From Demequina sp. (lineage in GTDB: Bacteria; Actinomycetota; Actinomycetes; Actinomycetales; Demequinaceae): 64,000 nt of DNA. The stretch lies in assembly GCA_030148645.1 (NCBI GenBank), contig JASBTB010000014.1:22166-86165 (forward strand), given 5' to 3'. Positions 1-64,000 of the stretch are shown here, piece by piece. The notes beneath the pieces were generated by a model. That model saw only the letters and a list, made by a program, of their open reading frames with translations, did not search any database and had not been told where the DNA came from. The position numbers were made by a program, and so were the translations under genes. The number at the start of each line of letters is the position of its first letter. Position 1 is the first letter of the stretch.

Positions 1-725
1 CGGTGGTGTCCGAGGCATGGGTGGACCACAGCCTTGGTGCAGCGATGGACCAGGTGCGCGAGGTCGTGTCCGTCGCCCACGCCGTGCGCAAGAAGGCGCA
101 GATTCGGGTGCGCCAACCGCTCGCGGCGCTCGACGTGGCGGTGGGCTCCCCGGAGGAGTTGGCAACCTACGCCGACCTCATCGCCGCCGAACTCAACATC
201 AAGGACGTGCGCCTGCTGACCGTCGATGAGTTCACGGCCGCAAACCTCGTCGAGCGGCGCCTTACCGTCAACGCCCGCGCGGCCGGCCCGCGCATCGGCA
301 AATCCGTTCAGGACGCCATCAAGGGTTCCAAGACGGGCGACTGGTCCGAGGCCGACGGCGTGGTCACGTCCGGCGGCGTCGTCCTCGAGGCGCCCGAGTA
401 CGAGCTCGCCACCGTCATCGGTGGTCAGACGGACGACGCCGTGGCGGCGGCGGTGCTACCCTCCGGCGGCTTCGTGGCGCTCGACACGGCGCTCACCCCG
501 GAATTGGAAGGCGAGGGCTATGCGCGCGACCTGATCCGCTCGATCCAGGACACGCGCAAGGCGGCGGGTCTCCATGTGGGCGACCGCATCGCGCTGACGC
601 TCACGGTGCCCGAAGATCGGGTTGCCGCTGTGGAAAGACACCGCGACCTCATCGCGGCAGAGGTGCTGGCCACGGTGTGCGAGGTGTCGGCTGGCGAGGA
701 GGCGATCGTGGTGGCGCGCACGTAA
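1..725 (+). CDS. ileS: Isoleucyl-tRNA synthetase, C-terminal part (5' end outside window)
   Basis: The reading frame is open from the window edge and ends at a TAA (723-725), giving about 240 residues of the C-terminal end. It matches the C-terminal anticodon-binding and tail region of the long actinobacterial/eukaryotic-type IleS, with stretches such as RKKAQIRVRQPL and EGYARDLIRSIQDTRKAAGL that are typical of this family. The full enzyme charges tRNA-Ile in the cytoplasm; the catalytic HIGH/KMSKS part lies upstream of the window. The ATG-like start in the ORF track is only the first codon visible. Position upstream of folC is the common actinobacterial order, here with cysM in between. Confidence 0.88.
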   Translation, partial: VVSEAWVDHSLGAAMDQVREVVSVAHAVRKKAQIRVRQPLAALDVAVGSPEELATYADLIAAELNIKDVRLLTVDEFTAANLVERRLTVNARAAGPRIGKSVQDAIKGSKTGDWSEADGVVTSGGVVLEAPEYELATVIGGQTDDAVAAAVLPSGGFVALDTALTPELEGEGYARDLIRSIQDTRKAAGLHVGDRIALTLTVPEDRVAAVERHRDLIAAEVLATVCEVSAGEEAIVVART

Positions 726-871
726 TGGACCACATGATCTTTCGCGGTGTCGGTGCAGCGCTGCCCGTCGTTTCGCGCCACTTCCGCGTTCGTACCGGTC
801 TCAACGCACGGTGGGGCGGCTCAGGGCGACAGTGGGCCGGCGTGAGGCACCATGCCGGTCGCTGCACATCT

Positions 872-900
872 CCGACACCTGTGCACGAGGGGTCTATGCT
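872..900 (+). promoter_or_regulatory. Candidate promoter upstream of cysM
   Basis: CCGACA (872-877) and TATGCT (895-900) are separated by exactly 17 bp, a sigma70-type arrangement in the 298-bp gap after ileS. It would start transcription near 907. Only inspection supports it. The rest of the 726-1023 gap shows nothing beyond the short leader ORF described separately. Confidence 0.35.
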
Positions 901-901
901 C

Positions 902-1012
902 ATGCGTCTACGTTCCCTACCCTCATCGTCACGGGCGCAGGTGTCGCGGGCCGGATCGCACGGACCGGATTGCGGCGGCGGGGCACAGGGCGCGCGCTGC
1001 GACCACGACTGA
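902..1012 (+). CDS. Possible 36-codon leader ORF before cysM
   Basis: An ATG at 902, with GAGGGG 9 nt upstream, opens a 36-codon frame ending TGA at 1010-1012, just before the cysM ribosome-binding site. The peptide has two Cys codons near its end (PDCGGG and ARCDHD). Cysteine-coding leader ORFs that attenuate cysteine genes are known in mycobacteria, but those have runs of Cys, which this lacks. It may be a chance ORF in GC-rich DNA, and the proposed promoter at 872-900 would start too late to include its ATG. Confidence 0.25.
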   Translation: MRLRSLPSSSRAQVSRAGSHGPDCGGGAQGARCDHD

Positions 1013-1023
1013 AAGGAGTCCTC

Positions 1024-1974
1024 GTGAATCCCCATCCGCGTCGCCACAGCGCAGCGCCGTCCACGCCGGTCACGTACCCGACGCTTGAGGAGGTGGTGGG
1101 TGCCACACCCCTGGTGCGCTTGCAACGGCTCGCGCCAGCCAATGGGAGCGTCGTCTTGGCAAAACTCGAGGGCAATAATCCCGCGGGATCCGTCAAGGAC
1201 AGACCCGCCTTTGGCATGCTGGCCGACGCAGAGCAGACCGGAAGGCTGCGACCGGGTGGAACGCTGGTGGAGGCGACGTCGGGCAACACCGGGATCGCCT
1301 TGGCCGCGGCGGCCGCGGCCAAGGACTATCGCATGGTCCTCGTCATGCCTGCCGGGTCGTCGCGCGAGCGGCTCGGGGCCATGCGCGCCTACGGGGCCGA
1401 GGTGATCGAGACGCCGCGCGAACTTGGCATGGAGCACGCCAGGGATGTTGCGCAGCAGTACGCGGCGGACCACGCAGCGTTGCGCCTCGACCAATTCGCG
1501 AACCCCGCGAACCCCGCCTCGCACTACGCCACGACAGGCGTCGAGATCTGGGAGCAGACGCGCGCAACCGTGACCCACGTGGTCAGCGCGATGGGCACCA
1601 CGGGTACAATCACGGGCGTGTCTCGGGTACTCAAAGAGAGATCCGACACCGTCGCAGTGGTGGGCGTTCAACCCGAAGAGGGTTCGCAAATCCCCGGCAT
1701 CCGAGCGTGGTCCCGCGAGTACCTTCCCTCGATTTACGACCCGACGCACATCGACGAGATTCGCCGAGTGAGCGCCGCCCGCGCCACGGAAATGACGCGC
1801 TCCCTCGCCGCGCGGGAGGGGCTTCTCGTGGGGATGAGTACCGGCGGGGCTGCAGCCATCGCACTCGATTTGGCTGGCGAGTTTCCCGGATCCACCGTCG
1901 TCTTCATCGCATGCGATCGGGGTGACCGCTACCTGTCGACGTCACTTTTCGACGACGCGGGGCCGACCACGTAG
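1024..1974 (+). CDS. cysM: Cysteine synthase (CysM/CysK type)
   Basis: A 316-residue PLP-dependent cysteine synthase. It makes cysteine from O-acetylserine (or a phosphoserine derivative) and a sulfur donor. The PLP-lysine motif NNPAGSVKDRPA lies near residue 55, the substrate loop EATSGNTGIALA near 83, and the phosphate-cupping glycine loop is SAMGTTGTITG. The start is GTG 1024 because AAAGGAG lies 6 nt upstream; the longer ORF-track start at 622 would run through the end of ileS. The short C-terminus and the GNNPAGSVKD form favour CysM over CysK. It stands alone between ileS and folC, so sulfur metabolism is not otherwise represented nearby. Confidence 0.9.
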   Translation: MNPHPRRHSAAPSTPVTYPTLEEVVGATPLVRLQRLAPANGSVVLAKLEGNNPAGSVKDRPAFGMLADAEQTGRLRPGGTLVEATSGNTGIALAAAAAAKDYRMVLVMPAGSSRERLGAMRAYGAEVIETPRELGMEHARDVAQQYAADHAALRLDQFANPANPASHYATTGVEIWEQTRATVTHVVSAMGTTGTITGVSRVLKERSDTVAVVGVQPEEGSQIPGIRAWSREYLPSIYDPTHIDEIRRVSAARATEMTRSLAAREGLLVGMSTGGAAAIALDLAGEFPGSTVVFIACDRGDRYLSTSLFDDAGPTT

Positions 1975-2112
1975 TCGCCGTGGGCTTCCTACTGGGGTGT
2001 GGTCGCCCAGGCCTAGCGTGCGACGGTGCACGCGGCACGGGTCACGACGCGGCGTCGATGCTACTCGTCGCAGCGTTACCGTGACCCGGTGGCGCATGGG
2101 AGAGTAGTGACC

Positions 2113-3507
2113 ATGAGCGAAGCCGAACTCGGCGGCCTCGGCCTCGAACAGGCCGAGCGCGAAATCTACGCCCAGATTCTGTCCCGTAACCCGGAACACG
2201 ACTTCGAGCCCACCCTCGAGCGTGTTCTTGAGGCATGCACCCTGCTGGGCGACCCCCAGCATGCTTACAAGGTCGTTCATCTGACAGGCACCAATGGCAA
2301 GACCTCGACGGCGCGGATGACGGAGTCGCTCGTGCGCGCGCACGGGCTGCGCACCGGGCTATTCACGTCACCGCACCTCAGTTCGGTGCGCGAACGCATC
2401 GCGATCGATGGCGAACCGATCAGCCAAGAGGCCTTCGTGCGCTTGTGGTCGGAGGTGGCCCCGTTCATCCGGATCGTCGACGCGCGATCCGCAGATGCGG
2501 GCGGCCCACGCATGAGTTTCTTCGAGGTGTTGACGGTGCTCGCCTTCGCGGCCTTTGCCGACGCCCCGGTGGACGTCGCCGTGATCGAGGTGGGCATGGG
2601 CGGAATCTGGGACGCCACCAACGTCGCCGACGCCGACGTTGCGGTCATCGGGCCCATCGCGCTCGACCATGAACGGTGGTTGGGTGCCTCGCTGGCAGAG
2701 ATCGCGGCCGAGAAGGCTGGCATTGTGAAGCCGAACTCGGTGGCAGTCGTCGCGGAGCAGGCGCACGTTGCGATGGAAATCGTCGCGGCCACGCTGCCGC
2801 AAGCGCGCGCCGTGATCCGCGAGGGCGAGGATCTTGAGGTGGTGGACCGCGCCGCCGCGGTCGGCGGGCAACTGCTGACCGTGCGCACCCCGGCCGCGAC
2901 GTACGAGGGAGTGTACGTGCCGCTCCTTGGCGCTCACCAGGCGCGCAACGCCAGCATGGCGCTCGCCGCAGTAGAGGCGCTGCTGGCAGACGGAGGCGAG
3001 TTGCAGTCGCTCGCGGGGGACACTGTCGAGGCCGGATTCGCCGCCGTGACGTCGCCTGGCCGACTCGAGATTGTGCGCACCTCGCCCACGATTGTGGTGG
3101 ACGCCGCGCACAATCCACACGGCATCGGCGCGCTTGTCGAGGCCATGGAAGAGTCATTCGCCTTCTCCACCCTCGTGGGGGTGGTGGCCGTGCTCGACGA
3201 CAAGGACGCCGACGGAATCCTTGCGGGCCTCGATTCGCTCCTGGACAGCGTGGTCGTGACCAGGTCGAGTTCCCCACGGGCCATCGATCCCGAGGAACTT
3301 GCGCGCGTGGCCGCGACGCACTTTGGCGAGCACCGCGTGGTGACTGCCGCCGACGTGCCGAGCGCGCTCGACGCCGCTGTGCAGCGAGCGGAGCGCGACG
3401 ACGACATGGGCGGGGGAGTCCTGGTGGTGGGCTCGATCACCTTGGTGGCCGACGCCAGAGTGCTGTTGGGCGTGGACTCGTTGCCGCGCCACGGTGCGCG
3501 CTCATGA
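2113..3507 (+). CDS. folC: Folylpolyglutamate synthase / dihydrofolate synthase
   Basis: A 464-residue Mur-ligase-fold enzyme that adds glutamate to dihydropteroate and then to folates, using ATP in the cytoplasm. The P-loop HLTGTNGKTSTARM sits near residue 58, followed by the family motif FTSPHLSSVRERI and the omega-loop-like stretch EVGMGGIWDATN. The C-terminal ligase domain has VVDAAHNPHG. ATG 2113 is chosen because GGGAGAG lies 8 nt upstream and the N-terminus then fits the family; the ORF track starts 29 codons too early. The downstream DUF4233 gene overlaps its stop by ATGA, so the two are translationally coupled. Confidence 0.93.
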   Translation: MSEAELGGLGLEQAEREIYAQILSRNPEHDFEPTLERVLEACTLLGDPQHAYKVVHLTGTNGKTSTARMTESLVRAHGLRTGLFTSPHLSSVRERIAIDGEPISQEAFVRLWSEVAPFIRIVDARSADAGGPRMSFFEVLTVLAFAAFADAPVDVAVIEVGMGGIWDATNVADADVAVIGPIALDHERWLGASLAEIAAEKAGIVKPNSVAVVAEQAHVAMEIVAATLPQARAVIREGEDLEVVDRAAAVGGQLLTVRTPAATYEGVYVPLLGAHQARNASMALAAVEALLADGGELQSLAGDTVEAGFAAVTSPGRLEIVRTSPTIVVDAAHNPHGIGALVEAMEESFAFSTLVGVVAVLDDKDADGILAGLDSLLDSVVVTRSSSPRAIDPEELARVAATHFGEHRVVTAADVPSALDAAVQRAERDDDMGGGVLVVGSITLVADARVLLGVDSLPRHGARS

Positions 3508-3911
3508 CCCACGGCGAGGTGCCCCGTAGGCAGCGACCGGCACTTGTGGTCTTCACGCAGACCACACTGCTACTTGAGTCGCTCGCGACCTTCTTCGCTA
3601 TGCTCGTCACGTGGGGCCTTGGTCGCGCAAGCGTGGTCGATGTGTCCACCGGGGCGGTATGGGTGGCCGGATCTGCGCTCGCCGCCGCCTTCGCCTTCGC
3701 CTCGGGTCGAGCCAACACACGATGGGGCCGGATTCTGGGTTGGGTCCTGCATATCCCCCTCGTCGCGGGAGGGCTGTGGGTACCCGCGATCGCGTTCGTG
3801 GGCCTCATGTTCTTAGGGCTCTATGCGCTCGGCGTGCGGCTCGGTGCGCGGATCGACAAGGAACGGGCCCAGCACGCCGCTGGCGACGGCGTGCAGGGAG
3901 GAACGACGTGA
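3504..3911 (+). CDS. DUF4233 membrane protein
   Basis: A 135-residue protein with about four hydrophobic segments and a short basic/acidic tail. It belongs to the actinobacterial DUF4233 family, which is habitually found between folC and ndk, as here. Function is unknown. The ATG overlaps the folC stop codon (ATGA) and its own stop overlaps the next gene's GTG (GTGA), so folC, this gene and the next form one coupled unit. Confidence 0.8.
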   Translation: MTHGEVPRRQRPALVVFTQTTLLLESLATFFAMLVTWGLGRASVVDVSTGAVWVAGSALAAAFAFASGRANTRWGRILGWVLHIPLVAGGLWVPAIAFVGLMFLGLYALGVRLGARIDKERAQHAAGDGVQGGTT

Positions 3912-4387
3912 GCGGCTTTCTCGCTCGCATGGCAGTGGCGTTTGCTGTCGCCGCTGTGGGGCTCAGCATGGTCTTCTACTCGTTTGAGCGCCTGTCGTTG
4001 ATCCAATTGGCCCACACCCTTGACCAAGGTGACGGCCGCTCTCCCGCTACCGTGCAGATGTCCCTGTTCGTCGGCCTGGCGCTCCTCAACCTTGCCGCGT
4101 TCTTCGCACTGTTTCAGTGGGCGCACTTCTTAAGAGAATTCCCCAGGACTCCGCAGGCGCCCGTGTGGCTCCTGGTCGGGTTGCTCTTGCTCGGCGGAGG
4201 TGCCATGGTGTGGGCCCTGGCCACACATGCTAGTTGGTTGCGTACGCTGGACGAGGCGCCGCTGAGCGTTCACTGGGGCTACATCGTCTGGCAAGTGGTG
4301 GCCGCCATGCTGGTACTCATGCCGCTCGTGTTGTTGGGCGCGCGATGGTCGCCCGGCTACAAGCACCAGCCGAACCCAGCGCTGTAG
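3908..4387 (+). CDS. Four-helix membrane protein, function unknown
   Basis: A 159-residue protein with four predicted membrane spans (around residues 5-25, 50-70, 88-110 and 130-150) and a short cytoplasmic tail. I do not recognise the family. The GTG start at 3908 overlaps the DUF4233 stop by GTGA and places the first hydrophobic segment at the N-terminus; the ORF-track start at 3611 would run antiparallel through the DUF4233 gene. It is the last gene before the convergent apt. A role linked to folC is not implied by the sequence. Confidence 0.7.
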   Translation: MSGFLARMAVAFAVAAVGLSMVFYSFERLSLIQLAHTLDQGDGRSPATVQMSLFVGLALLNLAAFFALFQWAHFLREFPRTPQAPVWLLVGLLLLGGGAMVWALATHASWLRTLDEAPLSVHWGYIVWQVVAAMLVLMPLVLLGARWSPGYKHQPNPAL

Positions 4388-4405
4388 GCGCGGACTCGCC
4401 GGAAG

Positions 4406-4957
4406 TCAGACGGTGAGCGCCGCGTGGACCTCGTAGTCCGCCAGCACATCGCGACCGGGCAATGCGGTGATCTCCATGAGGAAGGCGAAAGATACCGACG
4501 CGGCTCCCGCTCGGGTCAACAGGTCGGCGACCGCGCCAGCGGTGCCTCCCGTGGCCAACACGTCATCGATCACGAGGACTCGTTTGCCGTCGATCCCGTC
4601 GGGATTGAAAGTGAGTTCAGATGTGCCATACTCGATCGTCGCGTCGGCCTCAAGCAACTCTCCTGGCAGTTTGCCCTTTTTGCGCACCATCGTGAGACCC
4701 ACGCCCAGATCCTGCGCAATCACGGGCGCAAAGATAAATCCGCGCGCATCACCACCCGCGACGAGGTCGACGCCCTCGCCGGATGGTGGGGTCAGGGCGT
4801 CGCATGCGGCGCGGAAACGCTCGGGGCTCGCCAGGATTGGCGCGATGTCGTAGAAAAGGATGCCCTCCACCGGAAAGTCGGGGTACATGGCGAAATCGTC
4901 GAGCGTGATTATGGAGCCATCCTGGCCGAGCCGGGAACCCGTTAGGCTCGCGTGCAT
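4406..4957 (-). CDS. apt: Adenine phosphoribosyltransferase
   Basis: A 183-residue type I phosphoribosyltransferase that salvages adenine to AMP with PRPP. The PRPP-binding motif VLVIDDVLATGGTAGA and the family N-terminal signature YPDFPVEGILFYDIAPIL are both present, as is GLTMVRKKGKLPGE of the flexible loop. The ATG at 4957 overlaps the divergent ndk ATG by two bases, which leaves no room for a promoter; a later start is possible because about 24 residues precede the YPDFP motif. Its presence opposite ndk places two nucleotide-metabolism genes head to head. Confidence 0.88.
   Translation of the reverse strand: MHASLTGSRLGQDGSIITLDDFAMYPDFPVEGILFYDIAPILASPERFRAACDALTPPSGEGVDLVAGGDARGFIFAPVIAQDLGVGLTMVRKKGKLPGELLEADATIEYGTSELTFNPDGIDGKRVLVIDDVLATGGTAGAVADLLTRAGAASVSFAFLMEITALPGRDVLADYEVHAALTV
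4943..4948 (+). promoter_or_regulatory. -10 element (TAGGCT) of leaderless ndk
   Basis: TAGGCT ends 7 nt before the ndk ATG and there is no Shine-Dalgarno sequence. This spacing puts the transcription start at or next to the A of the start codon. Confidence 0.5.
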
Positions 4958-5375
4958 GACAGAACGCACCCTGATTCTTGTGAAGCCTGACGGCGTGAAG
5001 CGCGGCCTGGCAGGGGAGATCCTGCGCCGCATCGAAGCGAAGGGCTACACGCTCGTTGCGGTCCACTTGCGCACGGCCACCGAGGATGTGCTGGCCAGGC
5101 ACTACGCTGAGCACGTCGGTAAGCCGTTCTACGAGCCGCTCGTCGAATTCATGATGTCCGGACCGTCCCTCGCCGTCATCGCAGAAGGCGACCGTGTGAT
5201 CGAAGGCTTCCGCGCGCTCGCGGGCCCCACGGACCCCACGACGGCGCCACCGGGGACGATTCGCGGGGACCTTGGCCGGCAGTGGCCGACCACGGTGTTG
5301 CAGAACCTGGTGCACGGGTCGGATAGTTCGGCAAGCGCCGAGTTTGAGATCGGTGTGTGGTTTCCTTCCCTGTAG
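4956..5375 (+). CDS. ndk: Nucleoside diphosphate kinase
   Basis: A 139-residue NDK that transfers the gamma-phosphate between nucleoside di- and triphosphates. It has the N-terminal ERTLILVKPDGV signature, MSGPSLAVIAEG, and TAPPGTIRGDLG. In the usual active-site region, where the family reads NxxHGSDS with the phosphorylated His, it reads NLVHGSDSSASAEFEIG, so the catalytic His is intact. ATG 4956 is chosen because the family starts with T/SERTL. No Shine-Dalgarno is present; a TAGGCT -10 element fits leaderless transcription. Confidence 0.94.
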   Translation: MTERTLILVKPDGVKRGLAGEILRRIEAKGYTLVAVHLRTATEDVLARHYAEHVGKPFYEPLVEFMMSGPSLAVIAEGDRVIEGFRALAGPTDPTTAPPGTIRGDLGRQWPTTVLQNLVHGSDSSASAEFEIGVWFPSL

Positions 5376-5448
5376 GGACGATGTCGGTGGCCGCGGGCCG
5401 CAGCGCACCGGCGCTGTGGCGGTCGTCACTGGTGCGGTCGCCCTTCAC

Positions 5449-5454
5449 TAGGCT
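5449..5454 (+). promoter_or_regulatory. -10 element (TAGGCT) of leaderless smc
   Basis: TAGGCT lies 6 nt before the GTG start of smc, with no Shine-Dalgarno sequence, the same arrangement as at ndk and proS. Confidence 0.5.
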
Positions 5455-5460
5455 TAGCCC

Positions 5461-8400
5461 GTGCATCTGAAGACGCTGACGCTGAGGGGATTCAAGTCCT
5501 TTGCCTCGGCGACAACTCTGGAGTTCGAGACCGGCATCACCTGCGTCGTGGGTCCCAACGGGTCCGGAAAATCCAACGTGGTGGACGCCCTCGCGTGGGT
5601 CATGGGCGAGCAGGGCGCGAAGACGCTGCGGGGCGCAAACATGGCCGACGTCATCTTCGCAGGCACATCGGGACGCCCGCCGTTGGGCCGCGCAGAGGTA
5701 TCGCTGACCATCGACAACGCCGATGGTGCGCTGCCCATCGAGTACTCGGAGGTGACGATCACCCGCACCCTGTTCCGTTCGGGCGGCTCCGAGTACGCGA
5801 TCAACGGATCGTCGTGCAGGCTGCTCGATATCCAGGATCTGCTGTCCGACTCCGGCCTGGGTCGGGAGATGCACGTGATCGTCGGCCAGGGGCAACTCGA
5901 TGCCGTGTTGCGCGCCACCCCGGAGGAACGCAGACACTTCATCGAGGAGGCGGCTGGCATCCTCAAGCATCGGCGGCGCAAAGACAAAGCATTGCGCAAA
6001 CTCGATGCGATGCAAGGCAATGTGACCCGCATTCAGGACCTCACGGCCGAGATTCGCCGCCAATTGGGGCCGCTGGGCAGGCAGGCCGAGGTGGCACGTC
6101 AGGCACAAACCATTCAATCTCGCGTGCGCGATGCCACCGCGCGGCTGCTTGCCGACGACATCGCCACCCTGGCCGCGGCGATGGCCGAGGAACGGGCCGA
6201 CGAGTCGGCCCTGGCGCAGCGCCGGGCTCAGGTGGAGCAGGCGCTCGCGCAGCACCGCAGCACCCTCGCGGAACTGGAGCGCGCGTCGGCCGAGGCGACG
6301 CCCGCGCTGACGCGCGCCAACGACACGTTCTACCGGCTGTCATCGATCCGCGAACGGCTACGAAACTTGGGTGAGCTCGCGCAGGAGCGGGTCCGGGTGC
6401 TCGGCTCGTCCACGGACTCGACGCCGCCCACTGACCTGGTCGATCTCGCCGAGCAACTGGAGCGGGCGCACGCCGCACATGAGGAACTCGACGCGCAGGT
6501 GCGCGACGCCGCCGAGGCTCTCGACAGGGCACAGGTCGCGCGCAGCGAGGCGGAGCGCACCGCCGAGACCTCCGAGCACCATCTCGCCACCTTGTTGCGT
6601 TCCGTGGCCGACCGTCGCGAGGGCGTCGCTCGGCTTGCGGGGGATGTGGCGGCGAGACGGTCGCGGATCGAAGCCATGGAGGCCGAGATCGGCCGCCTGC
6701 GAGAGGCCCAAGCGCACGCGGACAAGCGTGCCCACGAGGCGACGACCGAGTTTCAGCGCCTGGAGACCACCGTCGCCGATGTCGAGCGCGGCGAGGAGGA
6801 TCTCGACCTGGCGCATGAGGGCGCCGTGGAGGCGTGGGACGCCGCCAAGGAGCACCTGGAGGACGTGAAGCAGCGGCTGCGCGAGGCGCAGCGGCAACGG
6901 GACACGTGGTCGGCGAAGGTGGAGGCGCTCAGCCTGTCGCTCGTACGCAAGGACGGGCTAGGCGAACTCCTTGCGGCGGGTGTCAGATCCGTGCGGGGCA
7001 CCGTCGCTTCTGTTATCGAAGTTACCGACGGCGCGCAGGACGCGATCGCGGCCGCGTTGGGGCCCCTCGCGGAGGCCGCCGCCGTCAATTCGGTCGGAGA
7101 CGCGGTCGACGCGATCCGCTGGCTACGCGACGAGGACGCCGGGCGTGCGCGTTTTGTGGTGGCGGATGCCGACGCCCCGGTGATCAACCCACGCATCGAC
7201 TTGCCCGTAGGTGTGCAGTGGGCCTCCGAGTTCATTTCGGGCTCGGATGCGTTTGCGACGACGGTGCGGTCCCTGGTGTCGGGCGTGGCGGTCGTGGAGG
7301 ACCTCGCGGCCGCGCGTTCATTGGTGATGGCACATCGGGATGTGGCGGCCGTGACAAGGCGTGGTGACCTGCTTGGCTCGCGTACCGCGTCCGGTGGCGC
7401 GGGGGGTGCCCCCAGCATCATGCACCTACAGGCCGCGTACGACGACGCCTGCGCTGGGCGCGATCGGGCGGCCCGCCTCATCGAGGAGGCACTGTTCGAG
7501 CAGCGCACGGCCGCGGAGGCCGAGGCTCAGGCACGGGAGGGGCACGATGCCACGCTCGGTCGGCTGAATGAGTCGGATGCCCGCATGGCCGCGGTTGCGG
7601 AGCAACTGGGCCACCTGTCCGCCACCGCGCGGTCGGCCCGCGCGGATGCGGCACGGCTTGCCTCGCAGGTGGAGCAGGCGAGCGCGCGCATCGCGCGCGA
7701 CGAGGAGGAGCTTGCCGCCCTGGTGCAAAGGCTGGACGCCGCGCAGGCCGAGCCCGAGCAGACTGAGGCGGACACGGCCGCCGCTCAGCGCCAACGCGAT
7801 GCCGATGCGGCGGCGGCCCAGCAGGCGCGCGCCAACGAGATGGAGGCGCGCCTCGCGCTGCGCACCGGTGAGGAGCGTTCACGAGCTCTGGTGGCCAGGG
7901 CGGAGAGCCTCGAGCGCACGGTGTCCGCGGAGCGGGACGCGCGGGCGAGGGCTCAGGAGGCCGCTCAGCGGCGGGAGCGCCAGGCGAAAGCGGCGCGCGA
8001 GGTCATTGCCGGGGTCCAGGCCACGATGCCGTACATGGACACGGCCGTCGCGAAGGCGGACGACGCTCGCGCACAGGTTGAGGCCACCCGCGCGCAACGT
8101 ACGGCGTCGCTTTCCGAGGTGCGCATCCAGGTCGACCAACTCACTGGCGAGCACGCGCGGCTGACGGACGAGTCGCATCGCGACGAGGTGGCGCGCGCTC
8201 AGCAACAGGTACGCCTGGAGCAGTTGCAGGTGCGTGCCGTTGACGAGTTGGGTCTCGACCCGGAACAACTCGTCGCCGAGTTTGGTCCGCATCACGACGT
8301 GCCTGTTGTCAGCGACGCGGGTGACGAGGAGTTCGAGCCGTTTGTGCGCGAGGTCGTCGAGAAGCGGCTGCGTGCCGCGCAGCGTGCCATGGGGCAACTG

Positions 8401-9000
8401 GGACGCGTCAACCCCCTTGCGCTCGAGGAATTTGCGGCGCTGGAGGAGCGTCACAAGTTTCTTCAGGACCAGCTGGCCGACATCAAGTCCTCGCGCGAGG
8501 ACCTCCTGGCCATCGTCACGGAGATCGATCAGCGGGTTGAGAAGATCTTCGGCGAGGCCTTCGCCGACACGGCCACACAGTTCGAGCGCATTTTTCCGCG
8601 GCTGTTCCCGGGCGGCGAAGGCAGACTCGTGCTCACGGACCCGAAGAACATGCTGGAGACCGGCATCGAGGTGGAGGCGCGACCGGCTGGAAAGAAGGTC
8701 AAACGGCTCTCACTCCTGTCGGGTGGCGAACGCTCACTCACGGCGGTGGCGTTGTTGGTGTCGATCTTCAAGGCACGCCCCAGCCCGTTCTACGTCATGG
8801 ACGAGGTGGAGGCGGCCCTGGACGACACCAACCTGGGCCGCCTGCTGGGTATCTTCAGGGAACTTCGCGACGATTCCCAATTGATCATCATCACCCACCA
8901 GAAGCGCACGATGGAGGTCGCGGACGCGCTGTATGGCATCACGATGCGCGGCGACGGGGTCACCACCGTGGTCAGTCAGCGCATGGAGGCCCACTCGTAG
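5461..9000 (+). CDS. smc: Chromosome segregation protein SMC
   Basis: A 1179-residue SMC ATPase, a normal length for the family. The N-terminal ABC half has Walker A GPNGSGKSNVVDAL near residue 32 and the Q-loop region. Two long coiled coils (about residues 165-490 and 660-930) flank a hinge (about 500-650, including GLGELLAAGVRSVRGTVASV). The C-terminal half has the signature LSGGERSLTAVALL and Walker B PFYVMDEVEAALDD. It forms a dimer that, with ScpA and ScpB (not in this window), compacts and segregates the chromosome. The start is GTG 5461, which gives the canonical N-terminus LKTLTLRGFKSFA. ftsY follows nearby, a common actinobacterial neighbour. Confidence 0.96.
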   Translation: MHLKTLTLRGFKSFASATTLEFETGITCVVGPNGSGKSNVVDALAWVMGEQGAKTLRGANMADVIFAGTSGRPPLGRAEVSLTIDNADGALPIEYSEVTITRTLFRSGGSEYAINGSSCRLLDIQDLLSDSGLGREMHVIVGQGQLDAVLRATPEERRHFIEEAAGILKHRRRKDKALRKLDAMQGNVTRIQDLTAEIRRQLGPLGRQAEVARQAQTIQSRVRDATARLLADDIATLAAAMAEERADESALAQRRAQVEQALAQHRSTLAELERASAEATPALTRANDTFYRLSSIRERLRNLGELAQERVRVLGSSTDSTPPTDLVDLAEQLERAHAAHEELDAQVRDAAEALDRAQVARSEAERTAETSEHHLATLLRSVADRREGVARLAGDVAARRSRIEAMEAEIGRLREAQAHADKRAHEATTEFQRLETTVADVERGEEDLDLAHEGAVEAWDAAKEHLEDVKQRLREAQRQRDTWSAKVEALSLSLVRKDGLGELLAAGVRSVRGTVASVIEVTDGAQDAIAAALGPLAEAAAVNSVGDAVDAIRWLRDEDAGRARFVVADADAPVINPRIDLPVGVQWASEFISGSDAFATTVRSLVSGVAVVEDLAAARSLVMAHRDVAAVTRRGDLLGSRTASGGAGGAPSIMHLQAAYDDACAGRDRAARLIEEALFEQRTAAEAEAQAREGHDATLGRLNESDARMAAVAEQLGHLSATARSARADAARLASQVEQASARIARDEEELAALVQRLDAAQAEPEQTEADTAAAQRQRDADAAAAQQARANEMEARLALRTGEERSRALVARAESLERTVSAERDARARAQEAAQRRERQAKAAREVIAGVQATMPYMDTAVAKADDARAQVEATRAQRTASLSEVRIQVDQLTGEHARLTDESHRDEVARAQQQVRLEQLQVRAVDELGLDPEQLVAEFGPHHDVPVVSDAGDEEFEPFVREVVEKRLRAAQRAMGQLGRVNPLALEEFAALEERHKFLQDQLADIKSSREDLLAIVTEIDQRVEKIFGEAFADTATQFERIFPRLFPGGEGRLVLTDPKNMLETGIEVEARPAGKKVKRLSLLSGGERSLTAVALLVSIFKARPSPFYVMDEVEAALDDTNLGRLLGIFRELRDDSQLIIITHQKRTMEVADALYGITMRGDGVTTVVSQRMEAHS

Positions 9001-9090
9001 CGATCGGCGGGAACCTCGCCGTCCCCGATGCGTTGTACGTGGTGGACAGGTGGAGTGGGCCCGCGTGTCAGATCCTCTCAACGGCGAGGG

Positions 9091-9096
9091 TAGTAT
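9091..9096 (+). promoter_or_regulatory. -10 element (TAGTAT) before the small gene at 9127
   Basis: TAGTAT would start transcription near 9103, about 24 nt before ATG 9127, which has its own GGAGGG ribosome-binding site. A nine-codon ORF (ATG 9104) overlaps that ATG by ATGTTGA, which may be chance. Confidence 0.35.
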
Positions 9097-9126
9097 GTAC
9101 CAAATGTTCGGTATGGAGGGTCGCCG

Positions 9127-9411
9127 ATGTTGAGTTCCATGTTCACCGTGATCGCCTGGGCCGTCGCCGTGTCGTTCCTCGCCTTCATCCTCGCGTTCTT
9201 CTCCGAGGGTCGGGGCGCGCATCTCATGCGCGTCGCGCTCGGCCTTGCGCCACGCAAGCGTGGGCTCGAAGCGTTCGAAACCGTGCCGCGCGACGAAGGC
9301 GATTGGCGACTGCTGTCCGTACTGGAGCAGCCGCAACGCCAGTCCCGGCCAGCGCCGAACCTCTCGAATCGTGAGGACGATGCTGCGCGCCGCCCCGGCG
9401 CGCCCGTGTAG
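9127..9411 (+). CDS. Small single-span membrane protein between smc and ftsY
   Basis: A 94-residue protein with one strong hydrophobic segment (residues 5-26) and a basic, proline-rich tail that is probably cytoplasmic. GGAGGG 6 nt upstream of ATG 9127 supports translation. I do not recognise a family. The position between two genes of chromosome segregation and protein targeting is conserved for neither function by sequence alone, so no role is proposed. Confidence 0.6.
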   Translation: MLSSMFTVIAWAVAVSFLAFILAFFSEGRGAHLMRVALGLAPRKRGLEAFETVPRDEGDWRLLSVLEQPQRQSRPAPNLSNREDDAARRPGAPV

Positions 9412-9432
9412 GTCTTCACTCCCTTCCTTTGG

Positions 9433-9438
9433 GACACT
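9433..9438 (+). promoter_or_regulatory. -10-like element (GACACT) of ftsY
   Basis: GACACT lies 6 nt before GTG 9445, with no Shine-Dalgarno. It is a weaker match than the TAGGCT sites at ndk, smc and proS. Confidence 0.35.
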
Positions 9439-9444
9439 GAGGCC

Positions 9445-10575
9445 GTGGATGTCTCGTGGATACCTGGAAGCGCCGACGGCATCGTCGTCGGCATTGTCGC
9501 CCTCCTGGCCGTAGCGGGAGGCTGGTGGGGATGGCGGTCGCGCCGCCCCGGCCCCCCGGTGAACCGGCGTGGCGACGAAGCGACGGGTCAGACCGCGACC
9601 CTCGACCCCTCCGCAACCACGCCTGCCGCGGCGGACACTGCGGTGGATGCGCTTGCCGAGGTCCCCGAAGACCCGGCGGCGCGGTTCGCACGCCGGAGTT
9701 CGCGCGTCGGCGGTGCGTTCGGCGCCCGCATTGCCTTGTTCTTCGGCCGTGGCGACTATGACGACTCCGCGTGGGATGAGTTGGAGGAGGCGCTGCTGAC
9801 CGCCGACGTCGGAGCGACCATGACCGCGAAGATTCTCGTCGCGGTTCGTGCGCGCGTTCACGGGGGCCACTCCTCGCCGCGCGACGCGGTGCGCGAGGCG
9901 CTCATCGAGGCCATGGATCCCGACGCCGACCGGCGCCTCGACCTCGGCAGCCCCGGGTCGGGAGACCTGGCTCCCGTGCTGGTGGTGGGCGTCAACGGCG
10001 TCGGCAAAACCACCTCCGTCGGCAAACTCGCGCGAGTGCTGGTGGCCGACGGCTACTCGGTCCTGCTCGGTGCCGCAGACACGTTTCGCGCGGCCGCGGC
10101 CGACCAACTCGAGACGTGGGGTTCGCGCGTCGGCGTCGTCACGGTCCGAGCCGACAAGGATGGCGCGGACCCAGCGTCGGTTGCCTTCGAGGCAGCGCAC
10201 GCCGCACAGGAACACAGTGTCGACGTGCTGCTCGTCGACACGGCCGGTCGCCTGCAGAATAAGGCGGGTCTCATGGATCAGCTCGGCAAGGTGGCCCGCG
10301 TGGTCGAAAAGGTCGCTCCCGTGCGCGAGGCGCTGCTGGTACTCGATGCCACCACCGGCCAAAACGGGTTGGTTCAGGCCCGCGTATTCGCCGAGGCCGT
10401 ACCCCTGACGGGGGTGGTGCTCACCAAGATGGACGGCACGGCCAAGGGCGGAATCGTTCTTGCCGTCCAGAACTCGCTGGGCGTACCCGTGAAGTTCGTC
10501 GGCCTTGGCGAAGGAGTGGACGACCTGGCGCCGTTCGATGTCGAGGGCTTTGTCGACGGGCTTCTGGGTCCCTGA
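9445..10575 (+). CDS. ftsY: Signal recognition particle receptor FtsY
   Basis: A 376-residue SRP GTPase receptor that docks Ffh-bound ribosomes at the membrane. An N-terminal membrane span (residues 10-30) and a linker precede the helical N domain and the GTPase G domain. Visible motifs are G1 VVGVNGVGKTTSVGKLA, the family box AADTFRAAAADQL, G3 LLVDTAGRLQN and G4 LTKMDGTAKGG, ending in GEGVDDLAPFD. An N-terminal membrane anchor is usual in actinobacterial FtsY. Its partner Ffh is encoded 3.6 kb downstream. Confidence 0.95.
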   Translation: MDVSWIPGSADGIVVGIVALLAVAGGWWGWRSRRPGPPVNRRGDEATGQTATLDPSATTPAAADTAVDALAEVPEDPAARFARRSSRVGGAFGARIALFFGRGDYDDSAWDELEEALLTADVGATMTAKILVAVRARVHGGHSSPRDAVREALIEAMDPDADRRLDLGSPGSGDLAPVLVVGVNGVGKTTSVGKLARVLVADGYSVLLGAADTFRAAAADQLETWGSRVGVVTVRADKDGADPASVAFEAAHAAQEHSVDVLLVDTAGRLQNKAGLMDQLGKVARVVEKVAPVREALLVLDATTGQNGLVQARVFAEAVPLTGVVLTKMDGTAKGGIVLAVQNSLGVPVKFVGLGEGVDDLAPFDVEGFVDGLLGP

Positions 10576-10729
10576 ACCACACGTCAACCCCGCAGACGCT
10601 GCGTTGTCATCCGCGCGTGAATCGGCGGGGTAGGGGGCGCCGCAGCAGCGCGCAATCGCGGCGACCTTGGTGAGGACGACCATCGCTACACGCTCGCCGC
10701 AACATGGCTTTTACCTACCCCGCCGTTTC

Positions 10730-10767
10730 GTAACGGTGCGGAAACGTGCGCGGCGTTCAGGGGAAAC
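10730..10767 (+). promoter_or_regulatory. GlnR-type nitrogen regulator box upstream of amtB
   Basis: The site reads GTAAC-n6-GAAAC-n6-GGCGT-n6-GAAAC. The first a/b pair is a perfect match to the actinobacterial GlnR consensus (GTnAC-n6-GAAAC); the second b-site lies exactly 22 bp after the first, and only the second a-site is degenerate. The box ends 57 nt before the amtB ATG, a plausible activator position. GlnR controlling amtB-glnK-glnD is established in streptomycetes and mycobacteria. The rest of the 249-bp gap after ftsY shows no other clear signal. Confidence 0.72.
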
Positions 10768-10824
10768 CATGGTGCGCAAGGGTGGCACGTGACTGGCCAC
10801 ACGGCTGGTGAAAAGGAGACAAAC

Positions 10825-12401
<1,577 letters not shown>

Positions 12402-12415
12402 AGACCCACGTCACG

Positions 12416-14191
12416 ATGAGTCGTTCGGGCGGAGACCGGGACGCCTCACGCGCGGAGGTCCCGCACCCCGCTGGGGTGCGGGACCTCAAGCGCGACAGGC
12501 ACGAACTCGCCGTCGCATTGGCGGGCCAGCCAGGACGCCAGCGCAGGCAGGCGCTCGGCGATCTGGTCCTCGCACGCCTGACCGAACACTTCCGTGCCGC
12601 GGCCGATGGTGTCGAGGGCATCGCGCTCGCCGCAGTCGGCAGCGTGGGACGCGCAGACGCGGGCCCCCATTCGGACCTTGACCTGGTGCTTCTCCACGAT
12701 GGATCCCCGGCTGGCAAGGCGGTCGCGGCCGACGTTGCACAGCGCCTGTGGTATCCGATTTGGGATGCTGGCCTGCACCTGGACCACTCCACGCGGTCTC
12801 TCGCGGAGTGCCGTCACGTGGCCTCCAAGGACCTGGCGGCCGCCGCGGGCCTGCTGGACCTGCGCCACGTCGCCGGAGACGAGATGCTCGCGCTCCAGGC
12901 ACGCTCGGCCATCCTCGCCGACTGGCGCTCCGCGGCGCGCAAGCGGCTGCCAGAACTGCTCGCGGCCTCGCGCGCACGGGCCGAACGCTGTGGTGAACTC
13001 GCCTATCTCATCGAGCCCAACATCAAGGAGTCACGCGGCGGTCTGCGCGACTACGTCAGCCTCACCGCGCTCGCGGCGACCTGGCTCACCGATCGTCCGC
13101 ACGGCGCCGTCGACGAAGCCGCACAACACCTTCTCGACGTGCGCGACGCGCTCCACACGGCGTCGGGCAGGCCCGCCCAGATCGTCGGCCGACACGTGGC
13201 TGTGGACGTCGCCGACGCGCTCGGTATGGACGACACGGACGAACTGCTCGCATCGATCGCCGACGCTGGCCGCACGATAGCGTTCGCAGTCGGCACCACC
13301 GAACGTGGCGCCCGCCGCTCGTTGGAGAAGTCCGGCGTGGGGTCGCGTGCCTTCCTGGCCAAACGTCTGCGTACCGCACCACGTCACGTCCACGTCGCCC
13401 AAGGTCTCATCGACGTGGACGGCGAACTGGCGCTAGCGCCGGGATACTCGGCTGAGGCCGACTCCGTCCTTCCCATGCGCGCTGCCGCCGCGGCAGCATC
13501 GGCGGGGCTCACCTTCACGCCGAGCCTTCTCGAGTCCTTCACGCGGTGCCCCGAGCCGGAACACCCCTGGCCACCTGAGGCGCTGGGCGCCTTCAGCGAA
13601 CTTCTCCGCAAGGGTGACCACCTTGTGGATGTCTGGGAGACGCTCGACGTGGCAGGACAAATTGTCCGGTGGCTTCCCCAGTGGGCTGCGGTCAGAAACC
13701 GCCCCCAACGCAACCCCTTCCACGTCTATACGGTGGACCGCCACCAGATCGAAACGGTCGCACTCGCAGGCACACTGCGTAGGCAGGTGGTCGATCCGGA
13801 TCTGCTGCTGTATGCGGCACTTTTCCACGACATCGGCAAGCAAGCAGGCGTCACGAATCACTCGAAGTTTGGCGCCGGGCTCATTCCCGGCATCGTCGCC
13901 CGTATGGGCCTGTCCGAGTCTCAAGGCAACGACATCCACATTCTGGTGCGTGAACATCTCACGCTCGCCCACTTCGCCACCACCAAAGACGCGGCAGACC
14001 CCGCCGTGGCAACGGAACTCATCGGCAGGCTCGACGGCCGGGCCGACCTTTTCGAGACGCTTCGTGCACTCACCGAGGCGGACGCCAAGGCGGCCAGTCC
14101 CAAAGCCTGGACGACGTGGCGCGAGCAACTCATCGACACCCTCACCGCTCGCGTGCGCGCCACCTTCGCCCACGCACCGCAGGTAGGCTAG
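12416..14191 (+). CDS. glnD: PII nucleotidyltransferase GlnD, short form without ACT domains
   Basis: A 591-residue GlnD homologue. The nucleotidyltransferase motif GSVGRADAGPHSDLDLVLL is near residue 83, followed by the ESRGGLRDY signature of the family and an HD phosphohydrolase domain with HVYTVDRHQIET and LLYAALFHDIGK. The protein stops about 110 residues after the HD motif. Typical GlnD proteins are about 700-900 residues and end in two ACT domains that sense glutamine; there is no room for them here, because ffh starts 29 nt later. ATG 12416 is chosen over the longer ORF. It should modify and demodify GlnK; how it senses glutamine is unclear. Confidence 0.88.
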   Translation: MSRSGGDRDASRAEVPHPAGVRDLKRDRHELAVALAGQPGRQRRQALGDLVLARLTEHFRAAADGVEGIALAAVGSVGRADAGPHSDLDLVLLHDGSPAGKAVAADVAQRLWYPIWDAGLHLDHSTRSLAECRHVASKDLAAAAGLLDLRHVAGDEMLALQARSAILADWRSAARKRLPELLAASRARAERCGELAYLIEPNIKESRGGLRDYVSLTALAATWLTDRPHGAVDEAAQHLLDVRDALHTASGRPAQIVGRHVAVDVADALGMDDTDELLASIADAGRTIAFAVGTTERGARRSLEKSGVGSRAFLAKRLRTAPRHVHVAQGLIDVDGELALAPGYSAEADSVLPMRAAAAAASAGLTFTPSLLESFTRCPEPEHPWPPEALGAFSELLRKGDHLVDVWETLDVAGQIVRWLPQWAAVRNRPQRNPFHVYTVDRHQIETVALAGTLRRQVVDPDLLLYAALFHDIGKQAGVTNHSKFGAGLIPGIVARMGLSESQGNDIHILVREHLTLAHFATTKDAADPAVATELIGRLDGRADLFETLRALTEADAKAASPKAWTTWREQLIDTLTARVRATFAHAPQVG

Positions 14192-14220
14192 TCGACACCG
14201 TTTGCCCCGAAGGGAGAGCC

Positions 14221-15813
14221 GTGTTCGCCAGCCTGTCCGACCGACTGACAGCCACGTTCCGCACTCTTCGTGGCAAGGGACGGCTCACTGACGCCGATAT
14301 CGATGGCACCGTCCTGGAGATCAGGCGTGCCCTATTGGACGCCGACGTTGCCCTGCCAGCGGTGACCACGTTCACGGAGCGGATCCGGGCCCGTGCCGTC
14401 GGCGCCGAGGTCTCTCGGTCTCTCAACCCAGGCCAGCAGGTCGTCAAGATCGTGCACGAGGAACTCATCGAGATCCTCGGTGGGAGTGCCAGGCCGTTGC
14501 GCGTCGCCAAGACAGGGCCCACCGTCATCATGCTTGCGGGTCTTCAGGGCGCGGGCAAGACGACGTTTGCAGGCAAGTTGGCGTACCATCTCAAGGCTCT
14601 GGGTCACACGCCGCTTCTCGTGGCCGCAGACCTGCAGCGCCCCAACGCGGTGACGCAACTCGAAGTGGTGGCAGAGCGCGCTGGGGTGCCCGTGTTCGCT
14701 CCCGAGCCGGGCGTGACGCGCGAGGACGAAAAGGTGCGCGGCAACCCGGTGAAGGTGGCGGGCAACGCGATCAAGGAGGCGACCAGGCGGCAGCACTCCG
14801 TCGTGATCGTCGACACGGCCGGTCGGCTCGGCGTGGATCGCGAGTTGATGAAGCAGGCCAGCGACATCCGCAAGGCGATCGATCCCGACGAGGTCCTCTT
14901 TGTCATCGACGCGATGATCGGTCAAGACGCGGTCGCCACCGCCCAGGCCTTCCAGGCGGGTGTCGCGATGACGGGCGTGGTGCTCACCAAACTCGATGGC
15001 GATGCGCGTGGCGGTGCGGCGCTGTCGGTGCGCGAAGTCACCGGCGTCCCGATCCTCTATGCGTCGACGGGTGAGAAACTCGACGAGTTCGAGGTGTTCC
15101 ATCCCGAGCGGATGGCGGGGCGCATTCTCGACATGGGCGACGTCTTGTCGCTCATCGAGAAGGCTGAGGCCACCTTCGACCAGGCCGAGGCACAGCGCAT
15201 GGCCGACAAGATGTCCAAGGGCGAGGACTTCACCCTGACCGACTTCTTAAGCCAGATGCAGCAGCTCAAGAATATGGGCTCGATGAAGAAGATGCTGACG
15301 ATGCTTCCCGGTATGGGGCAGATGCGCGATCAGATCGACAATCTGGACGAGGCCGAGCTGACGCGCACCGAGGCCATCATCCAGTCGATGACACCTCTTG
15401 AACGCGACAATCCCAAGGTGCTCAACGGCTCGCGCCGATCCCGCATTGCCGCCGGATCGGGCACGTCGGTCGCACAGATCAACGCCCTGGTGAAGCGCTT
15501 TGAAGACGCGCAGCGGATGATGAAGGCCATGGCTGGGGGCGGGGGGATGCCCGGGCTGGGCGGCCTGCCCACGATGGCTCCGGGCGCGATGCCAGGCGGC
15601 AAGAAGTCCAAGGGCAAGCAGGCTCCGCAACGCAAGGTGAAGGGCAAGTCGGGCAACCCGGCTAAGCGTGCCGCCCAGGAACGCGCGCTGCGTGAGCACG
15701 GTGCGCCCGCTCCGGCATCGGGAAGCGCCTTTGGTCTGGGTCGCCCCACCTCCGACGAGCCGGAGTTTGATCCCTCGCAGCTTCCCAGCCTGGACAAGTA
15801 CCTGCGCGGATGA
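14221..15813 (+). CDS. ffh: Signal recognition particle protein Ffh
   Basis: A 530-residue SRP54 GTPase. The N and G domains carry G1 LAGLQGAGKTTFAGKLA, DLQRPNAVTQL, G3 IVDTAGRLGVD and G4 LTKLDGDARGG. The methionine-rich M domain follows from about residue 330 (LSQMQQLKNMGSMKKML), with the signal-sequence and 4.5S RNA-binding region SRRSRIAAGSGTSVAQIN. It ends in a glycine/lysine-rich tail, longer than in E. coli as is common in Actinobacteria. The start is GTG 14221, with GGGAGAG 4 nt upstream. The downstream amidohydrolase overlaps its stop by ATGA. Confidence 0.95.
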   Translation: MFASLSDRLTATFRTLRGKGRLTDADIDGTVLEIRRALLDADVALPAVTTFTERIRARAVGAEVSRSLNPGQQVVKIVHEELIEILGGSARPLRVAKTGPTVIMLAGLQGAGKTTFAGKLAYHLKALGHTPLLVAADLQRPNAVTQLEVVAERAGVPVFAPEPGVTREDEKVRGNPVKVAGNAIKEATRRQHSVVIVDTAGRLGVDRELMKQASDIRKAIDPDEVLFVIDAMIGQDAVATAQAFQAGVAMTGVVLTKLDGDARGGAALSVREVTGVPILYASTGEKLDEFEVFHPERMAGRILDMGDVLSLIEKAEATFDQAEAQRMADKMSKGEDFTLTDFLSQMQQLKNMGSMKKMLTMLPGMGQMRDQIDNLDEAELTRTEAIIQSMTPLERDNPKVLNGSRRSRIAAGSGTSVAQINALVKRFEDAQRMMKAMAGGGGMPGLGGLPTMAPGAMPGGKKSKGKQAPQRKVKGKSGNPAKRAAQERALREHGAPAPASGSAFGLGRPTSDEPEFDPSQLPSLDKYLRG

Positions 15814-16895
15814 CGGCATACGAGTTGACGGGTCCGATCCTCGCCGCCGAGGACCGGACCGTCGGCAAGGCCTGGGTGGTGGGCGGACGTGTCACCTACG
15901 AACGGCCCCGGCACACCGACGTCACGCGGATCGGTGGCTGGGTGATTCCGGGGCTTGTCGACATGCATTGCCACCTGTCGGTTGGTCCCTCCGGTCCCGT
16001 GGATGGCGACCTGGTGCTCAAGCACGCACTGACCGAGCGCGACGCGGGAGTCCTCATGGTGAGGGACACGGGCTCAGCATCGTCACTGGAGGTGCTCGAC
16101 GGTCGAAACGATGTTCCCAAGGTGTATCGCTCGGGTCGGTTCATCGCTCGTCCCAAGCGATACCTCAAGGGCTACGCCGTCGAGGTCGAACCCGACGAAT
16201 TGGCGGCCGAGGCGGCCCGCCAGGCCAGGGCATCGGGTTCGTGGGTCAAGATCATCGCCGACTGGATCGACCGCGACCTTGGCGACGAGGCGGATCTCAC
16301 GCCGCTGTGGTCGCCGACGCAACTCGCCGACGCGGTGGCTGCGGCCCATGCCGAGGGTGCCAGAGTGACCGCCCACACGTTCGCCACCGAGTCACTGGAG
16401 CCTCTGCTCGACGCCGATGTGGACTGTATCGAACACGGCACGGGCATGACCGACAGCCACATGGCACGTGCGGCGGCGTCTGGAACGCCGGTGGTTCCCA
16501 CGGTGCTCCAGATCGCCAATTTCGCGTCGTTTGCCGCGCTGGCCTCCGAGCGCTTCCCCCGGTTTGCCGAGCGGATGCGACGCATGTATGAGGCCAGGCA
16601 CGAGCATGTCACCCGAATGTGGGAGGCGGGCATCACACTTTTGACCGGCACGGATGCAGGCAGTTCCATCGCCCACGGTGACCTTGCGCGGGAGGCGGCC
16701 GAGATGGCGCGGTGCATCCCCGCGGTTGACGTCGTGGCGGGTGCCACCTGGCGGGCCAGGACCTTCCTTGGTGCCCCCGGGTTGGCGGAAGGGGAACCGG
16801 CCGACCTCGTGGTCCTGGCTCGCGACCCGCGCGAAGATATCGGCGTGCTCGCCGCTCCCACCGTTGTCATGCTCGACGGTGTCACCATAATCTGA
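15810..16895 (+). CDS. Metal-dependent amidohydrolase
   Basis: A 361-residue amidohydrolase-superfamily enzyme. It has the metal-binding DMHCHLSVG after strand 1, the second His pair area VTAHTFATES and VDCIEHGTGMTD, the late Asp in LLTGTDAGSS, and the typical ending LAEGEPADLVVLARDP that returns to the small beta domain. The substrate cannot be read from sequence; imidazolonepropionase-like or prolidase-like members share this pattern. ATGA overlap with ffh indicates coupling but no functional link is obvious. Confidence 0.8.
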   Translation: MTAYELTGPILAAEDRTVGKAWVVGGRVTYERPRHTDVTRIGGWVIPGLVDMHCHLSVGPSGPVDGDLVLKHALTERDAGVLMVRDTGSASSLEVLDGRNDVPKVYRSGRFIARPKRYLKGYAVEVEPDELAAEAARQARASGSWVKIIADWIDRDLGDEADLTPLWSPTQLADAVAAAHAEGARVTAHTFATESLEPLLDADVDCIEHGTGMTDSHMARAAASGTPVVPTVLQIANFASFAALASERFPRFAERMRRMYEARHEHVTRMWEAGITLLTGTDAGSSIAHGDLAREAAEMARCIPAVDVVAGATWRARTFLGAPGLAEGEPADLVVLARDPREDIGVLAAPTVVMLDGVTII

Positions 16896-16981
16896 GGCCC
16901 TTCTGAGGCACTTGTGAGAATGTGCCGCCACTGTGGACCTATCGCACCGCATCGGGCGGGGCCAGGCCTCAGGGAGAAATC

Positions 16982-17512
16982 GTGAAGCGCAATCGAGCGG
17001 CACTTGTCACCTCGGTGTCAACGGCCATGTTGGGTGCCGGGTGGGCGGCAGGCGTCGTCGGTACGGCGTTCGCGGCACAGGACCCCGCGTCGACCGCCAC
17101 CCTGGGCGCAGCAGGCACGCAGTCGTCCTCCGTGGAAACGTCGACTGGAGCCTCGACGTTTCCAAGCGCCGCCCCGTCGGCTTCGGCGTCCGCGCCAGCG
17201 GCCGCCGCACCCTCGTCCGCGCCAGCGGCACCCAGCGGCACCTTTGACGGTGCGACCACCCAGACCCGCTATGGCAACTACCAGGTCGAGATCACGGTCG
17301 CGGCCGGCACGATCACCGACATCTCGATGTTGCAAAGCGGCAGTAGCGACGGGACGTCGCGACAGATCAGCGGATACGCCCTGCCACGGCTGATCAGCGC
17401 CGTGCTGCACAAGCAAACGGCGAATGTGGGTTACGTGTCCGGTGCGAGCTACACGACGCAAGGCTTTGAGACGTCGGTCCAGTCGGCGATGCAGGCGGCG
17501 GGTCTCGCGTGA
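16982..17512 (+). CDS. Secreted FMN-binding domain protein
   Basis: A 176-residue exported protein. It has an N-terminal signal/anchor (residues 4-32, ending near FAAQ), a Ser/Ala/Pro-rich linker (about 40-85) and an FMN-binding domain. The family motif near the C-terminus is VSGASYTTQGFETSVQ, where a Thr would receive FMN covalently. AGGGAGA precedes GTG 16982. GTGA overlap with the ferric-reductase-like gene and the nearby apbE suggest an extracytoplasmic flavin electron carrier: ApbE flavinylates it and the oxidoreductase passes electrons to it. Confidence 0.82.
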   Translation: MKRNRAALVTSVSTAMLGAGWAAGVVGTAFAAQDPASTATLGAAGTQSSSVETSTGASTFPSAAPSASASAPAAAAPSSAPAAPSGTFDGATTQTRYGNYQVEITVAAGTITDISMLQSGSSDGTSRQISGYALPRLISAVLHKQTANVGYVSGASYTTQGFETSVQSAMQAAGLA

Positions 17513-18900
17513 GCGTCGACGTGCGCGTGCCCATCACCGGGGACACTTTCGCTGACCGCGTCCGGACTGACTCGGCATGGCGGGACACCCTTGAGAGCAT
17601 CTTCTGGCTTTCCGGCGTGGGGGCCGTGTCGCTCATGCTTGCCACGGGTGCTCCCATCGGAAGTTTCGGCGACGCACTGACCACCATCGGCCGCGTCACG
17701 GGAATCGTCGCGGCGACCATGATGATGGTCCAGCTTCTGGTGATTGCCCGTGTGCCGTTCATCGAACGGCGCCTAGGCCATGACCGCGCCGCGGCGCTGC
17801 ACGGCAGGTTGGGACGCATCGGCTTCATCGTGATCTTTGTCCACGTGGCCACGCTCGTCCTCGGCTATGCGGCACGCACCAACACGGGATGGTGGGACCA
17901 GGCGTGGGCGTTCGCCCTGCGATACGGCAACGAGATGACCATCGCTGTGATCGGGTTCTGGCTGCTCATCGCGATCGTGGTGACGTCACTGGCCGCCGTG
18001 CGCACCAGGTGGAGGTATGAAAGATGGCACGCGGTTCATCTGCTCACCTATGTGACTGTCGCCATCAGCATTCCTCACCAGTTCGTGAACGGGACCACCT
18101 TCTCCGGGGTCGCCACGACGCCCACCGACACATTTGCCCGCTGGTACTGGGCCGCGCTGTGGACCGTCAGTGTCGGAGGGTTCCTGTTGTATCGGTGGCT
18201 ACGCCCGCTGTGGCACCTGATGCGACACCAGATCACGGTCACCAGGGTGGACAGCAATAGCGACGGCACCATCTCCGTGGAAATGACCGGCCGCGCGCTC
18301 CAGCGGATGAACCCGAAGGCCGGTCAGTTCTTCATGTGGCGCTTCCTCGCTCCGGGCATGTGGACTGAGGCCCATCCGTTCTCGCTGTCCCGAGTGCCAC
18401 GCGGAAATGCCCTCCGCATCACCGTCAAGCCGGTGGGTGACCACACGGCCGCCTTGGCACAGGTGCTTCCCGGCACCAAGGTGATGGCGGAGGGTCCCTT
18501 GGGGCGCTTCACCACGGAACACCGGCGAACTCACGGAGTCGTCTTGGCTGGCGCTGGCTCCGGCATCGCTCCCATCGTGGCCATCCTTGAGGAACTGGAC
18601 TCCTCAGATCCGATCGTGGTCTTCTTGAGGGCCCGCAGCGCCTCGGAAATCCCGCACCTGGACGAGGTGAGGGAACTCGCCCACGAACGCGGGGCCACGT
18701 TGTACCTTCTCGAAGGTCGGCGGGGCGAGGGCTGGCGTCCTCAGGGCCTCACCGGTGCCATGACGGAGTTCGTGCCAAGGATCGCCGGGTCGGACATCTA
18801 TGTGTGCGGCCCGGCCGCCTGGGCCGAGGCCGTGCTTGATGAGGCGCGCGCCTGTGGGGCGCCCCAAGAGCACCTCCACTACGAGCAGTTCGCCTGGTAG
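17509..18900 (+). CDS. Ferric-reductase-like transmembrane flavoprotein
   Basis: A 463-residue membrane oxidoreductase. The N-terminal half has about six spans with His residues suited to haem binding (FVHVATLVLGY, RWHAVHLLTY), as in the ferric reductase/NADPH-oxidase family. The C-terminal half is an FNR-like module: FAD-binding HPFSLSR and NAD(P)-binding VLAGAGSGIAPIVAIL, ending in YVCGPAAWAEAV. It should move electrons from NAD(P)H across the membrane. GTGA overlap with the FMN-binding protein gene and the ApbE gene downstream suggest a flavin-based redox chain. The true electron acceptor is unknown. Confidence 0.85.
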   Translation: MSVDVRVPITGDTFADRVRTDSAWRDTLESIFWLSGVGAVSLMLATGAPIGSFGDALTTIGRVTGIVAATMMMVQLLVIARVPFIERRLGHDRAAALHGRLGRIGFIVIFVHVATLVLGYAARTNTGWWDQAWAFALRYGNEMTIAVIGFWLLIAIVVTSLAAVRTRWRYERWHAVHLLTYVTVAISIPHQFVNGTTFSGVATTPTDTFARWYWAALWTVSVGGFLLYRWLRPLWHLMRHQITVTRVDSNSDGTISVEMTGRALQRMNPKAGQFFMWRFLAPGMWTEAHPFSLSRVPRGNALRITVKPVGDHTAALAQVLPGTKVMAEGPLGRFTTEHRRTHGVVLAGAGSGIAPIVAILEELDSSDPIVVFLRARSASEIPHLDEVRELAHERGATLYLLEGRRGEGWRPQGLTGAMTEFVPRIAGSDIYVCGPAAWAEAVLDEARACGAPQEHLHYEQFAW

Positions 18901-19007
18901 CGACCGTCTCGGGGGAATGGGAGCGCCGCGTCCCGCGTTGCGCACGACGGTAACGGCTCACGTGCAGCCTACGAAGCCATGCGAGATCACGCGAGGAAGG
19001 AACGTCG

Positions 19008-19286
19008 ATGAGGGCGAGCCTGGCGCTGAGCCCGGTTCGGATCGTGGTGCCTTCGCGGTGGTCCGACATGGCTTCCGTCGCAATCTGCGTGGTTGCCGCG
19101 ATCGGTGTGGCTTTCTTCCTTCGTGGTGTGCTGGTATCCCGGGTCAACGCTTGGGCCATGCCCACCATCGTGCACAGGGTGCCCAGGGTTCAACGCGCCG
19201 ACGTCGAGTTCGTCTTGGGCGCCTCGATCACGTCACCCGTGGCGGTTGAGTCCGTTGCTGGCAATGTGCACGAAGCGGCACGATAG
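19008..19286 (+). CDS. Small membrane protein in the flavin redox cluster
   Basis: A 92-residue protein with one membrane span (residues 20-42) and a polar C-terminal part. AGGAAGG 6 nt upstream of ATG 19008 supports translation. I do not recognise it. Its place between the reductase and apbE suggests a part in the same redox system, but that is only context. Confidence 0.5.
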   Translation: MRASLALSPVRIVVPSRWSDMASVAICVVAAIGVAFFLRGVLVSRVNAWAMPTIVHRVPRVQRADVEFVLGASITSPVAVESVAGNVHEAAR

Positions 19287-19312
19287 CGATGAGGGCGTCT
19301 CAGGAGGCGGCG

Positions 19313-19438
19313 ATGGCGATCGGTGGTGTCAAGATGGCGGCCGTGGTACCTGCGCGTGTGTCGCGACCGCGTCCCGGCGGGCACCACTCGAGGTCCGCAC
19401 CCGCCCTTGTCAACGACGCTCAGGAGGCGAACTCGTGA
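19313..19438 (+). CDS. Possible 41-residue peptide coupled to apbE
   Basis: ATG 19313, with AGGAGGCG 4 nt upstream, opens a 41-codon frame whose TGA overlaps the apbE GTG (GTGA). An in-frame ATG at 19289 would add eight residues. The coupling and the ribosome-binding site favour translation; the composition (basic, no clear motif) and short length do not allow a function. It could be chance. Confidence 0.35.
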   Translation: MAIGGVKMAAVVPARVSRPRPGGHHSRSAPALVNDAQEANS

Positions 19439-20226
19439 CGGCGGTGCCACCCTTCACATCGACCGTGACGGCCATGGGCATGCCGTTCGTCGTGCAGATG
19501 CAGATTCCAGCGTCCGTGACGGTGGCAACCGCCGCGGTGGAGCGTTTCCACGCCGAACTCACATGGGCCGACGAGGTCTTCTCCCTCTTCAAAGACGACT
19601 CCTACCTGTCCCGTCTCAACCGTGGCGAGATCTCAATCGATGACTGCCCGGAGGAGATGTTCGAGATTCTGAACGCCTGCGAGTGGTATCGGGCTAAGAC
19701 GTTGGGTGGCTTCGACGCGCGCCGCCCCGACCACCTCGATCCGAGCGGCATCGTCAAGGGGTGGGCGGTGGCGCGCGGCTCCGCAGCGCTCGATGCCATC
19801 GGTGCCGCATCCTGGATGATTGGCGCCAGTGGCGATGTCCTGGTGTCCGGCGAGGGGCACGAGTGGCGCATCGGTATCGCCGACCCCCGGGTCGTCGGCG
19901 ATCCGACCGGACGTGCCGTGGTGGATGTCGTGATGCTTGGTGGAAGGCTCAGGGCGCTGGCCACGTCGGGTGGCGCCAACAAAGGCTTACACATCTGGGA
20001 TCCGGTGACAGGACAAGGCGCCGACCACTACCTCCAGGTCTCGGTGATGGCCGCCAACATGGTGGACGCCGATGCCTGGGCCACGGCGATCGCGGCGGGC
20101 GGCGAGAGGGTCCTGTCCGCCGCGCTCGATGCTGGCATGGAGGCGATGGCTATCACCGCCGAACGCGACGACGGGACCTATGGGGCGTATGCATCGTCGG
20201 GCTGGCCCTCGATCCTGCCCGCGTAG
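19435..20226 (+). CDS. apbE: FAD:protein FMN transferase (ApbE)
   Basis: A 263-residue ApbE-family flavin transferase. Family stretches are MGMPFVVQMQ at the start, WADEVFSLFKDDSYLSRLN, LDPSGIVKGWAVARGSAAL, the glycine-rich IGASGDVLVSGEG and the metal-site region ADAWATAIAAGG. It attaches FMN to Thr of FMN-binding domains outside the membrane. No signal peptide is obvious; the family often has a lipobox, so it may act in the cytoplasm or the start may be missed. AGGAGGCG precedes GTG 19435. Its likely substrate is the FMN-binding protein encoded 1.9 kb upstream. Confidence 0.87.
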   Translation: MTAVPPFTSTVTAMGMPFVVQMQIPASVTVATAAVERFHAELTWADEVFSLFKDDSYLSRLNRGEISIDDCPEEMFEILNACEWYRAKTLGGFDARRPDHLDPSGIVKGWAVARGSAALDAIGAASWMIGASGDVLVSGEGHEWRIGIADPRVVGDPTGRAVVDVVMLGGRLRALATSGGANKGLHIWDPVTGQGADHYLQVSVMAANMVDADAWATAIAAGGERVLSAALDAGMEAMAITAERDDGTYGAYASSGWPSILPA

Positions 20227-20253
20227 CGTTCGCGTAGCGTGCCCACCCTCTGG

Positions 20254-20259
20254 CATACT
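20254..20259 (+). promoter_or_regulatory. -10 element (CATACT) of rpsP
   Basis: TGGCATACTTG lies about 120 bp before rpsP, in a context seen at many actinobacterial ribosomal-protein promoters. No convincing -35 is seen. The leader 20260-20380 is GC-rich and may be structured. Confidence 0.4.
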
Positions 20260-20380
20260 TGTCGGTTGGCGCTTGCGGCCCTCTACCCGCAGGTGACTAT
20301 TCGTCTTGTCAGGCGTCCCGGTCTATTTCCCGGACCGGTGCTGCCCGACTCACACCGAATCCTGAGGAGCAGTACCGAAA

Positions 20381-20962
20381 ATGGCAGCCAAGATCCGTCT
20401 CAAGCGCTTTGGCAAGAAGCGTGCACCGTACTACCGCGTCGTCGTCATGGACTCGCGTGCCAAGCGCGACGGCCGTGCGATCGAAGAGATCGGCAAGTAC
20501 CACCCCACCGAGGAGCCCTCGGTCATTGTCATCGACTCCGAGCGTGCGCAGTACTGGCTTTCGGTGGGCGCGCAGCCCTCCGATCAGGTCAGAGCGCTTC
20601 TGAAACTCACTGGCGACTGGGGGAAGTTCAAGGGCGACAAGGATGCGACGAGTACCGTCAAGGTAGCGCCGGGCAGGGTCAACGCCGAAGACGCCATCAA
20701 GGCGCACGCGGACGAGGCCGAGAAGCGCAAGGCCGCGAAGTCTGCCGCCAAGGAGGCCGAAGCGGCAGCCAAGGAGAAGGCCGCCAAGGAGGCCGAAGCG
20801 ACAGCCAAGGCCGCCTCGAAGGCTGAGGCCGACGCCGTCGCCGACGAGTCCTCCGAGGTCCCCACCGACGAAGCCAATGACGGTGATGTCCAGATCGCCG
20901 AGGGCAACCCGAGCGAAGGCGACGACAAGGTCGAGGGCGCCAACGACGTGGAAGCGAAGTAG
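20381..20962 (+). CDS. rpsP: 30S ribosomal protein S16 with long charged tail
   Basis: A 193-residue S16. The first 80 residues are the normal protein ([33 protein letters not shown]). The remaining 110 are an Ala/Lys/Glu-rich, low-complexity tail with repeats of the [17 protein letters not shown] kind. Actinobacterial S16 proteins often have such tails, but this is long. It is the first gene of rpsP-khpA, with rimM, trmD and rplS following on the same strand. Confidence 0.95.
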
Positions 20963-20965
20963 CGC

Positions 20966-21196
20966 ATGGTCCTCGAGGCCCTGGAGTTCCTGGTGCGTTC
21001 GATCGTCCGCAATCCGGAAGACGTACGTGTCACTGAGCGTGCGGGGCGTCGCGGAGTGACCCTGAATGTGGTGGTCCATCCGGACGATCTTCCGCGGGTC
21101 ATCGGCCGTCACGGCCGCACGGCGAATTCGTTGCGCACCGTCGTCGATGCGGTCGCGCGTGACGAGGTCCGCGTCAACATCGTCGACGTCGCCTAA
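20966..21196 (+). CDS. khpA: KH-domain RNA-binding protein KhpA
   Basis: A 76-residue single KH domain with the GxxG loop in PRVIGRHGRTANSLRTVV. KhpA (YlqC/UPF0109) binds RNA with its partner KhpB in many Gram-positives. Its place after rpsP is widely conserved. The start at 20966 is 3 nt after the rpsP stop. Confidence 0.9.
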   Translation: MVLEALEFLVRSIVRNPEDVRVTERAGRRGVTLNVVVHPDDLPRVIGRHGRTANSLRTVVDAVARDEVRVNIVDVA

Positions 21197-21214
21197 CGGT
21201 TACGTAGTGCGCGG

Positions 21215-21242
21215 GGCCCGGCCCCTTCCGAGGGACCGGGCC
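21215..21242 (+). terminator. GC-rich hairpin after khpA
   Basis: GGCCCGG (21215-21221) pairs with CCGGGCC (21236-21242) around a loop with a further CCC/GGG pairing. No U-run follows, so it may stabilise or attenuate rather than terminate. It lies 18 bp after the khpA stop. Confidence 0.45.
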
Positions 21243-21257
21243 TTCCGCGTGTCCGAT

Positions 21258-21294
21258 GGTACGAACCGGGCGCCTTCCGGACGGTACGAACCGG
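21258..21294 (+). repeat. Direct repeat GGTACGAACCGG, two copies, 25-bp period
   Basis: GGTACGAACCGG occurs at 21258-21269 and 21283-21294, with CTTCCG before each copy. It lies in the khpA-rimM gap. It may be a regulator site or part of a structured RNA; nothing in the sequence decides. Confidence 0.5.
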
Positions 21295-21302
21295 ATCCGT
21301 GC

Positions 21303-21341
21303 GCGCCACGCCGCGTGGCGCACCCTTTTGGCAAAGGGTGC
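21303..21341 (+). other. Two adjacent perfect hairpins before rimM
   Basis: The first hairpin has an 8-bp stem, GCGCCACG/CGTGGCGC (21303-21310 and 21314-21321), with a 3-nt loop. The second has a 9-bp stem, GCACCCTTT/AAAGGGTGC (21320-21328 and 21333-21341), with loop TGGC. The two share two bases, so they are alternatives or stacked. They could act as a terminator/antiterminator pair or a small RNA. Confidence 0.5.
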
Positions 21342-21426
21342 TGGCGTGTCGGCGCGCAAATTGGTTCGGGGCGTCGGGGCGCGGCTGGGGAGGGCACGTA
21401 GCGTCCCGACCGCACCCGCAGCACCC

Positions 21427-21432
21427 TAGTCT
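21427..21432 (+). promoter_or_regulatory. -10 element (TAGTCT) of leaderless rimM
   Basis: TAGTCT lies 7 nt before the rimM ATG at 21440, with no Shine-Dalgarno. rimM-trmD may therefore start its own transcript. Confidence 0.45.
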
Positions 21433-21439
21433 TGATCCC

Positions 21440-21970
21440 ATGAAGGTGACTGTCGCGCGCGTCGGCCGCGCCCATGGACTCAAGGGCGAGGTGTCGGTCG
21501 AACTGAGGACCGACATTCCCGAGCAGCGACTTCGGCCGGGCGCTGTGCTGGAGACTGAGCCAGCCGCAGCAGGCCCGCTCACGGTGATCTCCGCCCGGAC
21601 CCAGTCTGGCCGCTGGTACGTGAGGCTTGAGGGGATCGCAAGCCGCGAAGCCGCCGAGGCGGCCAGGGGCCTCGAGTTGATGGTCGAGGCGGACGAGGAT
21701 GAAGAAGACGGCGCCTGGTACGTTCACCAACTGGTTGGGCTGCGTGCCGAGCGCCCGGACGGCACCCTGGTGGGCGACGTGGTGGACCTGATGGACATGC
21801 CCGCCCAGGATCTGCTAATTGTCCGCGAGCCGTCGGGGCGCCGCTCCATGATTCCGTTTGTCGAGGACTTCGTTCCGGAGGTCGATGTCGAGGGCGGCCG
21901 CGTCGTCGTGACCCCGCCCTTCGGGCTTCTTGGTGGTGAAGAGCAGGCGGACACTGGGGAGCCGCACTAG
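21440..21970 (+). CDS. rimM: 16S rRNA processing protein RimM
   Basis: A 176-residue RimM, helping assemble the 30S head. The N-terminal domain starts [20 protein letters not shown] and the PRC-barrel domain follows ([34 protein letters not shown]). ATG 21440 is chosen because the family N-terminus begins there; the ORF-track start 47 codons upstream runs through the hairpins. Its stop overlaps the trmD start. Confidence 0.93.
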
Positions 21971-22695
21971 TGCGTATCGACGTCGTCAGCATCTTCCCCG
22001 AATTCTTCTCGGTGTTGGATGTGTCCCTGCTGGGCAAGGCCCGCCAGGCCGAACTGGTGCAGGCGCACGTCCACGATTTGCGCCAGTGGGCTGACGTGAA
22101 GCCGGACGGCACGCCCGATGTGCACCGCGCCGTGGACGACTCTCCCTTTGGGGGGGGAGCGGGAATGGTGATGAGGGCCGACGTCTGGGGCAGAGCGCTC
22201 GACGATGTGCTCCAACCCGGCGGGGTGCTGGTGATCCCAAGTCCGGCAGGTAGTCCCTTCACCCAGGCGCTCGCGGCCGACCTTGCTCAGGCCGAGCAGA
22301 TCGCCTTCGCTTGCGGACGCTACGAGGGCATCGACGCCCGGGTGGCCGAGCACTACGAGGCAGCCGGTTTTCGCGTCGCGGAGTTGTCGCTTGGCGACTA
22401 CGTGCTCAACGGCGGAGAAGTCGCGGCGGTGGCAATGATCGAGGCCATCGCCAGGCTGATTCCAGGATTCATGGGCAATGCAGCCAGCGTCGTCGAGGAG
22501 AGTCACGCCGACGGTCTGCTGGAGTACCCGCCATACACGAGGCCCGCTTCATGGCGGGGTCTCGAGGTGCCTCGCGTTCTCCTCAGTGGCCACCACGGCA
22601 TGATCGCGCGGTGGCGTCGCGAGCAGCAGATGGCACGCACGCGCCTGCGCCGTCCGGACCTGCTCGCCGACGATGACGACGGTGTGGCACAATAG
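21970..22695 (+). CDS. trmD: tRNA (guanine-37-N1)-methyltransferase TrmD
   Basis: A 241-residue SPOUT methyltransferase that makes m1G37 in tRNAs with SAM. Visible are [38 protein letters not shown], the knot region [21 protein letters not shown] and [14 protein letters not shown]. The GTG start overlaps the rimM TAG by one base. The rplS promoter probably lies in its last codons (TGTGGCACAATAG). Confidence 0.96.
22686..22691 (+). promoter_or_regulatory. -10-like element (CACAAT) for rplS
   Basis: TGTGGCACAATAG overlaps the trmD stop and resembles the rpsP promoter core TGGCATACTTG. It would give rplS a leader of about 125 nt; 22696-22822 shows a GC-rich potential hairpin region but no clear known leader. 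Confidence 0.3.
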
Positions 22696-22822
22696 TGCGT
22701 CGGTGCGCGCGGAGTTGAACCTGCCACAGGGGGTTCAGCGGTTCCCGCGGCGTAACACCCTTTATCGAGTGCCGTAAGGCAAGAGATCGTGGATGACCTG
22801 TGGCAACTGCGAGGAGTCAGAC

Positions 22823-23170
22823 ATGCACAAGCTCGACGGCGTCGACGCAAGCCAGCTTCGCGACGACATTCCGGCGTTCCGTGCCGGAGACACGCTCAAG
22901 GTCCACGTCAAGGTCGTCGAGGGCACCCGCGCTCGCGTCCAGGTGTTCCAGGGCATCGTGATCGCCCGCCAGGGTTCGGGCGTGGGCGAGACCTTTACGG
23001 TCCGCAAGGTCTCCTTCGGCGTGGGGGTGGAGCGCATGTTCCCCCTGCACGCCCCGACCATCGACAAGATCGAGGTAGACCGGCGCGGCGACGTTCGCCG
23101 TGCCAAGCTCTACTATCTGCGCGGTTTGCGCGGTAAGGCTGCTCGCATCCGCGAGAAGCGCGAGAACTAG
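22823..23170 (+). CDS. rplS: 50S ribosomal protein L19
   Basis: A 115-residue L19 with [50 protein letters not shown] and the C-terminal [19 protein letters not shown] 22823 has GAGGAG upstream and fits the family start; the ORF-track GTG is 10 codons earlier. The usual order trmD-rplS-lepB-rnhB is kept. Confidence 0.96.
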
Positions 23171-23232
23171 CCATTTCTCCGTCACACGTCGCGCCAGCGC
23201 AGAGGTCTGACCTCTCTGCCGGTCGCCGTGTC

Positions 23233-23871
23233 ATGGCGTGGCTGCGCGAGGTCCTTATCGTGTTGGGTAGCGCGCTCGTCTTGTCGCTGTTGCTCAAGAC
23301 CTTCGTGTTTCAGTCGTTCTGGATCCCCTCGGGGTCGATGGAAAACACCCTTGAGGTGCGGGATCGCATTCTCGTGTCGTTGTGGCGTCCCGGTCCACTC
23401 GACCTGCGTCGCGGCGACATCGTCGTCTTCAAGGACCCGGGCGGCTGGCTGAGCCCGCCGCCGCAGGTGGAACCCACCGGGCTTGCGAAGGGCTGGAGCA
23501 CCTTCGCCACGTTCGTGGGGTTGCTGCCCCAGGATGCTGGCCAGCATCTGGTGAAGCGAGTGATAGGCCTTCCCGGCGACACGGTCGCGTGCAACACTGC
23601 CGACGACGCGGTCATGGTCAATGGGGTCGAATTGGTCGAGAACTACGTCAAGCCCGGCACCTCGAGTTGCACCTACGGGTGGGAGGTCACCGTTCCGGAG
23701 GGCCGAATCTGGGTGCTGGGCGACAACCGCTCCAACTCGGCCGACTCGCGTGCTCACCTAGGCGACCCCGGTGGGGGCATGGTCCCGATCGACAACGTGG
23801 TTGGTACGGCGTTCGTGACGGCATGGCCGCTTGAGCACTGGAAGACGTTCGGCAATCCCTACCCCGGCTAG
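23233..23871 (+). CDS. lepB: Signal peptidase I
   Basis: A 212-residue type I signal peptidase with one N-terminal membrane span (residues 6-26). The catalytic Ser is in FWIPSGSMENTL and the catalytic Lys in HLVKRVIGLPGD; the C-terminal box is WVLGDNRSNSADSR. It cleaves signal peptides outside the membrane. ATG 23233 is not backed by a strong ribosome-binding site, and GTG 23227 is a possible alternative only if in another frame, so the start is moderately sure. Confidence 0.92.
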   Translation: MAWLREVLIVLGSALVLSLLLKTFVFQSFWIPSGSMENTLEVRDRILVSLWRPGPLDLRRGDIVVFKDPGGWLSPPPQVEPTGLAKGWSTFATFVGLLPQDAGQHLVKRVIGLPGDTVACNTADDAVMVNGVELVENYVKPGTSSCTYGWEVTVPEGRIWVLGDNRSNSADSRAHLGDPGGGMVPIDNVVGTAFVTAWPLEHWKTFGNPYPG

Positions 23872-23874
23872 GGT
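23869..23874 (+). promoter_or_regulatory. -10 element (TAGGGT) of leaderless rnhB
   Basis: TAGGGT overlaps the lepB stop codon and lies 7 nt before the rnhB ATG at 23882; no Shine-Dalgarno is present. Confidence 0.45.
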
Positions 23875-23881
23875 CGGGGCT

Positions 23882-24553
23882 ATGGCAGTGACTCTTATCC
23901 GCGAGTCTGCCCGGTGGGACGCGGGCGCGCGCCTCGTAGCGGGAATCGATGAGGTGGGCAGAGGTGCGCTGGCTGGCCCCGTGAGCGTGGGCGTGGCGGT
24001 ACTCACGCGGTGCACCACGTGGCCCGCCGGGCTCGCGGACTCCAAGGAACTGAGCCCCACGGCGCGCGAGGCTATCGCAACGGCGATCCCGGATTTTGGT
24101 GTGGGCCGGGCGGTGGGTCATGCGAGCCCGGCAGAGATCGACGAGCGCGGCATCGTCGCCGCTCTGCGGCTGGCGGGGATGCGGGCCCTGGCCTCCCTGG
24201 CGGACGACGGCATCGTGCCCGATGCGATTCTGCTCGACGGTCGCCATGACTGGCTGACCCCACCCGCCGCCGACCTGTTCGCGGACGATGCCGATGCCAC
24301 GGCCCTCGCGCCTGTCACCATGGTCGTCAAAGGCGACCGGCTGTGCGCGTCGATTGCGGCCGCCTCGATCGTGGCCAAGGTGGAGCGCGACGCGCTGATG
24401 CGCGAGGCCCACGTGTCACACCCCGCTTACGGCTGGGAGGGCAACAAAGGCTACGGTTCCGCTGGGCACCTGGCGGCCCTGCGGGAGATCGGCCCGAGCC
24501 CCCTGCACCGGGTGTCGTGGAAGCTGCCCGAGCGGGTGGGGGCCGACAGCTAG
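23882..24553 (+). CDS. rnhB: Ribonuclease HII
   Basis: A 223-residue RNase HII that removes ribonucleotides and RNA from RNA/DNA hybrids. The catalytic Asp-Glu is in AGIDEVGRGALAGPV, followed by LADSKELSPTARE, the catalytic Asp in DAILLDGRHD, SIAAASIVAKVERD and YGWEGNKGYGSAGHLAAL. ATG 23882 gives the canonical N-terminus. Its stop overlaps the stop of the convergent pseudogene by two bases. Confidence 0.94.
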   Translation: MAVTLIRESARWDAGARLVAGIDEVGRGALAGPVSVGVAVLTRCTTWPAGLADSKELSPTAREAIATAIPDFGVGRAVGHASPAEIDERGIVAALRLAGMRALASLADDGIVPDAILLDGRHDWLTPPAADLFADDADATALAPVTMVVKGDRLCASIAAASIVAKVERDALMREAHVSHPAYGWEGNKGYGSAGHLAALREIGPSPLHRVSWKLPERVGADS

Positions 24554-25332
24554 GCGTCGCCATCCCATCCGAGTCGACGTGTCACGGCCCGTACGGCGGC
24601 CGGCGGCAGTCCCGTGGGTCCTACGCCAAGGTGTTCCGCGGCGATGTCGAGCAGTGTTCGCGCGGCTGTCTCCGGCGACTGCGCGACCGCCTCGGCGATC
24701 TGTGCCGCGAGTTCTGGGTAGGCCCGTTCGACGCGTCGGAATCCGTCGAGGCGGTCAAGTGCTGCTGCCTCGTGCGACGCAAGGGTGGCACGAACGGCGC
24801 GTAGCAGTGCCGCGACGGCTTCGTTGCGAATGACGTTTCCGGCACTGACGCGCTCGCCGCGGCGCCACCGTCCGACTCCATGGAGGAGTTCGAAGAGGAA
24901 GACCGCAATGTCGCGGTCGGCGTCCGCTTCGTTCGCCGCAAACCGGCAGGAAGCGATCTCTGCCATGGTCTCCACTACGCCGCCACGGTCCAAGAGAACG
25001 AGATAGTCGTCGGCGACCCAGGTGCGCAGGCTTTCGAGAGTGGCGACACCCCACTCGACGAGGTGTCCGTTGCCGTAGACGGCCTTCCCGCCCCCGTGGT
25101 GCTCAACGGTCCGCAGGACAAGATCTTCAGGGTAGGGCAGCCAGGCGAGACCGTCGCGGAATACTGCTGTCGCTTCGGGCTTGGCGATGATGGCGATGTC
25201 GTGGTCCGACTACTCATCCACTCAAGAGGAGTCGGCCGTCGATCCCATGCCCACCACGCCCACCACGTCGCGTCGTGCCGACAACGTGGCGAGCACCCCC
25301 TGAAGCCACTCGTGGTGCTGTTCGGGTGTCAT
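24550..25332 (-). pseudogene. Nucleotidyltransferase-fold gene with two in-frame stop codons
   Basis: Reading from ATG 25332 gives 36 residues ending GVVGMGSTADSS, then TGA (25224-25222), VDE, then TAG (25212-25210), then SDHDIAIIAKPEA and an open frame of about 220 residues to 24550. The join reads like the GS-x(n)-D-x-D active site of a nucleotidyltransferase domain. One base change at each stop (CGA to TGA, TGG to TAG) would restore a 260-residue protein. The ATG overlaps the GH31 stop (ATGA), so it was the last gene of the sugar operon. The ORF-track entry 24550-24993 is only its 3' part. It is either a pseudogene or carries sequencing errors. Confidence 0.72.
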
Positions 25333-27578
25333 GTCGCCGACGTGAACAGTGGGCCGAGCCTGTCCCAAGCAGACGCACGGACGTATACGGGCACCCTGTG
25401 GCGAGGCGTGTGAGTGGTGATGGTCTGTCCGCCCTCGACCGGCTCGCCCGTCCAGGCATCACGCCAGTCGCCGCGCGGCACGTACACGTCCCAGGACTCG
25501 CCTGGCGCGAGAACGGGGGCCACGAGCACGTCGTCGCCCAGCGTCCATTCGGGCGGCGCGGACCACACGGCCTGGTCGTCGGCATGGTCGAAGAACAGCG
25601 GGCGCATGAGTGGGCGCGAGGTGTCGACAGCCTTCTTCGCCTGCTCGGCGATGTAGGTCAGCAGCCGCTCGCGAAGAGCCACGATCTCCCGCACCTCGTC
25701 AATCACGGAGGCGTCGTCGGAGAGCTCAGCAATGTTCCACGGAGTGCGATCCCGCGAGGGAGTGCGGTGGTGGTTGAACTCCGAGTGGTATTGCATGATC
25801 GGCACAAACGCGCTCGCGGCGAAGGCGCGTACGTAGAGTTCGGCGTCGGGCACGGGCCCCGAGAAACCTGCGATGTCCCAACCCCAATAGACGATGCCCG
25901 ATGCGGCGGCGTTGAGTCCCGCCCACATGGACCAGCGGAACGCGTCCCAGGTGGAGTTCTCGTCGCCTGCCCAGAACGCGCCGTGGGCCTGTGAGCCGGT
26001 GAATCCCGCACGCGAGAACGTTACCGGCGCTTTGCCGCATCGCCGCATGAGGTCGCCGTAGGCCTTCGCGTAGGCCACCGGGTTGAGGTTATTGGCCTCT
26101 GCGCCAGTGCGTCCGTCGCGATAGACCAGGTCGGAGCCCCACGCGTGTTCGCCGCCATCAGTCTTGAAGCCGTCCACGCCCATCTGCTCCACCAGGTAGC
26201 GGCGCTTCTGGGTCCACCACCGGGCCGCGTCGTCGTCAAGGAAGTTGGGCATGAGACTGAGGGGGAACCACCATCCGCGGTTGCGGTAGGGCCGCAGCGA
26301 ACCGTCCGCGTGGCGCGTCCGGATGACGCGCCCCTCCCGGATCGCAGCATCGGCGTCGTGCCGGGTTTGACCCTTGGGGTGGGGCCGCATCTTGATCAGC
26401 GGGATCTGCCACAGCAACAGGCGCGTGTCCTGCGCGTGTAGCGAGTCCACCATCCCCTTGGGGTCGGGCCACGCGCCATCGGCAGGGTAGGTGAAGTCCT
26501 CCAGGCGCAAGGGACCGCCGTCTTCGCGGGGCTGGTACTGGGCGTCGCGCCATACCGTGAAGGTGCTTTCATCGCTCCAGGCTTCGATCACAATGGAGCC
26601 GACGGGGATCCCGTGCTGCGCATGCAATGCCGCTTGACGTTCCACCTCGGCCTGGGTGTTCCACTCGTTGCCGCTAGCCCACAGGCGCAGTACCCAGTCG
26701 GGAAGCTCCTTGGGGCGTCCGGCGTGCGCCAAGAACGCGTCCAGCACCTGCGTGGGTGGGCCGCCAAAGGTGCGGACAGTCAGGGGCGTTGGTGCATCGG
26801 CGGGCGCGGCGGTTTCCGCTTCCACAGTGAGAAGGTTGGTAGCGGTCTCGCCGACGTCGAACCACACGCGCCGCGACGTGTCCACGTGAAATCCCCAGCC
26901 GGAGCCTCCCACCACGTGGGCAAACGGCATCGGCATGTAGGTGCGGCGCATCGCGCCTTGGGACTTGTACTGTTCAAACACCACAGAGTCGAGGCTCGTG
27001 CCGCGGTGATCGAGGCGGTCGAAGCGCTCGCCAAACCCGACGACGTGCTCCCCGTCGGCGAGGGGGAGCGAAAAGCGCACCGTTGCGACGTGGGTCGCGG
27101 TGCGCAGCGCCCGCACCGAACCGGAGACGACGCCGACCGGGCCCTCTATCGCGACCAGCCCATCGGGCGCGTCTTCCCACCGTGCCACCTCGGCGTGAGA
27201 GATAGTGGTGAGGCGCGTGGTCTCGCCATCGGAGGCGCTGAGTCGGTACGACAGCGACACGGTGTCGGCGGCGACGTCGACAGTGGCCTCCCAGCCGCCC
27301 GACCTTCTGGCCACTTTGGCCTGGGCGGACGCGAGGTGGCCGCCATCGACCTGGTGGCCGCGCGCCAACCTCACGACCGGCGCGCAGCGCACGTCACGCG
27401 TGGAGCGGGAGCCGTCGGCGCGAGTCTCGGTCAGATGGAGCATGACGGCGCGGACGTCGGCGGATGTGCGAGAGCCGATGCGCAGGCTCTCGCCCGCGAT
27501 CGGTAGCACGGGCCAGCGTTGGTCGGTGTCGGCGGAGTACGGATGCCCCGAACCAAGGGGGCTGTGCTGGATCATCAT
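25329..27578 (-). CDS. Glycoside hydrolase family 31 alpha-glucosidase-like enzyme
   Basis: A 749-residue GH31 enzyme. It has an N-terminal beta-sandwich (to about residue 240), a catalytic TIM barrel with the nucleophile region VDGFKTDGGEHAWG and the YWGWDIAGFSG stretch, and C-terminal beta domains. No signal peptide is seen, so it acts in the cytoplasm on imported sugars. ATG 27578 overlaps the stop of the upstream GH15-like gene (ATGA). The exact linkage is unknown: alpha-glucosidase, alpha-xylosidase and sulfoquinovosidase all belong to this family. Confidence 0.85.
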   Translation of the reverse strand: MMIQHSPLGSGHPYSADTDQRWPVLPIAGESLRIGSRTSADVRAVMLHLTETRADGSRSTRDVRCAPVVRLARGHQVDGGHLASAQAKVARRSGGWEATVDVAADTVSLSYRLSASDGETTRLTTISHAEVARWEDAPDGLVAIEGPVGVVSGSVRALRTATHVATVRFSLPLADGEHVVGFGERFDRLDHRGTSLDSVVFEQYKSQGAMRRTYMPMPFAHVVGGSGWGFHVDTSRRVWFDVGETATNLLTVEAETAAPADAPTPLTVRTFGGPPTQVLDAFLAHAGRPKELPDWVLRLWASGNEWNTQAEVERQAALHAQHGIPVGSIVIEAWSDESTFTVWRDAQYQPREDGGPLRLEDFTYPADGAWPDPKGMVDSLHAQDTRLLLWQIPLIKMRPHPKGQTRHDADAAIREGRVIRTRHADGSLRPYRNRGWWFPLSLMPNFLDDDAARWWTQKRRYLVEQMGVDGFKTDGGEHAWGSDLVYRDGRTGAEANNLNPVAYAKAYGDLMRRCGKAPVTFSRAGFTGSQAHGAFWAGDENSTWDAFRWSMWAGLNAAASGIVYWGWDIAGFSGPVPDAELYVRAFAASAFVPIMQYHSEFNHHRTPSRDRTPWNIAELSDDASVIDEVREIVALRERLLTYIAEQAKKAVDTSRPLMRPLFFDHADDQAVWSAPPEWTLGDDVLVAPVLAPGESWDVYVPRGDWRDAWTGEPVEGGQTITTHTPRHRVPVYVRASAWDRLGPLFTSAT

Positions 27579-28681
27579 TGGTCGAGTTCCCTTCCGAGGC
27601 GGAGCACCATGGCGTGCGACCACAGCAGGGGTGTGGCAACCTCACCCCACTTGTCGATCCACTGGTGGCGGTGTTCGGGTGCCAGCAGGTGGCGGTCAAC
27701 TTGTTCGGGAAGCTCGAGGGACGCGGTGGCCGTCGACATCGCCCACGCGAGGTAATCGGCTGCGCGATCAGTGTCGCCGAGCGCGGCGCGCGCGAGGCCC
27801 GCGAAGCAGCTGAGCAGCGGCCACTGGCCGCCTCCGTAGAACGTGTCTGCGGCAAAGCGATGCATCCCGCCGTCCACGGCCAGTGCAGACTCGACCGCCT
27901 CGACGGTGGCTCGAGCGACCGGGTGGTCGGCGGGGATGAAGCCGAGCGGTGCGATGAGGGCGGTGAGCGACGCGTCGACGGCCGTAGAGCCGACCCACTT
28001 GATGAGGTGGCCGTCGACCACCCCTTCCGTGAGGACGACGCCGCGAATCGCAGCGGCGGTCGAGGCGGCGAGATGGGCGCGCGCCTGATCGAGCACGCCC
28101 ATGCGGGACGCGGCCTCAAGACCGGCGCCGACGCAACCGAGCGTCGACACGTGAATCTGTTCGTCGTGTTCCTCCCACCAGTCGAAGCAGGGGCGATCCC
28201 ATGAGGAAACCAGGTAGTCGACTGTGAGGGCGACGGCGTCCGTGTAGGGGGAAAGGTCGACGCCGTGACGCGTCGCATGGGCGTCGAGCGCCCACAGCCA
28301 GGTGCCGAACCCGTCGAGTTGGAAGTCCCACCACTCGTCGCTGGCGCCGCGGTGACCGTCGAAGGTGAAGCGGGCGGGCAACATGTCGTGGTCGGCGAGC
28401 GGTTCACCCGCGCCTGCTGCCGCCACTGCCGCGCGAATGTCGTCGCGGTACAGGCGCACCACACGCGCGCACCACGCGAAGAAGGCGTCGACGGAGGCGA
28501 CGTCGCCCGCCGCAGACATTCCGTCGGCGATGAAGGCGCCGTCGCGGAACCAACAGAATCCCTGATACGCGGGGAAGGTGGGGCTGGCCGGGTAGGCGCC
28601 CTCCGGGGTCTGGAGGGAGCGGATGAGGGCGCGGGAATGGTCGAGAAGGGCGCGATCGGGCAAGGATGCGACCGGGGTCAT
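27575..28681 (-). CDS. GH15-like (alpha/alpha)6 glucoside hydrolase
   Basis: A 368-residue protein resembling the catalytic barrel of GH15 glucoamylases and isomaltose glucohydrolases. Marks are the substrate-site stretch QGFCWFRDGAFIADGMS, EWWDFQLDGFGTWLWAL, and CFDWWEEHDEQIHVSTLG, where the Glu pair sits in the usual acid position. No signal peptide is present, so an imported alpha-glucoside (isomaltose-like) is the likely substrate. It is coupled to the GH31 gene by ATGA. Family assignment rests on motif recognition and is less certain than for GH31. Confidence 0.68.
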   Translation of the reverse strand: MTPVASLPDRALLDHSRALIRSLQTPEGAYPASPTFPAYQGFCWFRDGAFIADGMSAAGDVASVDAFFAWCARVVRLYRDDIRAAVAAAGAGEPLADHDMLPARFTFDGHRGASDEWWDFQLDGFGTWLWALDAHATRHGVDLSPYTDAVALTVDYLVSSWDRPCFDWWEEHDEQIHVSTLGCVGAGLEAASRMGVLDQARAHLAASTAAAIRGVVLTEGVVDGHLIKWVGSTAVDASLTALIAPLGFIPADHPVARATVEAVESALAVDGGMHRFAADTFYGGGQWPLLSCFAGLARAALGDTDRAADYLAWAMSTATASLELPEQVDRHLLAPEHRHQWIDKWGEVATPLLWSHAMVLRLGRELDQ

Positions 28682-28718
28682 GAGGGTACTCGATTCTGGA
28701 CGTCGGGGTAGGCTCGCA

Positions 28719-28759
28719 GGGCCCGGTGGCGGCGAATTCTGGGCGCCGCCACCGGGCCC
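28719..28759 (-). terminator. 16-bp perfect hairpin between binding-protein and GH15-like genes
   Basis: GGGCCCGGTGGCGGCG (28719-28734) and its exact complement (28744-28759) enclose a 9-nt loop. In the direction of transcription no U-run follows. Such a stem after a binding-protein gene commonly protects the upstream mRNA and lowers downstream expression. Confidence 0.6.
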
Positions 28760-28767
28760 TCGTTGCG

Positions 28768-30039
28768 TCAGCCGAGGAGGTCGTTGATGCGTGAGGCGGC
28801 AGAGGCGATGGCGTCCTCCACCGACTTGCGACCTGCAGCTGCTTCCGTCAACTCGGCACCGACGATGTCCTGCATCTCGGCCTGGTTGTCGCCGATGACG
28901 GGTGGTAACGCAATGCCGTCGAGCGAGTCGAATACGGCCTGACGATTGTCAGGCGCGCCCTGGTCGAGGTAGGTGGCCAGCAGCGCGTCGTCTGCGATGG
29001 CTGGGAGTTCCCAACCGGTGCTCAAACGTGTGTCCACCATCACCTGAGAACTGGTGAGGTACTCGGCGAACTTCTGCGCCGCATCCGTGTTCGCCGAGTT
29101 CGCGGAGACGGCCACGGCGTTGGAGAACACGGCTGAAGCGTTGGTGGCATCGCCTGGTTCCACCGCGATGTCCCACGCGAAACTGCTGTCGGCGGCCGCG
29201 CCGAACATCCAGATGCCCGAGTGCCACATGGCAAGTTTGCCGTCGGCCCACAGGCTCGTGTCGAAGTCCGGGGTGCCGGCGCCCTGTTCGGCGGTGGGCA
29301 TCGTCGACCCCGACTTGCCCACGAGCCACTGCGCAGCGGCAATACCCTCGGGCGAGTCGAACGCCACGGAGGTGCCGTCGTCGCTGAGGAACTGGCCGCC
29401 CGCCTGCACGAGTGCCTTGTAGAACTCGTAGTAGGAAATCGGCTGGTAGTCGCCCCACACTCCTGCGTCAGTGTCGGTCAACGCTTCGGCGGCCGCCTTC
29501 TCGTCAGCCCACGTCCACTCGGACGTCGGGTAGCCGATGCCTGCAGCATCGAAGAGGTCCTTGTTGAAAAACAGGACGACCGTCGAGAACGACGTCGGCA
29601 GCGCATAGGAGACGCCGTCGGTCTGGTATGCCGCGGCAATGTCGCCGCGGTACACCGAGGTGTCGACGCCCTCTAGGGCGGCGAAGGCGCCAGCCGACTG
29701 GTATGTCGGGTAGGTGGCGTACTCGATGTCGAACACGTCGGCTGTGGTGCCAGCCGCCAGGTCGGTTTGGAGGGCGGTGAAGTAGTCGGCGTAGGGCAAC
29801 GTCGTCACCTCGACGGTGATGCCGGGGTTGTCCGCCTCGAATGCAGAGACGATGGTGGCCAGGTTGTCTTCATTGCCGCCGTTCGAGATGAAGTTCGAAT
29901 ACGTGATGGTGACCGGCTCGGCTGAGCCGGAGGTGGCGTCCCCCGGTGATGCGGTGGGCTCGGCGCTCGACGAGCACGCAGTGAGCGCCAGTGCGAGGGC
30001 GGCGGCGATGCCGACCCCGGCGATTGCTGACTTTTTCAT
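28768..30039 (-). CDS. Sugar ABC transporter substrate-binding lipoprotein
   Basis: A 423-residue family-1 solute-binding protein. The signal peptide ends in a lipobox (ALALTACSSS, Cys 22), so it is a lipoprotein on the outer face of the membrane. The mature part has the usual features: ITYSNFISNGG start, VFDIEYATYPTYQSAGAF, WTWADEKAAAEAL and LWADGKLAMWHSGIWMF. It captures the sugar for the two permeases downstream in the operon (31852-30073 on the minus strand). The associated hydrolases suggest an alpha-glucoside. Confidence 0.9.
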   Translation of the reverse strand: MKKSAIAGVGIAAALALALTACSSSAEPTASPGDATSGSAEPVTITYSNFISNGGNEDNLATIVSAFEADNPGITVEVTTLPYADYFTALQTDLAAGTTADVFDIEYATYPTYQSAGAFAALEGVDTSVYRGDIAAAYQTDGVSYALPTSFSTVVLFFNKDLFDAAGIGYPTSEWTWADEKAAAEALTDTDAGVWGDYQPISYYEFYKALVQAGGQFLSDDGTSVAFDSPEGIAAAQWLVGKSGSTMPTAEQGAGTPDFDTSLWADGKLAMWHSGIWMFGAAADSSFAWDIAVEPGDATNASAVFSNAVAVSANSANTDAAQKFAEYLTSSQVMVDTRLSTGWELPAIADDALLATYLDQGAPDNRQAVFDSLDGIALPPVIGDNQAEMQDIVGAELTEAAAGRKSVEDAIASAASRINDLLG

Positions 30040-30072
30040 GGGATTTCCTTCGTTTTCTGGGTGGTGCCCGGG

Positions 30073-30888
30073 CTACTTGATTCCCGAGCCTGCTACGCCC
30101 TGAATGATGTACTTCTGGGCGAAGATGTAGAGGGCGAGCATGGGTATGATGCTCACCACGGAGCCGGCCATCATGACGTCCCATTGGGTGGTGAATTGCC
30201 CTTGGAGGGATGCCAGGGCGAGCGGCAAAGTCTTGAGTTCGTCGGAGCGCAGGATGACGAGCGGCCATAGGAACGCATTCCAACTGCTCATGAAGGCGAA
30301 GATGCCAAAGGTGGCCGTCGCAGGGCGGACGTTGGGCATGACGATCCGCGCGAACGTGTGGACATGGCTGGCGCCGTCCAACATGGCCGCCTCGTCGAGC
30401 TCGCGTGGCACCGTCGCCATCGCCTGGCGCAGCAGGAAGACGCCAAACGCGCTCGCCATCGATGGCAGCAGCACGCCGAGGTAGGAGTTCACTAGGCCAA
30501 GTGACTTCATCTGGTCGAACAGCGGCACCAGCAGCACCTGCATCGGGATCATCATGGTCGCCAGGTACAGCGCGAACGCGGCACGCTTGCCCGGGAAATC
30601 GAAGCGACTGAACGCGTACGCAGCGAGTGCGGACGTGGTCACCTGGATAGCGGTCACAGCGATCGCGAGCCCCACCGAGTTGACCACGGAACGGCCGAAG
30701 CTGGTGGCGGAGAAGAGCGTGCGGTAGGCGTCAAGCGACGGTTCATCGGGGATGAGGTTCGGTGTCGCGGACAGGCCTGCACCAGATGTGACCGAGGTGA
30801 TGACGGTCCACAGGAAGGGGAACACCATCGCCAGAGCGCCGACCGACAGGACGGACGCCAGGATCCATGAGCGCCTCGACCTAGGCAT
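30073..30888 (-). CDS. Sugar ABC transporter permease (MalG type)
   Basis: A 271-residue permease with six spans. The EAA loop reads ELDEAAMLDGASHVHTFARIVMPNVRP. MalG-type features are the short N-terminus and the ending QKYIIQGVAGSGIK. It overlaps the upstream permease by 8 nt. No ATPase gene is in the operon; in Actinobacteria a shared MsiK-like ATPase elsewhere usually serves. Confidence 0.92.
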   Translation of the reverse strand: MPRSRRSWILASVLSVGALAMVFPFLWTVITSVTSGAGLSATPNLIPDEPSLDAYRTLFSATSFGRSVVNSVGLAIAVTAIQVTTSALAAYAFSRFDFPGKRAAFALYLATMMIPMQVLLVPLFDQMKSLGLVNSYLGVLLPSMASAFGVFLLRQAMATVPRELDEAAMLDGASHVHTFARIVMPNVRPATATFGIFAFMSSWNAFLWPLVILRSDELKTLPLALASLQGQFTTQWDVMMAGSVVSIIPMLALYIFAQKYIIQGVAGSGIK

Positions 30889-31852
30889 AGTTCACCCACT
30901 TCCGTTCGCCGCGGATCTGGATCAGGGTGATCATGAGGATCACGGCGAACAGCAGCATCGACAGCGCGGACGCCATCCCAGCCTGGCCATACCGGAACGT
31001 CAGGTCGTACACACGCGCGACGACGACCTCGGACGAGCCGTTCGGTCCCCCTCCCGTCATCGCGTACACCTGGTCGAAGACCTGGAAGCCGTTGATGAGC
31101 GAGATGATCACCACAAAGAAGATTTGGGGCGACAGGAGCGGCAGCGTGACGGACCGCAGGCGGCTGAACCAGCCCACTCCATCGAGTGTGGCGGCCTCTT
31201 GAACGTCCGTGGGGATGGTCTGCAGTCCTGCGAGCAGGAGCACCATCACATAGCCGAGGTCTTTCCACGCCGACGCGAGGATGATCGACGGCATCGACCA
31301 CGCGGGGTCCGTCCACCATCCGGGCCCGTCGATACCGAAGTTCGCCAAGACGGTGTTGACGATGCCGACCGAAGGGTTGAGGAGCCAACGCCAGACGATC
31401 GCTACGGCGATCCACGAGGTGACGACGGGCAGGAAGTAGACGCCGCGAAGCAGGTTGCGGCCACGGAACGCACGGTTGAGTCCGAGGGCGAGCGTCAGGC
31501 CGCCGACGAAGGTCAGTGGAAGGGTGCCAGCGACGTAGTACAGCGTCTGACCGAACACCACGAGCGTGTCCGGGTCGGCGAAAAGGTCCCGATAGTTGCT
31601 GAGGCCGGTCCACCGCATAGGGCTGATGAGGTTCCACGTGTGGAGGCTTGCCCAGGCTGCGCGGAACATCGGGACCACCACGAATGCGACCAAGGGTATG
31701 GCCGAGGGGGCAAGAAACAGGTACGCGATCGTTGCGGTCTTGGCGCGACGGGCTCGCGACGTCGGGCCAGGTCGACGCACGCGGCTCAGCGGCTTCGCCG
31801 GGTTTGGCGATACGGGGGCGGCTGCCGTGCCGACGGTGGCGCTGCGGTTCAC
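30881..31852 (-). CDS. Sugar ABC transporter permease (MalF type)
   Basis: A 323-residue permease with a basic N-terminus and six spans. The EAA loop is DVQEAATLDGVGWFSRLRSVTLP, and SNYRDLFADPDTLVVFGQTLYYV is typical of the family. It pairs with the downstream MalG-type protein. Its start overlaps the ROK regulator stop (ATGA), so regulator and transporter are coupled. Confidence 0.92.
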   Translation of the reverse strand: MNRSATVGTAAAPVSPNPAKPLSRVRRPGPTSRARRAKTATIAYLFLAPSAIPLVAFVVVPMFRAAWASLHTWNLISPMRWTGLSNYRDLFADPDTLVVFGQTLYYVAGTLPLTFVGGLTLALGLNRAFRGRNLLRGVYFLPVVTSWIAVAIVWRWLLNPSVGIVNTVLANFGIDGPGWWTDPAWSMPSIILASAWKDLGYVMVLLLAGLQTIPTDVQEAATLDGVGWFSRLRSVTLPLLSPQIFFVVIISLINGFQVFDQVYAMTGGGPNGSSEVVVARVYDLTFRYGQAGMASALSMLLFAVILMITLIQIRGERKWVNYA

Positions 31853-33060
31853 GACGGGTCACTTGCGGCGGAGTCGATGAGTCGCGCGCGCACGAGCCTT
31901 CCCTGCTCGCCCGACACGCCGTCGGCGTCAAACGGGGTGGACAGCACGAGAGAGGCTGCGCCTTGGGCCCAGCGGTCGTCTTGCCAGCCCTCGACCGCGA
32001 CCTCGATGCCCCTTTTGCGGGACATGACGGACGCCCGCAGGGCAGGCTCGAAGCCCATGGACCAGTGCGTCCACGACTCGGCTCCCTCGCCGAGGATGAC
32101 GATCAGTTCGGGATCGAGAGTATTGACGACGCCAGCGATGGCGCGTCCCAAGAGGTGTCCCGCCTCCGCGAAGATGCGCTGCGCGGCCTCGTTTGCGCCG
32201 CTGGCGACCGTGGCGAGGGCGGTGATGCCCGCGTCGGCGCCGATGACGCCTTCGCGGCGAGCCGTCTCGATGAGCGCCGACTGGCCGATGAGCGACTCAA
32301 GGCATCCGAGCGCGCCGCACTGGCAGCGCGGCCCGTTCTCCGCCACGGGGATGTGCCCGATCTCGCCGGCATTTCCCGAGTGGCCGCGTACCACGGCGCC
32401 GCCAGCCACGATGCCTGCGCCGATGCCGGTTCCGATCGTGACCACCAGGAAGTTGTCGTGACCGCGCCCTGTTCCAAACAGCGACTCCGCGAGAGCCAGA
32501 GCGTTGACGTTGTTGTCGATGAGCACGGGCAGGCCGGTCGCTTTGCGCAGGGCAAGACCCAAGGGTAGTTGGCTCCAGCCGAGTTGGGTTGAGTCGACCA
32601 CTCCCGCACTTTGCTCGAGGACGTTGCCGGGCAGTCCTACGCCGACTCCCAGGAGGTTCGTGTGAGTGGAGTTGGCGCAGAAGTCGCTCACGGTGTCGGT
32701 CAGTCGCGCGAGCGCCATGGTGTGTCCCGCATCGAATGGTTCCGTCGCGGTGCGGGTCACGACCCCGCCGAGGCCCACTTCGACGAGCGTGAGGTGATCC
32801 GGTGCGACCTTGACGCCGATGGCGCCGAAACTGCCAGCCGTTAGACCGAGTAACTGGGCTGGGCGCCCGCCACGGGACGGGCTGTGCTCGAGTTCCGTGA
32901 GTAGGCCGTCGCCAAGAAGGTCCCTGGTCAACTTGGTGATGAGGGCGGGGGACAGTCCGAGACTGCGAGCCAGGTCGGCGCGCGAGGAGGCGCCATGCGC
33001 GCCGATATGCGCGAGGATGGCTGCCCGATTGGTGTCGGTGCGGACCGAAGAAATCGCCAC
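31849..33060 (-). CDS. ROK-family transcriptional regulator
   Basis: A 403-residue ROK repressor. An N-terminal winged helix (NRAAILAHIGAHGASSRADLARSLGLS) precedes the sugar-kinase-like fold with GVGVGLPGNVLEQSAGVV, VLIDNNVNALALAESLFG, the ATP/sugar motif TIGTGIGAGIVAGGAVV and the zinc motif GHIPVAENGPRCQCGALGCLESL. Most such proteins bind sugar and control the adjacent uptake operon, here the whole minus-strand unit. AAAGGAG lies 7 nt before GTG 33060. The direct repeats just upstream are its probable autoregulatory operator. Confidence 0.9.
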   Translation of the reverse strand: MAISSVRTDTNRAAILAHIGAHGASSRADLARSLGLSPALITKLTRDLLGDGLLTELEHSPSRGGRPAQLLGLTAGSFGAIGVKVAPDHLTLVEVGLGGVVTRTATEPFDAGHTMALARLTDTVSDFCANSTHTNLLGVGVGLPGNVLEQSAGVVDSTQLGWSQLPLGLALRKATGLPVLIDNNVNALALAESLFGTGRGHDNFLVVTIGTGIGAGIVAGGAVVRGHSGNAGEIGHIPVAENGPRCQCGALGCLESLIGQSALIETARREGVIGADAGITALATVASGANEAAQRIFAEAGHLLGRAIAGVVNTLDPELIVILGEGAESWTHWSMGFEPALRASVMSRKRGIEVAVEGWQDDRWAQGAASLVLSTPFDADGVSGEQGRLVRARLIDSAASDPS

Positions 33061-33077
33061 AGTCGAACTCCTTTATT

Positions 33078-33103
33078 TACAACTAAAGAAAAACTACAAC
33101 TAA
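33078..33103 (-). promoter_or_regulatory. Direct repeats upstream of the ROK operon (candidate operator)
   Basis: On the minus strand TTAGTTGTA occurs twice with a 17-bp period, in an AT-rich stretch 18-43 bp before the ROK start. A TTAGTT / 18 bp / TAAATA promoter could overlap it. ROK operators often contain TTAGTT/AACTAA elements. Confidence 0.5.
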
Positions 33104-33181
33104 GTAGTAGGGCATGTCAATCGTGGCCCACTGCGGCGTCGCGGTGCCGCGTGGCGGCATGGCATGAGTGATGATGGGGGG

Positions 33182-33508
33182 GTGAGCAGCGAAGACCTGG
33201 AGAACTACGAGACCGAGGCTGAACTGGCCCTGTACCGCGAGTACAGGGACATTGTCGGGCTGTTCCGCTACGTGGTGGAGACCGAGCGGCGCTTCTACCT
33301 GGCGAACAAGGTGGATCTCCAGGTGCGCTCCGCTGGCGCCGACATCTACTTCGAAGTCACCATGGCCGATGCCTGGGTGTGGGACGTCTACCGTTCCGCG
33401 CGGCTGGTCAAGAACGTGCGGGTGCTGACATTCAAGGACGTCAACGTGGAAGAGCTCGACCACGACGACGCTATGCCCGACATGCGTCAGTTGCGTGGCG
33501 GGCGCTAA
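33182..33508 (+). CDS. DUF2469 protein
   Basis: A 108-residue acidic protein of the actinobacterial DUF2469 family (EDLENYETEAELALYREYRDIVGLFRYVVETERRFYL). Function unknown; the family is strongly conserved beside yraN-comM-dprA. GTG 33182 with GGGGG upstream gives the usual family N-terminus; the ORF-track ATG is six codons earlier. The 232-bp gap after it (33509-33740) shows no clear signal. Confidence 0.85.
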   Translation: MSSEDLENYETEAELALYREYRDIVGLFRYVVETERRFYLANKVDLQVRSAGADIYFEVTMADAWVWDVYRSARLVKNVRVLTFKDVNVEELDHDDAMPDMRQLRGGR

Positions 33509-33740
33509 AACTCGACAGCGGGCGCCTGCTCGGCCTGGCTCGGGTACACCGATGTGCGAGCGCGGCGTGTTGACGCCACCGTGACGCTCCCCAAGGTCGC
33601 GGCGACACCCCCACGAAGGCGCCGCCGCGTCGGAGACTTGGTCGTACCCAGGTTGCCTGCGGCGGCGTCTTCCCCAGCCGTGCCTGCGTGCACCCGCAGT
33701 CGAGTCCGCAGCCCCGCCACGGTAGTGGGGGAGGTGGCAC

Positions 33741-34097
33741 ATGGCGGCGAAGGACGCGGTGGGACGATACGGGGAACGCGTGGTCGCGCAGCGGCTCACA
33801 ACGCTCGGCTGGGAAGTGCTCGAACGCAACTGGCGATGCGCCATCGGCGAACTCGACATCGTCGCGGTCGACCATGACTGCATCGTCGCGGTCGAGGTCA
33901 AGACCAGGCGCAGCGTGACCTACGGCTCTGCCCTCGAGGCGGTCACACCCGTCAAAGTCGCCCGGATCCGTAGGTTGCTCGCCGCGTGGTTGGCATCGCA
34001 AACTCGAACGTTCACCGAAATGCGCATCGACGTGGTCGGGGTCACGCTGCCCGCTGCCGGGGCCGCGCAGATTGAGCACGTGCGGGGCGCCGCATGA
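33741..34097 (+). CDS. yraN: YraN family putative endonuclease-like protein (UPF0102)
   Basis: A 118-residue UPF0102 protein of the Holliday-junction-resolvase-like fold, with GRYGERVVAQRLTTLGWEVLERNWRC, GELDIVAVD and the EVKTRR motif that carries the putative catalytic Glu and Lys. Its role is not established. It overlaps comM by ATGA, the usual yraN-comM-dprA order. Confidence 0.9.
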   Translation: MAAKDAVGRYGERVVAQRLTTLGWEVLERNWRCAIGELDIVAVDHDCIVAVEVKTRRSVTYGSALEAVTPVKVARIRRLLAAWLASQTRTFTEMRIDVVGVTLPAAGAAQIEHVRGAA

Positions 34098-35020
34098 TCG
34101 GCCGCACTCGGTCCGTGGCGCTGACCGGCGTGCGCGGCCACCTCATCGACGTGGAAGCACACCTCGCGGCATCGCTCCCGGCGTTCACCCTGGTGGGACT
34201 TCCCGATACCTCCCTTCACGAGGCACGCGACCGCGTCCGGGCCGCCGTGGCGTCGTCCAGTCTGGTGTGGCCGCAGCGGCGCATCACCGTCAACCTCTCG
34301 CCCGCTTCTTTACCCAAGTCGGGGTCGGTGACGGACCTGGCGATCGCAGTGGCGGTGATGGCCGCCGCGGGAATGATCGCGCCAGCGTCCGCAGCGCGAG
34401 CGGTTCACCTGGGCGAACTTGGTCTCGACGGTCAGGTGCGCCCCGTGCGCGGCGTGCTGCCGTCCGTGGTGGCCGCCGTCGAGGCGGGTTGTCCCCAGGT
34501 CGTCGTTCCCCAGGCGAACGCCGACGAGGCGAGCCTGGTGCCCGGTGCGGCGGTCACCGCCGTGGATTCGCTCGCGCAACTCGCGGCCATGTACGGCAAC
34601 GGCGATGCCCGTCCCACCGCCAGGGGCCCCGCCGCGATTCGACAGTCAGATGCGGCCGCCGAGCAGCCTGTAGCTGACATGGTGGATGTGCGCGGCCAGA
34701 CGGAGCCCCGCTGGGCGCTAGAGGTGGCGGCTGCAGGAGGTCACCACCTGCTGATGGTCGGGCCGCCAGGGGCCGGGAAGACGATGCTTGCCTCGCGCCT
34801 GCCGGGGATCCTGCCCGACATGGATCCTGCCGACGCGCTGGCCGCGACCTCGATTCACTCCGTCGCCGGCACCCTGGATGCTTCGCAGGGATTGCTCACG
34901 CGCCCTCCGTTCGAGGCGCCCCACCACTCGGCCTCGTCTGCCGCAATCGTCGGGGGAGGTGCGCGGCTGGCCAGGCCGGGGGCCATATCGCGTGCGCACG
35001 GGGGCGTGCTGTTCCTCGAT
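34094..35020 (+). pseudogene. comM: ComM/YifB 5' part, interrupted by the integrative element
   Basis: 309 codons of a Mg-chelatase-like ComM protein: the S5-like N-terminal domain (VALTGVRGHLIDVEAHLA), Walker A GPPGAGKTMLAS and GGVLFLD, where the gene is cut after the Walker B Asp. ComM is a helicase that extends branches during natural transformation. The frame runs on into the element for 69 foreign codons and stops at 35230 on the capsid start codon (ATGA). The fused protein lacks the Walker B Glu, sensor and C-terminal parts and should be inactive. The 3' part is at 45963-46556; the two add to 506 codons, the normal ComM length. Confidence 0.93.
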
Positions 35021-35022
35021 GA
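35021..35022 (+). other. attL crossover dinucleotide (GA)
   Basis: The left junction reads CTCGAT-GA-TGCGGG. The right junction shares only GA at the matching place, as expected for a serine integrase with a 2-bp crossover. Confidence 0.8.
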
Positions 35023-35069
35023 TGCGGGAAAGTTGATATTACCTGTACGCAACGCTCCACAGTTCACGA

Positions 35070-35075
35070 TATACT
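35070..35075 (+). promoter_or_regulatory. -10 element (TATACT) before the capsid gene
   Basis: TATACT lies about 150 bp before the capsid start in the element's left end (35023-35226). No good -35 is seen. The leader contains a short GCCGG/CCGGC hairpin. Confidence 0.35.
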
Positions 35076-35226
35076 TGAACCAAGGACGAAGCCCAGAGGG
35101 CAAGTCACACACCGTCAGAGGCGGTGGACAGCCGGCCAGACCGGCATGTGCCAGCGGCACAGTTCACAGCAACCGGCCCGCGCTATCAGCGCAGTTGGCC
35201 ACGCCACCCCCTCTGGAGGTACCGCC

Positions 35227-36303
35227 ATGACGCGCGGAATCATGTCTGCATCGGATGTCCCCTCGACCACAATCGACGGCGAAGACATCAACACCATCTG
35301 GGCCGAATTCCAGGCCACGCTTGACCTCGCGAACGAGCACCGTTCTGCGATCGCCGAGCTCTTCACCTACACGACCACACTCGAGTCCGACCTCGTCGCT
35401 CAGATGAGCACTGAGGATGACTTCGAGGAAGCCTCAGAATTCGGTGTCCCGACCTCGATCAACCAGAACTTCGAGAAGCTGCGTATCGGCTTCCCGCTGA
35501 GCTGGTTCGACAAGGCCACCCGCTTCACGTGGAAGTTCCTCAGGGACGCCACCTCCGAGCAAGTGCGCACAGTCCACTCCCAGGCGCTCGAGGCTGACAA
35601 CCGCCTCGTGTTCCGTGGCGTGATGAACGCGCTCCTCGGTGGCGTCTCCCGCCAGAACGAGAAGGGGACTGCGGTCTACCCGCTGTGGAACGCGGACTCC
35701 GTTGTGCCGCCAGCCTTCGCGGGCAACACGTTCGCGGGAACGCACACCCACTACCTGACCACCAATTCCGCCAACATCGACGGCGAGGACATCAAGGACC
35801 TCATCACGCACATCACCCACCACGGCTACGGGACCAACCCTGGCGAGCGTGTGATTGTGCTTGCCAACCCTGCACAGACCGAGGACATTCGCGGCTTGCG
35901 CGTCGCGGATGGGTCGCCCTTCGACTTCATCACGTCTGACGGTGCCCCGGCGTACCTCACGACTGAGTCGTTGGTCGGTGAGCGTCCTCCGTCGACGTTT
36001 GAGGGGCTCAAGGTCATCGGCAGCTTCGGAGATGCGTGGGTGGTCGAGGACCACTTCGTGCCGTCTGGCTACGTGATCGCGCTCGCGACCGCTGGGCGCA
36101 ACTCGCCCAGCAACCCCCTCGCATTCCGCGAGCACATTCGACCTGAGTACTCGGGCCTGCGCCAGATCCCTGGATCGAACGCGCAGTACCCGCTCGCCCA
36201 GGCCTACTACTCGCGGGGTTTCGGGGTCGGCGTACGCCACCGTGGAGCCGCGGCGGTGATGCAGGTGACTGTGAGCACCACGTACACGGCTCCGACCATC
36301 TAG
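35227..36303 (+). CDS. HK97-fold-like major capsid protein
   Basis: A 358-residue protein resembling actinophage and prophage major capsid proteins. It has an acidic helical N-terminus, a middle region likely to be the E-loop and P-domain (QNFEKLRIGFPLSWFDKATRF), and a C-terminal PxY-type A-domain ending RGFGVGVRHRGAAAVMQV, which I recognise from capsid annotations. GGAGG lies 8 nt before ATG 35227, and that ATG overlaps the stop of the fused comM frame. No scaffold, protease or portal gene adjoins. Assignment is by motif resemblance, not by structure; encapsulin-like shell proteins are the main alternative. Confidence 0.62.
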   Translation: MTRGIMSASDVPSTTIDGEDINTIWAEFQATLDLANEHRSAIAELFTYTTTLESDLVAQMSTEDDFEEASEFGVPTSINQNFEKLRIGFPLSWFDKATRFTWKFLRDATSEQVRTVHSQALEADNRLVFRGVMNALLGGVSRQNEKGTAVYPLWNADSVVPPAFAGNTFAGTHTHYLTTNSANIDGEDIKDLITHITHHGYGTNPGERVIVLANPAQTEDIRGLRVADGSPFDFITSDGAPAYLTTESLVGERPPSTFEGLKVIGSFGDAWVVEDHFVPSGYVIALATAGRNSPSNPLAFREHIRPEYSGLRQIPGSNAQYPLAQAYYSRGFGVGVRHRGAAAVMQVTVSTTYTAPTI

Positions 36304-36307
36304 GACT

Positions 36308-36347
36308 CCGAGGGCGCCGAGCTTTGGTTGGGGTTCGGCGCCCTCGG
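36308..36347 (+). terminator. 13-bp hairpin after the capsid gene
   Basis: CCGAGGGCGCCGA (36308-36320) pairs with its exact complement (36335-36347) around a 14-nt loop, 5 bp after the capsid stop. A terminator or mRNA-stabilising stem is likely; no strong U-run follows. Confidence 0.6.
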
Positions 36348-36394
36348 TACATCTCAAACCAACCACCCAACCACCAACCAAGGAGAGTTCCATC

Positions 36395-36901
36395 ATGAGT
36401 GCAAGCCAGCAAGCAGATCAGGTATTAGCCGCAATGGGCCACGCCCAGCGCCTCGCATGGGTCAACGCGATCCTCCACGAGGACGAGCGGATCAGTGAGG
36501 CCATCCTCAACTCATCCCGCGGTCAGGGAGTGGACCCGCACGAAGTGACAGGACGTGCAGACCTCGTAGAGCTCGTGGTCGTGCGCGCCTTCGAGCCGAC
36601 CATCGACCCAGAATCCGGGGCGGTCATTCCTGGACCCACTGCCCACATGACCGACATGGTCACACCGGTCGATCAGGTCGTCATCCAGCCCATCGGGTGG
36701 TGCTTCAACCACTCAGTCTTTGACGCACTTCTCGCTGAAGACATCGAGGATGCCGAGTTTCAGCTGGTTCCGATCAAGACGCTCTGGGTGCCCTCGGGTG
36801 CAATCCTCGTGCAGTTCAGCCTGTGCCACTCCTGCGCTGATCGTCTTGAGGCTCAGTACGGCACGCTCGACTGGAGGCCGATCGGTCATGGCACGGTGTG
36901 A
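36395..36901 (+). CDS. Element protein of unknown function
   Basis: A 168-residue soluble protein, acidic, with alternating helix and strand-like stretches (QADQVLAAMGHAQRLAWVNAIL; HSVFDALLAEDIEDAEFQLVP). AAGGAGAG precedes ATG 36395, an excellent ribosome-binding site. I do not recognise it. Its place between capsid and the Cys/His protein suggests a structural or packaging accessory role, which is only context. Its end overlaps the next gene by 14 nt. Confidence 0.65.
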   Translation: MSASQQADQVLAAMGHAQRLAWVNAILHEDERISEAILNSSRGQGVDPHEVTGRADLVELVVVRAFEPTIDPESGAVIPGPTAHMTDMVTPVDQVVIQPIGWCFNHSVFDALLAEDIEDAEFQLVPIKTLWVPSGAILVQFSLCHSCADRLEAQYGTLDWRPIGHGTV

Positions 36902-37538
36902 GGAAACCGTATCGACACCGAACAGTCCCAACTTTGGGAAGCAGTGTCAACGACTCGCCATGCATGGAACGCAAAGGTGCTTCGTCCACAGTGACCGCAC
37001 CAACCTGCCCGCGAAAGTAGAAATCGGCCGGATCGATCGACCGCGGGTTCAGTGCTCCGCGACCAAGCGCAGCGGGGAGCGGTGTCGAAACTACGCGATT
37101 CATGGCTCGACCGTCTGCACGCGTCACGGAGGGAATCTTCCCGGCGTGAAGAACGCGGCGAGGCAACGGCTGCTCAATCTGGTGAGTCCAGCACTCGCAG
37201 AGCTTCAACGCATCATCGACAGCTCTACGACATCTGATGCGGATCGGCTCAAGGCGATTCAGTTGGTGCTGGACCGCACGGGTTACCACGCACGGACTGA
37301 GCTCACGATTGATGCAGAACTCAAGCCGTGGGAGGCCCTGACTGGCGGTGAGATCGTTCGGGACCTTCCCGACGACCCGAACCTGCCAATCATTGATGCA
37401 GAGGTGGTTTATGACGACGACGAGCCCGAGGACGATGGCACGCCTCGCGCGATCGAACAACTAGCCGACGTCTTGCCGATCTCGGCAGGGCCGAAGCGGT
37501 CCAAGTCGTCAGCTCAACCGCCGCTCCACCTGAGGTAG
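36888..37538 (+). CDS. Protein with two Cys/His motifs, possible small terminase subunit
   Basis: A 216-residue protein. The first 85 residues hold two similar zinc-binding-like units, each Cys...Cys-x(8)-Cys-x(2)-His (KQCQRLAMHGTQRCFVHS and ERCRNYAIHGSTVCTRHGG). These are followed by GVKNAARQRLLNLVSPALAELQRIID, a helical region seen in phage proteins that are often annotated as small terminase subunits, and an acidic tail. The start at ATG 36888 (GGAGG 11 nt upstream) makes it overlap the upstream gene; the ORF-track start would add 56 residues of another frame. A DNA-binding packaging role is plausible but not shown. Confidence 0.55.
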   Translation: MARCEETVSTPNSPNFGKQCQRLAMHGTQRCFVHSDRTNLPAKVEIGRIDRPRVQCSATKRSGERCRNYAIHGSTVCTRHGGNLPGVKNAARQRLLNLVSPALAELQRIIDSSTTSDADRLKAIQLVLDRTGYHARTELTIDAELKPWEALTGGEIVRDLPDDPNLPIIDAEVVYDDDEPEDDGTPRAIEQLADVLPISAGPKRSKSSAQPPLHLR

Positions 37539-37541
37539 CTA

Positions 37542-37579
37542 GCGACGCTGACGGGGACCGCCGGCCCCGTCAGCGTCGC
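37542..37579 (+). terminator. Strong terminator-like hairpin
   Basis: GCGACGCTGACGGGG (37542-37556) pairs with its complement (37565-37579) with an 8-nt loop, then GCAGTTCTCTTT. A 15-bp stem and T-rich follow-up make it the best rho-independent terminator in the element, closing the capsid operon. Confidence 0.75.
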
Positions 37580-37583
37580 GCAG

Positions 37584-37629
37584 TTCTCTTTACACATTCT
37601 GTAGAGAATCTTGAACATCACGCTATAAT
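37584..37629 (+). promoter_or_regulatory. Palindrome and consensus -10 (TATAAT) before the XRE-like gene
   Basis: TTCTCT (37584-37589) and AGAGAA (37603-37608) form a palindrome extended by ACA/TGT inside, and TATAAT lies at 37624-37629. No good -35 is present, so the palindrome may bind an activator or repressor. The 200-nt leader to ATG 37830 contains a long-range pairing CTCCCT..GGGACC with GGTCCC..AGGGAG. Confidence 0.5.
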
Positions 37630-37829
37630 TTTCATGTAAGTCAAATCACTCCCGCTCCCTGTGGGACCTAAGAGAAAGCAACCCGCCAGAATCAACCCCG
37701 ACAGCGACCGGGGTCCCGCAAGGGAGAATGACCGCTCTTCGCAACGACAGGTTCGCGTTCGATGGACATCAGATGCCGGAGGCTCTTTGAGCCCCCACAG
37801 AGGCACGGCGGTGTCTGGAGAACCATCCA

Positions 37830-38111
37830 ATGTCGCGAACCCAGGCGCCAAGGCGCCCAAACAAGTACGGTGTCCAGCCGCTCCGTAAGGAACTAGCACG
37901 CCAGCGCTGGACTGTTGCCGCTGCCGCTCGACAGTTGGGCGTCGAGTATCCGCAGCTCTACAACACGGTCATCGGCCGCATCACGCCCACGATCCACCTC
38001 CGCAACGCGCTACCCACGCTGCTCGATGTGCCGCTGGAGAAGCTCTTCACGGTCGAGGCGCTCAAGGCCAGGCCACGGACGCAACGCGCTCGCCGTAAGG
38101 CTGGTGAGTGA
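37830..38111 (+). CDS. XRE/Cro-like helix-turn-helix protein
   Basis: A 93-residue protein whose middle reads as a lambda-repressor-like helix-turn-helix (RKELARQRWTVAAAARQLGVEYPQLYNTVIG) followed by a linker and basic tail. The CxxN-like recognition helix is short. It most likely controls the replication operon beginning here, and perhaps the palindrome at 37584. Its stop overlaps the next small ORF. Confidence 0.6.
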   Translation: MSRTQAPRRPNKYGVQPLRKELARQRWTVAAAARQLGVEYPQLYNTVIGRITPTIHLRNALPTLLDVPLEKLFTVEALKARPRTQRARRKAGE

Positions 38112-38259
38112 CGTGGCAAACACCGAGCAACCCGAGTGGTTGCGAGAGATGTACCGCGAGGCGGCACGAGAGGCGACCAAGGGCGTCGTTGTGCCTGACT
38201 CCGTCATCGACCGCGCATTCGCTTTCGTACGAGCAACGGAGGCGCGCTGTGACGACTAG
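38104..38259 (+). CDS. Small element protein, 51 residues
   Basis: A GTG-started ORF (38104, or 38113) that overlaps the XRE-like gene and, at its end, the primase start. The helical sequence EWLREMYREAAREATKGV and the coupling on both sides make it a likely real small gene. It is below the ORF-track threshold with this start. Function unknown. Confidence 0.5.
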   Translation: MSDVANTEQPEWLREMYREAAREATKGVVVPDSVIDRAFAFVRATEARCDD

Positions 38260-40219
38260 CGAAAATGACGAGGCCCCCCGCACCGCGGAGGGCCTCACCA
38301 AGGGTGAACAAGCAGATTCAGACGTTTTCGATTATGCACTGGAAATCGCCGTTGCGCGTGGCTGGAAATTGTTTCCTTGCCACTCGATTACGCGCGGCGA
38401 GTGCACGTGCTCGAAGGGTGCGGATTGCCCCCATGCTGGCAAGCACCCGCGGACACTCAACGGCGTGAAGGACGCGTCGGCCGATCAAGAGACCATCGCG
38501 ATGTGGCGCGAGATCTACCCGGATGCCAACTGGGCTCTCGCGTGTGGTGCTGGTTCTGGGGTGATGGTCGTTGACGTTGACCGTCGTGGCGGCATCGACG
38601 GCTTCGACTCGCTCGACTTGCTTGCACTTGAGCGCGGGGGGCTGGAAGCACTCACGGGCGGTGGTGGACTGCACGTCTTCGTGGCGTATGAGGCAGGGTT
38701 CAAGAACCACAATCCCCTGCTGCCGGGCATCGACTTCAAGACAGACGGTGGCTACGTCATCCTGCCGCCGAGTCGTCACAAGAGCGGAAGCTCGTACCAG
38801 TGGCACACCCTCAATGAGCCAGTGTCCGTCTCTCCTGAGCTGCGCGGCTATCTCACACGGCCCAAGGAGCCGGCACTGTCGCGTCAAGGTGCGTCGCTCA
38901 TGGACCCCGTCCCTGAGGGCGGCCGCAATGACGCCCTGATACGGAATCTCGGCATCTGGCGTCGAAAGCTCGATGATGACAGGCCAGCGGTAGAGCACCT
39001 TGCGTGGGGCTGGGGGAGAAGCGTCGGCCTGGATGACCAGGAGATCGCTCGGACCATCGAAAGTGCCTGGCGCTTGCCTCACGTCGACCTGGCGATCTCG
39101 TGGCCTCTGGCGAGCCCTGAGGAAGTCGATCAGTTCGAGCGCATGGTTGGGGAGCGGCTGATAAGGCACCGCGTCGAACGCGAGGCGAAGCAGCGCTTCG
39201 AGATTGAGTCACGCCCTGAGGCTCCTGGCTTCGACGTGGCAACGCTCGGTGAGGTGCTGGCTCGCGCTGATGAGTCAGCCTGGCGGATTGATCGGCTCAT
39301 GCCGGCGGACGCCAGCACGCTCGTCGTCGCCCAGCACAAGACAGGCAAGACGACGCTCATGCTCAACCTGGTGAGGTCACTTCTCACGGGGTCTGCATTC
39401 CTCGGTGAACTAGACGTTGACCCGGTGGAGCAGAAGGTGGCCATGCTCAATCACGAGGTGTCCGGTGGCCAGATCGCACAGTGGGCAGACGAGGCCGGCG
39501 TCCCTCATGACCGATTCCTGCTGGTCAACCTGAGAGACAGGCGCAACCCGTTCGCTCACGCTGACGATCGGGCAGCGCTCGCGGCTCACCTCCGTGACGC
39601 CGGTGTCGAGACGCTCATCGTGGACCCGTTCGGTCGTGCCTTCAGCGGTCAGAACCAGGACAGCGCGTCAGAGGTTGGCGCCTGGCTTGCGACGCTGGAC
39701 GAGTTCGCTCGTGCTGACGTGGGCGCTCGTGACGTGATCCTGACCGCTCACGCTGGCTGGGAGGGGGAGCGCACTCGTGGCTCCACTGCCCTCAATGACT
39801 GGCCTGACGCGATCTGGACCATGACGAAGAACGAGCGCTCAGGGGAGCGCCACTTCAAGGCTGACGGTCGTGACGTGAGTCTCGACAAGTCTCCCCTTGA
39901 GTGGCACGAGGGACGGCAGCTGAAACTGCTTGACGCTGATGCTCGCCGCTCTCAAGCGGTGTTCGTGACGCAGACCCGCATGCAGCAAGAGATTCTTGCG
40001 GTCGTCAAGGAGTCGCCTGGCTGCTCTCGAAGGGGGATTGAGAAGTGCGTGGGTGGTAACTCTGCCCAACTCCGCCAGGCTATCGACTCCCTCGTGAAGC
40101 TCGGATGGATAGAAGACAAGGGCACGAAGGCTGGCTCTCAGTTCTTCGCTGTCGATCGTCCCACCGGATCAGAGGGAATCACTACCCCTACTGACCCTCC
40201 AAAGATGATGTACGGCTGA
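38249..40219 (+). CDS. Bifunctional primase-polymerase with RecA-like ATPase
   Basis: A 656-residue replication protein. The N-terminal prim-pol domain has ARGWKLFPCHS, a Cys-rich insert (GECTCSKGADCPHAGKHP), the acidic pair VMVVDVDRRGG, the GGGGLHVFVAYE box and GYVILPPSRH. From about residue 340 a RecA/AAA ATPase follows, with Walker A AQHKTGKTTLML and Walker B TLIVDPFGRAF. The C-terminus is a winged helix (GCSRRGIEKCVGGNSAQLRQAI). GGAGG lies 7 nt before GTG 38249; the ORF-track start is 47 codons upstream. Such proteins initiate replication of plasmids and satellites, and the iteron region is directly downstream. Confidence 0.85.
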   Translation: MTTSENDEAPRTAEGLTKGEQADSDVFDYALEIAVARGWKLFPCHSITRGECTCSKGADCPHAGKHPRTLNGVKDASADQETIAMWREIYPDANWALACGAGSGVMVVDVDRRGGIDGFDSLDLLALERGGLEALTGGGGLHVFVAYEAGFKNHNPLLPGIDFKTDGGYVILPPSRHKSGSSYQWHTLNEPVSVSPELRGYLTRPKEPALSRQGASLMDPVPEGGRNDALIRNLGIWRRKLDDDRPAVEHLAWGWGRSVGLDDQEIARTIESAWRLPHVDLAISWPLASPEEVDQFERMVGERLIRHRVEREAKQRFEIESRPEAPGFDVATLGEVLARADESAWRIDRLMPADASTLVVAQHKTGKTTLMLNLVRSLLTGSAFLGELDVDPVEQKVAMLNHEVSGGQIAQWADEAGVPHDRFLLVNLRDRRNPFAHADDRAALAAHLRDAGVETLIVDPFGRAFSGQNQDSASEVGAWLATLDEFARADVGARDVILTAHAGWEGERTRGSTALNDWPDAIWTMTKNERSGERHFKADGRDVSLDKSPLEWHEGRQLKLLDADARRSQAVFVTQTRMQQEILAVVKESPGCSRRGIEKCVGGNSAQLRQAIDSLVKLGWIEDKGTKAGSQFFAVDRPTGSEGITTPTDPPKMMYG

Positions 40220-40221
40220 GT

Positions 40222-40332
40222 GCGTCCACCGCGTCCAAGGTGCGTCCAGGAGCCTTGGACGCAGGCTGCACGAAAGCGCGTCCACTGCGTCCACCCCCTT
40301 TAGGGGGGACGCAGGGACGCAGCGTGGGACGC
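40222..40332 (+). repeat. GCGTCC iteron cluster with hairpins: candidate replication origin
   Basis: GCGTCC occurs five times on the plus strand (40222, 40231, 40242, 40278, 40287) and four times on the minus strand (40257, 40307, 40315, 40327) within 111 bp. Two hairpins arise: GCGTCCAAGG/CCTTGGACGC (40231-40240 with 40253-40262) and a TGCGTCC...GGACGCA stem around CCCCTTTAGGGG. Directly after the primase gene, this is what an iteron-type origin would look like. The following 40340-40560 is strikingly G-rich and T-rich on the plus strand and shows no gene. Confidence 0.6.
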
Positions 40333-40635
40333 ACTTGGCTTGGTGGCGGGGGTTGGGGGTGTGACTGGTGGGGACCTGGGAGGGGGTGTGAGCGTGGTCG
40401 GCTGGCTGGGGGTGACCTGCAGGGGTCAACGGGACCTGCACGCATCCGCAGGTCGGCTCCGTTTCGCTGGCACACATCCAGGAGCCGCACGGTCTCCTGT
40501 GGGCTCACGGGAGGCTTCCAGAGGCTAGTTACCAGGGCCTGAGCGTTTCGTGAGTCCTGTGGAGCCCGTATGGCTCCGCAGCTACTCCTAGAGGATCGGT
40601 GTCATAACGGCCGAAATCGCGACACTGTTGATCGC

Positions 40636-41304
40636 ATGGAAGCGGTGATCTACCTGCGGGTATCAACACAGGGCCAAGCGGTCGATGGGTACGGCCTTGA
40701 CGTCCAAGAGCAGGCATGTAGGGCATACAGCGAGTCGAGCGGGTTCAGCGTCGCCGAGGTGTTCAGGGACGAGGCGGTATCTGGCACGCTGCCTGCCCAT
40801 GAGCGGCCTGGTCTGATGGATGCGCTCGGCATGTTGAAGGACGGGGACGCAGACGTGCTGATCGTTGCCCGCCTGGACCGGCTCGCGCGCCAGCTCACCA
40901 CGCAGGAGGTCATCCTCGCCGAGGTGTGGAAGGACGGTGCAGAGGTCCACACTGCTGAAAGCGGGAAGGTCTTCAGGGACGACCCAGACGACCCGATGCG
41001 AACTGCCATGCGCCAGATGGCCGGCGTCTTCGCCGAGTTGGACCGTGCCATGACGGTCAAGCGCCTGCGTGACGGTAGGCGCGCGAAGGAGGCAAAGGGT
41101 GGGAAGGCAAATGGAAGCTACCCGTATGGCTTCGCCAAGGAGGGACCGATCCCTGCTGAGCTGGAGGTCATGCGCGACGCCGCTGCCCAGAAACGTAAGG
41201 GACGCTCCTGGGAAGCGATCGCCGCAGACCTCAACGCGCGTCAGATCACGCAGCGCAACGGGAAGCCGTGGACGCGGCAGAACCTCGCGAGGGTGATGAG
41301 GTAG
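40636..41304 (+). CDS. Small serine recombinase
   Basis: A 222-residue protein with a resolvase-type catalytic domain (AVIYLRVSTQGQ with the active Ser, VARLDRLARQ) and a short DNA-binding recombinase region (GSYPYGFAKEG, WEAIAADLNARQITQRNGKPWT). It lacks the long coiled coil and zinc ribbon of large integrases, so it may resolve multimers, act in replication or regulate excision. ATG 40636 gives the canonical N-terminus; the ORF-track start is 22 codons upstream. No clear ribosome-binding site is seen. Confidence 0.82.
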   Translation: MEAVIYLRVSTQGQAVDGYGLDVQEQACRAYSESSGFSVAEVFRDEAVSGTLPAHERPGLMDALGMLKDGDADVLIVARLDRLARQLTTQEVILAEVWKDGAEVHTAESGKVFRDDPDDPMRTAMRQMAGVFAELDRAMTVKRLRDGRRAKEAKGGKANGSYPYGFAKEGPIPAELEVMRDAAAQKRKGRSWEAIAADLNARQITQRNGKPWTRQNLARVMR

Positions 41305-41306
41305 TG

Positions 41307-41753
41307 CTAGACGGCGTCTGGGCGGATGTCCATCCCGCCTGCCTCCGCCTGAGTGAGGGAACCCGATCCGAGTTCGTTGCCCTCTGAGTCCTCGAAGACC
41401 CAACGAACCACGTGCGGTTCCTCGATGAGGGTGGCCATGTCTGCGACCATCCGGCCAGGAGCATTGGCGCGCAGGCGATCATCGAACGCCTGGTTGACCA
41501 TACGAGGGTTGCCCCCGTCGATGCGGTTGTAGTCCCACCAGTCCAGCGTCTTGCGGAGTGCTGCGACCTGCTCCGGTGCGGGGTTGTCGAAGTCATCGTT
41601 GGCGAGCTTCAGCGCCAGCCGGCGGAGCCTCTCGGCGCTCGCGACCTGGAGTTCACCCGCTGGCGTGAAGTGGTGGGCACCGTTGAGGTGTGGCTGCATT
41701 GGCGCCTGTCGCATCTGGCCGTTGGCTGGTGCGTTGATGTCGTTCTCTTCCAT
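41307..41753 (-). CDS. Element protein of unknown function (minus strand)
   Basis: A 148-residue soluble protein with AGGAGGAAGAC before ATG 41753, a very good ribosome-binding site. It has a helical core (ASAERLRRLALKLANDDFDNPAPEQVAALRKTLDWWDYNRI) and a C-terminal part WVFEDSEGNELGSGSLTQ. I do not recognise it. It is convergent with the small recombinase (3-bp gap) and divergent from the HNH gene. Confidence 0.65.
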   Translation of the reverse strand: MEENDINAPANGQMRQAPMQPHLNGAHHFTPAGELQVASAERLRRLALKLANDDFDNPAPEQVAALRKTLDWWDYNRIDGGNPRMVNQAFDDRLRANAPGRMVADMATLIEEPHVVRWVFEDSEGNELGSGSLTQAEAGGMDIRPDAV

Positions 41754-41955
41754 GTCTTCCTCCTACTACGTTGCGGAGCAGTGCCAGGAAGTGGCCGACG
41801 TCAGGTTCATTGGACAGCAAGAGACGCCGGCCAGGTTTGTCATCCTGGCACAGCGCCTCTATTAGGACCTGCGCCCGGGATGCAGCGGCCATTGGCCGGG
41901 TCTCAACAGACGACGCAGGGTTGCCGTCCCAAGTGACGTTACATGAGACGAGGAA

Positions 41956-41982
41956 GGGGAGCAAGGGGAGCAAGGGGAGCAA
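41956..41982 (+). repeat. Three tandem copies of GGGGAGCAA
   Basis: Perfect 9-bp tandem repeats (41956-41964, 41965-41973, 41974-41982) lie in the 275-bp gap before the HNH gene (41754-42028). Being a multiple of three, they code GSKGSKGSK in the ORF-track frame, but that part is probably untranslated. The gap otherwise holds a short GCCAGG/CCTGGC hairpin. Confidence 0.7.
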
Positions 41983-42028
41983 GACTCGGCCAGGCCTCCA
42001 GCGTGGCGCACTCGCCACGTCTACAGAC

Positions 42029-43252
42029 ATGAATAGCCTGGTCTCGACCGGCGGCTCTGTCGGACAGGGGAAGGTGAGGCCCGCTTTGCATATCGGGTTC
42101 CAGCGATCGGGTGGTCGCGGCGAGTACGAGGTCGTCGGTAGCCACTCGGGCTACACGGCGATCAGCCTTGAGGGCTGGCGGTTCTTCCTGCGCTGGCCCG
42201 ACGGCATCGTTCGCGAGACTGGGCTTGAACTCGAGCCGGCCGACAGTGGCAAACCCCGACTCCGCTCCACGTGGTCACCCCAATTCCAGATCGGCCGCAT
42301 GGTCGCTGCAATGCTGCTCCTTCCTGACCCGCGCCGTGAGTACGCCCAAACGAACGACTCGTTGCCAGTCGCCCGTGCAAAGGGCTACGTGCTGTCGCGC
42401 ATCGGGTTCGGTCCTGACACCGAGTTCACCGGCGTGACGGACCAGGTCACTATCGATGCGTCGTTTGTGACGCTCGCGAACCGAGCAGGTGACGACTCGA
42501 TCGGTATCGCGCAGCGGTGGTTCAGGGTCCAAGGGGTTTACAACGCGGTGCACCTCCTGCCTCCGTCACTCGCTTCACTCGTCACCGAGCATCGCGACTA
42601 CCTGGCATCTGGAAGGCCGATCAAGGCAGACCTCACGAGCATCGTCGCGTCCCTGATCAAGGAGCTGGCCGGTACTGTCGGCACGACCTTCGACGGCGAC
42701 CCGCTGCCGATGCTCGAACAGATGCTCAACTTGCAGGTGTTCGCGACACCCAATCTCCCGCCGCCGGACGAAATCGGCGAGGAGGACCCAGAGATTGCGG
42801 TGAGGGCCGCGTCCGAGTACCGCATGGCGAAGACGCGCGGTCCGGGCGCTGTGACGTTCCGCAAGGACGTGCGTGCGGCGTATAACCACCGGTGCCTTTT
42901 CTGTGGCGGGCGCTTTGGCGACATCCCCGACGTCGTGTCTGGTGTGGATGCCGCCCACATCCTGGCTTGGAGCAAGTACAACCTGGACGTCGTCATCAAT
43001 GGGCTCAGCCTGTGCAAACTTCACCACTGGGCTTTTGACGCAGCGCTAATCCTGCCCGTCTACAAGGGCGGCGACCTCTATGTGTCTTTCACCGAACTGA
43101 CCGTCCCGATGGACCAGCACTCGAAGGGCCTGCTGGGCATCGATGGCGCACCAGTGGACCCCGTGTTCCTGCCCGCGTCGAAGGCCCAGTGGCCGAGCGA
43201 AAAGTACCTCGAGCACCTCTACGCGGACTTGGCCATCTCGTTCACAGCCTGA
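42029..43252 (+). CDS. HNH endonuclease, probable restriction enzyme
   Basis: A 407-residue protein with an N-terminal region of unknown fold and a C-terminal HNH domain: CLFCGGRFGD, VDAAHILAWSKYN, NGLSLCKLHHWAFD, a pattern of the HNH_2 type common in restriction enzymes. The neighbouring m5C methyltransferase, convergent and overlapping by 34 bp, makes a type II restriction-modification pair likely. ATG 42029 is chosen; the longer ORF adds 86 residues of repeat-derived low-complexity sequence. Site specificity cannot be read. Confidence 0.75.
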   Translation: MNSLVSTGGSVGQGKVRPALHIGFQRSGGRGEYEVVGSHSGYTAISLEGWRFFLRWPDGIVRETGLELEPADSGKPRLRSTWSPQFQIGRMVAAMLLLPDPRREYAQTNDSLPVARAKGYVLSRIGFGPDTEFTGVTDQVTIDASFVTLANRAGDDSIGIAQRWFRVQGVYNAVHLLPPSLASLVTEHRDYLASGRPIKADLTSIVASLIKELAGTVGTTFDGDPLPMLEQMLNLQVFATPNLPPPDEIGEEDPEIAVRAASEYRMAKTRGPGAVTFRKDVRAAYNHRCLFCGGRFGDIPDVVSGVDAAHILAWSKYNLDVVINGLSLCKLHHWAFDAALILPVYKGGDLYVSFTELTVPMDQHSKGLLGIDGAPVDPVFLPASKAQWPSEKYLEHLYADLAISFTA

Positions 43253-44256
43253 TCCTCGATCTGGTCCGCGAGGTCCGCGAACTGGGCGACGAGGCGCTCG
43301 CCGATCCACTGGACGACGGGTACAGATACCGCGTTGCCACATGCGTGATAGCGGGCAGAATCGAGAGTATCGACGTTCGTAATTTCCTTGATCGGAAGAG
43401 TCCAGCCATCAGGGAATCCTTGGAGACGTTCCGCTTCTAAGGGCGTCAAGCGGCGGACCTGCCCCTCTGGATACGACACATAGTTTCGAGACCAGTCGGT
43501 ACCCGTGTGGCGCGCTGACTCGGCATAGAGGCAGTGGGCCAGCTTCTTCACGAATCCTTGCTCAGGATTTCCAACGCTGATCGCAAAGGGGGAAACAGGT
43601 TTCGTCCCATTCGGTCGGCTCTTCTCAGAATCCCTGTCGCCGCATTCGGGCTCAAAAAGTACCGACGCGGCGGCCTCTGCTCCTCCAAGAGCTCCGACAA
43701 TGAAGACTCGACTTCGGCTTTGGGGGACGCCGAAGTGTCGACTGTCAAGTACTCGCCACGCGACGCCATACCCGAGGTCGGCCAGCGTCCGAACGATGAC
43801 TCCGAAATCTCGTCCATCGTGGGAAGAGAGGAGTGCCGCAACGTTTTCGAGGACGACAATTTTGGGGAGACGCGCTTCAATGAGTCGAGCAAAGTCGTAG
43901 AAGAGTCCTGATTGGCTTCCTCGGAGCCCACTGCGTGGACCCATTCGGGCGAGGCTGACGTCTTGACAGGGGAAGCCTCCGACCCAGATTTCCGCTTCGG
44001 GGATGTCATCAGCGTTTACCTCCGTGATGTCTTCGACTCGTGGAACATCGGGCCAGTGCTTCGCCAGGATGTCGAGGCAGAAGTCCTTCTTCTCGCACTG
44101 CCAGACGGTCTCCATACCAGCATTCTCGAAACCGAGATCGAACCCGCCAATGCCAGCGAAGAAACTCGCGACGCGCAGGCGGGAGGGTCCTGGGTTTGTC
44201 TTGATCGCACGCACGACCTTGCGCTTGCCGTCGCGCGCAGGTTGTTCGACACTCAC
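43219..44256 (-). CDS. C5-cytosine DNA methyltransferase
   Basis: A 345-residue m5C methyltransferase. Motif I is RVASFFAGIGGFDLGFENAG, motif IV is WVGGFPCQDVSLAR with the catalytic Cys, motif VI is VVLENVAALL, motif VIII QSRSRVFIVG, and motifs IX-X RLTPLEAERLQGFPDGW and CGNAVSVPV. The variable region between VIII and IX is about 80 residues. GTG 44256 with GGAGG 8 nt upstream is the better start; GTG 44277 adds seven residues. It protects the element and host from the HNH nuclease. A LexA box lies about 165 bp upstream. Confidence 0.88.
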   Translation of the reverse strand: MSVEQPARDGKRKVVRAIKTNPGPSRLRVASFFAGIGGFDLGFENAGMETVWQCEKKDFCLDILAKHWPDVPRVEDITEVNADDIPEAEIWVGGFPCQDVSLARMGPRSGLRGSQSGLFYDFARLIEARLPKIVVLENVAALLSSHDGRDFGVIVRTLADLGYGVAWRVLDSRHFGVPQSRSRVFIVGALGGAEAAASVLFEPECGDRDSEKSRPNGTKPVSPFAISVGNPEQGFVKKLAHCLYAESARHTGTDWSRNYVSYPEGQVRRLTPLEAERLQGFPDGWTLPIKEITNVDTLDSARYHACGNAVSVPVVQWIGERLVAQFADLADQIEDQAVNEMAKSA

Positions 44257-44397
44257 CTCGCGGGCCTCCGTGAGCACAATCGACCATCCTTACATGTAGC
44301 GAAGACACCTCGCGGGTGTCCGATCTCAACCTTATGCGTACGGCTTCGGGGTCCTGCGCGCGGCACGCCCGCGCCGCTCCATTCTCCGACACTGCCC

Positions 44398-44403
44398 AGG
44401 GTA
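44398..44403 (-). promoter_or_regulatory. -10-like element (TACCCT) upstream of the methyltransferase
   Basis: On the minus strand TACCCT lies 17 bp after a -35 position that falls inside the LexA box. It would give the methyltransferase a leader of about 135 nt. Confidence 0.35.
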
Positions 44404-44419
44404 TCGAATCCGACGCTAT

Positions 44420-44435
44420 TCGAACAGGTGTTCGA
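44420..44435 (-). promoter_or_regulatory. LexA (SOS) box
   Basis: TCGAACACCTGTTCGA (minus strand) matches the actinobacterial LexA palindrome TCGAAC-n4-GTTCGA at all 12 fixed bases. It lies 15 bp after the integrase stop and upstream of the methyltransferase. Confidence 0.7.
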
Positions 44436-44449
44436 TGGGAGTGTTGCGC

Positions 44450-45919
44450 TTACTCGCTTCGCGGCACGATCGCGACACGCCTCTTGAGTGCCTCCATCTG
44501 TCCCGCCTCGAACCGCTCGCTGTGTTGCTGCTCAGACTCGCCGCGCCGCCTGGGTAGCCCTGTGGGAAGGTCGCTGGGCCAGCGTGACACCACGACCCGC
44601 TCAATGAAGAGGCGTGCGAAGTTCCGCTTGCGCTCGGCCGTCCAGCCGTCCATCTGGAGCCCCTGGGACACGTCCTGGTCGAACATGGACGCTCCGAGCA
44701 GCGAAGCGCTACGCTGCTCGATTTCGTCAGCCCGTGCGTCGATCTGGGCGACCCGAGCGCGTGTGTCTGCCTTGTCGATGAGGCCGTCCACGTGAGCATC
44801 GAGCACGCGCGCGCGTTTGTCGGCCAATGTCGCCCGCTCGGCATCGAGCCGCGCGATCTCGGCTTCTTCCTTCGACCCTCGCTCGGCGCTTCGCAGGCTC
44901 CACCTGGGAGAGGACGTCAGCGCCTCTTCGATGTAGGCGAAGACGTACGCCTCCAACCGCGTGTAGTCGATGCTGATCGCACCGCAACCGCCTGTGTGGC
45001 GCGCGCATCGCAAACCTGGCCGACTGCCGCGCTTCGCCTCACGCTTGTAGCTGGTCAGGCTCTGGCCGCACTCGCCGCAGACAACGAGGCCACCGCCGAG
45101 GGAGTAGCGACCGCCCTTGACGCCGGGGGAGATGGTCGTCCAGCGGGTGGGGTCTTCGAACATGGACCGGAGGCGGTCAAATGACGGTTCATCGATGATG
45201 GGCTCCCACTTCACCTCGCCGAGCTTGTTCTTCCCGATGATCGCGGGATTGCGGAGGATGGGGCGTAGGCCCGTCACGCGCCAGATCTTGCCTTTCCGGG
45301 TGATGACCCCTCGGCGTTGCCAGTCCTTCACGATGCCAGAGACTGTGTCACCCCTGAGGAGGCGCTCGACGGCTTCGCGTACACGCTCGACCTCTGGCGG
45401 GTTTGGCACCAAGCGCTTGCCATCGACCTTGTACCCGTAGGGCACTGTCCCACCGTGGTAGAGACCTGCCTGCTCGCGGGCTTCACCTGCTCGCTTGATA
45501 CGAGCCGACATGTGGTCGGCCTCGTTACGCGCGACTGATGCCTTGATCCGGGCGAAGAGTCGGCCGGCGTCAGTGCGAAGGTCCGCTTCACCATTGGCGG
45601 TGACGACGTGGAGCCCATGTTCCTCAGCGGCATCGATCCAGTCCTCAAGTTGTCGGGGCTGGCGTGTCAGTCGGTCAAGGTCGTAGCAAACAAGCGTGGT
45701 GAATTGGCCAGCGCCGTACGCTTCGACCATCTGGTCATACTGGGGGCGTGATGCGTTCTTGCGCCAGGCGGAAGAGTCATTGTCTACGTACTCGCGGACG
45801 ACTTCCCAGCCGTGCCGTTCGGCGAGTGCTCGGCAGTCTTCGAGTTGGCGCGTGACGCCGTTTCGCTCATCCGTTCTGTCGGATGAGATGCGGGCGTAGA
45901 TCGCCGCCTTTGTCGTCAT
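44450..45919 (-). CDS. Large serine integrase
   Basis: A 489-residue large serine recombinase. The catalytic domain has AAIYARISSDRTDERNGV with the active Ser and YDLDRLTRQPRQLEDW. The recombinase domain follows (YGYKVDGKRLVPNPPEVERVREAVERLL), then a zinc-ribbon domain (CGECGQSLTSYKREAKRG...CARHTGGCG) and a coiled coil (EEAEIARLDAERATLADKRARVL). GGAGG 5 nt before ATG 45919 favours the second of two ATGs. attR lies 43 bp from its start, the usual integrase-att arrangement. It integrates the element at comM; excision needs a directionality factor, not identified here. Confidence 0.93.
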   Translation of the reverse strand: MTTKAAIYARISSDRTDERNGVTRQLEDCRALAERHGWEVVREYVDNDSSAWRKNASRPQYDQMVEAYGAGQFTTLVCYDLDRLTRQPRQLEDWIDAAEEHGLHVVTANGEADLRTDAGRLFARIKASVARNEADHMSARIKRAGEAREQAGLYHGGTVPYGYKVDGKRLVPNPPEVERVREAVERLLRGDTVSGIVKDWQRRGVITRKGKIWRVTGLRPILRNPAIIGKNKLGEVKWEPIIDEPSFDRLRSMFEDPTRWTTISPGVKGGRYSLGGGLVVCGECGQSLTSYKREAKRGSRPGLRCARHTGGCGAISIDYTRLEAYVFAYIEEALTSSPRWSLRSAERGSKEEAEIARLDAERATLADKRARVLDAHVDGLIDKADTRARVAQIDARADEIEQRSASLLGASMFDQDVSQGLQMDGWTAERKRNFARLFIERVVVSRWPSDLPTGLPRRRGESEQQHSERFEAGQMEALKRRVAIVPRSE

Positions 45920-45962
45920 CATGGCCTCCGTCTAGTCAGTGTGTCATATTCACTCTGTCGTA

Positions 45963-45964
45963 GA
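45963..45964 (+). other. attR crossover dinucleotide (GA)
   Basis: The right junction reads TGTCGTA-GA-GGCACC, and GA begins the restored GAG codon (Glu of Walker B). Confidence 0.8.
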
Positions 45965-46556
45965 GGCACCCGAGTTTCCGACTGGTGTCCTGCAAACACT
46001 GCGTCAGCCACTCGAAAGCGGTGAGGTCGTGCTCCATCGGGCGTACGGCGCCGCACGCTATCCGGCACGGTTTCAGTTGGTGCTCGCGGCCAATCCCTGC
46101 CCCTGCGGCCACTATTTTGGCCGTGGCGGCGATTGTTCCTGCACTCCGATGGCACGCCGGCGGTACTTCGCGAGGCTGAGCGGGCCACTGCTCGACCGGA
46201 TTGACCTGCAAATCGAGGTGTTGCCCGTGAGGCGTGCGCAGGCGACCCCCGGAGAGGACTCCGCGTCGGTCGCAAACCGTGTGCAGGACGCACGTCTGCG
46301 CGCGCGCCACCGTTGGGCAGATGTTCCGTGGACTGCGAGTGCGCAAGTGCCGAGTCGTTGGCTTCGGGAGCACACCTCACGTTCGGCCGCCGCGGTCGCG
46401 CACGCCGCGATGGAGCGCGGTCGGCTCTCGGCTCGCGGAGCAGACCGCGCCTTGCGGGTGGCGTGGACGCTCGCCGACCTTGACGCTGTCGCGCAGCCGT
46501 CGAGCGATCACGTGGCGCGGGCCATGATGCTACGGTCACGGGACGGCGCACAGTGA
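45963..46556 (+). pseudogene. comM: ComM/YifB 3' part
   Basis: 197 codons resuming at the Walker B Glu: EAPEFPTGVLQTLRQPLE, LVLAANPCPCG, LSGPLLDRIDLQIEV and the C-terminal helical domain to GAQ. In the integrated state it could start at GTG 45939 in element DNA, but as a fragment without Walker A it should be inactive. Joined to 34094-35020 it gives a normal 506-residue ComM. Its stop overlaps dprA (GTGA). Confidence 0.92.
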
Positions 46557-47785
46557 AGCGCGGGGAGCGCGACGCGCTCATCGCGTGGAGCGGCATTGCC
46601 GAACCCGCCGACGTGGTGGCGGGTGCCCTTATCGACGCGTGGGGCGCGAGCGCCGCCCTCGAATGGGTGATCAGCGGTTGCGACCGCCTGCCGATCGAGG
46701 CGGCACGTCTCGCGCATAGCGCTGGACCCGATCTTGCGCGGTCGGCCGCTCGGGCTCACGAGAGGTGGGCGGCAAGGCTCGACCGGATCGATGAGCCGCA
46801 CGAGCGGCGCACTCGCGCGATCGGCGGGCGCGTCGTCACTCGGCAAGACGCGGAATGGCCACGCGTGATGGCCGATCTCGGTCACACCCAGCCCTTCGCC
46901 CTGTACGTGCGCGGGGCCGAAGACCTGCACGCGCTGTGGGGCCCCTCCGTCGCCATCGTGGGCTCGCGCTCGGCCACGTCCTACGGGTCGTTGGTCGCGG
47001 GCGATATCGCCCACGGGGTGGCGGGCGCGGGTCGTGTCGTCATCTCCGGGGGCGCCTACGGCATCGACGCGGCCGCACATCGATCGGCTCTGGCCAACGA
47101 TGCGGTAACGATCGCGGTGATGGCGGGGGGAGTAGACCGACTCTACCCCGTGGGCAACGACGATCTGTTGAAGCGCATCGCCCACTCGGGGGCAGTCGTG
47201 AGCGAGGTGCCGCCGGGATTCGCCCCGCACCGCTCGCGGTTCCTCAGCCGAAACCGGCTCATTGCATGCGCGAGCGCGACCGTGGTGGTCGAGGCTGCGT
47301 TGCGCTCCGGAGCGCTCAGTACCGCGCGACACGCGACCGAATTGGTGCGGCCCGTCGCAGCGGTGTCCGGACCTGTCACCTCCGCATCCTCTGCGGGCTG
47401 CCATGCGTTGGTGAGGGAGGGTGCCGCCGTGCTCGTCACCGACGCCGACGAGGTTCTCGAACTCGCCTCTGCGTTGACTGACGTGGCCGATAGCCCCTCT
47501 CGCACCGATAGCGCGAGCGGGATCGACCTTTTCCGCGTCGATTTTGGCTCGCTTGGCGAACGAAAGATGTTCGACGCCCTGGCCTCACGAGGCAAGGCCA
47601 TCGAGGCGGCGGCCGTGACCGCGGGGCTCACGCTCAACGACGCGCGGGCTGCGCTTGGCGCCCTCGAGGCCGCGGGCCTGGTGGAGCGACACAGGTCCGG
47701 GTGGCGTCGGGCCCAGGGTCAGGGTGCCACCGAAAAAACGGGCAATAACGGTACAAAGCGGTACATTTCTGAGCGAGATGTGTGA
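46553..47785 (+). CDS. dprA: DNA processing protein DprA
   Basis: A 410-residue DprA that loads RecA on incoming single strands during transformation. The Rossmann-like core has VAIVGSRSATSYG, ISGGAYGIDAAAH, GVDRLYPVGND, LSRNRLIACASATVVVEA and GALSTARHATE. A C-terminal winged helix (KAIEAAAVTAGLTLNDARAALGAL) follows. Integration of the element separates it from the yraN-comM promoter, so its expression should change with the element's state. Confidence 0.92.
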   Translation: MKRGERDALIAWSGIAEPADVVAGALIDAWGASAALEWVISGCDRLPIEAARLAHSAGPDLARSAARAHERWAARLDRIDEPHERRTRAIGGRVVTRQDAEWPRVMADLGHTQPFALYVRGAEDLHALWGPSVAIVGSRSATSYGSLVAGDIAHGVAGAGRVVISGGAYGIDAAAHRSALANDAVTIAVMAGGVDRLYPVGNDDLLKRIAHSGAVVSEVPPGFAPHRSRFLSRNRLIACASATVVVEAALRSGALSTARHATELVRPVAAVSGPVTSASSAGCHALVREGAAVLVTDADEVLELASALTDVADSPSRTDSASGIDLFRVDFGSLGERKMFDALASRGKAIEAAAVTAGLTLNDARAALGALEAAGLVERHRSGWRRAQGQGATEKTGNNGTKRYISERDV

Positions 47786-47839
47786 CGAATGTGACACACG
47801 GGGTTGATTTGGCGCGAGTGACGGTGCCAGAGTGTGCCC

Positions 47840-48745
47840 ATGGTGGCCGATGCGCGCAGGGTGACAGAGCGATTCGCGGCTGCCCTGCGCCACGGCTACG
47901 GCGCATCGGAGCACACAATACGCGCCTACCTGGGCGATGTCGACGACTTGGCACACCACCTGGAGTTGGACGATGACGCCGCGTGGGGTTGCGTCCAACT
48001 CGCTGACCTCCGTTCATGGCTCGCGCACCTGGCGCACGAGGGCAAGAGCCGGAGCACACTGGCAAGGCGGAGCGCGGCCATTCGGACTTTCTTCGCCTGG
48101 GCACATCGCACCGGCCTTGTCGACCACAATCCCGCTGTGCGCCTCGCCTCAGCTCGACAGGCCAGCACACTTCCCGAAGTTCTCACCGTGGGCGACGCGA
48201 GTGTCCTGCTCGATGTCGCCCAAATGCGTGCAGACAGTGAGGATGCGTTCGACCTGCGCGACTGGGCCATGGTCGAACTTCTCTATGCGAGCGGAATCCG
48301 GGTGGGGGAGTTGGCGGGCATCGACATTTCCGACGTCGACCTGGCCGAACTGACCGTCAGGGTTGTCGGCAAGGGCGATAAGGAACGCGTCGTCCCGTTC
48401 GGGATCCCCGCACAGCGCGCTCTGGTCGCGTGGCTCGAAAGGGGACGCACCGCGTCCACACCCCGTGACCCGCGCGCACTGTTCGTCGGGCGGCGTGGCG
48501 GTCGCGTCGACCAACGCCAGGTGCGGGACGTGATCCATAGGCTCGCCGCGCTCGCAGGTGTCCCCGACGTCGCACCGCACGCTCTTCGCCACACCACTGC
48601 GACCCACCTGTTGCTTGGGGGGTCCGATCTGCGCACCGTGCAAGAAGTGCTCGGGCACGCCTCACTCACGACCACGCAGCGCTACACCCACGTGACGGCG
48701 GAACGACTACGCAGTGCCTATCAACTTGCTCACCCCAGGGCATGA
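47840..48745 (+). CDS. xerC: Tyrosine recombinase XerC
   Basis: A 301-residue XerC-type recombinase resolving chromosome dimers at dif. The N-terminal SAM-like domain starts RVTERFAAALRHGYGASEHT; the catalytic domain has Arg in YASGIRVGELAG, Lys in VVGKGDKERVVPF, HALRHTTATHLL and Tyr in LGHASLTTTQRYTHV. The start is ATG 47840 or GTG 47834; a CAGAGT -10-like hexamer lies 6 nt before the ATG. It is not a mobile-element integrase: the gene is in the conserved dprA-xerC-whiG order. Confidence 0.9.
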   Translation: MVADARRVTERFAAALRHGYGASEHTIRAYLGDVDDLAHHLELDDDAAWGCVQLADLRSWLAHLAHEGKSRSTLARRSAAIRTFFAWAHRTGLVDHNPAVRLASARQASTLPEVLTVGDASVLLDVAQMRADSEDAFDLRDWAMVELLYASGIRVGELAGIDISDVDLAELTVRVVGKGDKERVVPFGIPAQRALVAWLERGRTASTPRDPRALFVGRRGGRVDQRQVRDVIHRLAALAGVPDVAPHALRHTTATHLLLGGSDLRTVQEVLGHASLTTTQRYTHVTAERLRSAYQLAHPRA

Positions 48746-48756
48746 GGGGACACACC

Positions 48757-49557
48757 ATGACTACTTACGACGCCGACCTGGACGCGCTTGCGGAGACCGA
48801 CCCGTTGGCGGCCACCTGGGAAGTGTTCGCGACCGGGACGCAGGAGGCCCGCCGCGAGGCCCGGGACCACCTCATCACGCGCTATGCACCGCTCGTGACA
48901 CAGATCGCCACCCGCATGATTGGTCGCCTGCCAGACTCCGTGGAACTCGCCGATCTGGTCTCGTACGGGATGTTCGGCCTGATCGACGCGATCGAGAAGT
49001 TCGAAGTAAAGCGCGGGTTCAAGTTTGAGACGTACGCGGCGACCCGTGTGCGCGGCTCCATCATCGACGAACTCCGCGCCGCCGACTGGGTGCCCCGCTC
49101 CGTGCGATCGAAGGCGCGCGCGGTCGAGACGGCGACCCGCAGTCTCGAGCAACACCTCTTGCGGCAAGTGAGCGACTGCGATGTGGCGAAGGAATTGGGG
49201 TGGGCGACGGCAGAGGTGCGCACAGTGCGCGCTCAGGTGGTGCTCAGCCATATCGGCGCGCTGGACTCGTTCGGCGTGGGAGACGACACCACGGCGATTG
49301 AAAGCGTTGCCGAACTCGCCGTTCCGGGCGCGTCTTCTTCCGTCGAAGTACGGGAGACCCACTCGCTGCTCGCCAACGCCGTCCAGGGAGTGCGCGATCG
49401 TGAGCAGCAGGTACTTCAGTTGTATTACTACGAGAACCTCACTCTTGCGCAGATCGGCCAGATCCTTGGCGTCACCGAGTCGCGGGTGTCCCAGATCCAC
49501 TCTGCGGCGGTGAAGAAACTCCGCGAGAGCCTTGAGCAAACGGGGGCGTTCGCCTAG
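48757..49557 (+). CDS. whiG: WhiG/FliA-type sigma factor
   Basis: A 266-residue sigma factor of the FliA/WhiG group. Region 2 is ELADLVSYGMFGLIDAIEKFEVKRGFKFETYAATRVRG with the -10-binding part, region 3 follows, and region 4 is QVLQLYYYENLTLAQIGQILGVTESRVSQIHSAAVKKL. In Actinobacteria the family drives motility (FliA) or sporulation (WhiG) genes; no flagellar gene is in this window, so I use whiG by position beside dprA and rpsB. GAGGGG precedes ATG 48757. Its end overlaps the convergent M23-like gene by 86 bp. Confidence 0.82.
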   Translation: MTTYDADLDALAETDPLAATWEVFATGTQEARREARDHLITRYAPLVTQIATRMIGRLPDSVELADLVSYGMFGLIDAIEKFEVKRGFKFETYAATRVRGSIIDELRAADWVPRSVRSKARAVETATRSLEQHLLRQVSDCDVAKELGWATAEVRTVRAQVVLSHIGALDSFGVGDDTTAIESVAELAVPGASSSVEVRETHSLLANAVQGVRDREQQVLQLYYYENLTLAQIGQILGVTESRVSQIHSAAVKKLRESLEQTGAFA

Positions 49558-50077
49558 GGCTGCGAACTCGCACGTCAAGCGGCAGCAACCTCACCGGCCC
49601 AAAACCGCGCAAGTAGTCGAGCGGATCGACGTAGACGCCTTCGCGGCGCAGCCCCCAATGAACACACCTCGCAGGTGCGCAATGGCCCGCGTCCGCGGTC
49701 ACCGTCCCCAAGTTGTCTCCGGCGCGCACAACATCACCCACGCGCACCAGCGCGTCGACCGGCTCGACGGAACTCACGAGGCCTCCCGCGTACTGTACCG
49801 ACACGACGGGCCGGTCGACGACGATGCCTACGTAGGTGACCTCGCCAGCGGCCGAGGCGGTCACGGTGTCACCCACGTATGCCTCCAAGTCGATGCCTCG
49901 GTGGCCCGCCAGCCAATTCTGTGGCGGTAGCGAAGCGAGGCTCGTCACCGTGATCGGCTCGACGGGGGCATCGAGCACGACGGCGGTGGTTGCCTCAGCG
50001 GGGGCAACCACCAGGAGCGTCAGGCATCCCGCAGCGACGAGGGCGACGATACGGCGGCGAACGGTGACGGGTGCCAT
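49472..50077 (-). CDS. Secreted M23-type peptidase-like protein
   Basis: A 201-residue exported protein with an N-terminal signal peptide (residues 8-31, ending near PAEAT) and an M23/LytM-like domain: HRGIDLEAYVGDTVTASAAGEVTYVG, then GDNLGTVTADAGHCAPARCVHWGLR. The usual HxH of LytM enzymes reads CVH, so one metal ligand is replaced, and activity is uncertain; many actinobacterial relatives beside rpsB show the same CxH. ATG 50077 is chosen as the start of the signal peptide. The last 29 codons overlap the whiG gene antisense. Confidence 0.75.
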   Translation of the reverse strand: MAPVTVRRRIVALVAAGCLTLLVVAPAEATTAVVLDAPVEPITVTSLASLPPQNWLAGHRGIDLEAYVGDTVTASAAGEVTYVGIVVDRPVVSVQYAGGLVSSVEPVDALVRVGDVVRAGDNLGTVTADAGHCAPARCVHWGLRREGVYVDPLDYLRGFGPVRLLPLDVRVRSPRRTPPFAQGSRGVSSPPQSGSGTPATR

Positions 50078-50188
50078 GTTTCGATTGCAGCGCGTTGGGC
50101 TGTCCAGAAGTCGGTCAGTGCGGTGTGATCGGGGAGTTCGTAGCGACCCCCCCGCCTGGGTACGACCACAAGAACAGGCCGCATCGGC

Positions 50189-50194
50189 TAACAT
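50189..50194 (+). promoter_or_regulatory. -10 element (TAACAT) of rpsB
   Basis: TAACAT lies 229 bp before rpsB. The leader (50195-50422) contains a CACCTTC/GAAGGTG hairpin near its 5' end; an S2-leader-type autoregulatory RNA is possible but not shown. Confidence 0.35.
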
Positions 50195-50422
50195 GGTGGC
50201 GCACCTTCATGCCGAAGGTGACGACGCGCGCCATTCGCCCGCCCCATCGTCAATTCGATGAGGTAGGGCGCCGGGACAGCGATGGTCCGGGGAAACCCGG
50301 TGCTGAACCGCGTTGGTGCTAGGGGCTGCTCCCTGCGGGGTGGCCATCAACCGAAAACCCGGAACAGGTTCGCCCGTTCCCCCGCACATGCGCGCACACA
50401 GCGCGCGGAATAAGGATCTGCC

Positions 50423-51415
50423 ATGGCAGTCGTCACGATGCGCGAAATGCTGGACGCGGGTGTTCACTTCGGACACCAGACCAGCCGCTGGAACCCCAAG
50501 ATGAAGCGATTCATCCTGACCGAGCGCAACGGTAACTACATCATTGACCTGCAACAGTCGCTCGCGAAGATCGACGCCGCCTACGAGTTTGTGCGTGAGA
50601 CCGTCGCCCACGGTGGCACGGTACTGTTCGTCGGCACCAAACGCCAGGCGCAGTCGACCATCTCGGAGCAGGCCGCACGTGTAGGAATGCCGTACGTCAA
50701 CGAGCGCTGGCTCGGCGGAATGCTGACCAATTTCCAGACGGTCAGCAAGAGGGTGACGCGACTCAAGGAACTTGAGGAGCTCGACTTCGACGATGTCGCG
50801 GGATCTGGCCACACTAAGAAGGAACTCTTGATCCTGCGCCGCGAAAAGGACAAGTTGGCGAAGGTGCTCAACGGCATACGCGACATGTCCAAGACGCCCT
50901 CGATCGTGTGGATCGTCGACACCAACAAGGAACACCTTGCGGTGGACGAGGCCAAGAAACTGCGCATCCCGATCGTGGGCATCCTCGACTCGAACTGTGA
51001 TCCGGACGAGGTCCAGTACGGCATTCCCGGCAACGACGACGCGATTCGCTCGGTGGGCCTACTCACCCGCGTCATCTCGGACGCCATCGCCGATGGCATC
51101 AAGCAGCGCCACGCCGTGAAGTCCGGCGACGCTGACGAGCCGACCGATGTGGCAGAGCCGCTCGCCGAGTGGGAGCAGGAACTGCTCGATGGCACCGCGA
51201 AGAAGCCCGCCGCGCCGGCCACCGACGCCGCTGCCGTGACGGAGGGGGAGGACGCGCCGGCCACCGACGCCGCTGCCCTCGTGGACCGTGCGGACGAGGC
51301 GCCCGTGGCCGTCACCGCTGACACGTCGGCCAAGAAGCCCGCCGCCAAGCCCGCGGCCAAGAAGACGACCAGCAAGAACGCCGCCGATGACGCGGCCCCT
51401 GCCGACAAGAAGTAA
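50423..51415 (+). CDS. rpsB: 30S ribosomal protein S2 with long tail
   Basis: A 330-residue S2. The core ends near residue 250 ([87 protein letters not shown]). The last 80 residues are an Ala/Lys/Asp-rich tail with two APATDAAA repeats and [10 protein letters not shown]. It is followed by tsf 8 bp later, the universal rpsB-tsf order. Confidence 0.96.
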
Positions 51416-51423
51416 GGATTGAT

Positions 51424-52263
51424 ATGGCGAATTACACCGTAGCCGACATCCAAACCCTGCGGGAGCGCACGGGCGCGGGAATGCTCGACGTCAAGAAGGC
51501 GCTCGATGAGGCGGATGGCGACCTGGACAAGGCCGTTGACGTTCTGCGCGTCAAGGGCCTCAAGGGAGTAAGCAAACGCGAAGGCCGCTCGGCCTCCGAG
51601 GGGCTGGTCGCCGCCCACATCGCCGAGGCGGATGCGGGCCAGGTGGGCACGCTCATTGAGATCAACTCCGAGACTGACTTCGTCGCGAAGAACGACACGT
51701 TCGTGTCGTTGGCCCAGGCGGTCCTCAAGGCCGTCGTCGACGCCAACGCCACCGACGTCAACGCCGCGCTCACTGCACCCATCGAGGGCAAGACGGTCAA
51801 GGAGTTCATCGACGAAAACGCGGGCGTGTTGGGTGAAAAGATCGTGCTACGTCGGGTAGCGCGAGTCGAGGCCCCCGTTGTCGTTGACTACCTGCACAAG
51901 ACCAACAAGGACCTACCCGCCCAGGTGGGCGTCCTGGTCGGTTCCGACGCGAAGGCCAGCCCGGTCGCCCGCGACATCGCCATGCATATCGCCGCCTATT
52001 CGCCGCTGTACCTCAGCCGCGATGAGGTCCCCACTGAGGTGGTCCAGAACGAGCGTCGTGTCGCGGAGGAAACCTCGCGCAACGAGGGCAAGCCCGAGGC
52101 CGCGCTACCCAAGATCATTGAGGGCCGCATGAACGGCTTTTTCAAGGAGAACGTGCTACCCGAGCAGGCGTTCGCTAAGGATCCCAAGACCACGGTCGGC
52201 AAGGTTGTTGAGGCTACCGGCGGCGAGGTAGTCGCCTTCGCGCGTTTCCGCGTGGGAGCCTGA
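51424..52263 (+). CDS. tsf: Elongation factor Ts
   Basis: A 279-residue EF-Ts, the GDP/GTP exchange factor of EF-Tu. The N-terminal UBA-like domain is [28 protein letters not shown]; the core has [13 protein letters not shown] and [24 protein letters not shown]. Normal length. Preceding spacing: 8 bp after rpsB. Confidence 0.96.
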
Positions 52264-52304
52264 GACTCACCACCCGTCTAGCCACGCGCCGCGAGGAGAT
52301 TTCC

Positions 52305-53048
52305 ATGCCCGTTGTCACCAGTGAGTCGGGTGTGGATTTTCCCGCGGCGCGTCGCGTTTTGCTCAAACTGTCGGGCGAGATGTTCGGCGGCGGCGCCGTC
52401 GGCCTCGACCCCATTGTCGTGCGTAGGGTCGCCAGCGAGATCTCTGACGCCGTGCGCCAGGGTGTGCAGGTCGCGATTGTGGTAGGAGGCGGCAACTTTT
52501 TCAGGGGAGCGGAGCTGAGTGCCTCTGGAATGGAACGTGCGCGGGCCGACTACATGGGCATGCTCGGCACCGTCATGAACGCGCTGGCTCTTCAGGACTT
52601 CCTTGAGCAGTCGGGGGTGGCCACAAGGGTTCAGACGGCGATCACGATGGGCCAGGTCGCCGAGCCCTACATTCCGCTACGGGCCATCCGACACCTCGAG
52701 AAGGGGCGCGTCGTCATCTTTGCGGCGGGAGCGGGGATGCCCTACTTCTCGACCGACACGGTGTCTGTGCAACGCGCGCTAGAGACGGGCTGCACGGAAG
52801 TCATCGTGGGCAAGAACGGGGTCGACGCGATCTACACGGCGGACCCCCGCACCGACCAGACGGCTGTGCGGCTCGAACACGTGACGTATCAGGATGCGCT
52901 GCACAGCCGACTCAACGTACTCGACGCCGCGGCATTTAGCCTGGGCATGGAAAACGCCCTGCCCATGGTCGTGTTCGGCCTGGAAGAGCACGGGAATGTG
53001 ACCAAGGCCCTCATGGGTGAGAGAATCGGGACGCGCGTCACCGCGTAG
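52305..53048 (+). CDS. pyrH: UMP kinase
   Basis: A 247-residue PyrH making UDP from UMP. Family motifs are [59 protein letters not shown]-like [21 protein letters not shown] and [15 protein letters not shown]. Standard order tsf-pyrH-frr. A GAGGAGA ribosome-binding site lies before ATG 52305. Confidence 0.95.
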
Positions 53049-53070
53049 GTGGCCACACGAAGGGACAGAC

Positions 53071-53628
53071 GTGATTGACGAGATCCTCCTTGAGGCAGAG
53101 CAGAACATGGATAACGCCGTGGAAGTGGCCAAGGACAATATGGCGGGGATTCGTACCGGACACGCGTCGACCGCAATGTTCGCTCACCTTGCCGTCGACT
53201 ACTACGGAGCGCCGACGCCTCTGCAACAGTTGGCATCGATCTCCATTCCCGAGCCGCGCACGGTGGTCATCGGACCCTATGACGCGTCTGCCAAGAAGGA
53301 CATTGAGGCGGCGTTGCGCAAGTCCGATCTGGGCGTGAACCCGTCCGACGACGGTCAGGTGCTCCGTATCAACATGCCAGCCTTGACGGAGGAGCGCCGC
53401 CGCGACTACGTGAAGCTCGCCAAGCACCGCGCAGAGGATGCTCGGGTGACGGTGCGCAACATGCGCCGCAAGGCCAAGGACCTGATCGATGCGGCCGTCA
53501 AGGATGGCGACGTGGGCGAGGATGAGGGTGCGCGCGCGGAAAAGGAACTCGACTCCCTTACCAAGAAGCACGTTGACGCGATCGACGCTCTGCTCGCCCA
53601 TAAGGAGAGCGAGCTCCTCGAGGTCTGA
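53071..53628 (+). CDS. frr: Ribosome recycling factor
   Basis: A 185-residue RRF: EAEQNMDNAVEVAKDNMAGIRTGHASTAMF, VDYYGAPTPLQQLASISIPEPRT, LRINMPALTEERRRDYVKLAK, VRNMRRKAKD. GTG 53071 with AAGGGA upstream gives the family N-terminus; the ORF-track ATG lies in the end of pyrH. cdsA starts on its stop (TGATG). Confidence 0.95.
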   Translation: MIDEILLEAEQNMDNAVEVAKDNMAGIRTGHASTAMFAHLAVDYYGAPTPLQQLASISIPEPRTVVIGPYDASAKKDIEAALRKSDLGVNPSDDGQVLRINMPALTEERRRDYVKLAKHRAEDARVTVRNMRRKAKDLIDAAVKDGDVGEDEGARAEKELDSLTKKHVDAIDALLAHKESELLEV

Positions 53629-55079
53629 TGGCGCGCGACGACGCAGAGCCCACGCTTCCCGCAAGCCAGGGGCATCGCAACACCGAGGCGGGCGTACCGG
53701 CTCCCGGCAAGAGGCAACGTGCCGCCGACCTGTTCTCTGCGCATCGATACCGTGCCATGCAACTGAGGGTGTTCGAGCGTCGGCGAGGTGGTAGCGCACT
53801 CGAGATCTCCGACAGCGCCATGGAAGACGACGCGGTGGACCCACCCTTGATGTCGGACGCTCCCGCGGCCCGCGCAGCGCGCGAGGTGCTTCCAGGGGCC
53901 GTGCATCTGAACGAGGGCACCGTGCTGACCCCCGTTCCCGTGTCGCCGAGCGAACCGATGGACGAGGTGTCCGAAACCGACCCCGAGCCCTACCTCGATG
54001 ACCACGTGGATGACGGGCCGACGGGGGTAGCGGCAACCGCCGCCGGTGCCACGGTGGAAAGCGTCGGCCACCGAGCGCTCGAGTCGCAGGCCGAGGGGCA
54101 CGATGTCGGGGCGTCACACGATGTGCCGACCGGGGCGTTCAAAGGTTCCGACTACGCTTCACCGGACGGCAACGCCGCATCGGCCGATGACTCCGCACCG
54201 GTCGACGCAGCCACGACTTCCGCCGCCGACAGCGGACCCGACAGCAAGCCAACTCGCAACTCCCGGAACTTTGTGGTCGCCACCGTTGTTGGGCTCACTT
54301 TGCTCGGGGTCACCCTCGCGTCCGCGTGGTTTCACCCCATCGCCTTCGCGGTGGTCGTGTATGGCTTCGCCCTCGCTGCGGTGATCGAGTGGAAGAGAGC
54401 TCTCGAGAGGCACGGGCGCCGCGTGCCGATTATCCCGCTCATTGCCGCGACCGTTGGCCTTGGAGTCGCCACGCATTTCGCGAGACCCGAGGGTCTGGTC
54501 GTGGCCTTGCTGGTGGGTGGCGCGGGGGTGGTGGCGTGGCGTATCGGAGACGAACGGGTAGAGAATACCCTGGCAGATTCCCTGGCAGGAGTGTTGACCC
54601 TGTTGTGGATCCCGTTCCTGGCGTCCTTCTTGTACTTGCTGGAACTTGCCGACAATGGCTGGCAGCGTGTCTTCATCGTGGTGCTGGCGGCCGTCGGCAA
54701 CGACACGGGCGCGCTCGTGGTGGGCAAGGTGTACGGTCGGCGCAAACTCCTTGAGCGCGTGAGCCCGGCCAAGACGTGGGAGGGCGCGATCGGCGGGGTG
54801 GTGGTGGGGGCCGTCGCCGCGTCCGTGGCCGCGTGGTTCTTCTTCGACGACCGCTGGTACATCGGCGCTGCGGTGGGCGCAGCATCCGCCATCGCCGCCG
54901 TGGTGGGTGACCTGGCGGAAAGCGCGCTCAAGCGTGACATCCGAGTGAAGGACATGTCCCAGGCGCTTCCGGGGCACGGCGGGGTTCTTGACCGCATCGA
55001 CTCGCTCTTGTTCGCCGCGCCTGTGGGCTATGTGGTGTTCGCCATCTTCTTGGGCACGTTGGGAGGCGGTGGTCTATGA
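53628..55079 (+). CDS. cdsA: Phosphatidate cytidylyltransferase with long N-terminal extension
   Basis: A 483-residue CdsA that makes CDP-diacylglycerol from phosphatidate and CTP. The first 205 residues are low-complexity and acidic, without a known domain. The membrane enzyme follows, with about eight spans and the signature [19 protein letters not shown] preceded by [12 protein letters not shown]. An extended N-terminus is seen in some actinobacterial CdsA. It overlaps frr and rlmN (ATGA), so lipid and ribosome genes are coupled. Confidence 0.92.
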
Positions 55080-56197
55080 CGACTGACCCACAAGGGCCAG
55101 TGATTCAGATGGTCGCTGCCAGACGGGGCAAGCCCCCCGCGCATTTCGCCGATCTCGACGTTCAGGAGCGGGCGGCCGCCATCGCTAGGCTGGGGCAACC
55201 GGCGTTCCGGGTATCGCAACTGACCACGCACTACTTCACGCATCTCACGGTTGAACCAGACGAGATGAGCGATCTCCCGGCCGATGCTCGCGGAGACATG
55301 GCAGCGGTACTGTTCCCGCCGCTGATGACCCAGGTGCGTACGCTCGAGGCCGACAAGGGCGCGACCGTGAAGACACTGTGGAAACTGCATGACGACGTCA
55401 AGGTCGAATCGGTGCTCATGAAGTATCCCGGACGGGCCACGCTATGTGTGACGAGTCAAGCCGGTTGCGGCATGGCCTGTCCGTTCTGCGCAACCGGCCA
55501 GATGGGTCTGACGCGCAACTTGTCAGCCGCGGAGATCCTGGAGCAGGTCCGTCTTGCCGCCCGCGCTGCGCGCGACGGTGCGCTGGGCGAGCGGGTGCGA
55601 CTGTCCAATGTCGTGTTCATGGGCATGGGAGAGCCGCTTGCCAACTACAAGGCGGTCATTGCCGCAGTGCGCGCGCTCGTCGCGCCCACGCCTCGGGGCT
55701 TTGGACTGTCGGCGCGTCACGTGACGGTGTCCACGGTCGGTCTGGTTCCCGGAATAGACCGCCTGGCGGCGGAGGGGATTCCCGTCACGTTGGCGCTGTC
55801 CTTGCATGCGCCCGACGATGAGTTGCGAAGTGAACTTGTGCCCATCAACGCACGGTGGAGCGTCGACAAGGCGCTCGACGCGGCCCGTCGGTACTTCGAC
55901 GCAACTGGCAGGCGCGTCAGCATCGAGTATGCGCTCATGAGGGACATCAACGATCAGGCGCATCGTGCGGACCTATTGGCTCGTAAACTCCTCAAGCGCG
56001 GCGCCGGGTGGGTCCACGTCAACCCCATTCCGCTGAACCCCACCCCGGGAAGCAAATGGACCGCGTCCGACCCGCGCGTCGAGCAGGCTTTCGTCGACAC
56101 GCTCGCGGGTCATGGGATCCCCGTCACGGTCCGCGATACTCGTGGCAGCGACATCGATGGTGCCTGCGGCCAGTTGGCCATCAAGGAGGACTCATGA
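55076..56197 (+). CDS. rlmN: Dual-specificity RNA methyltransferase RlmN
   Basis: A 373-residue radical-SAM methyltransferase that makes m2A2503 in 23S rRNA and m2A37 in some tRNAs. The cluster motif is [20 protein letters not shown]; also [39 protein letters not shown] and the methyl-carrying Cys near the end ([12 protein letters not shown]). The ATG overlaps the cdsA stop. The following gene overlaps its stop by ATGA. Confidence 0.95.
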
Positions 56198-56751
56198 GGG
56201 ACCTGTTTCCGCACGCCGGATTCATGCGGACCGGGTATCATCTCGGCCAGGTGGACGAATTCTTCGACCGGGCGCGGGCCGCCTACGAGCGGCCGATGCT
56301 CGACGACGACGGGCTGTCGGCGTTGGACGTGCGTCGGGCCGCATTCGACATGAAGCGGGGCGGCTACAAGACCGTTGCGGTCGATGCCGCGCTCGATCGA
56401 CTCGAGAGTGCCTTCGCGACGCGGGCGCGCGAGCAGTATGTGCGCGCGCACGGGCACGACGCATGGATGAGCCAACTCGTGCAACGCGCCCAGGTGCTCT
56501 ATCCCAGGATGCGCCGACCGAAGGGTCAACGCTTCCGCCCGCCGGTGAAGTCGCGTCATGGCTACGACGCGCGCGAGGTCGACGCGCTGATCGACCGACT
56601 GATCGCGTTTTTCGACGCGGGCGCAAGCCTGACTCCGGAGGAGCTTCGCCACGCCACCTTCACCAGCCGCGGCAGGCGAGGCGCGTACGACGAACGCACC
56701 GTCGATGCCTTTGTGGAGCGTGCGGTGGATGTCCTGATGGGCGCCCAGTGA
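56194..56751 (+). CDS. Protein with four DivIVA-like repeats
   Basis: A 185-residue soluble protein made of four short repeats that resemble the DivIVA N-terminal signature (RxGYxxxxVDxxLxR): [61 protein letters not shown] and [20 protein letters not shown]. It lacks the long coiled coil of full DivIVA. Homologues beside rlmN/dxr are known in Actinobacteria as DivIVA-domain proteins of unknown role. ATGA and GTGA overlaps tie it to rlmN and dxr. Confidence 0.75.
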
Positions 56752-57914
56752 AGCGTCGTACCGTCGCGTTGCTGGGGTCGACAGGTTCTATCGGCACCCA
56801 GGCCCTCGACGTCATGGGGCGAAACCCCGACCGCTTCGAGGTCATGGCCCTGGCGGCCGGTGGCGGCAACCCGATGGCACTGGCCGCACAGGTCGTGGCG
56901 ACGCGGCCTGCCATCGTGGCGGTCGCCGACGCTGGCGCCGTCGGCGATGTGCGGGCCGCCCTGAGCGCGGCCGGGGTCACTGGAGTCGAGGTCGCGGGCG
57001 GCCCGCAGGCCGTGGTGGACGTAGCCGGTTCGGGCGCGGATGTCGTGCTGAACGGGATCACCGGTTCGGTGGGTTTGCGCCCCACTCTGGCCGCCCTTGC
57101 GGCGGGTTCGACCCTCGCACTTGCCAACAAGGAGTCGCTGGTCGCCGGAGGGGCGCTCGTCAAGGCGGCTCTGCAACGACCCGATCAGATCGTGCCGGTG
57201 GATTCGGAGCACTCGGCACTCGCGCAGGCGTTGCGAAGCGGCGCGCGCGCGGAGGTGAAACGCCTGGTGCTCACTGCTTCTGGCGGTGCTTTTCGGGGAC
57301 GCACCAGGGCGGAATTGGCCCACGTCACCGTGGAACAGGCGCTCAAGCATCCCAACTGGGACATGGGGCCAGTGGTGACGATCAATTCCGCGAGTTTGGT
57401 CAACAAGGCACTCGAGTTGATCGAGGCCCACTGGCTCTTCGACATGCCCTATGCGCGCATTGACATCGTGATTCACCCCCAGTCGATCGTGCATTCCATG
57501 GTCGAGTTCGTGGACGGGTCTACGATTGCGCAGGCATCCCCGCCGGACATGCGTTTGCCGATCGCATTGGGGATCGGCTGGCCCGACCGGGTGGCGGACG
57601 CTGCGCCAGGTCTGGACTGGACCCGGGCATCGGCGTGGCAATTCGAACCCGTGGACGACGAGGCGTTCCCAGCGATTGCGCTCGCCCGAGACGCCGCCGC
57701 GGCGTCGGATCTTCATCCGGCGGTCTTCAACGCGGCGAACGAACAGTGTGTGGCGGCCTTTGTCGCCGGCGCGCTCCCGTTCTTGGGCATGGTGGAGACC
57801 ACGCGAGCCGTGGTCGAGGAGTACGTCGCGCCTGGTGGCCTCTCGCTTGAGGCGGTCGACGCGGCTGAGTCCTGGGCCAGAACCCGCGCCGGCGCACGCA
57901 TCGCCGCCAGGTAG
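56748..57914 (+). CDS. dxr: 1-deoxy-D-xylulose 5-phosphate reductoisomerase
   Basis: A 388-residue Dxr, second enzyme of the MEP isoprenoid pathway. NADPH-binding starts [85 protein letters not shown] and [12 protein letters not shown] are all present. GTG 56748 overlaps the previous stop. ispG, a later enzyme of the same pathway, is 1.4 kb downstream. Confidence 0.95.
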
Positions 57915-57930
57915 CGGACCCTCGCTGGCT

Positions 57931-57936
57931 TACAGT
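57931..57936 (+). promoter_or_regulatory. -10 element (TACAGT) of rseP
   Basis: TACAGT lies 6 nt before the rseP ATG at 57943, without a Shine-Dalgarno, consistent with leaderless transcription. Confidence 0.45.
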
Positions 57937-57942
57937 GGTGCC

Positions 57943-59220
57943 ATGCTCCAGGTGCTCTTCATCGTCGTCTTCGCGATCGGCCTCATCCTGTCGATTGCGC
58001 TTCACGAGATGGGACACCTCCTTCCGGCAAAACGCTTCGGCGTGAAGGTCAGCGAATATTTCGTTGGCTTCGGCTCGACGCTGTGGTCGAGACGGCGAGG
58101 CGAGACGACGTACGGTGTCAAGGCGTTCCCGCTGGGCGGGTATGTGCGTCTCGTGGGCATGGTTCCTCCTGGCGATGTGGTGAAGCCCGTCAAGGTGCGG
58201 GGCTGGGTGCGCGACATGATCGACGATGCCAGGGCGTCGTCGGAACGCGAGATCGGCGCCGATCACGACCGAGCCTTCTATCGCCTGTCGTGGTGGAAGA
58301 AGGCGATCGTCATGTTCGGCGGCCCGCTCGTGAATCTGATTCTTGCGGCCCTGTTGTTCACGGCCGTCTTTTCGGGGATCGGTACCTACGAGCAGACCCC
58401 GACGGTGCGGGCCACCGTGGCGTGCGTTCCCCCAGCAGGCACCGTCGACTGTGCGCCGGGCGACGTGGTGTCGCCTGCGGTCGCGGCCGGGATCCAGCCC
58501 GGCGACACGTTTGTGTCGGTCGACGGCGTCACGGTCGACTCGTGGGCCGCCGTGGCTGACTATGTGGCGCAGCGTCCAGGTGAGGGGCTGGACGTTACCC
58601 TGATGCGGGGCGACACGCTCGTCGATCTCACCCTCACGCCCGCAGCGCGGGAGGTGGCCGCCGGGGACGGGTCTGGGGTGACCGAGATGGTCGGATACAT
58701 GGGAGTGTTCGCGCAGACCGAGAGGGTCCGCCAGCCGCTCACCGCAGGCCTCGAGGTGACGGGGGAGTACCTCTCCCAGACGGTGACGGTCATTGCCCAG
58801 CTACCCCAGCAGTTGTGGCACATCTCGCGTGCCGCGCTTGGCCTTGAGGAACGCTCGCAAAACTCGGTGATGGGTTTGGTGGGCGTGGGACGCGTCGCGG
58901 GAGACGTCGCCGCCAACGACAATGAGGGTGTGACGATCGTCGACAAGGTCGCGCAACTGCTCCTGCTACTCGGGAGTCTGAACCTTGCTCTCTTTGTCTT
59001 CAACATGATCCCGCTGGTGCCGCTCGATGGCGGCCACATCGCGTCCGCCTTCTGGCAGGCCATCAAGAACAGGTGGGCGCGCGCCCGGAACCTGGCCCGC
59101 CCCGCACCCGTGGACGTGGCGCGCATGATGCCGCTTGCCTATTCGGTGTTCGGCGTCCTGATTGTCGTCAGCCTTGTGCTGGTGTTGGCGGACATTGTCG
59201 CGCCCGTGCGGCTCACCTAG
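57943..59220 (+). CDS. rseP: Site-2 intramembrane protease RseP
   Basis: A 425-residue M50 metalloprotease with HEMGH in the first span, a PDZ domain (about residues 170-250, AAGIQPGDTFVSVDGVTVD) and the third zinc ligand in NMIPLVPLDGGHI. The FPLGGYVRL motif is typical. It cleaves membrane-bound regulators, such as anti-sigma factors, after a first cut. Conserved order dxr-rseP-ispG. Confidence 0.93.
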   Translation: MLQVLFIVVFAIGLILSIALHEMGHLLPAKRFGVKVSEYFVGFGSTLWSRRRGETTYGVKAFPLGGYVRLVGMVPPGDVVKPVKVRGWVRDMIDDARASSEREIGADHDRAFYRLSWWKKAIVMFGGPLVNLILAALLFTAVFSGIGTYEQTPTVRATVACVPPAGTVDCAPGDVVSPAVAAGIQPGDTFVSVDGVTVDSWAAVADYVAQRPGEGLDVTLMRGDTLVDLTLTPAAREVAAGDGSGVTEMVGYMGVFAQTERVRQPLTAGLEVTGEYLSQTVTVIAQLPQQLWHISRAALGLEERSQNSVMGLVGVGRVAGDVAANDNEGVTIVDKVAQLLLLLGSLNLALFVFNMIPLVPLDGGHIASAFWQAIKNRWARARNLARPAPVDVARMMPLAYSVFGVLIVVSLVLVLADIVAPVRLT

Positions 59221-59295
59221 CGTCTGGAGCGCACAAACCGTGTCGTTCCATGTGCGAGCCCCACGCGTCTGGAATGAACCGGTCCCCGGGTTTGT

Positions 59296-59301
59296 GATAC
59301 T
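59296..59301 (+). promoter_or_regulatory. -10 element (GATACT) of ispG
   Basis: GATACT lies 6 nt before ATG 59308, again without a Shine-Dalgarno. Confidence 0.4.
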
Positions 59302-59307
59302 AGAACC

Positions 59308-60462
59308 ATGACGTCTATTGGACTCGGTATCCCGGCGATGCCACCGCCCACGCTCGCGCCTCGCCGCAAGACCCGCAAGATCACGGTGGGCGACCTCTAT
59401 GTGGGTGGCGACGCTCCCGTGAGCGTCCAGACGATGACCACCACGAAGACGGAGGATGTCAACTCCACGTTGCAACAGATCGCGGAGGTGACGGCGGCCG
59501 GCTGCGACATTGTGCGCGTCGCGTGTCCCACCCAGGACGACGCCGACGCCCTTGCCAGCATCGCGAAGAAGTCCACCATCCCCGTCATCGCGGACATCCA
59601 CTTCCAGCCCAAGTACGTGTTCGCCGCGATTGAGGCGGGTTGCGCCGCCGTGCGCGTCAACCCGGGCAACATCCGCAAGTTCGACGATCAGGTTAAGGCG
59701 ATTGCCCAGGCCGCCAAGGACAACGGCACGTCGATCCGCATCGGCGTCAATGCGGGCTCCCTGGATCCGCGCCTGCTCAAGAAGTACGGCAAGGCCACCC
59801 CGGAGGCGCTCGTCGAGTCCGCCGTATGGGAAGCGAGCCTGTTCGAGGAGCACGACTTCCACGACTTCAAGATCTCCGTCAAGCACAACGACCCCGTGGT
59901 GATGGTGCGAGCGTACGAGATGTTGAGCGAGCGTGGCGACTGGCCGCTGCACCTGGGTGTCACCGAGGCGGGCCCCGCCTTCCAGGGCACCATCAAGTCC
60001 GCAACCGCCTTCGGTGCGCTGCTCAGCCAGGGCATTGGTGACACGATTCGTGTCTCCTTGTCGGCTCCTCCAGTCGAGGAAGTCAAGGTGGGCATTCAGA
60101 TTCTCCAGAGCCTCAACTTGCGTCCCCGCAAACTCGAAATCGTGTCGTGTCCGTCGTGTGGTCGGGCTCAGGTCGACGTGTACGAACTGGCCGAAAAGGT
60201 CACCGCGGGACTGGAGGGGATGGAGGTTCCCCTACGGGTTGCCGTCATGGGGTGCGTCGTCAATGGACCCGGCGAAGCCCGTGAGGCGGACCTGGGCGTC
60301 GCGTCCGGAAACGGCAAGGGCCAGATCTTCGTCAAGGGCGAGGTCATCAAGACTGTCGCGGAGAAGGACATTGTCGAAGTACTGATCGAGGAGGCCATGA
60401 AGATCGCCGCCACGATGGAGCCCGTCGAGGGCGGTGCACCGCAGGTGGTCACGGCGGGATGA
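59308..60462 (+). CDS. ispG: 4-hydroxy-3-methylbut-2-enyl diphosphate synthase
   Basis: A 384-residue IspG, a [4Fe-4S] enzyme of the MEP pathway. It has [54 protein letters not shown], and the cluster Cys residues in [12 protein letters not shown] and [18 protein letters not shown]. The downstream GNAT gene overlaps its stop by ATGA. Confidence 0.96.
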
Positions 60463-61367
60463 CCGGTTCGCTGTTGCGCAGGGGCCAGTATTCACTCGCT
60501 CCCGCGCGACAACGCGACGTGGCCGAGGCGCTCGAGTTGTGTGCCCTCGACGCCGTCGCGAACGTGGTGCCGACCATGCATCTCGAAACCGCGTCGCGCG
60601 CCGGAATCGTCCCCACGGGCTTGTGGGTGGTGCGTCGCCGCGGCCGCGCGTCATCGGATCTGGCTGGCGTGCTGTGGTGCGGAGCGAACCTCACGGCGGT
60701 GTTGCCCACTGAAGGCGACGTGACGGACGATGCGAGGGCAGAGGTCGCCTCGGCGATGGTGGCGCGGTTGAGTCGGCCAGCCGCTCTTGTGGGCGAGGCG
60801 AATCTCACGCTGGATCTGTGGGGCAGGCTGGAGCCGCGGTGGGGTCCCGCGCGGCAAGTGCGCCCCAGCCAGGTCTCGATGGTGATGCGACGCGACCCCG
60901 AACCGGACAGAATCCCCCGGGTCGCGATGGAACCGCTGCGACGGGCATCGATGGAGGACTACACGCACTTGCTGCCCGCGGCCGCGCACATGTTCCTGGG
61001 CGAGGTTGGCTATGACCCCCTGCAGCACGGGCGAGAGGCCTATGAAGAACGTCTCGCGCACCTGGTCAGGTCGGGGCGCAGTTACCTCATGTACGGCGAT
61101 GTCAACGGCAGGCGCGACGTCGTCTTCAAGGCCGAGGTGGGCGTCGTGGGCGGCGGGGTCGCGCAGGTTCAGGGAGTGTGGGTGCAGCCAAGCCTGCGTG
61201 GCCGCGGATACGGTAGCGCGGGGATGGTGCAACTGGTGGAGCAGGTGCGCAAGGACCACGCGCCAGCCGTTTCGCTCTATGTGAATGATTTCAACGAGGC
61301 GGCTCTGGGTGCGTACGAGTCGACGGGTTTTGAGCGTGTGGGCACCTTTGCCACCGTGATGTTCTGA
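60459..61367 (+). CDS. GNAT N-acetyltransferase with DUF4081 domain
   Basis: A 302-residue protein: an N-terminal DUF4081 domain (about residues 1-130) and a C-terminal GNAT domain with the acetyl-CoA loop [21 protein letters not shown] and [22 protein letters not shown]. Substrate unknown. This DUF4081-GNAT protein after ispG is a standard actinobacterial arrangement. Confidence 0.85.
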
Positions 61368-61424
61368 GGCCCGCCGTAGGGTGAGGATGTGCCTCCAGCG
61401 CTCGCTCTACGCCAGCGGGGACGC

Positions 61425-62177
61425 GTGAGCGTCGCCCTGCTGTGGTTTGTCGTGTTGCCCGGGTGCGCCCCCGCTGCGCCCGCCGACGACAGTGGCACGA
61501 TCTTGCCACCGGAGCCACTCGTGGGGGAGGTCAGCGCGGCCGCTTCGGCTGAGGGGGCATCGCAGGTGCCGGGCGTGAGTGTCGCCTACGACATCACGAG
61601 TGCGTCGTCGTTGACCGTGGTGGTGACCAAACTCCGACCACTTGAGCCTGTGTCGTACATCCCTGCTGATCTGCTGACCCTACGTGGGGTGCCGGGCGGC
61701 GATAGTCAACGAATGCGTGCGCAGGCGGCAACGGCGATGGCCCGCATGTCCAGGGACGCCACCGCAGCGGGCGTGCCCTTCCGCATCAGCACGGCCTACC
61801 GGTCCTTCGGGCTTCAGCAGTATCTGCACACGCGGGAAGTCCGGCGGCTCGGCACCGCCGAGGCAGATCGCCGCGTCGCCAGACCGGGTCATTCGGAGCA
61901 TCAGACGGGCCTGGCGGCCGACATCTACGACGTGCCCACCAATGAGTTGAGCCAGAGTTTCGGCGAGTCCGCTGCGGGCACATGGGTGCGGGACAACGCC
62001 TACGCCTACGGCTTCATCGTGAGCTACCCCGACGGCGTGGAGGCCGTTACCGGCTACTTCTACGAGCCCTGGCACGTGCGCTACGTGGGCGAGAAGGTTG
62101 CCGGTGACATGCGCAACACCGGCATCGAGACACTCCAGGAGTACTTCGACATCGAGGCGTCGCCGGGTTACGAATAG
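61425..62177 (+). CDS. VanY-like D-alanyl-D-alanine carboxypeptidase, lipoprotein
   Basis: A 250-residue M15B-type carboxypeptidase. A short lipoprotein signal ends in a lipobox VVLPGC. The catalytic domain has FRISTAYRSFGLQQYL, the zinc motif GHSEHQTGLAADIY and EPWHVRYVG. It trims the terminal D-Ala of peptidoglycan stems outside the membrane. GTG 61425 places the signal peptide at the N-terminus; GTG 61389 in the ORF track adds 12 residues and is the alternative. Confidence 0.85.
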   Translation: MSVALLWFVVLPGCAPAAPADDSGTILPPEPLVGEVSAAASAEGASQVPGVSVAYDITSASSLTVVVTKLRPLEPVSYIPADLLTLRGVPGGDSQRMRAQAATAMARMSRDATAAGVPFRISTAYRSFGLQQYLHTREVRRLGTAEADRRVARPGHSEHQTGLAADIYDVPTNELSQSFGESAAGTWVRDNAYAYGFIVSYPDGVEAVTGYFYEPWHVRYVGEKVAGDMRNTGIETLQEYFDIEASPGYE

Positions 62178-62227
62178 GACTCGCAGTCGGCAGGGCCCGG
62201 GCGCTCCCCGTCTGTCCAGCCTCCAAC

Positions 62228-62233
62228 TAGGCT
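62228..62233 (+). promoter_or_regulatory. -10 element (TAGGCT) of leaderless proS
   Basis: TAGGCT lies 6 nt before ATG 62240, identical in sequence and spacing to the smc site. Confidence 0.5.
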
Positions 62234-62239
62234 GGCCCC

Positions 62240-64000
62240 ATGTTGCGCATGTCCACGCTCTTTGTCCGCACGCTCCGTGAAGACCCGGCCGACGCCGAGG
62301 TCGCCTCGCATCGTCTGCTCATCCGCGCCGGCTACATTCGCCGAGCCGCACCGGGCATCTATACCTGGCTTCCACTGGGCCTCAAGGTTCTCGCCAAGGT
62401 CGAAGCGATCGTGCGCGAGGAAATGGACGCGGCGGGCGGCCAAGAGGTGCACTTCCCGGCGCTTCTTCCCCGGGAGCCCTATGAGGTGACGGGACGCTGG
62501 AAGGAGTATGGGCCCACGCTGTTCCGCCTGGCTGATCGCAAGGGCGGCGACTACCTTCTGGCGCCCACCCATGAGGAAATGTTCACGTTGCTGGTCAAGG
62601 ACCTGTACTCGTCGTACAAGGACCTGCCGGTGACGATCTATCAGATTCAGAACAAGTATCGTGACGAGGCCCGCCCGCGCGCGGGCCTGCTACGCGGACG
62701 CGAGTTCATCATGAAGGACTCCTACAGTTTTGACATCGACGACGCGGGTTTGGAGCGGTCCTACCAGACCCAACGCGATGCGTATGTCAGGATTTTTGCG
62801 CGCTTGGGCATCGACTACGTGATCGTGCAGGCCCAGTCCGGTGCGATGGGCGGGTCCAAGTCCGAGGAGTTCCTCTCGCCCACCGAGGTGGGGGAGGACA
62901 CGTACGTGCGGTCGGCTGGCGGCTACGCCGCGAACGTCGAGGCGGTCACGACTCCGGTTCCGCCCGCGCTAGACATCGTCGACGCCCCTGCCGCGCACGT
63001 CGAGGACACTCCGGACACGCCGACCATCGCGACCCTTGTGGACGTGGCGAACGCGCGGCACCCCCGAACCGACCGGGAGTGGACCGCCGCTGACACCCTC
63101 AAGAACGTCGTCCTGGCCCTCACCTCACCCGAGGGCAAACGATCACTGCTGGTGGTGGGAATCCCGGGCGACCGCGAAGCCGACATGACGCGCCTCGCAG
63201 CCGCCCTGTCGCCTGCGGTCGTGGAGCCCGCCAACGACGCCGACTTCGCAGCCCACCCCCACCTAGTCAAGGGCTACATTGGACCCGGCGTCTTGGGCCC
63301 GCAGGCGCGGCCCGTGGGCGTTTCGCGAGGAGACACTGCCGATACCGCCATTGCCTACCTCGTAGACCCCCGCATCGTCGACGGCACCCGCTGGGTGACC
63401 GGGGCGGACGCGCCTGGTCGCCACGTCTTCGACCTCACCATGGGGCGAGACTTTGTCGCCGACGGCACGATCGAGGGCGCCGAAGTGCGCACGGGCGACG
63501 CGGCTCCCGATGGCTCCGGCCCACTCGAACTGGCGCGCGGCGTGGAGATCGGCCACATCTTCCAACTAGGACGCAAGTACGCGGAGGCGCTCGACCTCAA
63601 GGTGCTGGACGTCAACGGCAAGCAGGTGACGGTGACCATGGGCTCGTACGGCATCGGCGTGACCCGTGCGGTGGCGTTGCTCGCCGAACACCATCACGAC
63701 GACGCGGGCCTTGCGTGGCCCATCCAGGTGGCGCCGTATCACGTGCACGTCATGGCGACGGGCAAAGACGACGCGGTCTTCGCTACGGCCGAGCAGGTGG
63801 CCTCCGGCCTGGAGGCGGCAGGAGTCGAGGTGCTCTACGATGACCGCCCCAAGGTCTCTCCTGGCGTGAAGTTCAAGGATGCTGAACTGTTGGGCGCGCC
63901 ATACATTCTGGTGGTGGGCCGGGGGCTCGAGAACGGGACGATCGAGTTCAAGAACCGCTCCACGGGGGACTCGGTCGAAATCCCTGTGGGCGAGGCTGTG
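62240..64000 (+). CDS. proS: Prolyl-tRNA synthetase, bacterial type (3' end outside window)
   Basis: 587 codons are open to the window edge; the ORF track omits it because it has no stop. It is a class II synthetase of the bacterial type with an editing insertion. Motif 1 is [17 protein letters not shown], motif 2 is [25 protein letters not shown], the insertion with a YbaK-like fold covers about residues 230-400 ([13 protein letters not shown]), and motif 3 is [19 protein letters not shown]. The C-terminal anticodon-binding domain is present up to the edge. Typical length is about 585-600, so few residues are missing. Confidence 0.93.

Follow-up and report, generated by a model that had tools for sequence, protein, structure and literature searches.

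The palindrome found ahead of a C5-cytosine methylase gene of Demequina sp. is probably a working LexA operator, and the methylase probably belongs to a mobile type II restriction-modification (R-M) cassette. Through this operator DNA damage would raise the level of the methylase, not that of the nuclease, and the cell would be guarded against self-restriction. The proposal is grounded on comparisons of the sequence with those of related loci.

The 16-mer TCGAACAGGTGTTCGA, located at 44420-44435 of the window (the whole 64-kb stretch of DNA analysed), agrees with the actinobacterial LexA box at all 12 fixed bases, as a preceding sequence-only reading had claimed, and is the sole site with 0-1 mismatch to the box in the window. 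Sites with up to 2 mismatches are 8, against 3.9 expected from shuffles. The chance of finding the perfect box, set by the same reading at about 0.4 percent per 64 kb, is of the right order, as an estimate from base composition alone comes to about 0.2-0.4 percent. The intergenic placement is confirmed as well. The order of elements on the minus strand is serine integrase (45922-44450), LexA box, C5 methylase; the gap hosting the box extends from the integrase stop at 44450 to the methylase start, at 44256 or 44277, and the box lies 163 bp 5' of the methylase start, which leaves a leader of 163 bp. The interval originally singled out (44398-44435) includes, besides the 16-mer, the minus-strand hexamer TACCCT at 44403-44398, taken as part of a promoter with a -35 region overlapping the box. 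The hexamer is there, and is found ahead of the box in L104 and L115 also, but both the -35 match and the -10 are weak by eye, and the promoter is only putative. Because of these weak signals, and of the 163-bp leader, a second, LexA-independent promoter is possible for the window methylase. The methylase leaders of the window (44386-44403, minus strand) and of L100 have the sequence TAC(C/T)CTGG(G)CAGTGTCGG in common. L100 lacks a LexA box, yet carries this sequence upstream of the methylase; it is possibly a second operator, perhaps involved in methylase autoregulation.

Table 1. Positions of the features discussed, in the window unless a locus is named
Feature	Position	Strand	Remarks
LexA (SOS) box	44420..44435		TCGAACAGGTGTTCGA / TCGAACACCTGTTCGA; exact pattern match; kept in relatives
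Possible -10 element TACCCT	44398..44403	-	Weak; from sequence
C5-cytosine DNA methyltransferase, 345 aa	43219..44256	-	GTG start, GGAGG 8 nt upstream (44265-44269); alternative start 44277
HNH nuclease, likely cognate restriction enzyme	42032..43252	+	Convergent with methylase; HNH_2 9e-8
Integrated element, 10.9 kb	35026..45962		In comM at LFLDEAPEF codons; boundaries within few bases
Large serine integrase	44450..45922	-	Resolvase + Recombinase + Zn ribbon; phrog_95 6e-102
Major capsid protein	35146..36303	+	phrog_3990 2.5e-111; ORF start as listed; the gene may begin further downstream
Primase-polymerase with AAA_25 domain	38108..40219	+	Prim-Pol 2.6e-29, AAA_25 2.3e-26
Second, small serine recombinase	40570..41304	+	Resolvase 1.7e-32
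NaeI-like boxed loci	L308 1519-1639; L379, L380, L383, L385, L386, L394, L403		Box 37-112 bp 5' of methylase

The motif is the host organism's own SOS operator, because the same motif is found at recA, uvrA, imuA'-imuB, an Rv2578c-like gene and lexA. Perfect matches are 6 in the 2.21-Mb draft genome from which the window derives, and a reversed control pattern has 0 perfect matches in the same genome. Four of the five matches other than the window box lie directly 5' of SOS genes (imuA'-imuB, recA, the Rv2578c-like radical-SAM gene and uvrA), and two boxes, each with 1 mismatch, are located upstream of the host lexA. The fifth resides inside the pafB coding sequence (L002 1501-1516, G000 C42), and is probably there by chance. 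The gene bearing this internal palindrome, pafB, is itself a DNA-damage regulator. In two loci of the same genus, serine integrases have integrated into the Rv2578c-like radical-SAM gene, an SOS gene that is thereby disrupted. The insertion point is a few hundred bases downstream of the SOS box of the gene (L029, 1184-1199; L030, 2402-2417), which shares the spacer AGGT/ACCT with the window box. The two loci had been considered as serine-integrase elements carrying the same box, and were discarded, the box being that of the host Rv2578c-like gene.

The methylase had been regarded as a protective enzyme of the integrated element. That it is a methylase is correct. The protein matches Pfam DNA_methylase (6e-64), TIGR00675 dcm and M.HhaI, and the C5 catalytic motifs are present, FPCQD, ENV and QSRxR being invariant. 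What had been overlooked is the convergent HNH gene, with which the methylase gene would form an R-M pair; the likely purpose is thereby no longer to protect the element, but to balance methylase versus nuclease. Residues H309, N323 and H332 of the HNH protein are invariant in 28 homologues, and its structure is predicted with a pLDDT of 86. The best structural matches of the HNH domain, albeit weak, are the restriction enzymes TagI and EcoKMcrA, and these nearest solved HNH domains belong to modification-dependent enzymes; the N-terminal part of the model found no match among solved structures. An HNH homologue adjoins the methylase gene in 5 viral contigs and in almost every close relative, the relatives ranging from Actinobacteria to Planctomycetes. 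Because the two genes are found together across phyla, they probably constitute a type II R-M system, in which the HNH protein would restrict DNA.

Relatives of the methylase were gathered from 84,980 genomes, and 43 genomes of the window genus were included for comparison. The closest named relative is found in a Demequina lutea assembly (L098). Within a clade of 10 actinobacterial methylases defined by the tree, a box (0-1 mismatch, at most 350 bp upstream) precedes the methylase in 7 members, versus 0.045 expected from the same loci by a Poisson estimate which ignores shared ancestry. The carriers are the window, L098 (Demequina lutea), L101 (Mycolicibacterium iranicum), L103, L104 (Mycobacterium), L105, L115 (Rhodococcoides), the last being apparently the same locus as L063; no box with up to 2 mismatches was found in the three other members, L099, L100 and L102. 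Additional matches with 0-1 mismatch in the same loci (232 kb) are only 3, and all fall where the methylase gene encodes GFDLGFE. With the catalytic domain as reference, the window and L098 boxes both lie near -248, and those of L101, L103, L104 and L115 near -110. The sequences on either side of the box have diverged, and the box itself has not; a position kept in such surroundings points to selection. The SOS control of the methylase envisaged in the sequence-only reading is thus strongly supported by comparison, since most clade members are boxed, at matched positions within subgroups, in spite of different flanks and mobile neighbours. The L103 box overlaps a perfect TATAAT. Further sampling of Mycobacteriales and of the window's own order yielded one new relative, L260, which is boxless, and no close methylase relatives were found in plasmid and phage collections.

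The neighbours of the box vary. They are a serine integrase in the window, a tyrosine integrase in L063/L115, vsr in L101, L103, L104 and L105, ordinary chromosomal genes and a Doc-like gene in L098. Because it is kept beside different integrases, or none, the box is, on comparative grounds, a component of the R-M cassette and not of the element. The vsr gene, involved in the repair of deaminated 5mC, adjoins the R-M cassette in divergent orientation in L101, L103 and L104, and in tandem in L102 and L105. Where vsr is divergent, the LexA box could control vsr also.

The element hosting the cassette in the window interrupts comM, and its boundaries were set by aligning the two comM halves to the intact comM of L056. 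It encodes a capsid, a terminase-like protein, a primase and a serine integrase, and lacks portal and tail genes, in agreement with a phiRv1-like gene content. Copies of the small serine recombinase, 57-70% identical, are found near related integrases. A different element resides in L057 at the same comM codons; its serine integrase is 35% identical to that of the window, and both elements feature primase-polymerase and terminase-like genes. By gene content, the comM elements look like a phiRv1-like family of capsid-bearing satellites targeting comM. Elements of the phiRv1/phiRv2 type are small (about 10 kb) capsid-bearing integrative elements, equipped as the window element with capsid, terminase-like protein, primase and integrase. 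The window element, a candidate member by gene content, differs because it carries an R-M cassette. The palindrome was also considered as attachment site, and rejected, since the element ends in comM at ~35026 and ~45962, 1.5 kb from the box. Similarly, the box is not a fixture of the element family, since related integrases and the comM element of L057 lack it.

Control of the methylase by the box could serve the transfer of the element rather than the safety of the host. According to this hypothesis, helper phages would be induced by SOS, the extra methylase would mark the element DNA before packaging, and the marked DNA would then enter a new host endowed with the same R-M system. The capsid, terminase-like protein and integrase of the window element, reminiscent of a phage satellite, fit the hypothesis. 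Boxed cassettes devoid of capsid genes, however, are found beside a tyrosine integrase (L063/L115), beside vsr (L101, L103, L104, L105) and, in L098, amid ordinary chromosomal genes, contexts that a packaging purpose does not predict, which makes a role in transfer unlikely. The location of the box next to the integrase gene might rather hint at SOS control of the integrase, or of element excision, as the sequence-only reading had also suggested. This claim is not supported, and we regard it as very improbable. On the strand in question the integrase gene comes first, ending 15 bp before the box, and the integrase promoter has no box; the element has no other site with 0-1 mismatch; related integrases, in comM (L057) or elsewhere, lack such a box, and boxes persist in loci with a different kind of integrase or none, so that the box tracks the R-M cassette, not the integrases.

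A different target is offered by vsr, which directs very short patch repair of deaminated 5-methylcytosine. The box might regulate vsr, the methylase being co-regulated merely by position, and vsr might have been lost in the window, leaving the box as a relic. The proximity of vsr to the methylase, divergent or in tandem, in L101-L105, and the inducibility by DNA damage of a Vsr-like gene in Caulobacter (PMC12907096), go in this direction. The possibility seems quite improbable, since in the tandem arrangement of L105 the box lies between vsr and methylase, hence downstream of vsr, and the window, L098 and L115 keep the box with no vsr adjacent. As for a chance palindrome in a GC-rich genome, perfect matches can occur in coding DNA, as in pafB; still, clade-wide conservation at matched positions, and the scarcity of matches elsewhere in the same loci, make this hardly credible.

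If the box is a LexA operator of the methylase, as we favour, LexA bound to it would lower methylase transcription to a maintenance level in the undamaged cell. Upon activation of RecA, LexA would be cleaved and the methylase derepressed. In none of these loci did a LexA box turn up near the HNH gene. Because it lacks a box, the HNH gene would not be derepressed, and the methylase-to-nuclease ratio should rise under damage. The rise would occur when unmodified DNA is likely to be present, as in repair synthesis and replication restart, or when the nuclease has cut the chromosome. A negative feedback against self-restriction may thus operate, in which a break induces SOS, more methylase is made, and no more cutting takes place. 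Since nuclease cuts in unmodified DNA trigger SOS, protection from self-restriction is the most economical purpose. By analogy, the feedback loop gains support from M. smegmatis, in which depleting an unrelated R-M methylase induces the SOS regulon via the partner nuclease (PMC7647400). LexA binding, methylase induction, nuclease specificity and the purpose itself are what we infer from the comparisons.

Boxes are not confined to this methylase. Among random C5 methylases from 118 Actinomycetes genomes, intended as a control, 5 of 88 have a box upstream, versus 0.5 expected, and three of the five belong to one other subfamily, associated in L308 with a NaeI-family nuclease. The box is found upstream of the methylase in 7 of 30 loci of this NaeI-like subfamily (3 boxes are perfect), versus 0.29 expected, 3 of the 7 being the same loci that prompted the search of the subfamily; the Poisson expectations ignore shared ancestry in all groups. 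N6/N4 methylases have 0 boxes in 113 kb around 30 loci. Judged from the random-C5 and NaeI-like counts, versus none at N6/N4 loci, SOS boxes before R-M C5 methylases are a wider pattern, at least in Actinobacteria. L388 (G152) also has a perfect LexA box, at ~3555-3570, roughly 1 kb past the 3' end of its NaeI-like methylase gene.

Outside Actinobacteria, the LexA motif proper to each group was sought upstream of members of the same methylase family. The alphaproteobacterial motif GTTCN7GTTC was identified upstream of the methylase 4 times versus 0.43 expected, a small and post hoc count. It lies directly before the methylase in L117 and L140, is upstream in L177 too, and falls in coding sequence in L173. 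The beta/gammaproteobacterial motif CTGTN8ACAG occurs 3 times in 6.3 kb upstream (L144, L155, L157) versus 0 in 200 kb elsewhere, again a small and post hoc comparison. Chance may account for the L173 match, as for a box found at a start codon in another locus, L262, and a divergent AAA gene may be what the L157 box controls. In L140 the box is flanked by the methylase gene and by an HNH-type nuclease gene in divergent orientation. Control of the methylase by the host SOS response might be a general safety device of C5-type R-M systems, repeatedly evolved across bacteria; we entertain the generalization tentatively, placing it slightly short of an even chance. According to this view, unrelated cassettes would each have acquired the LexA operator of their own host lineage, and damage or self-inflicted breaks would raise the antidote methylase.

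It has long been asked how type II R-M systems spare the host during damage and repair, and once transferred. Type II systems are regulated by cassette-encoded C proteins and by methylase autorepression; cassette-encoded regulators and, for type I enzymes, degradation of the nuclease are the known answers. A LexA operator on the methylase, if true, would couple the antidote directly to the very alarm set off by the nuclease, and enable a mobile cassette to exploit a circuit of its host. A full-text literature search, with subscription papers and preprints mostly outside its scope, returned no account of an R-M methylase controlled by LexA, and an earlier description is possible. The SOS and LexA passages of a review on R-M regulation describe no LexA control of R-M genes (PMC3874152).

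The window cassette shares with M.HhaI/M.HaeIII-like type II systems the pairing of a C5 methylase with a nuclease, and the problem of balancing the two. The operator is the same described in the S. venezuelae SOS regulon (tCGAAC-N4-GNNCGa; PMC9380542), and the host targets of the actinobacterial regulon, recA, uvrA, imuA'-imuB and lexA, are those found in the window genome; in contrast to what is proposed for the window, no methyltransferase or restriction gene is mentioned in the paper on the S. venezuelae LexA regulon (PMC9380542). NaeI-type systems (L308 and relatives) likewise have a LexA box upstream of a C5 methylase, located in L308 between the divergent NaeI-family nuclease and methylase genes, but the nuclease is unrelated, and the methylase is of a different subfamily. 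Control of type II systems by C proteins or methylase autorepression (PMC3874152) differs in that the regulator of the window cassette would be the host LexA, responsive to damage. In restriction alleviation, ClpXP removes HsdR of type I enzymes (PMC4231737, PMC11109961). DNA damage lowers self-restriction, as proposed for the window cassette, but alleviation works by degrading the nuclease of a type I system, whereas transcription of a type II methylase would be the target here. Type I restriction alleviation, C-protein control and the damage-inducible Vsr-like gene of Caulobacter (PMC12907096) are the nearest known counterparts of the arrangement described.
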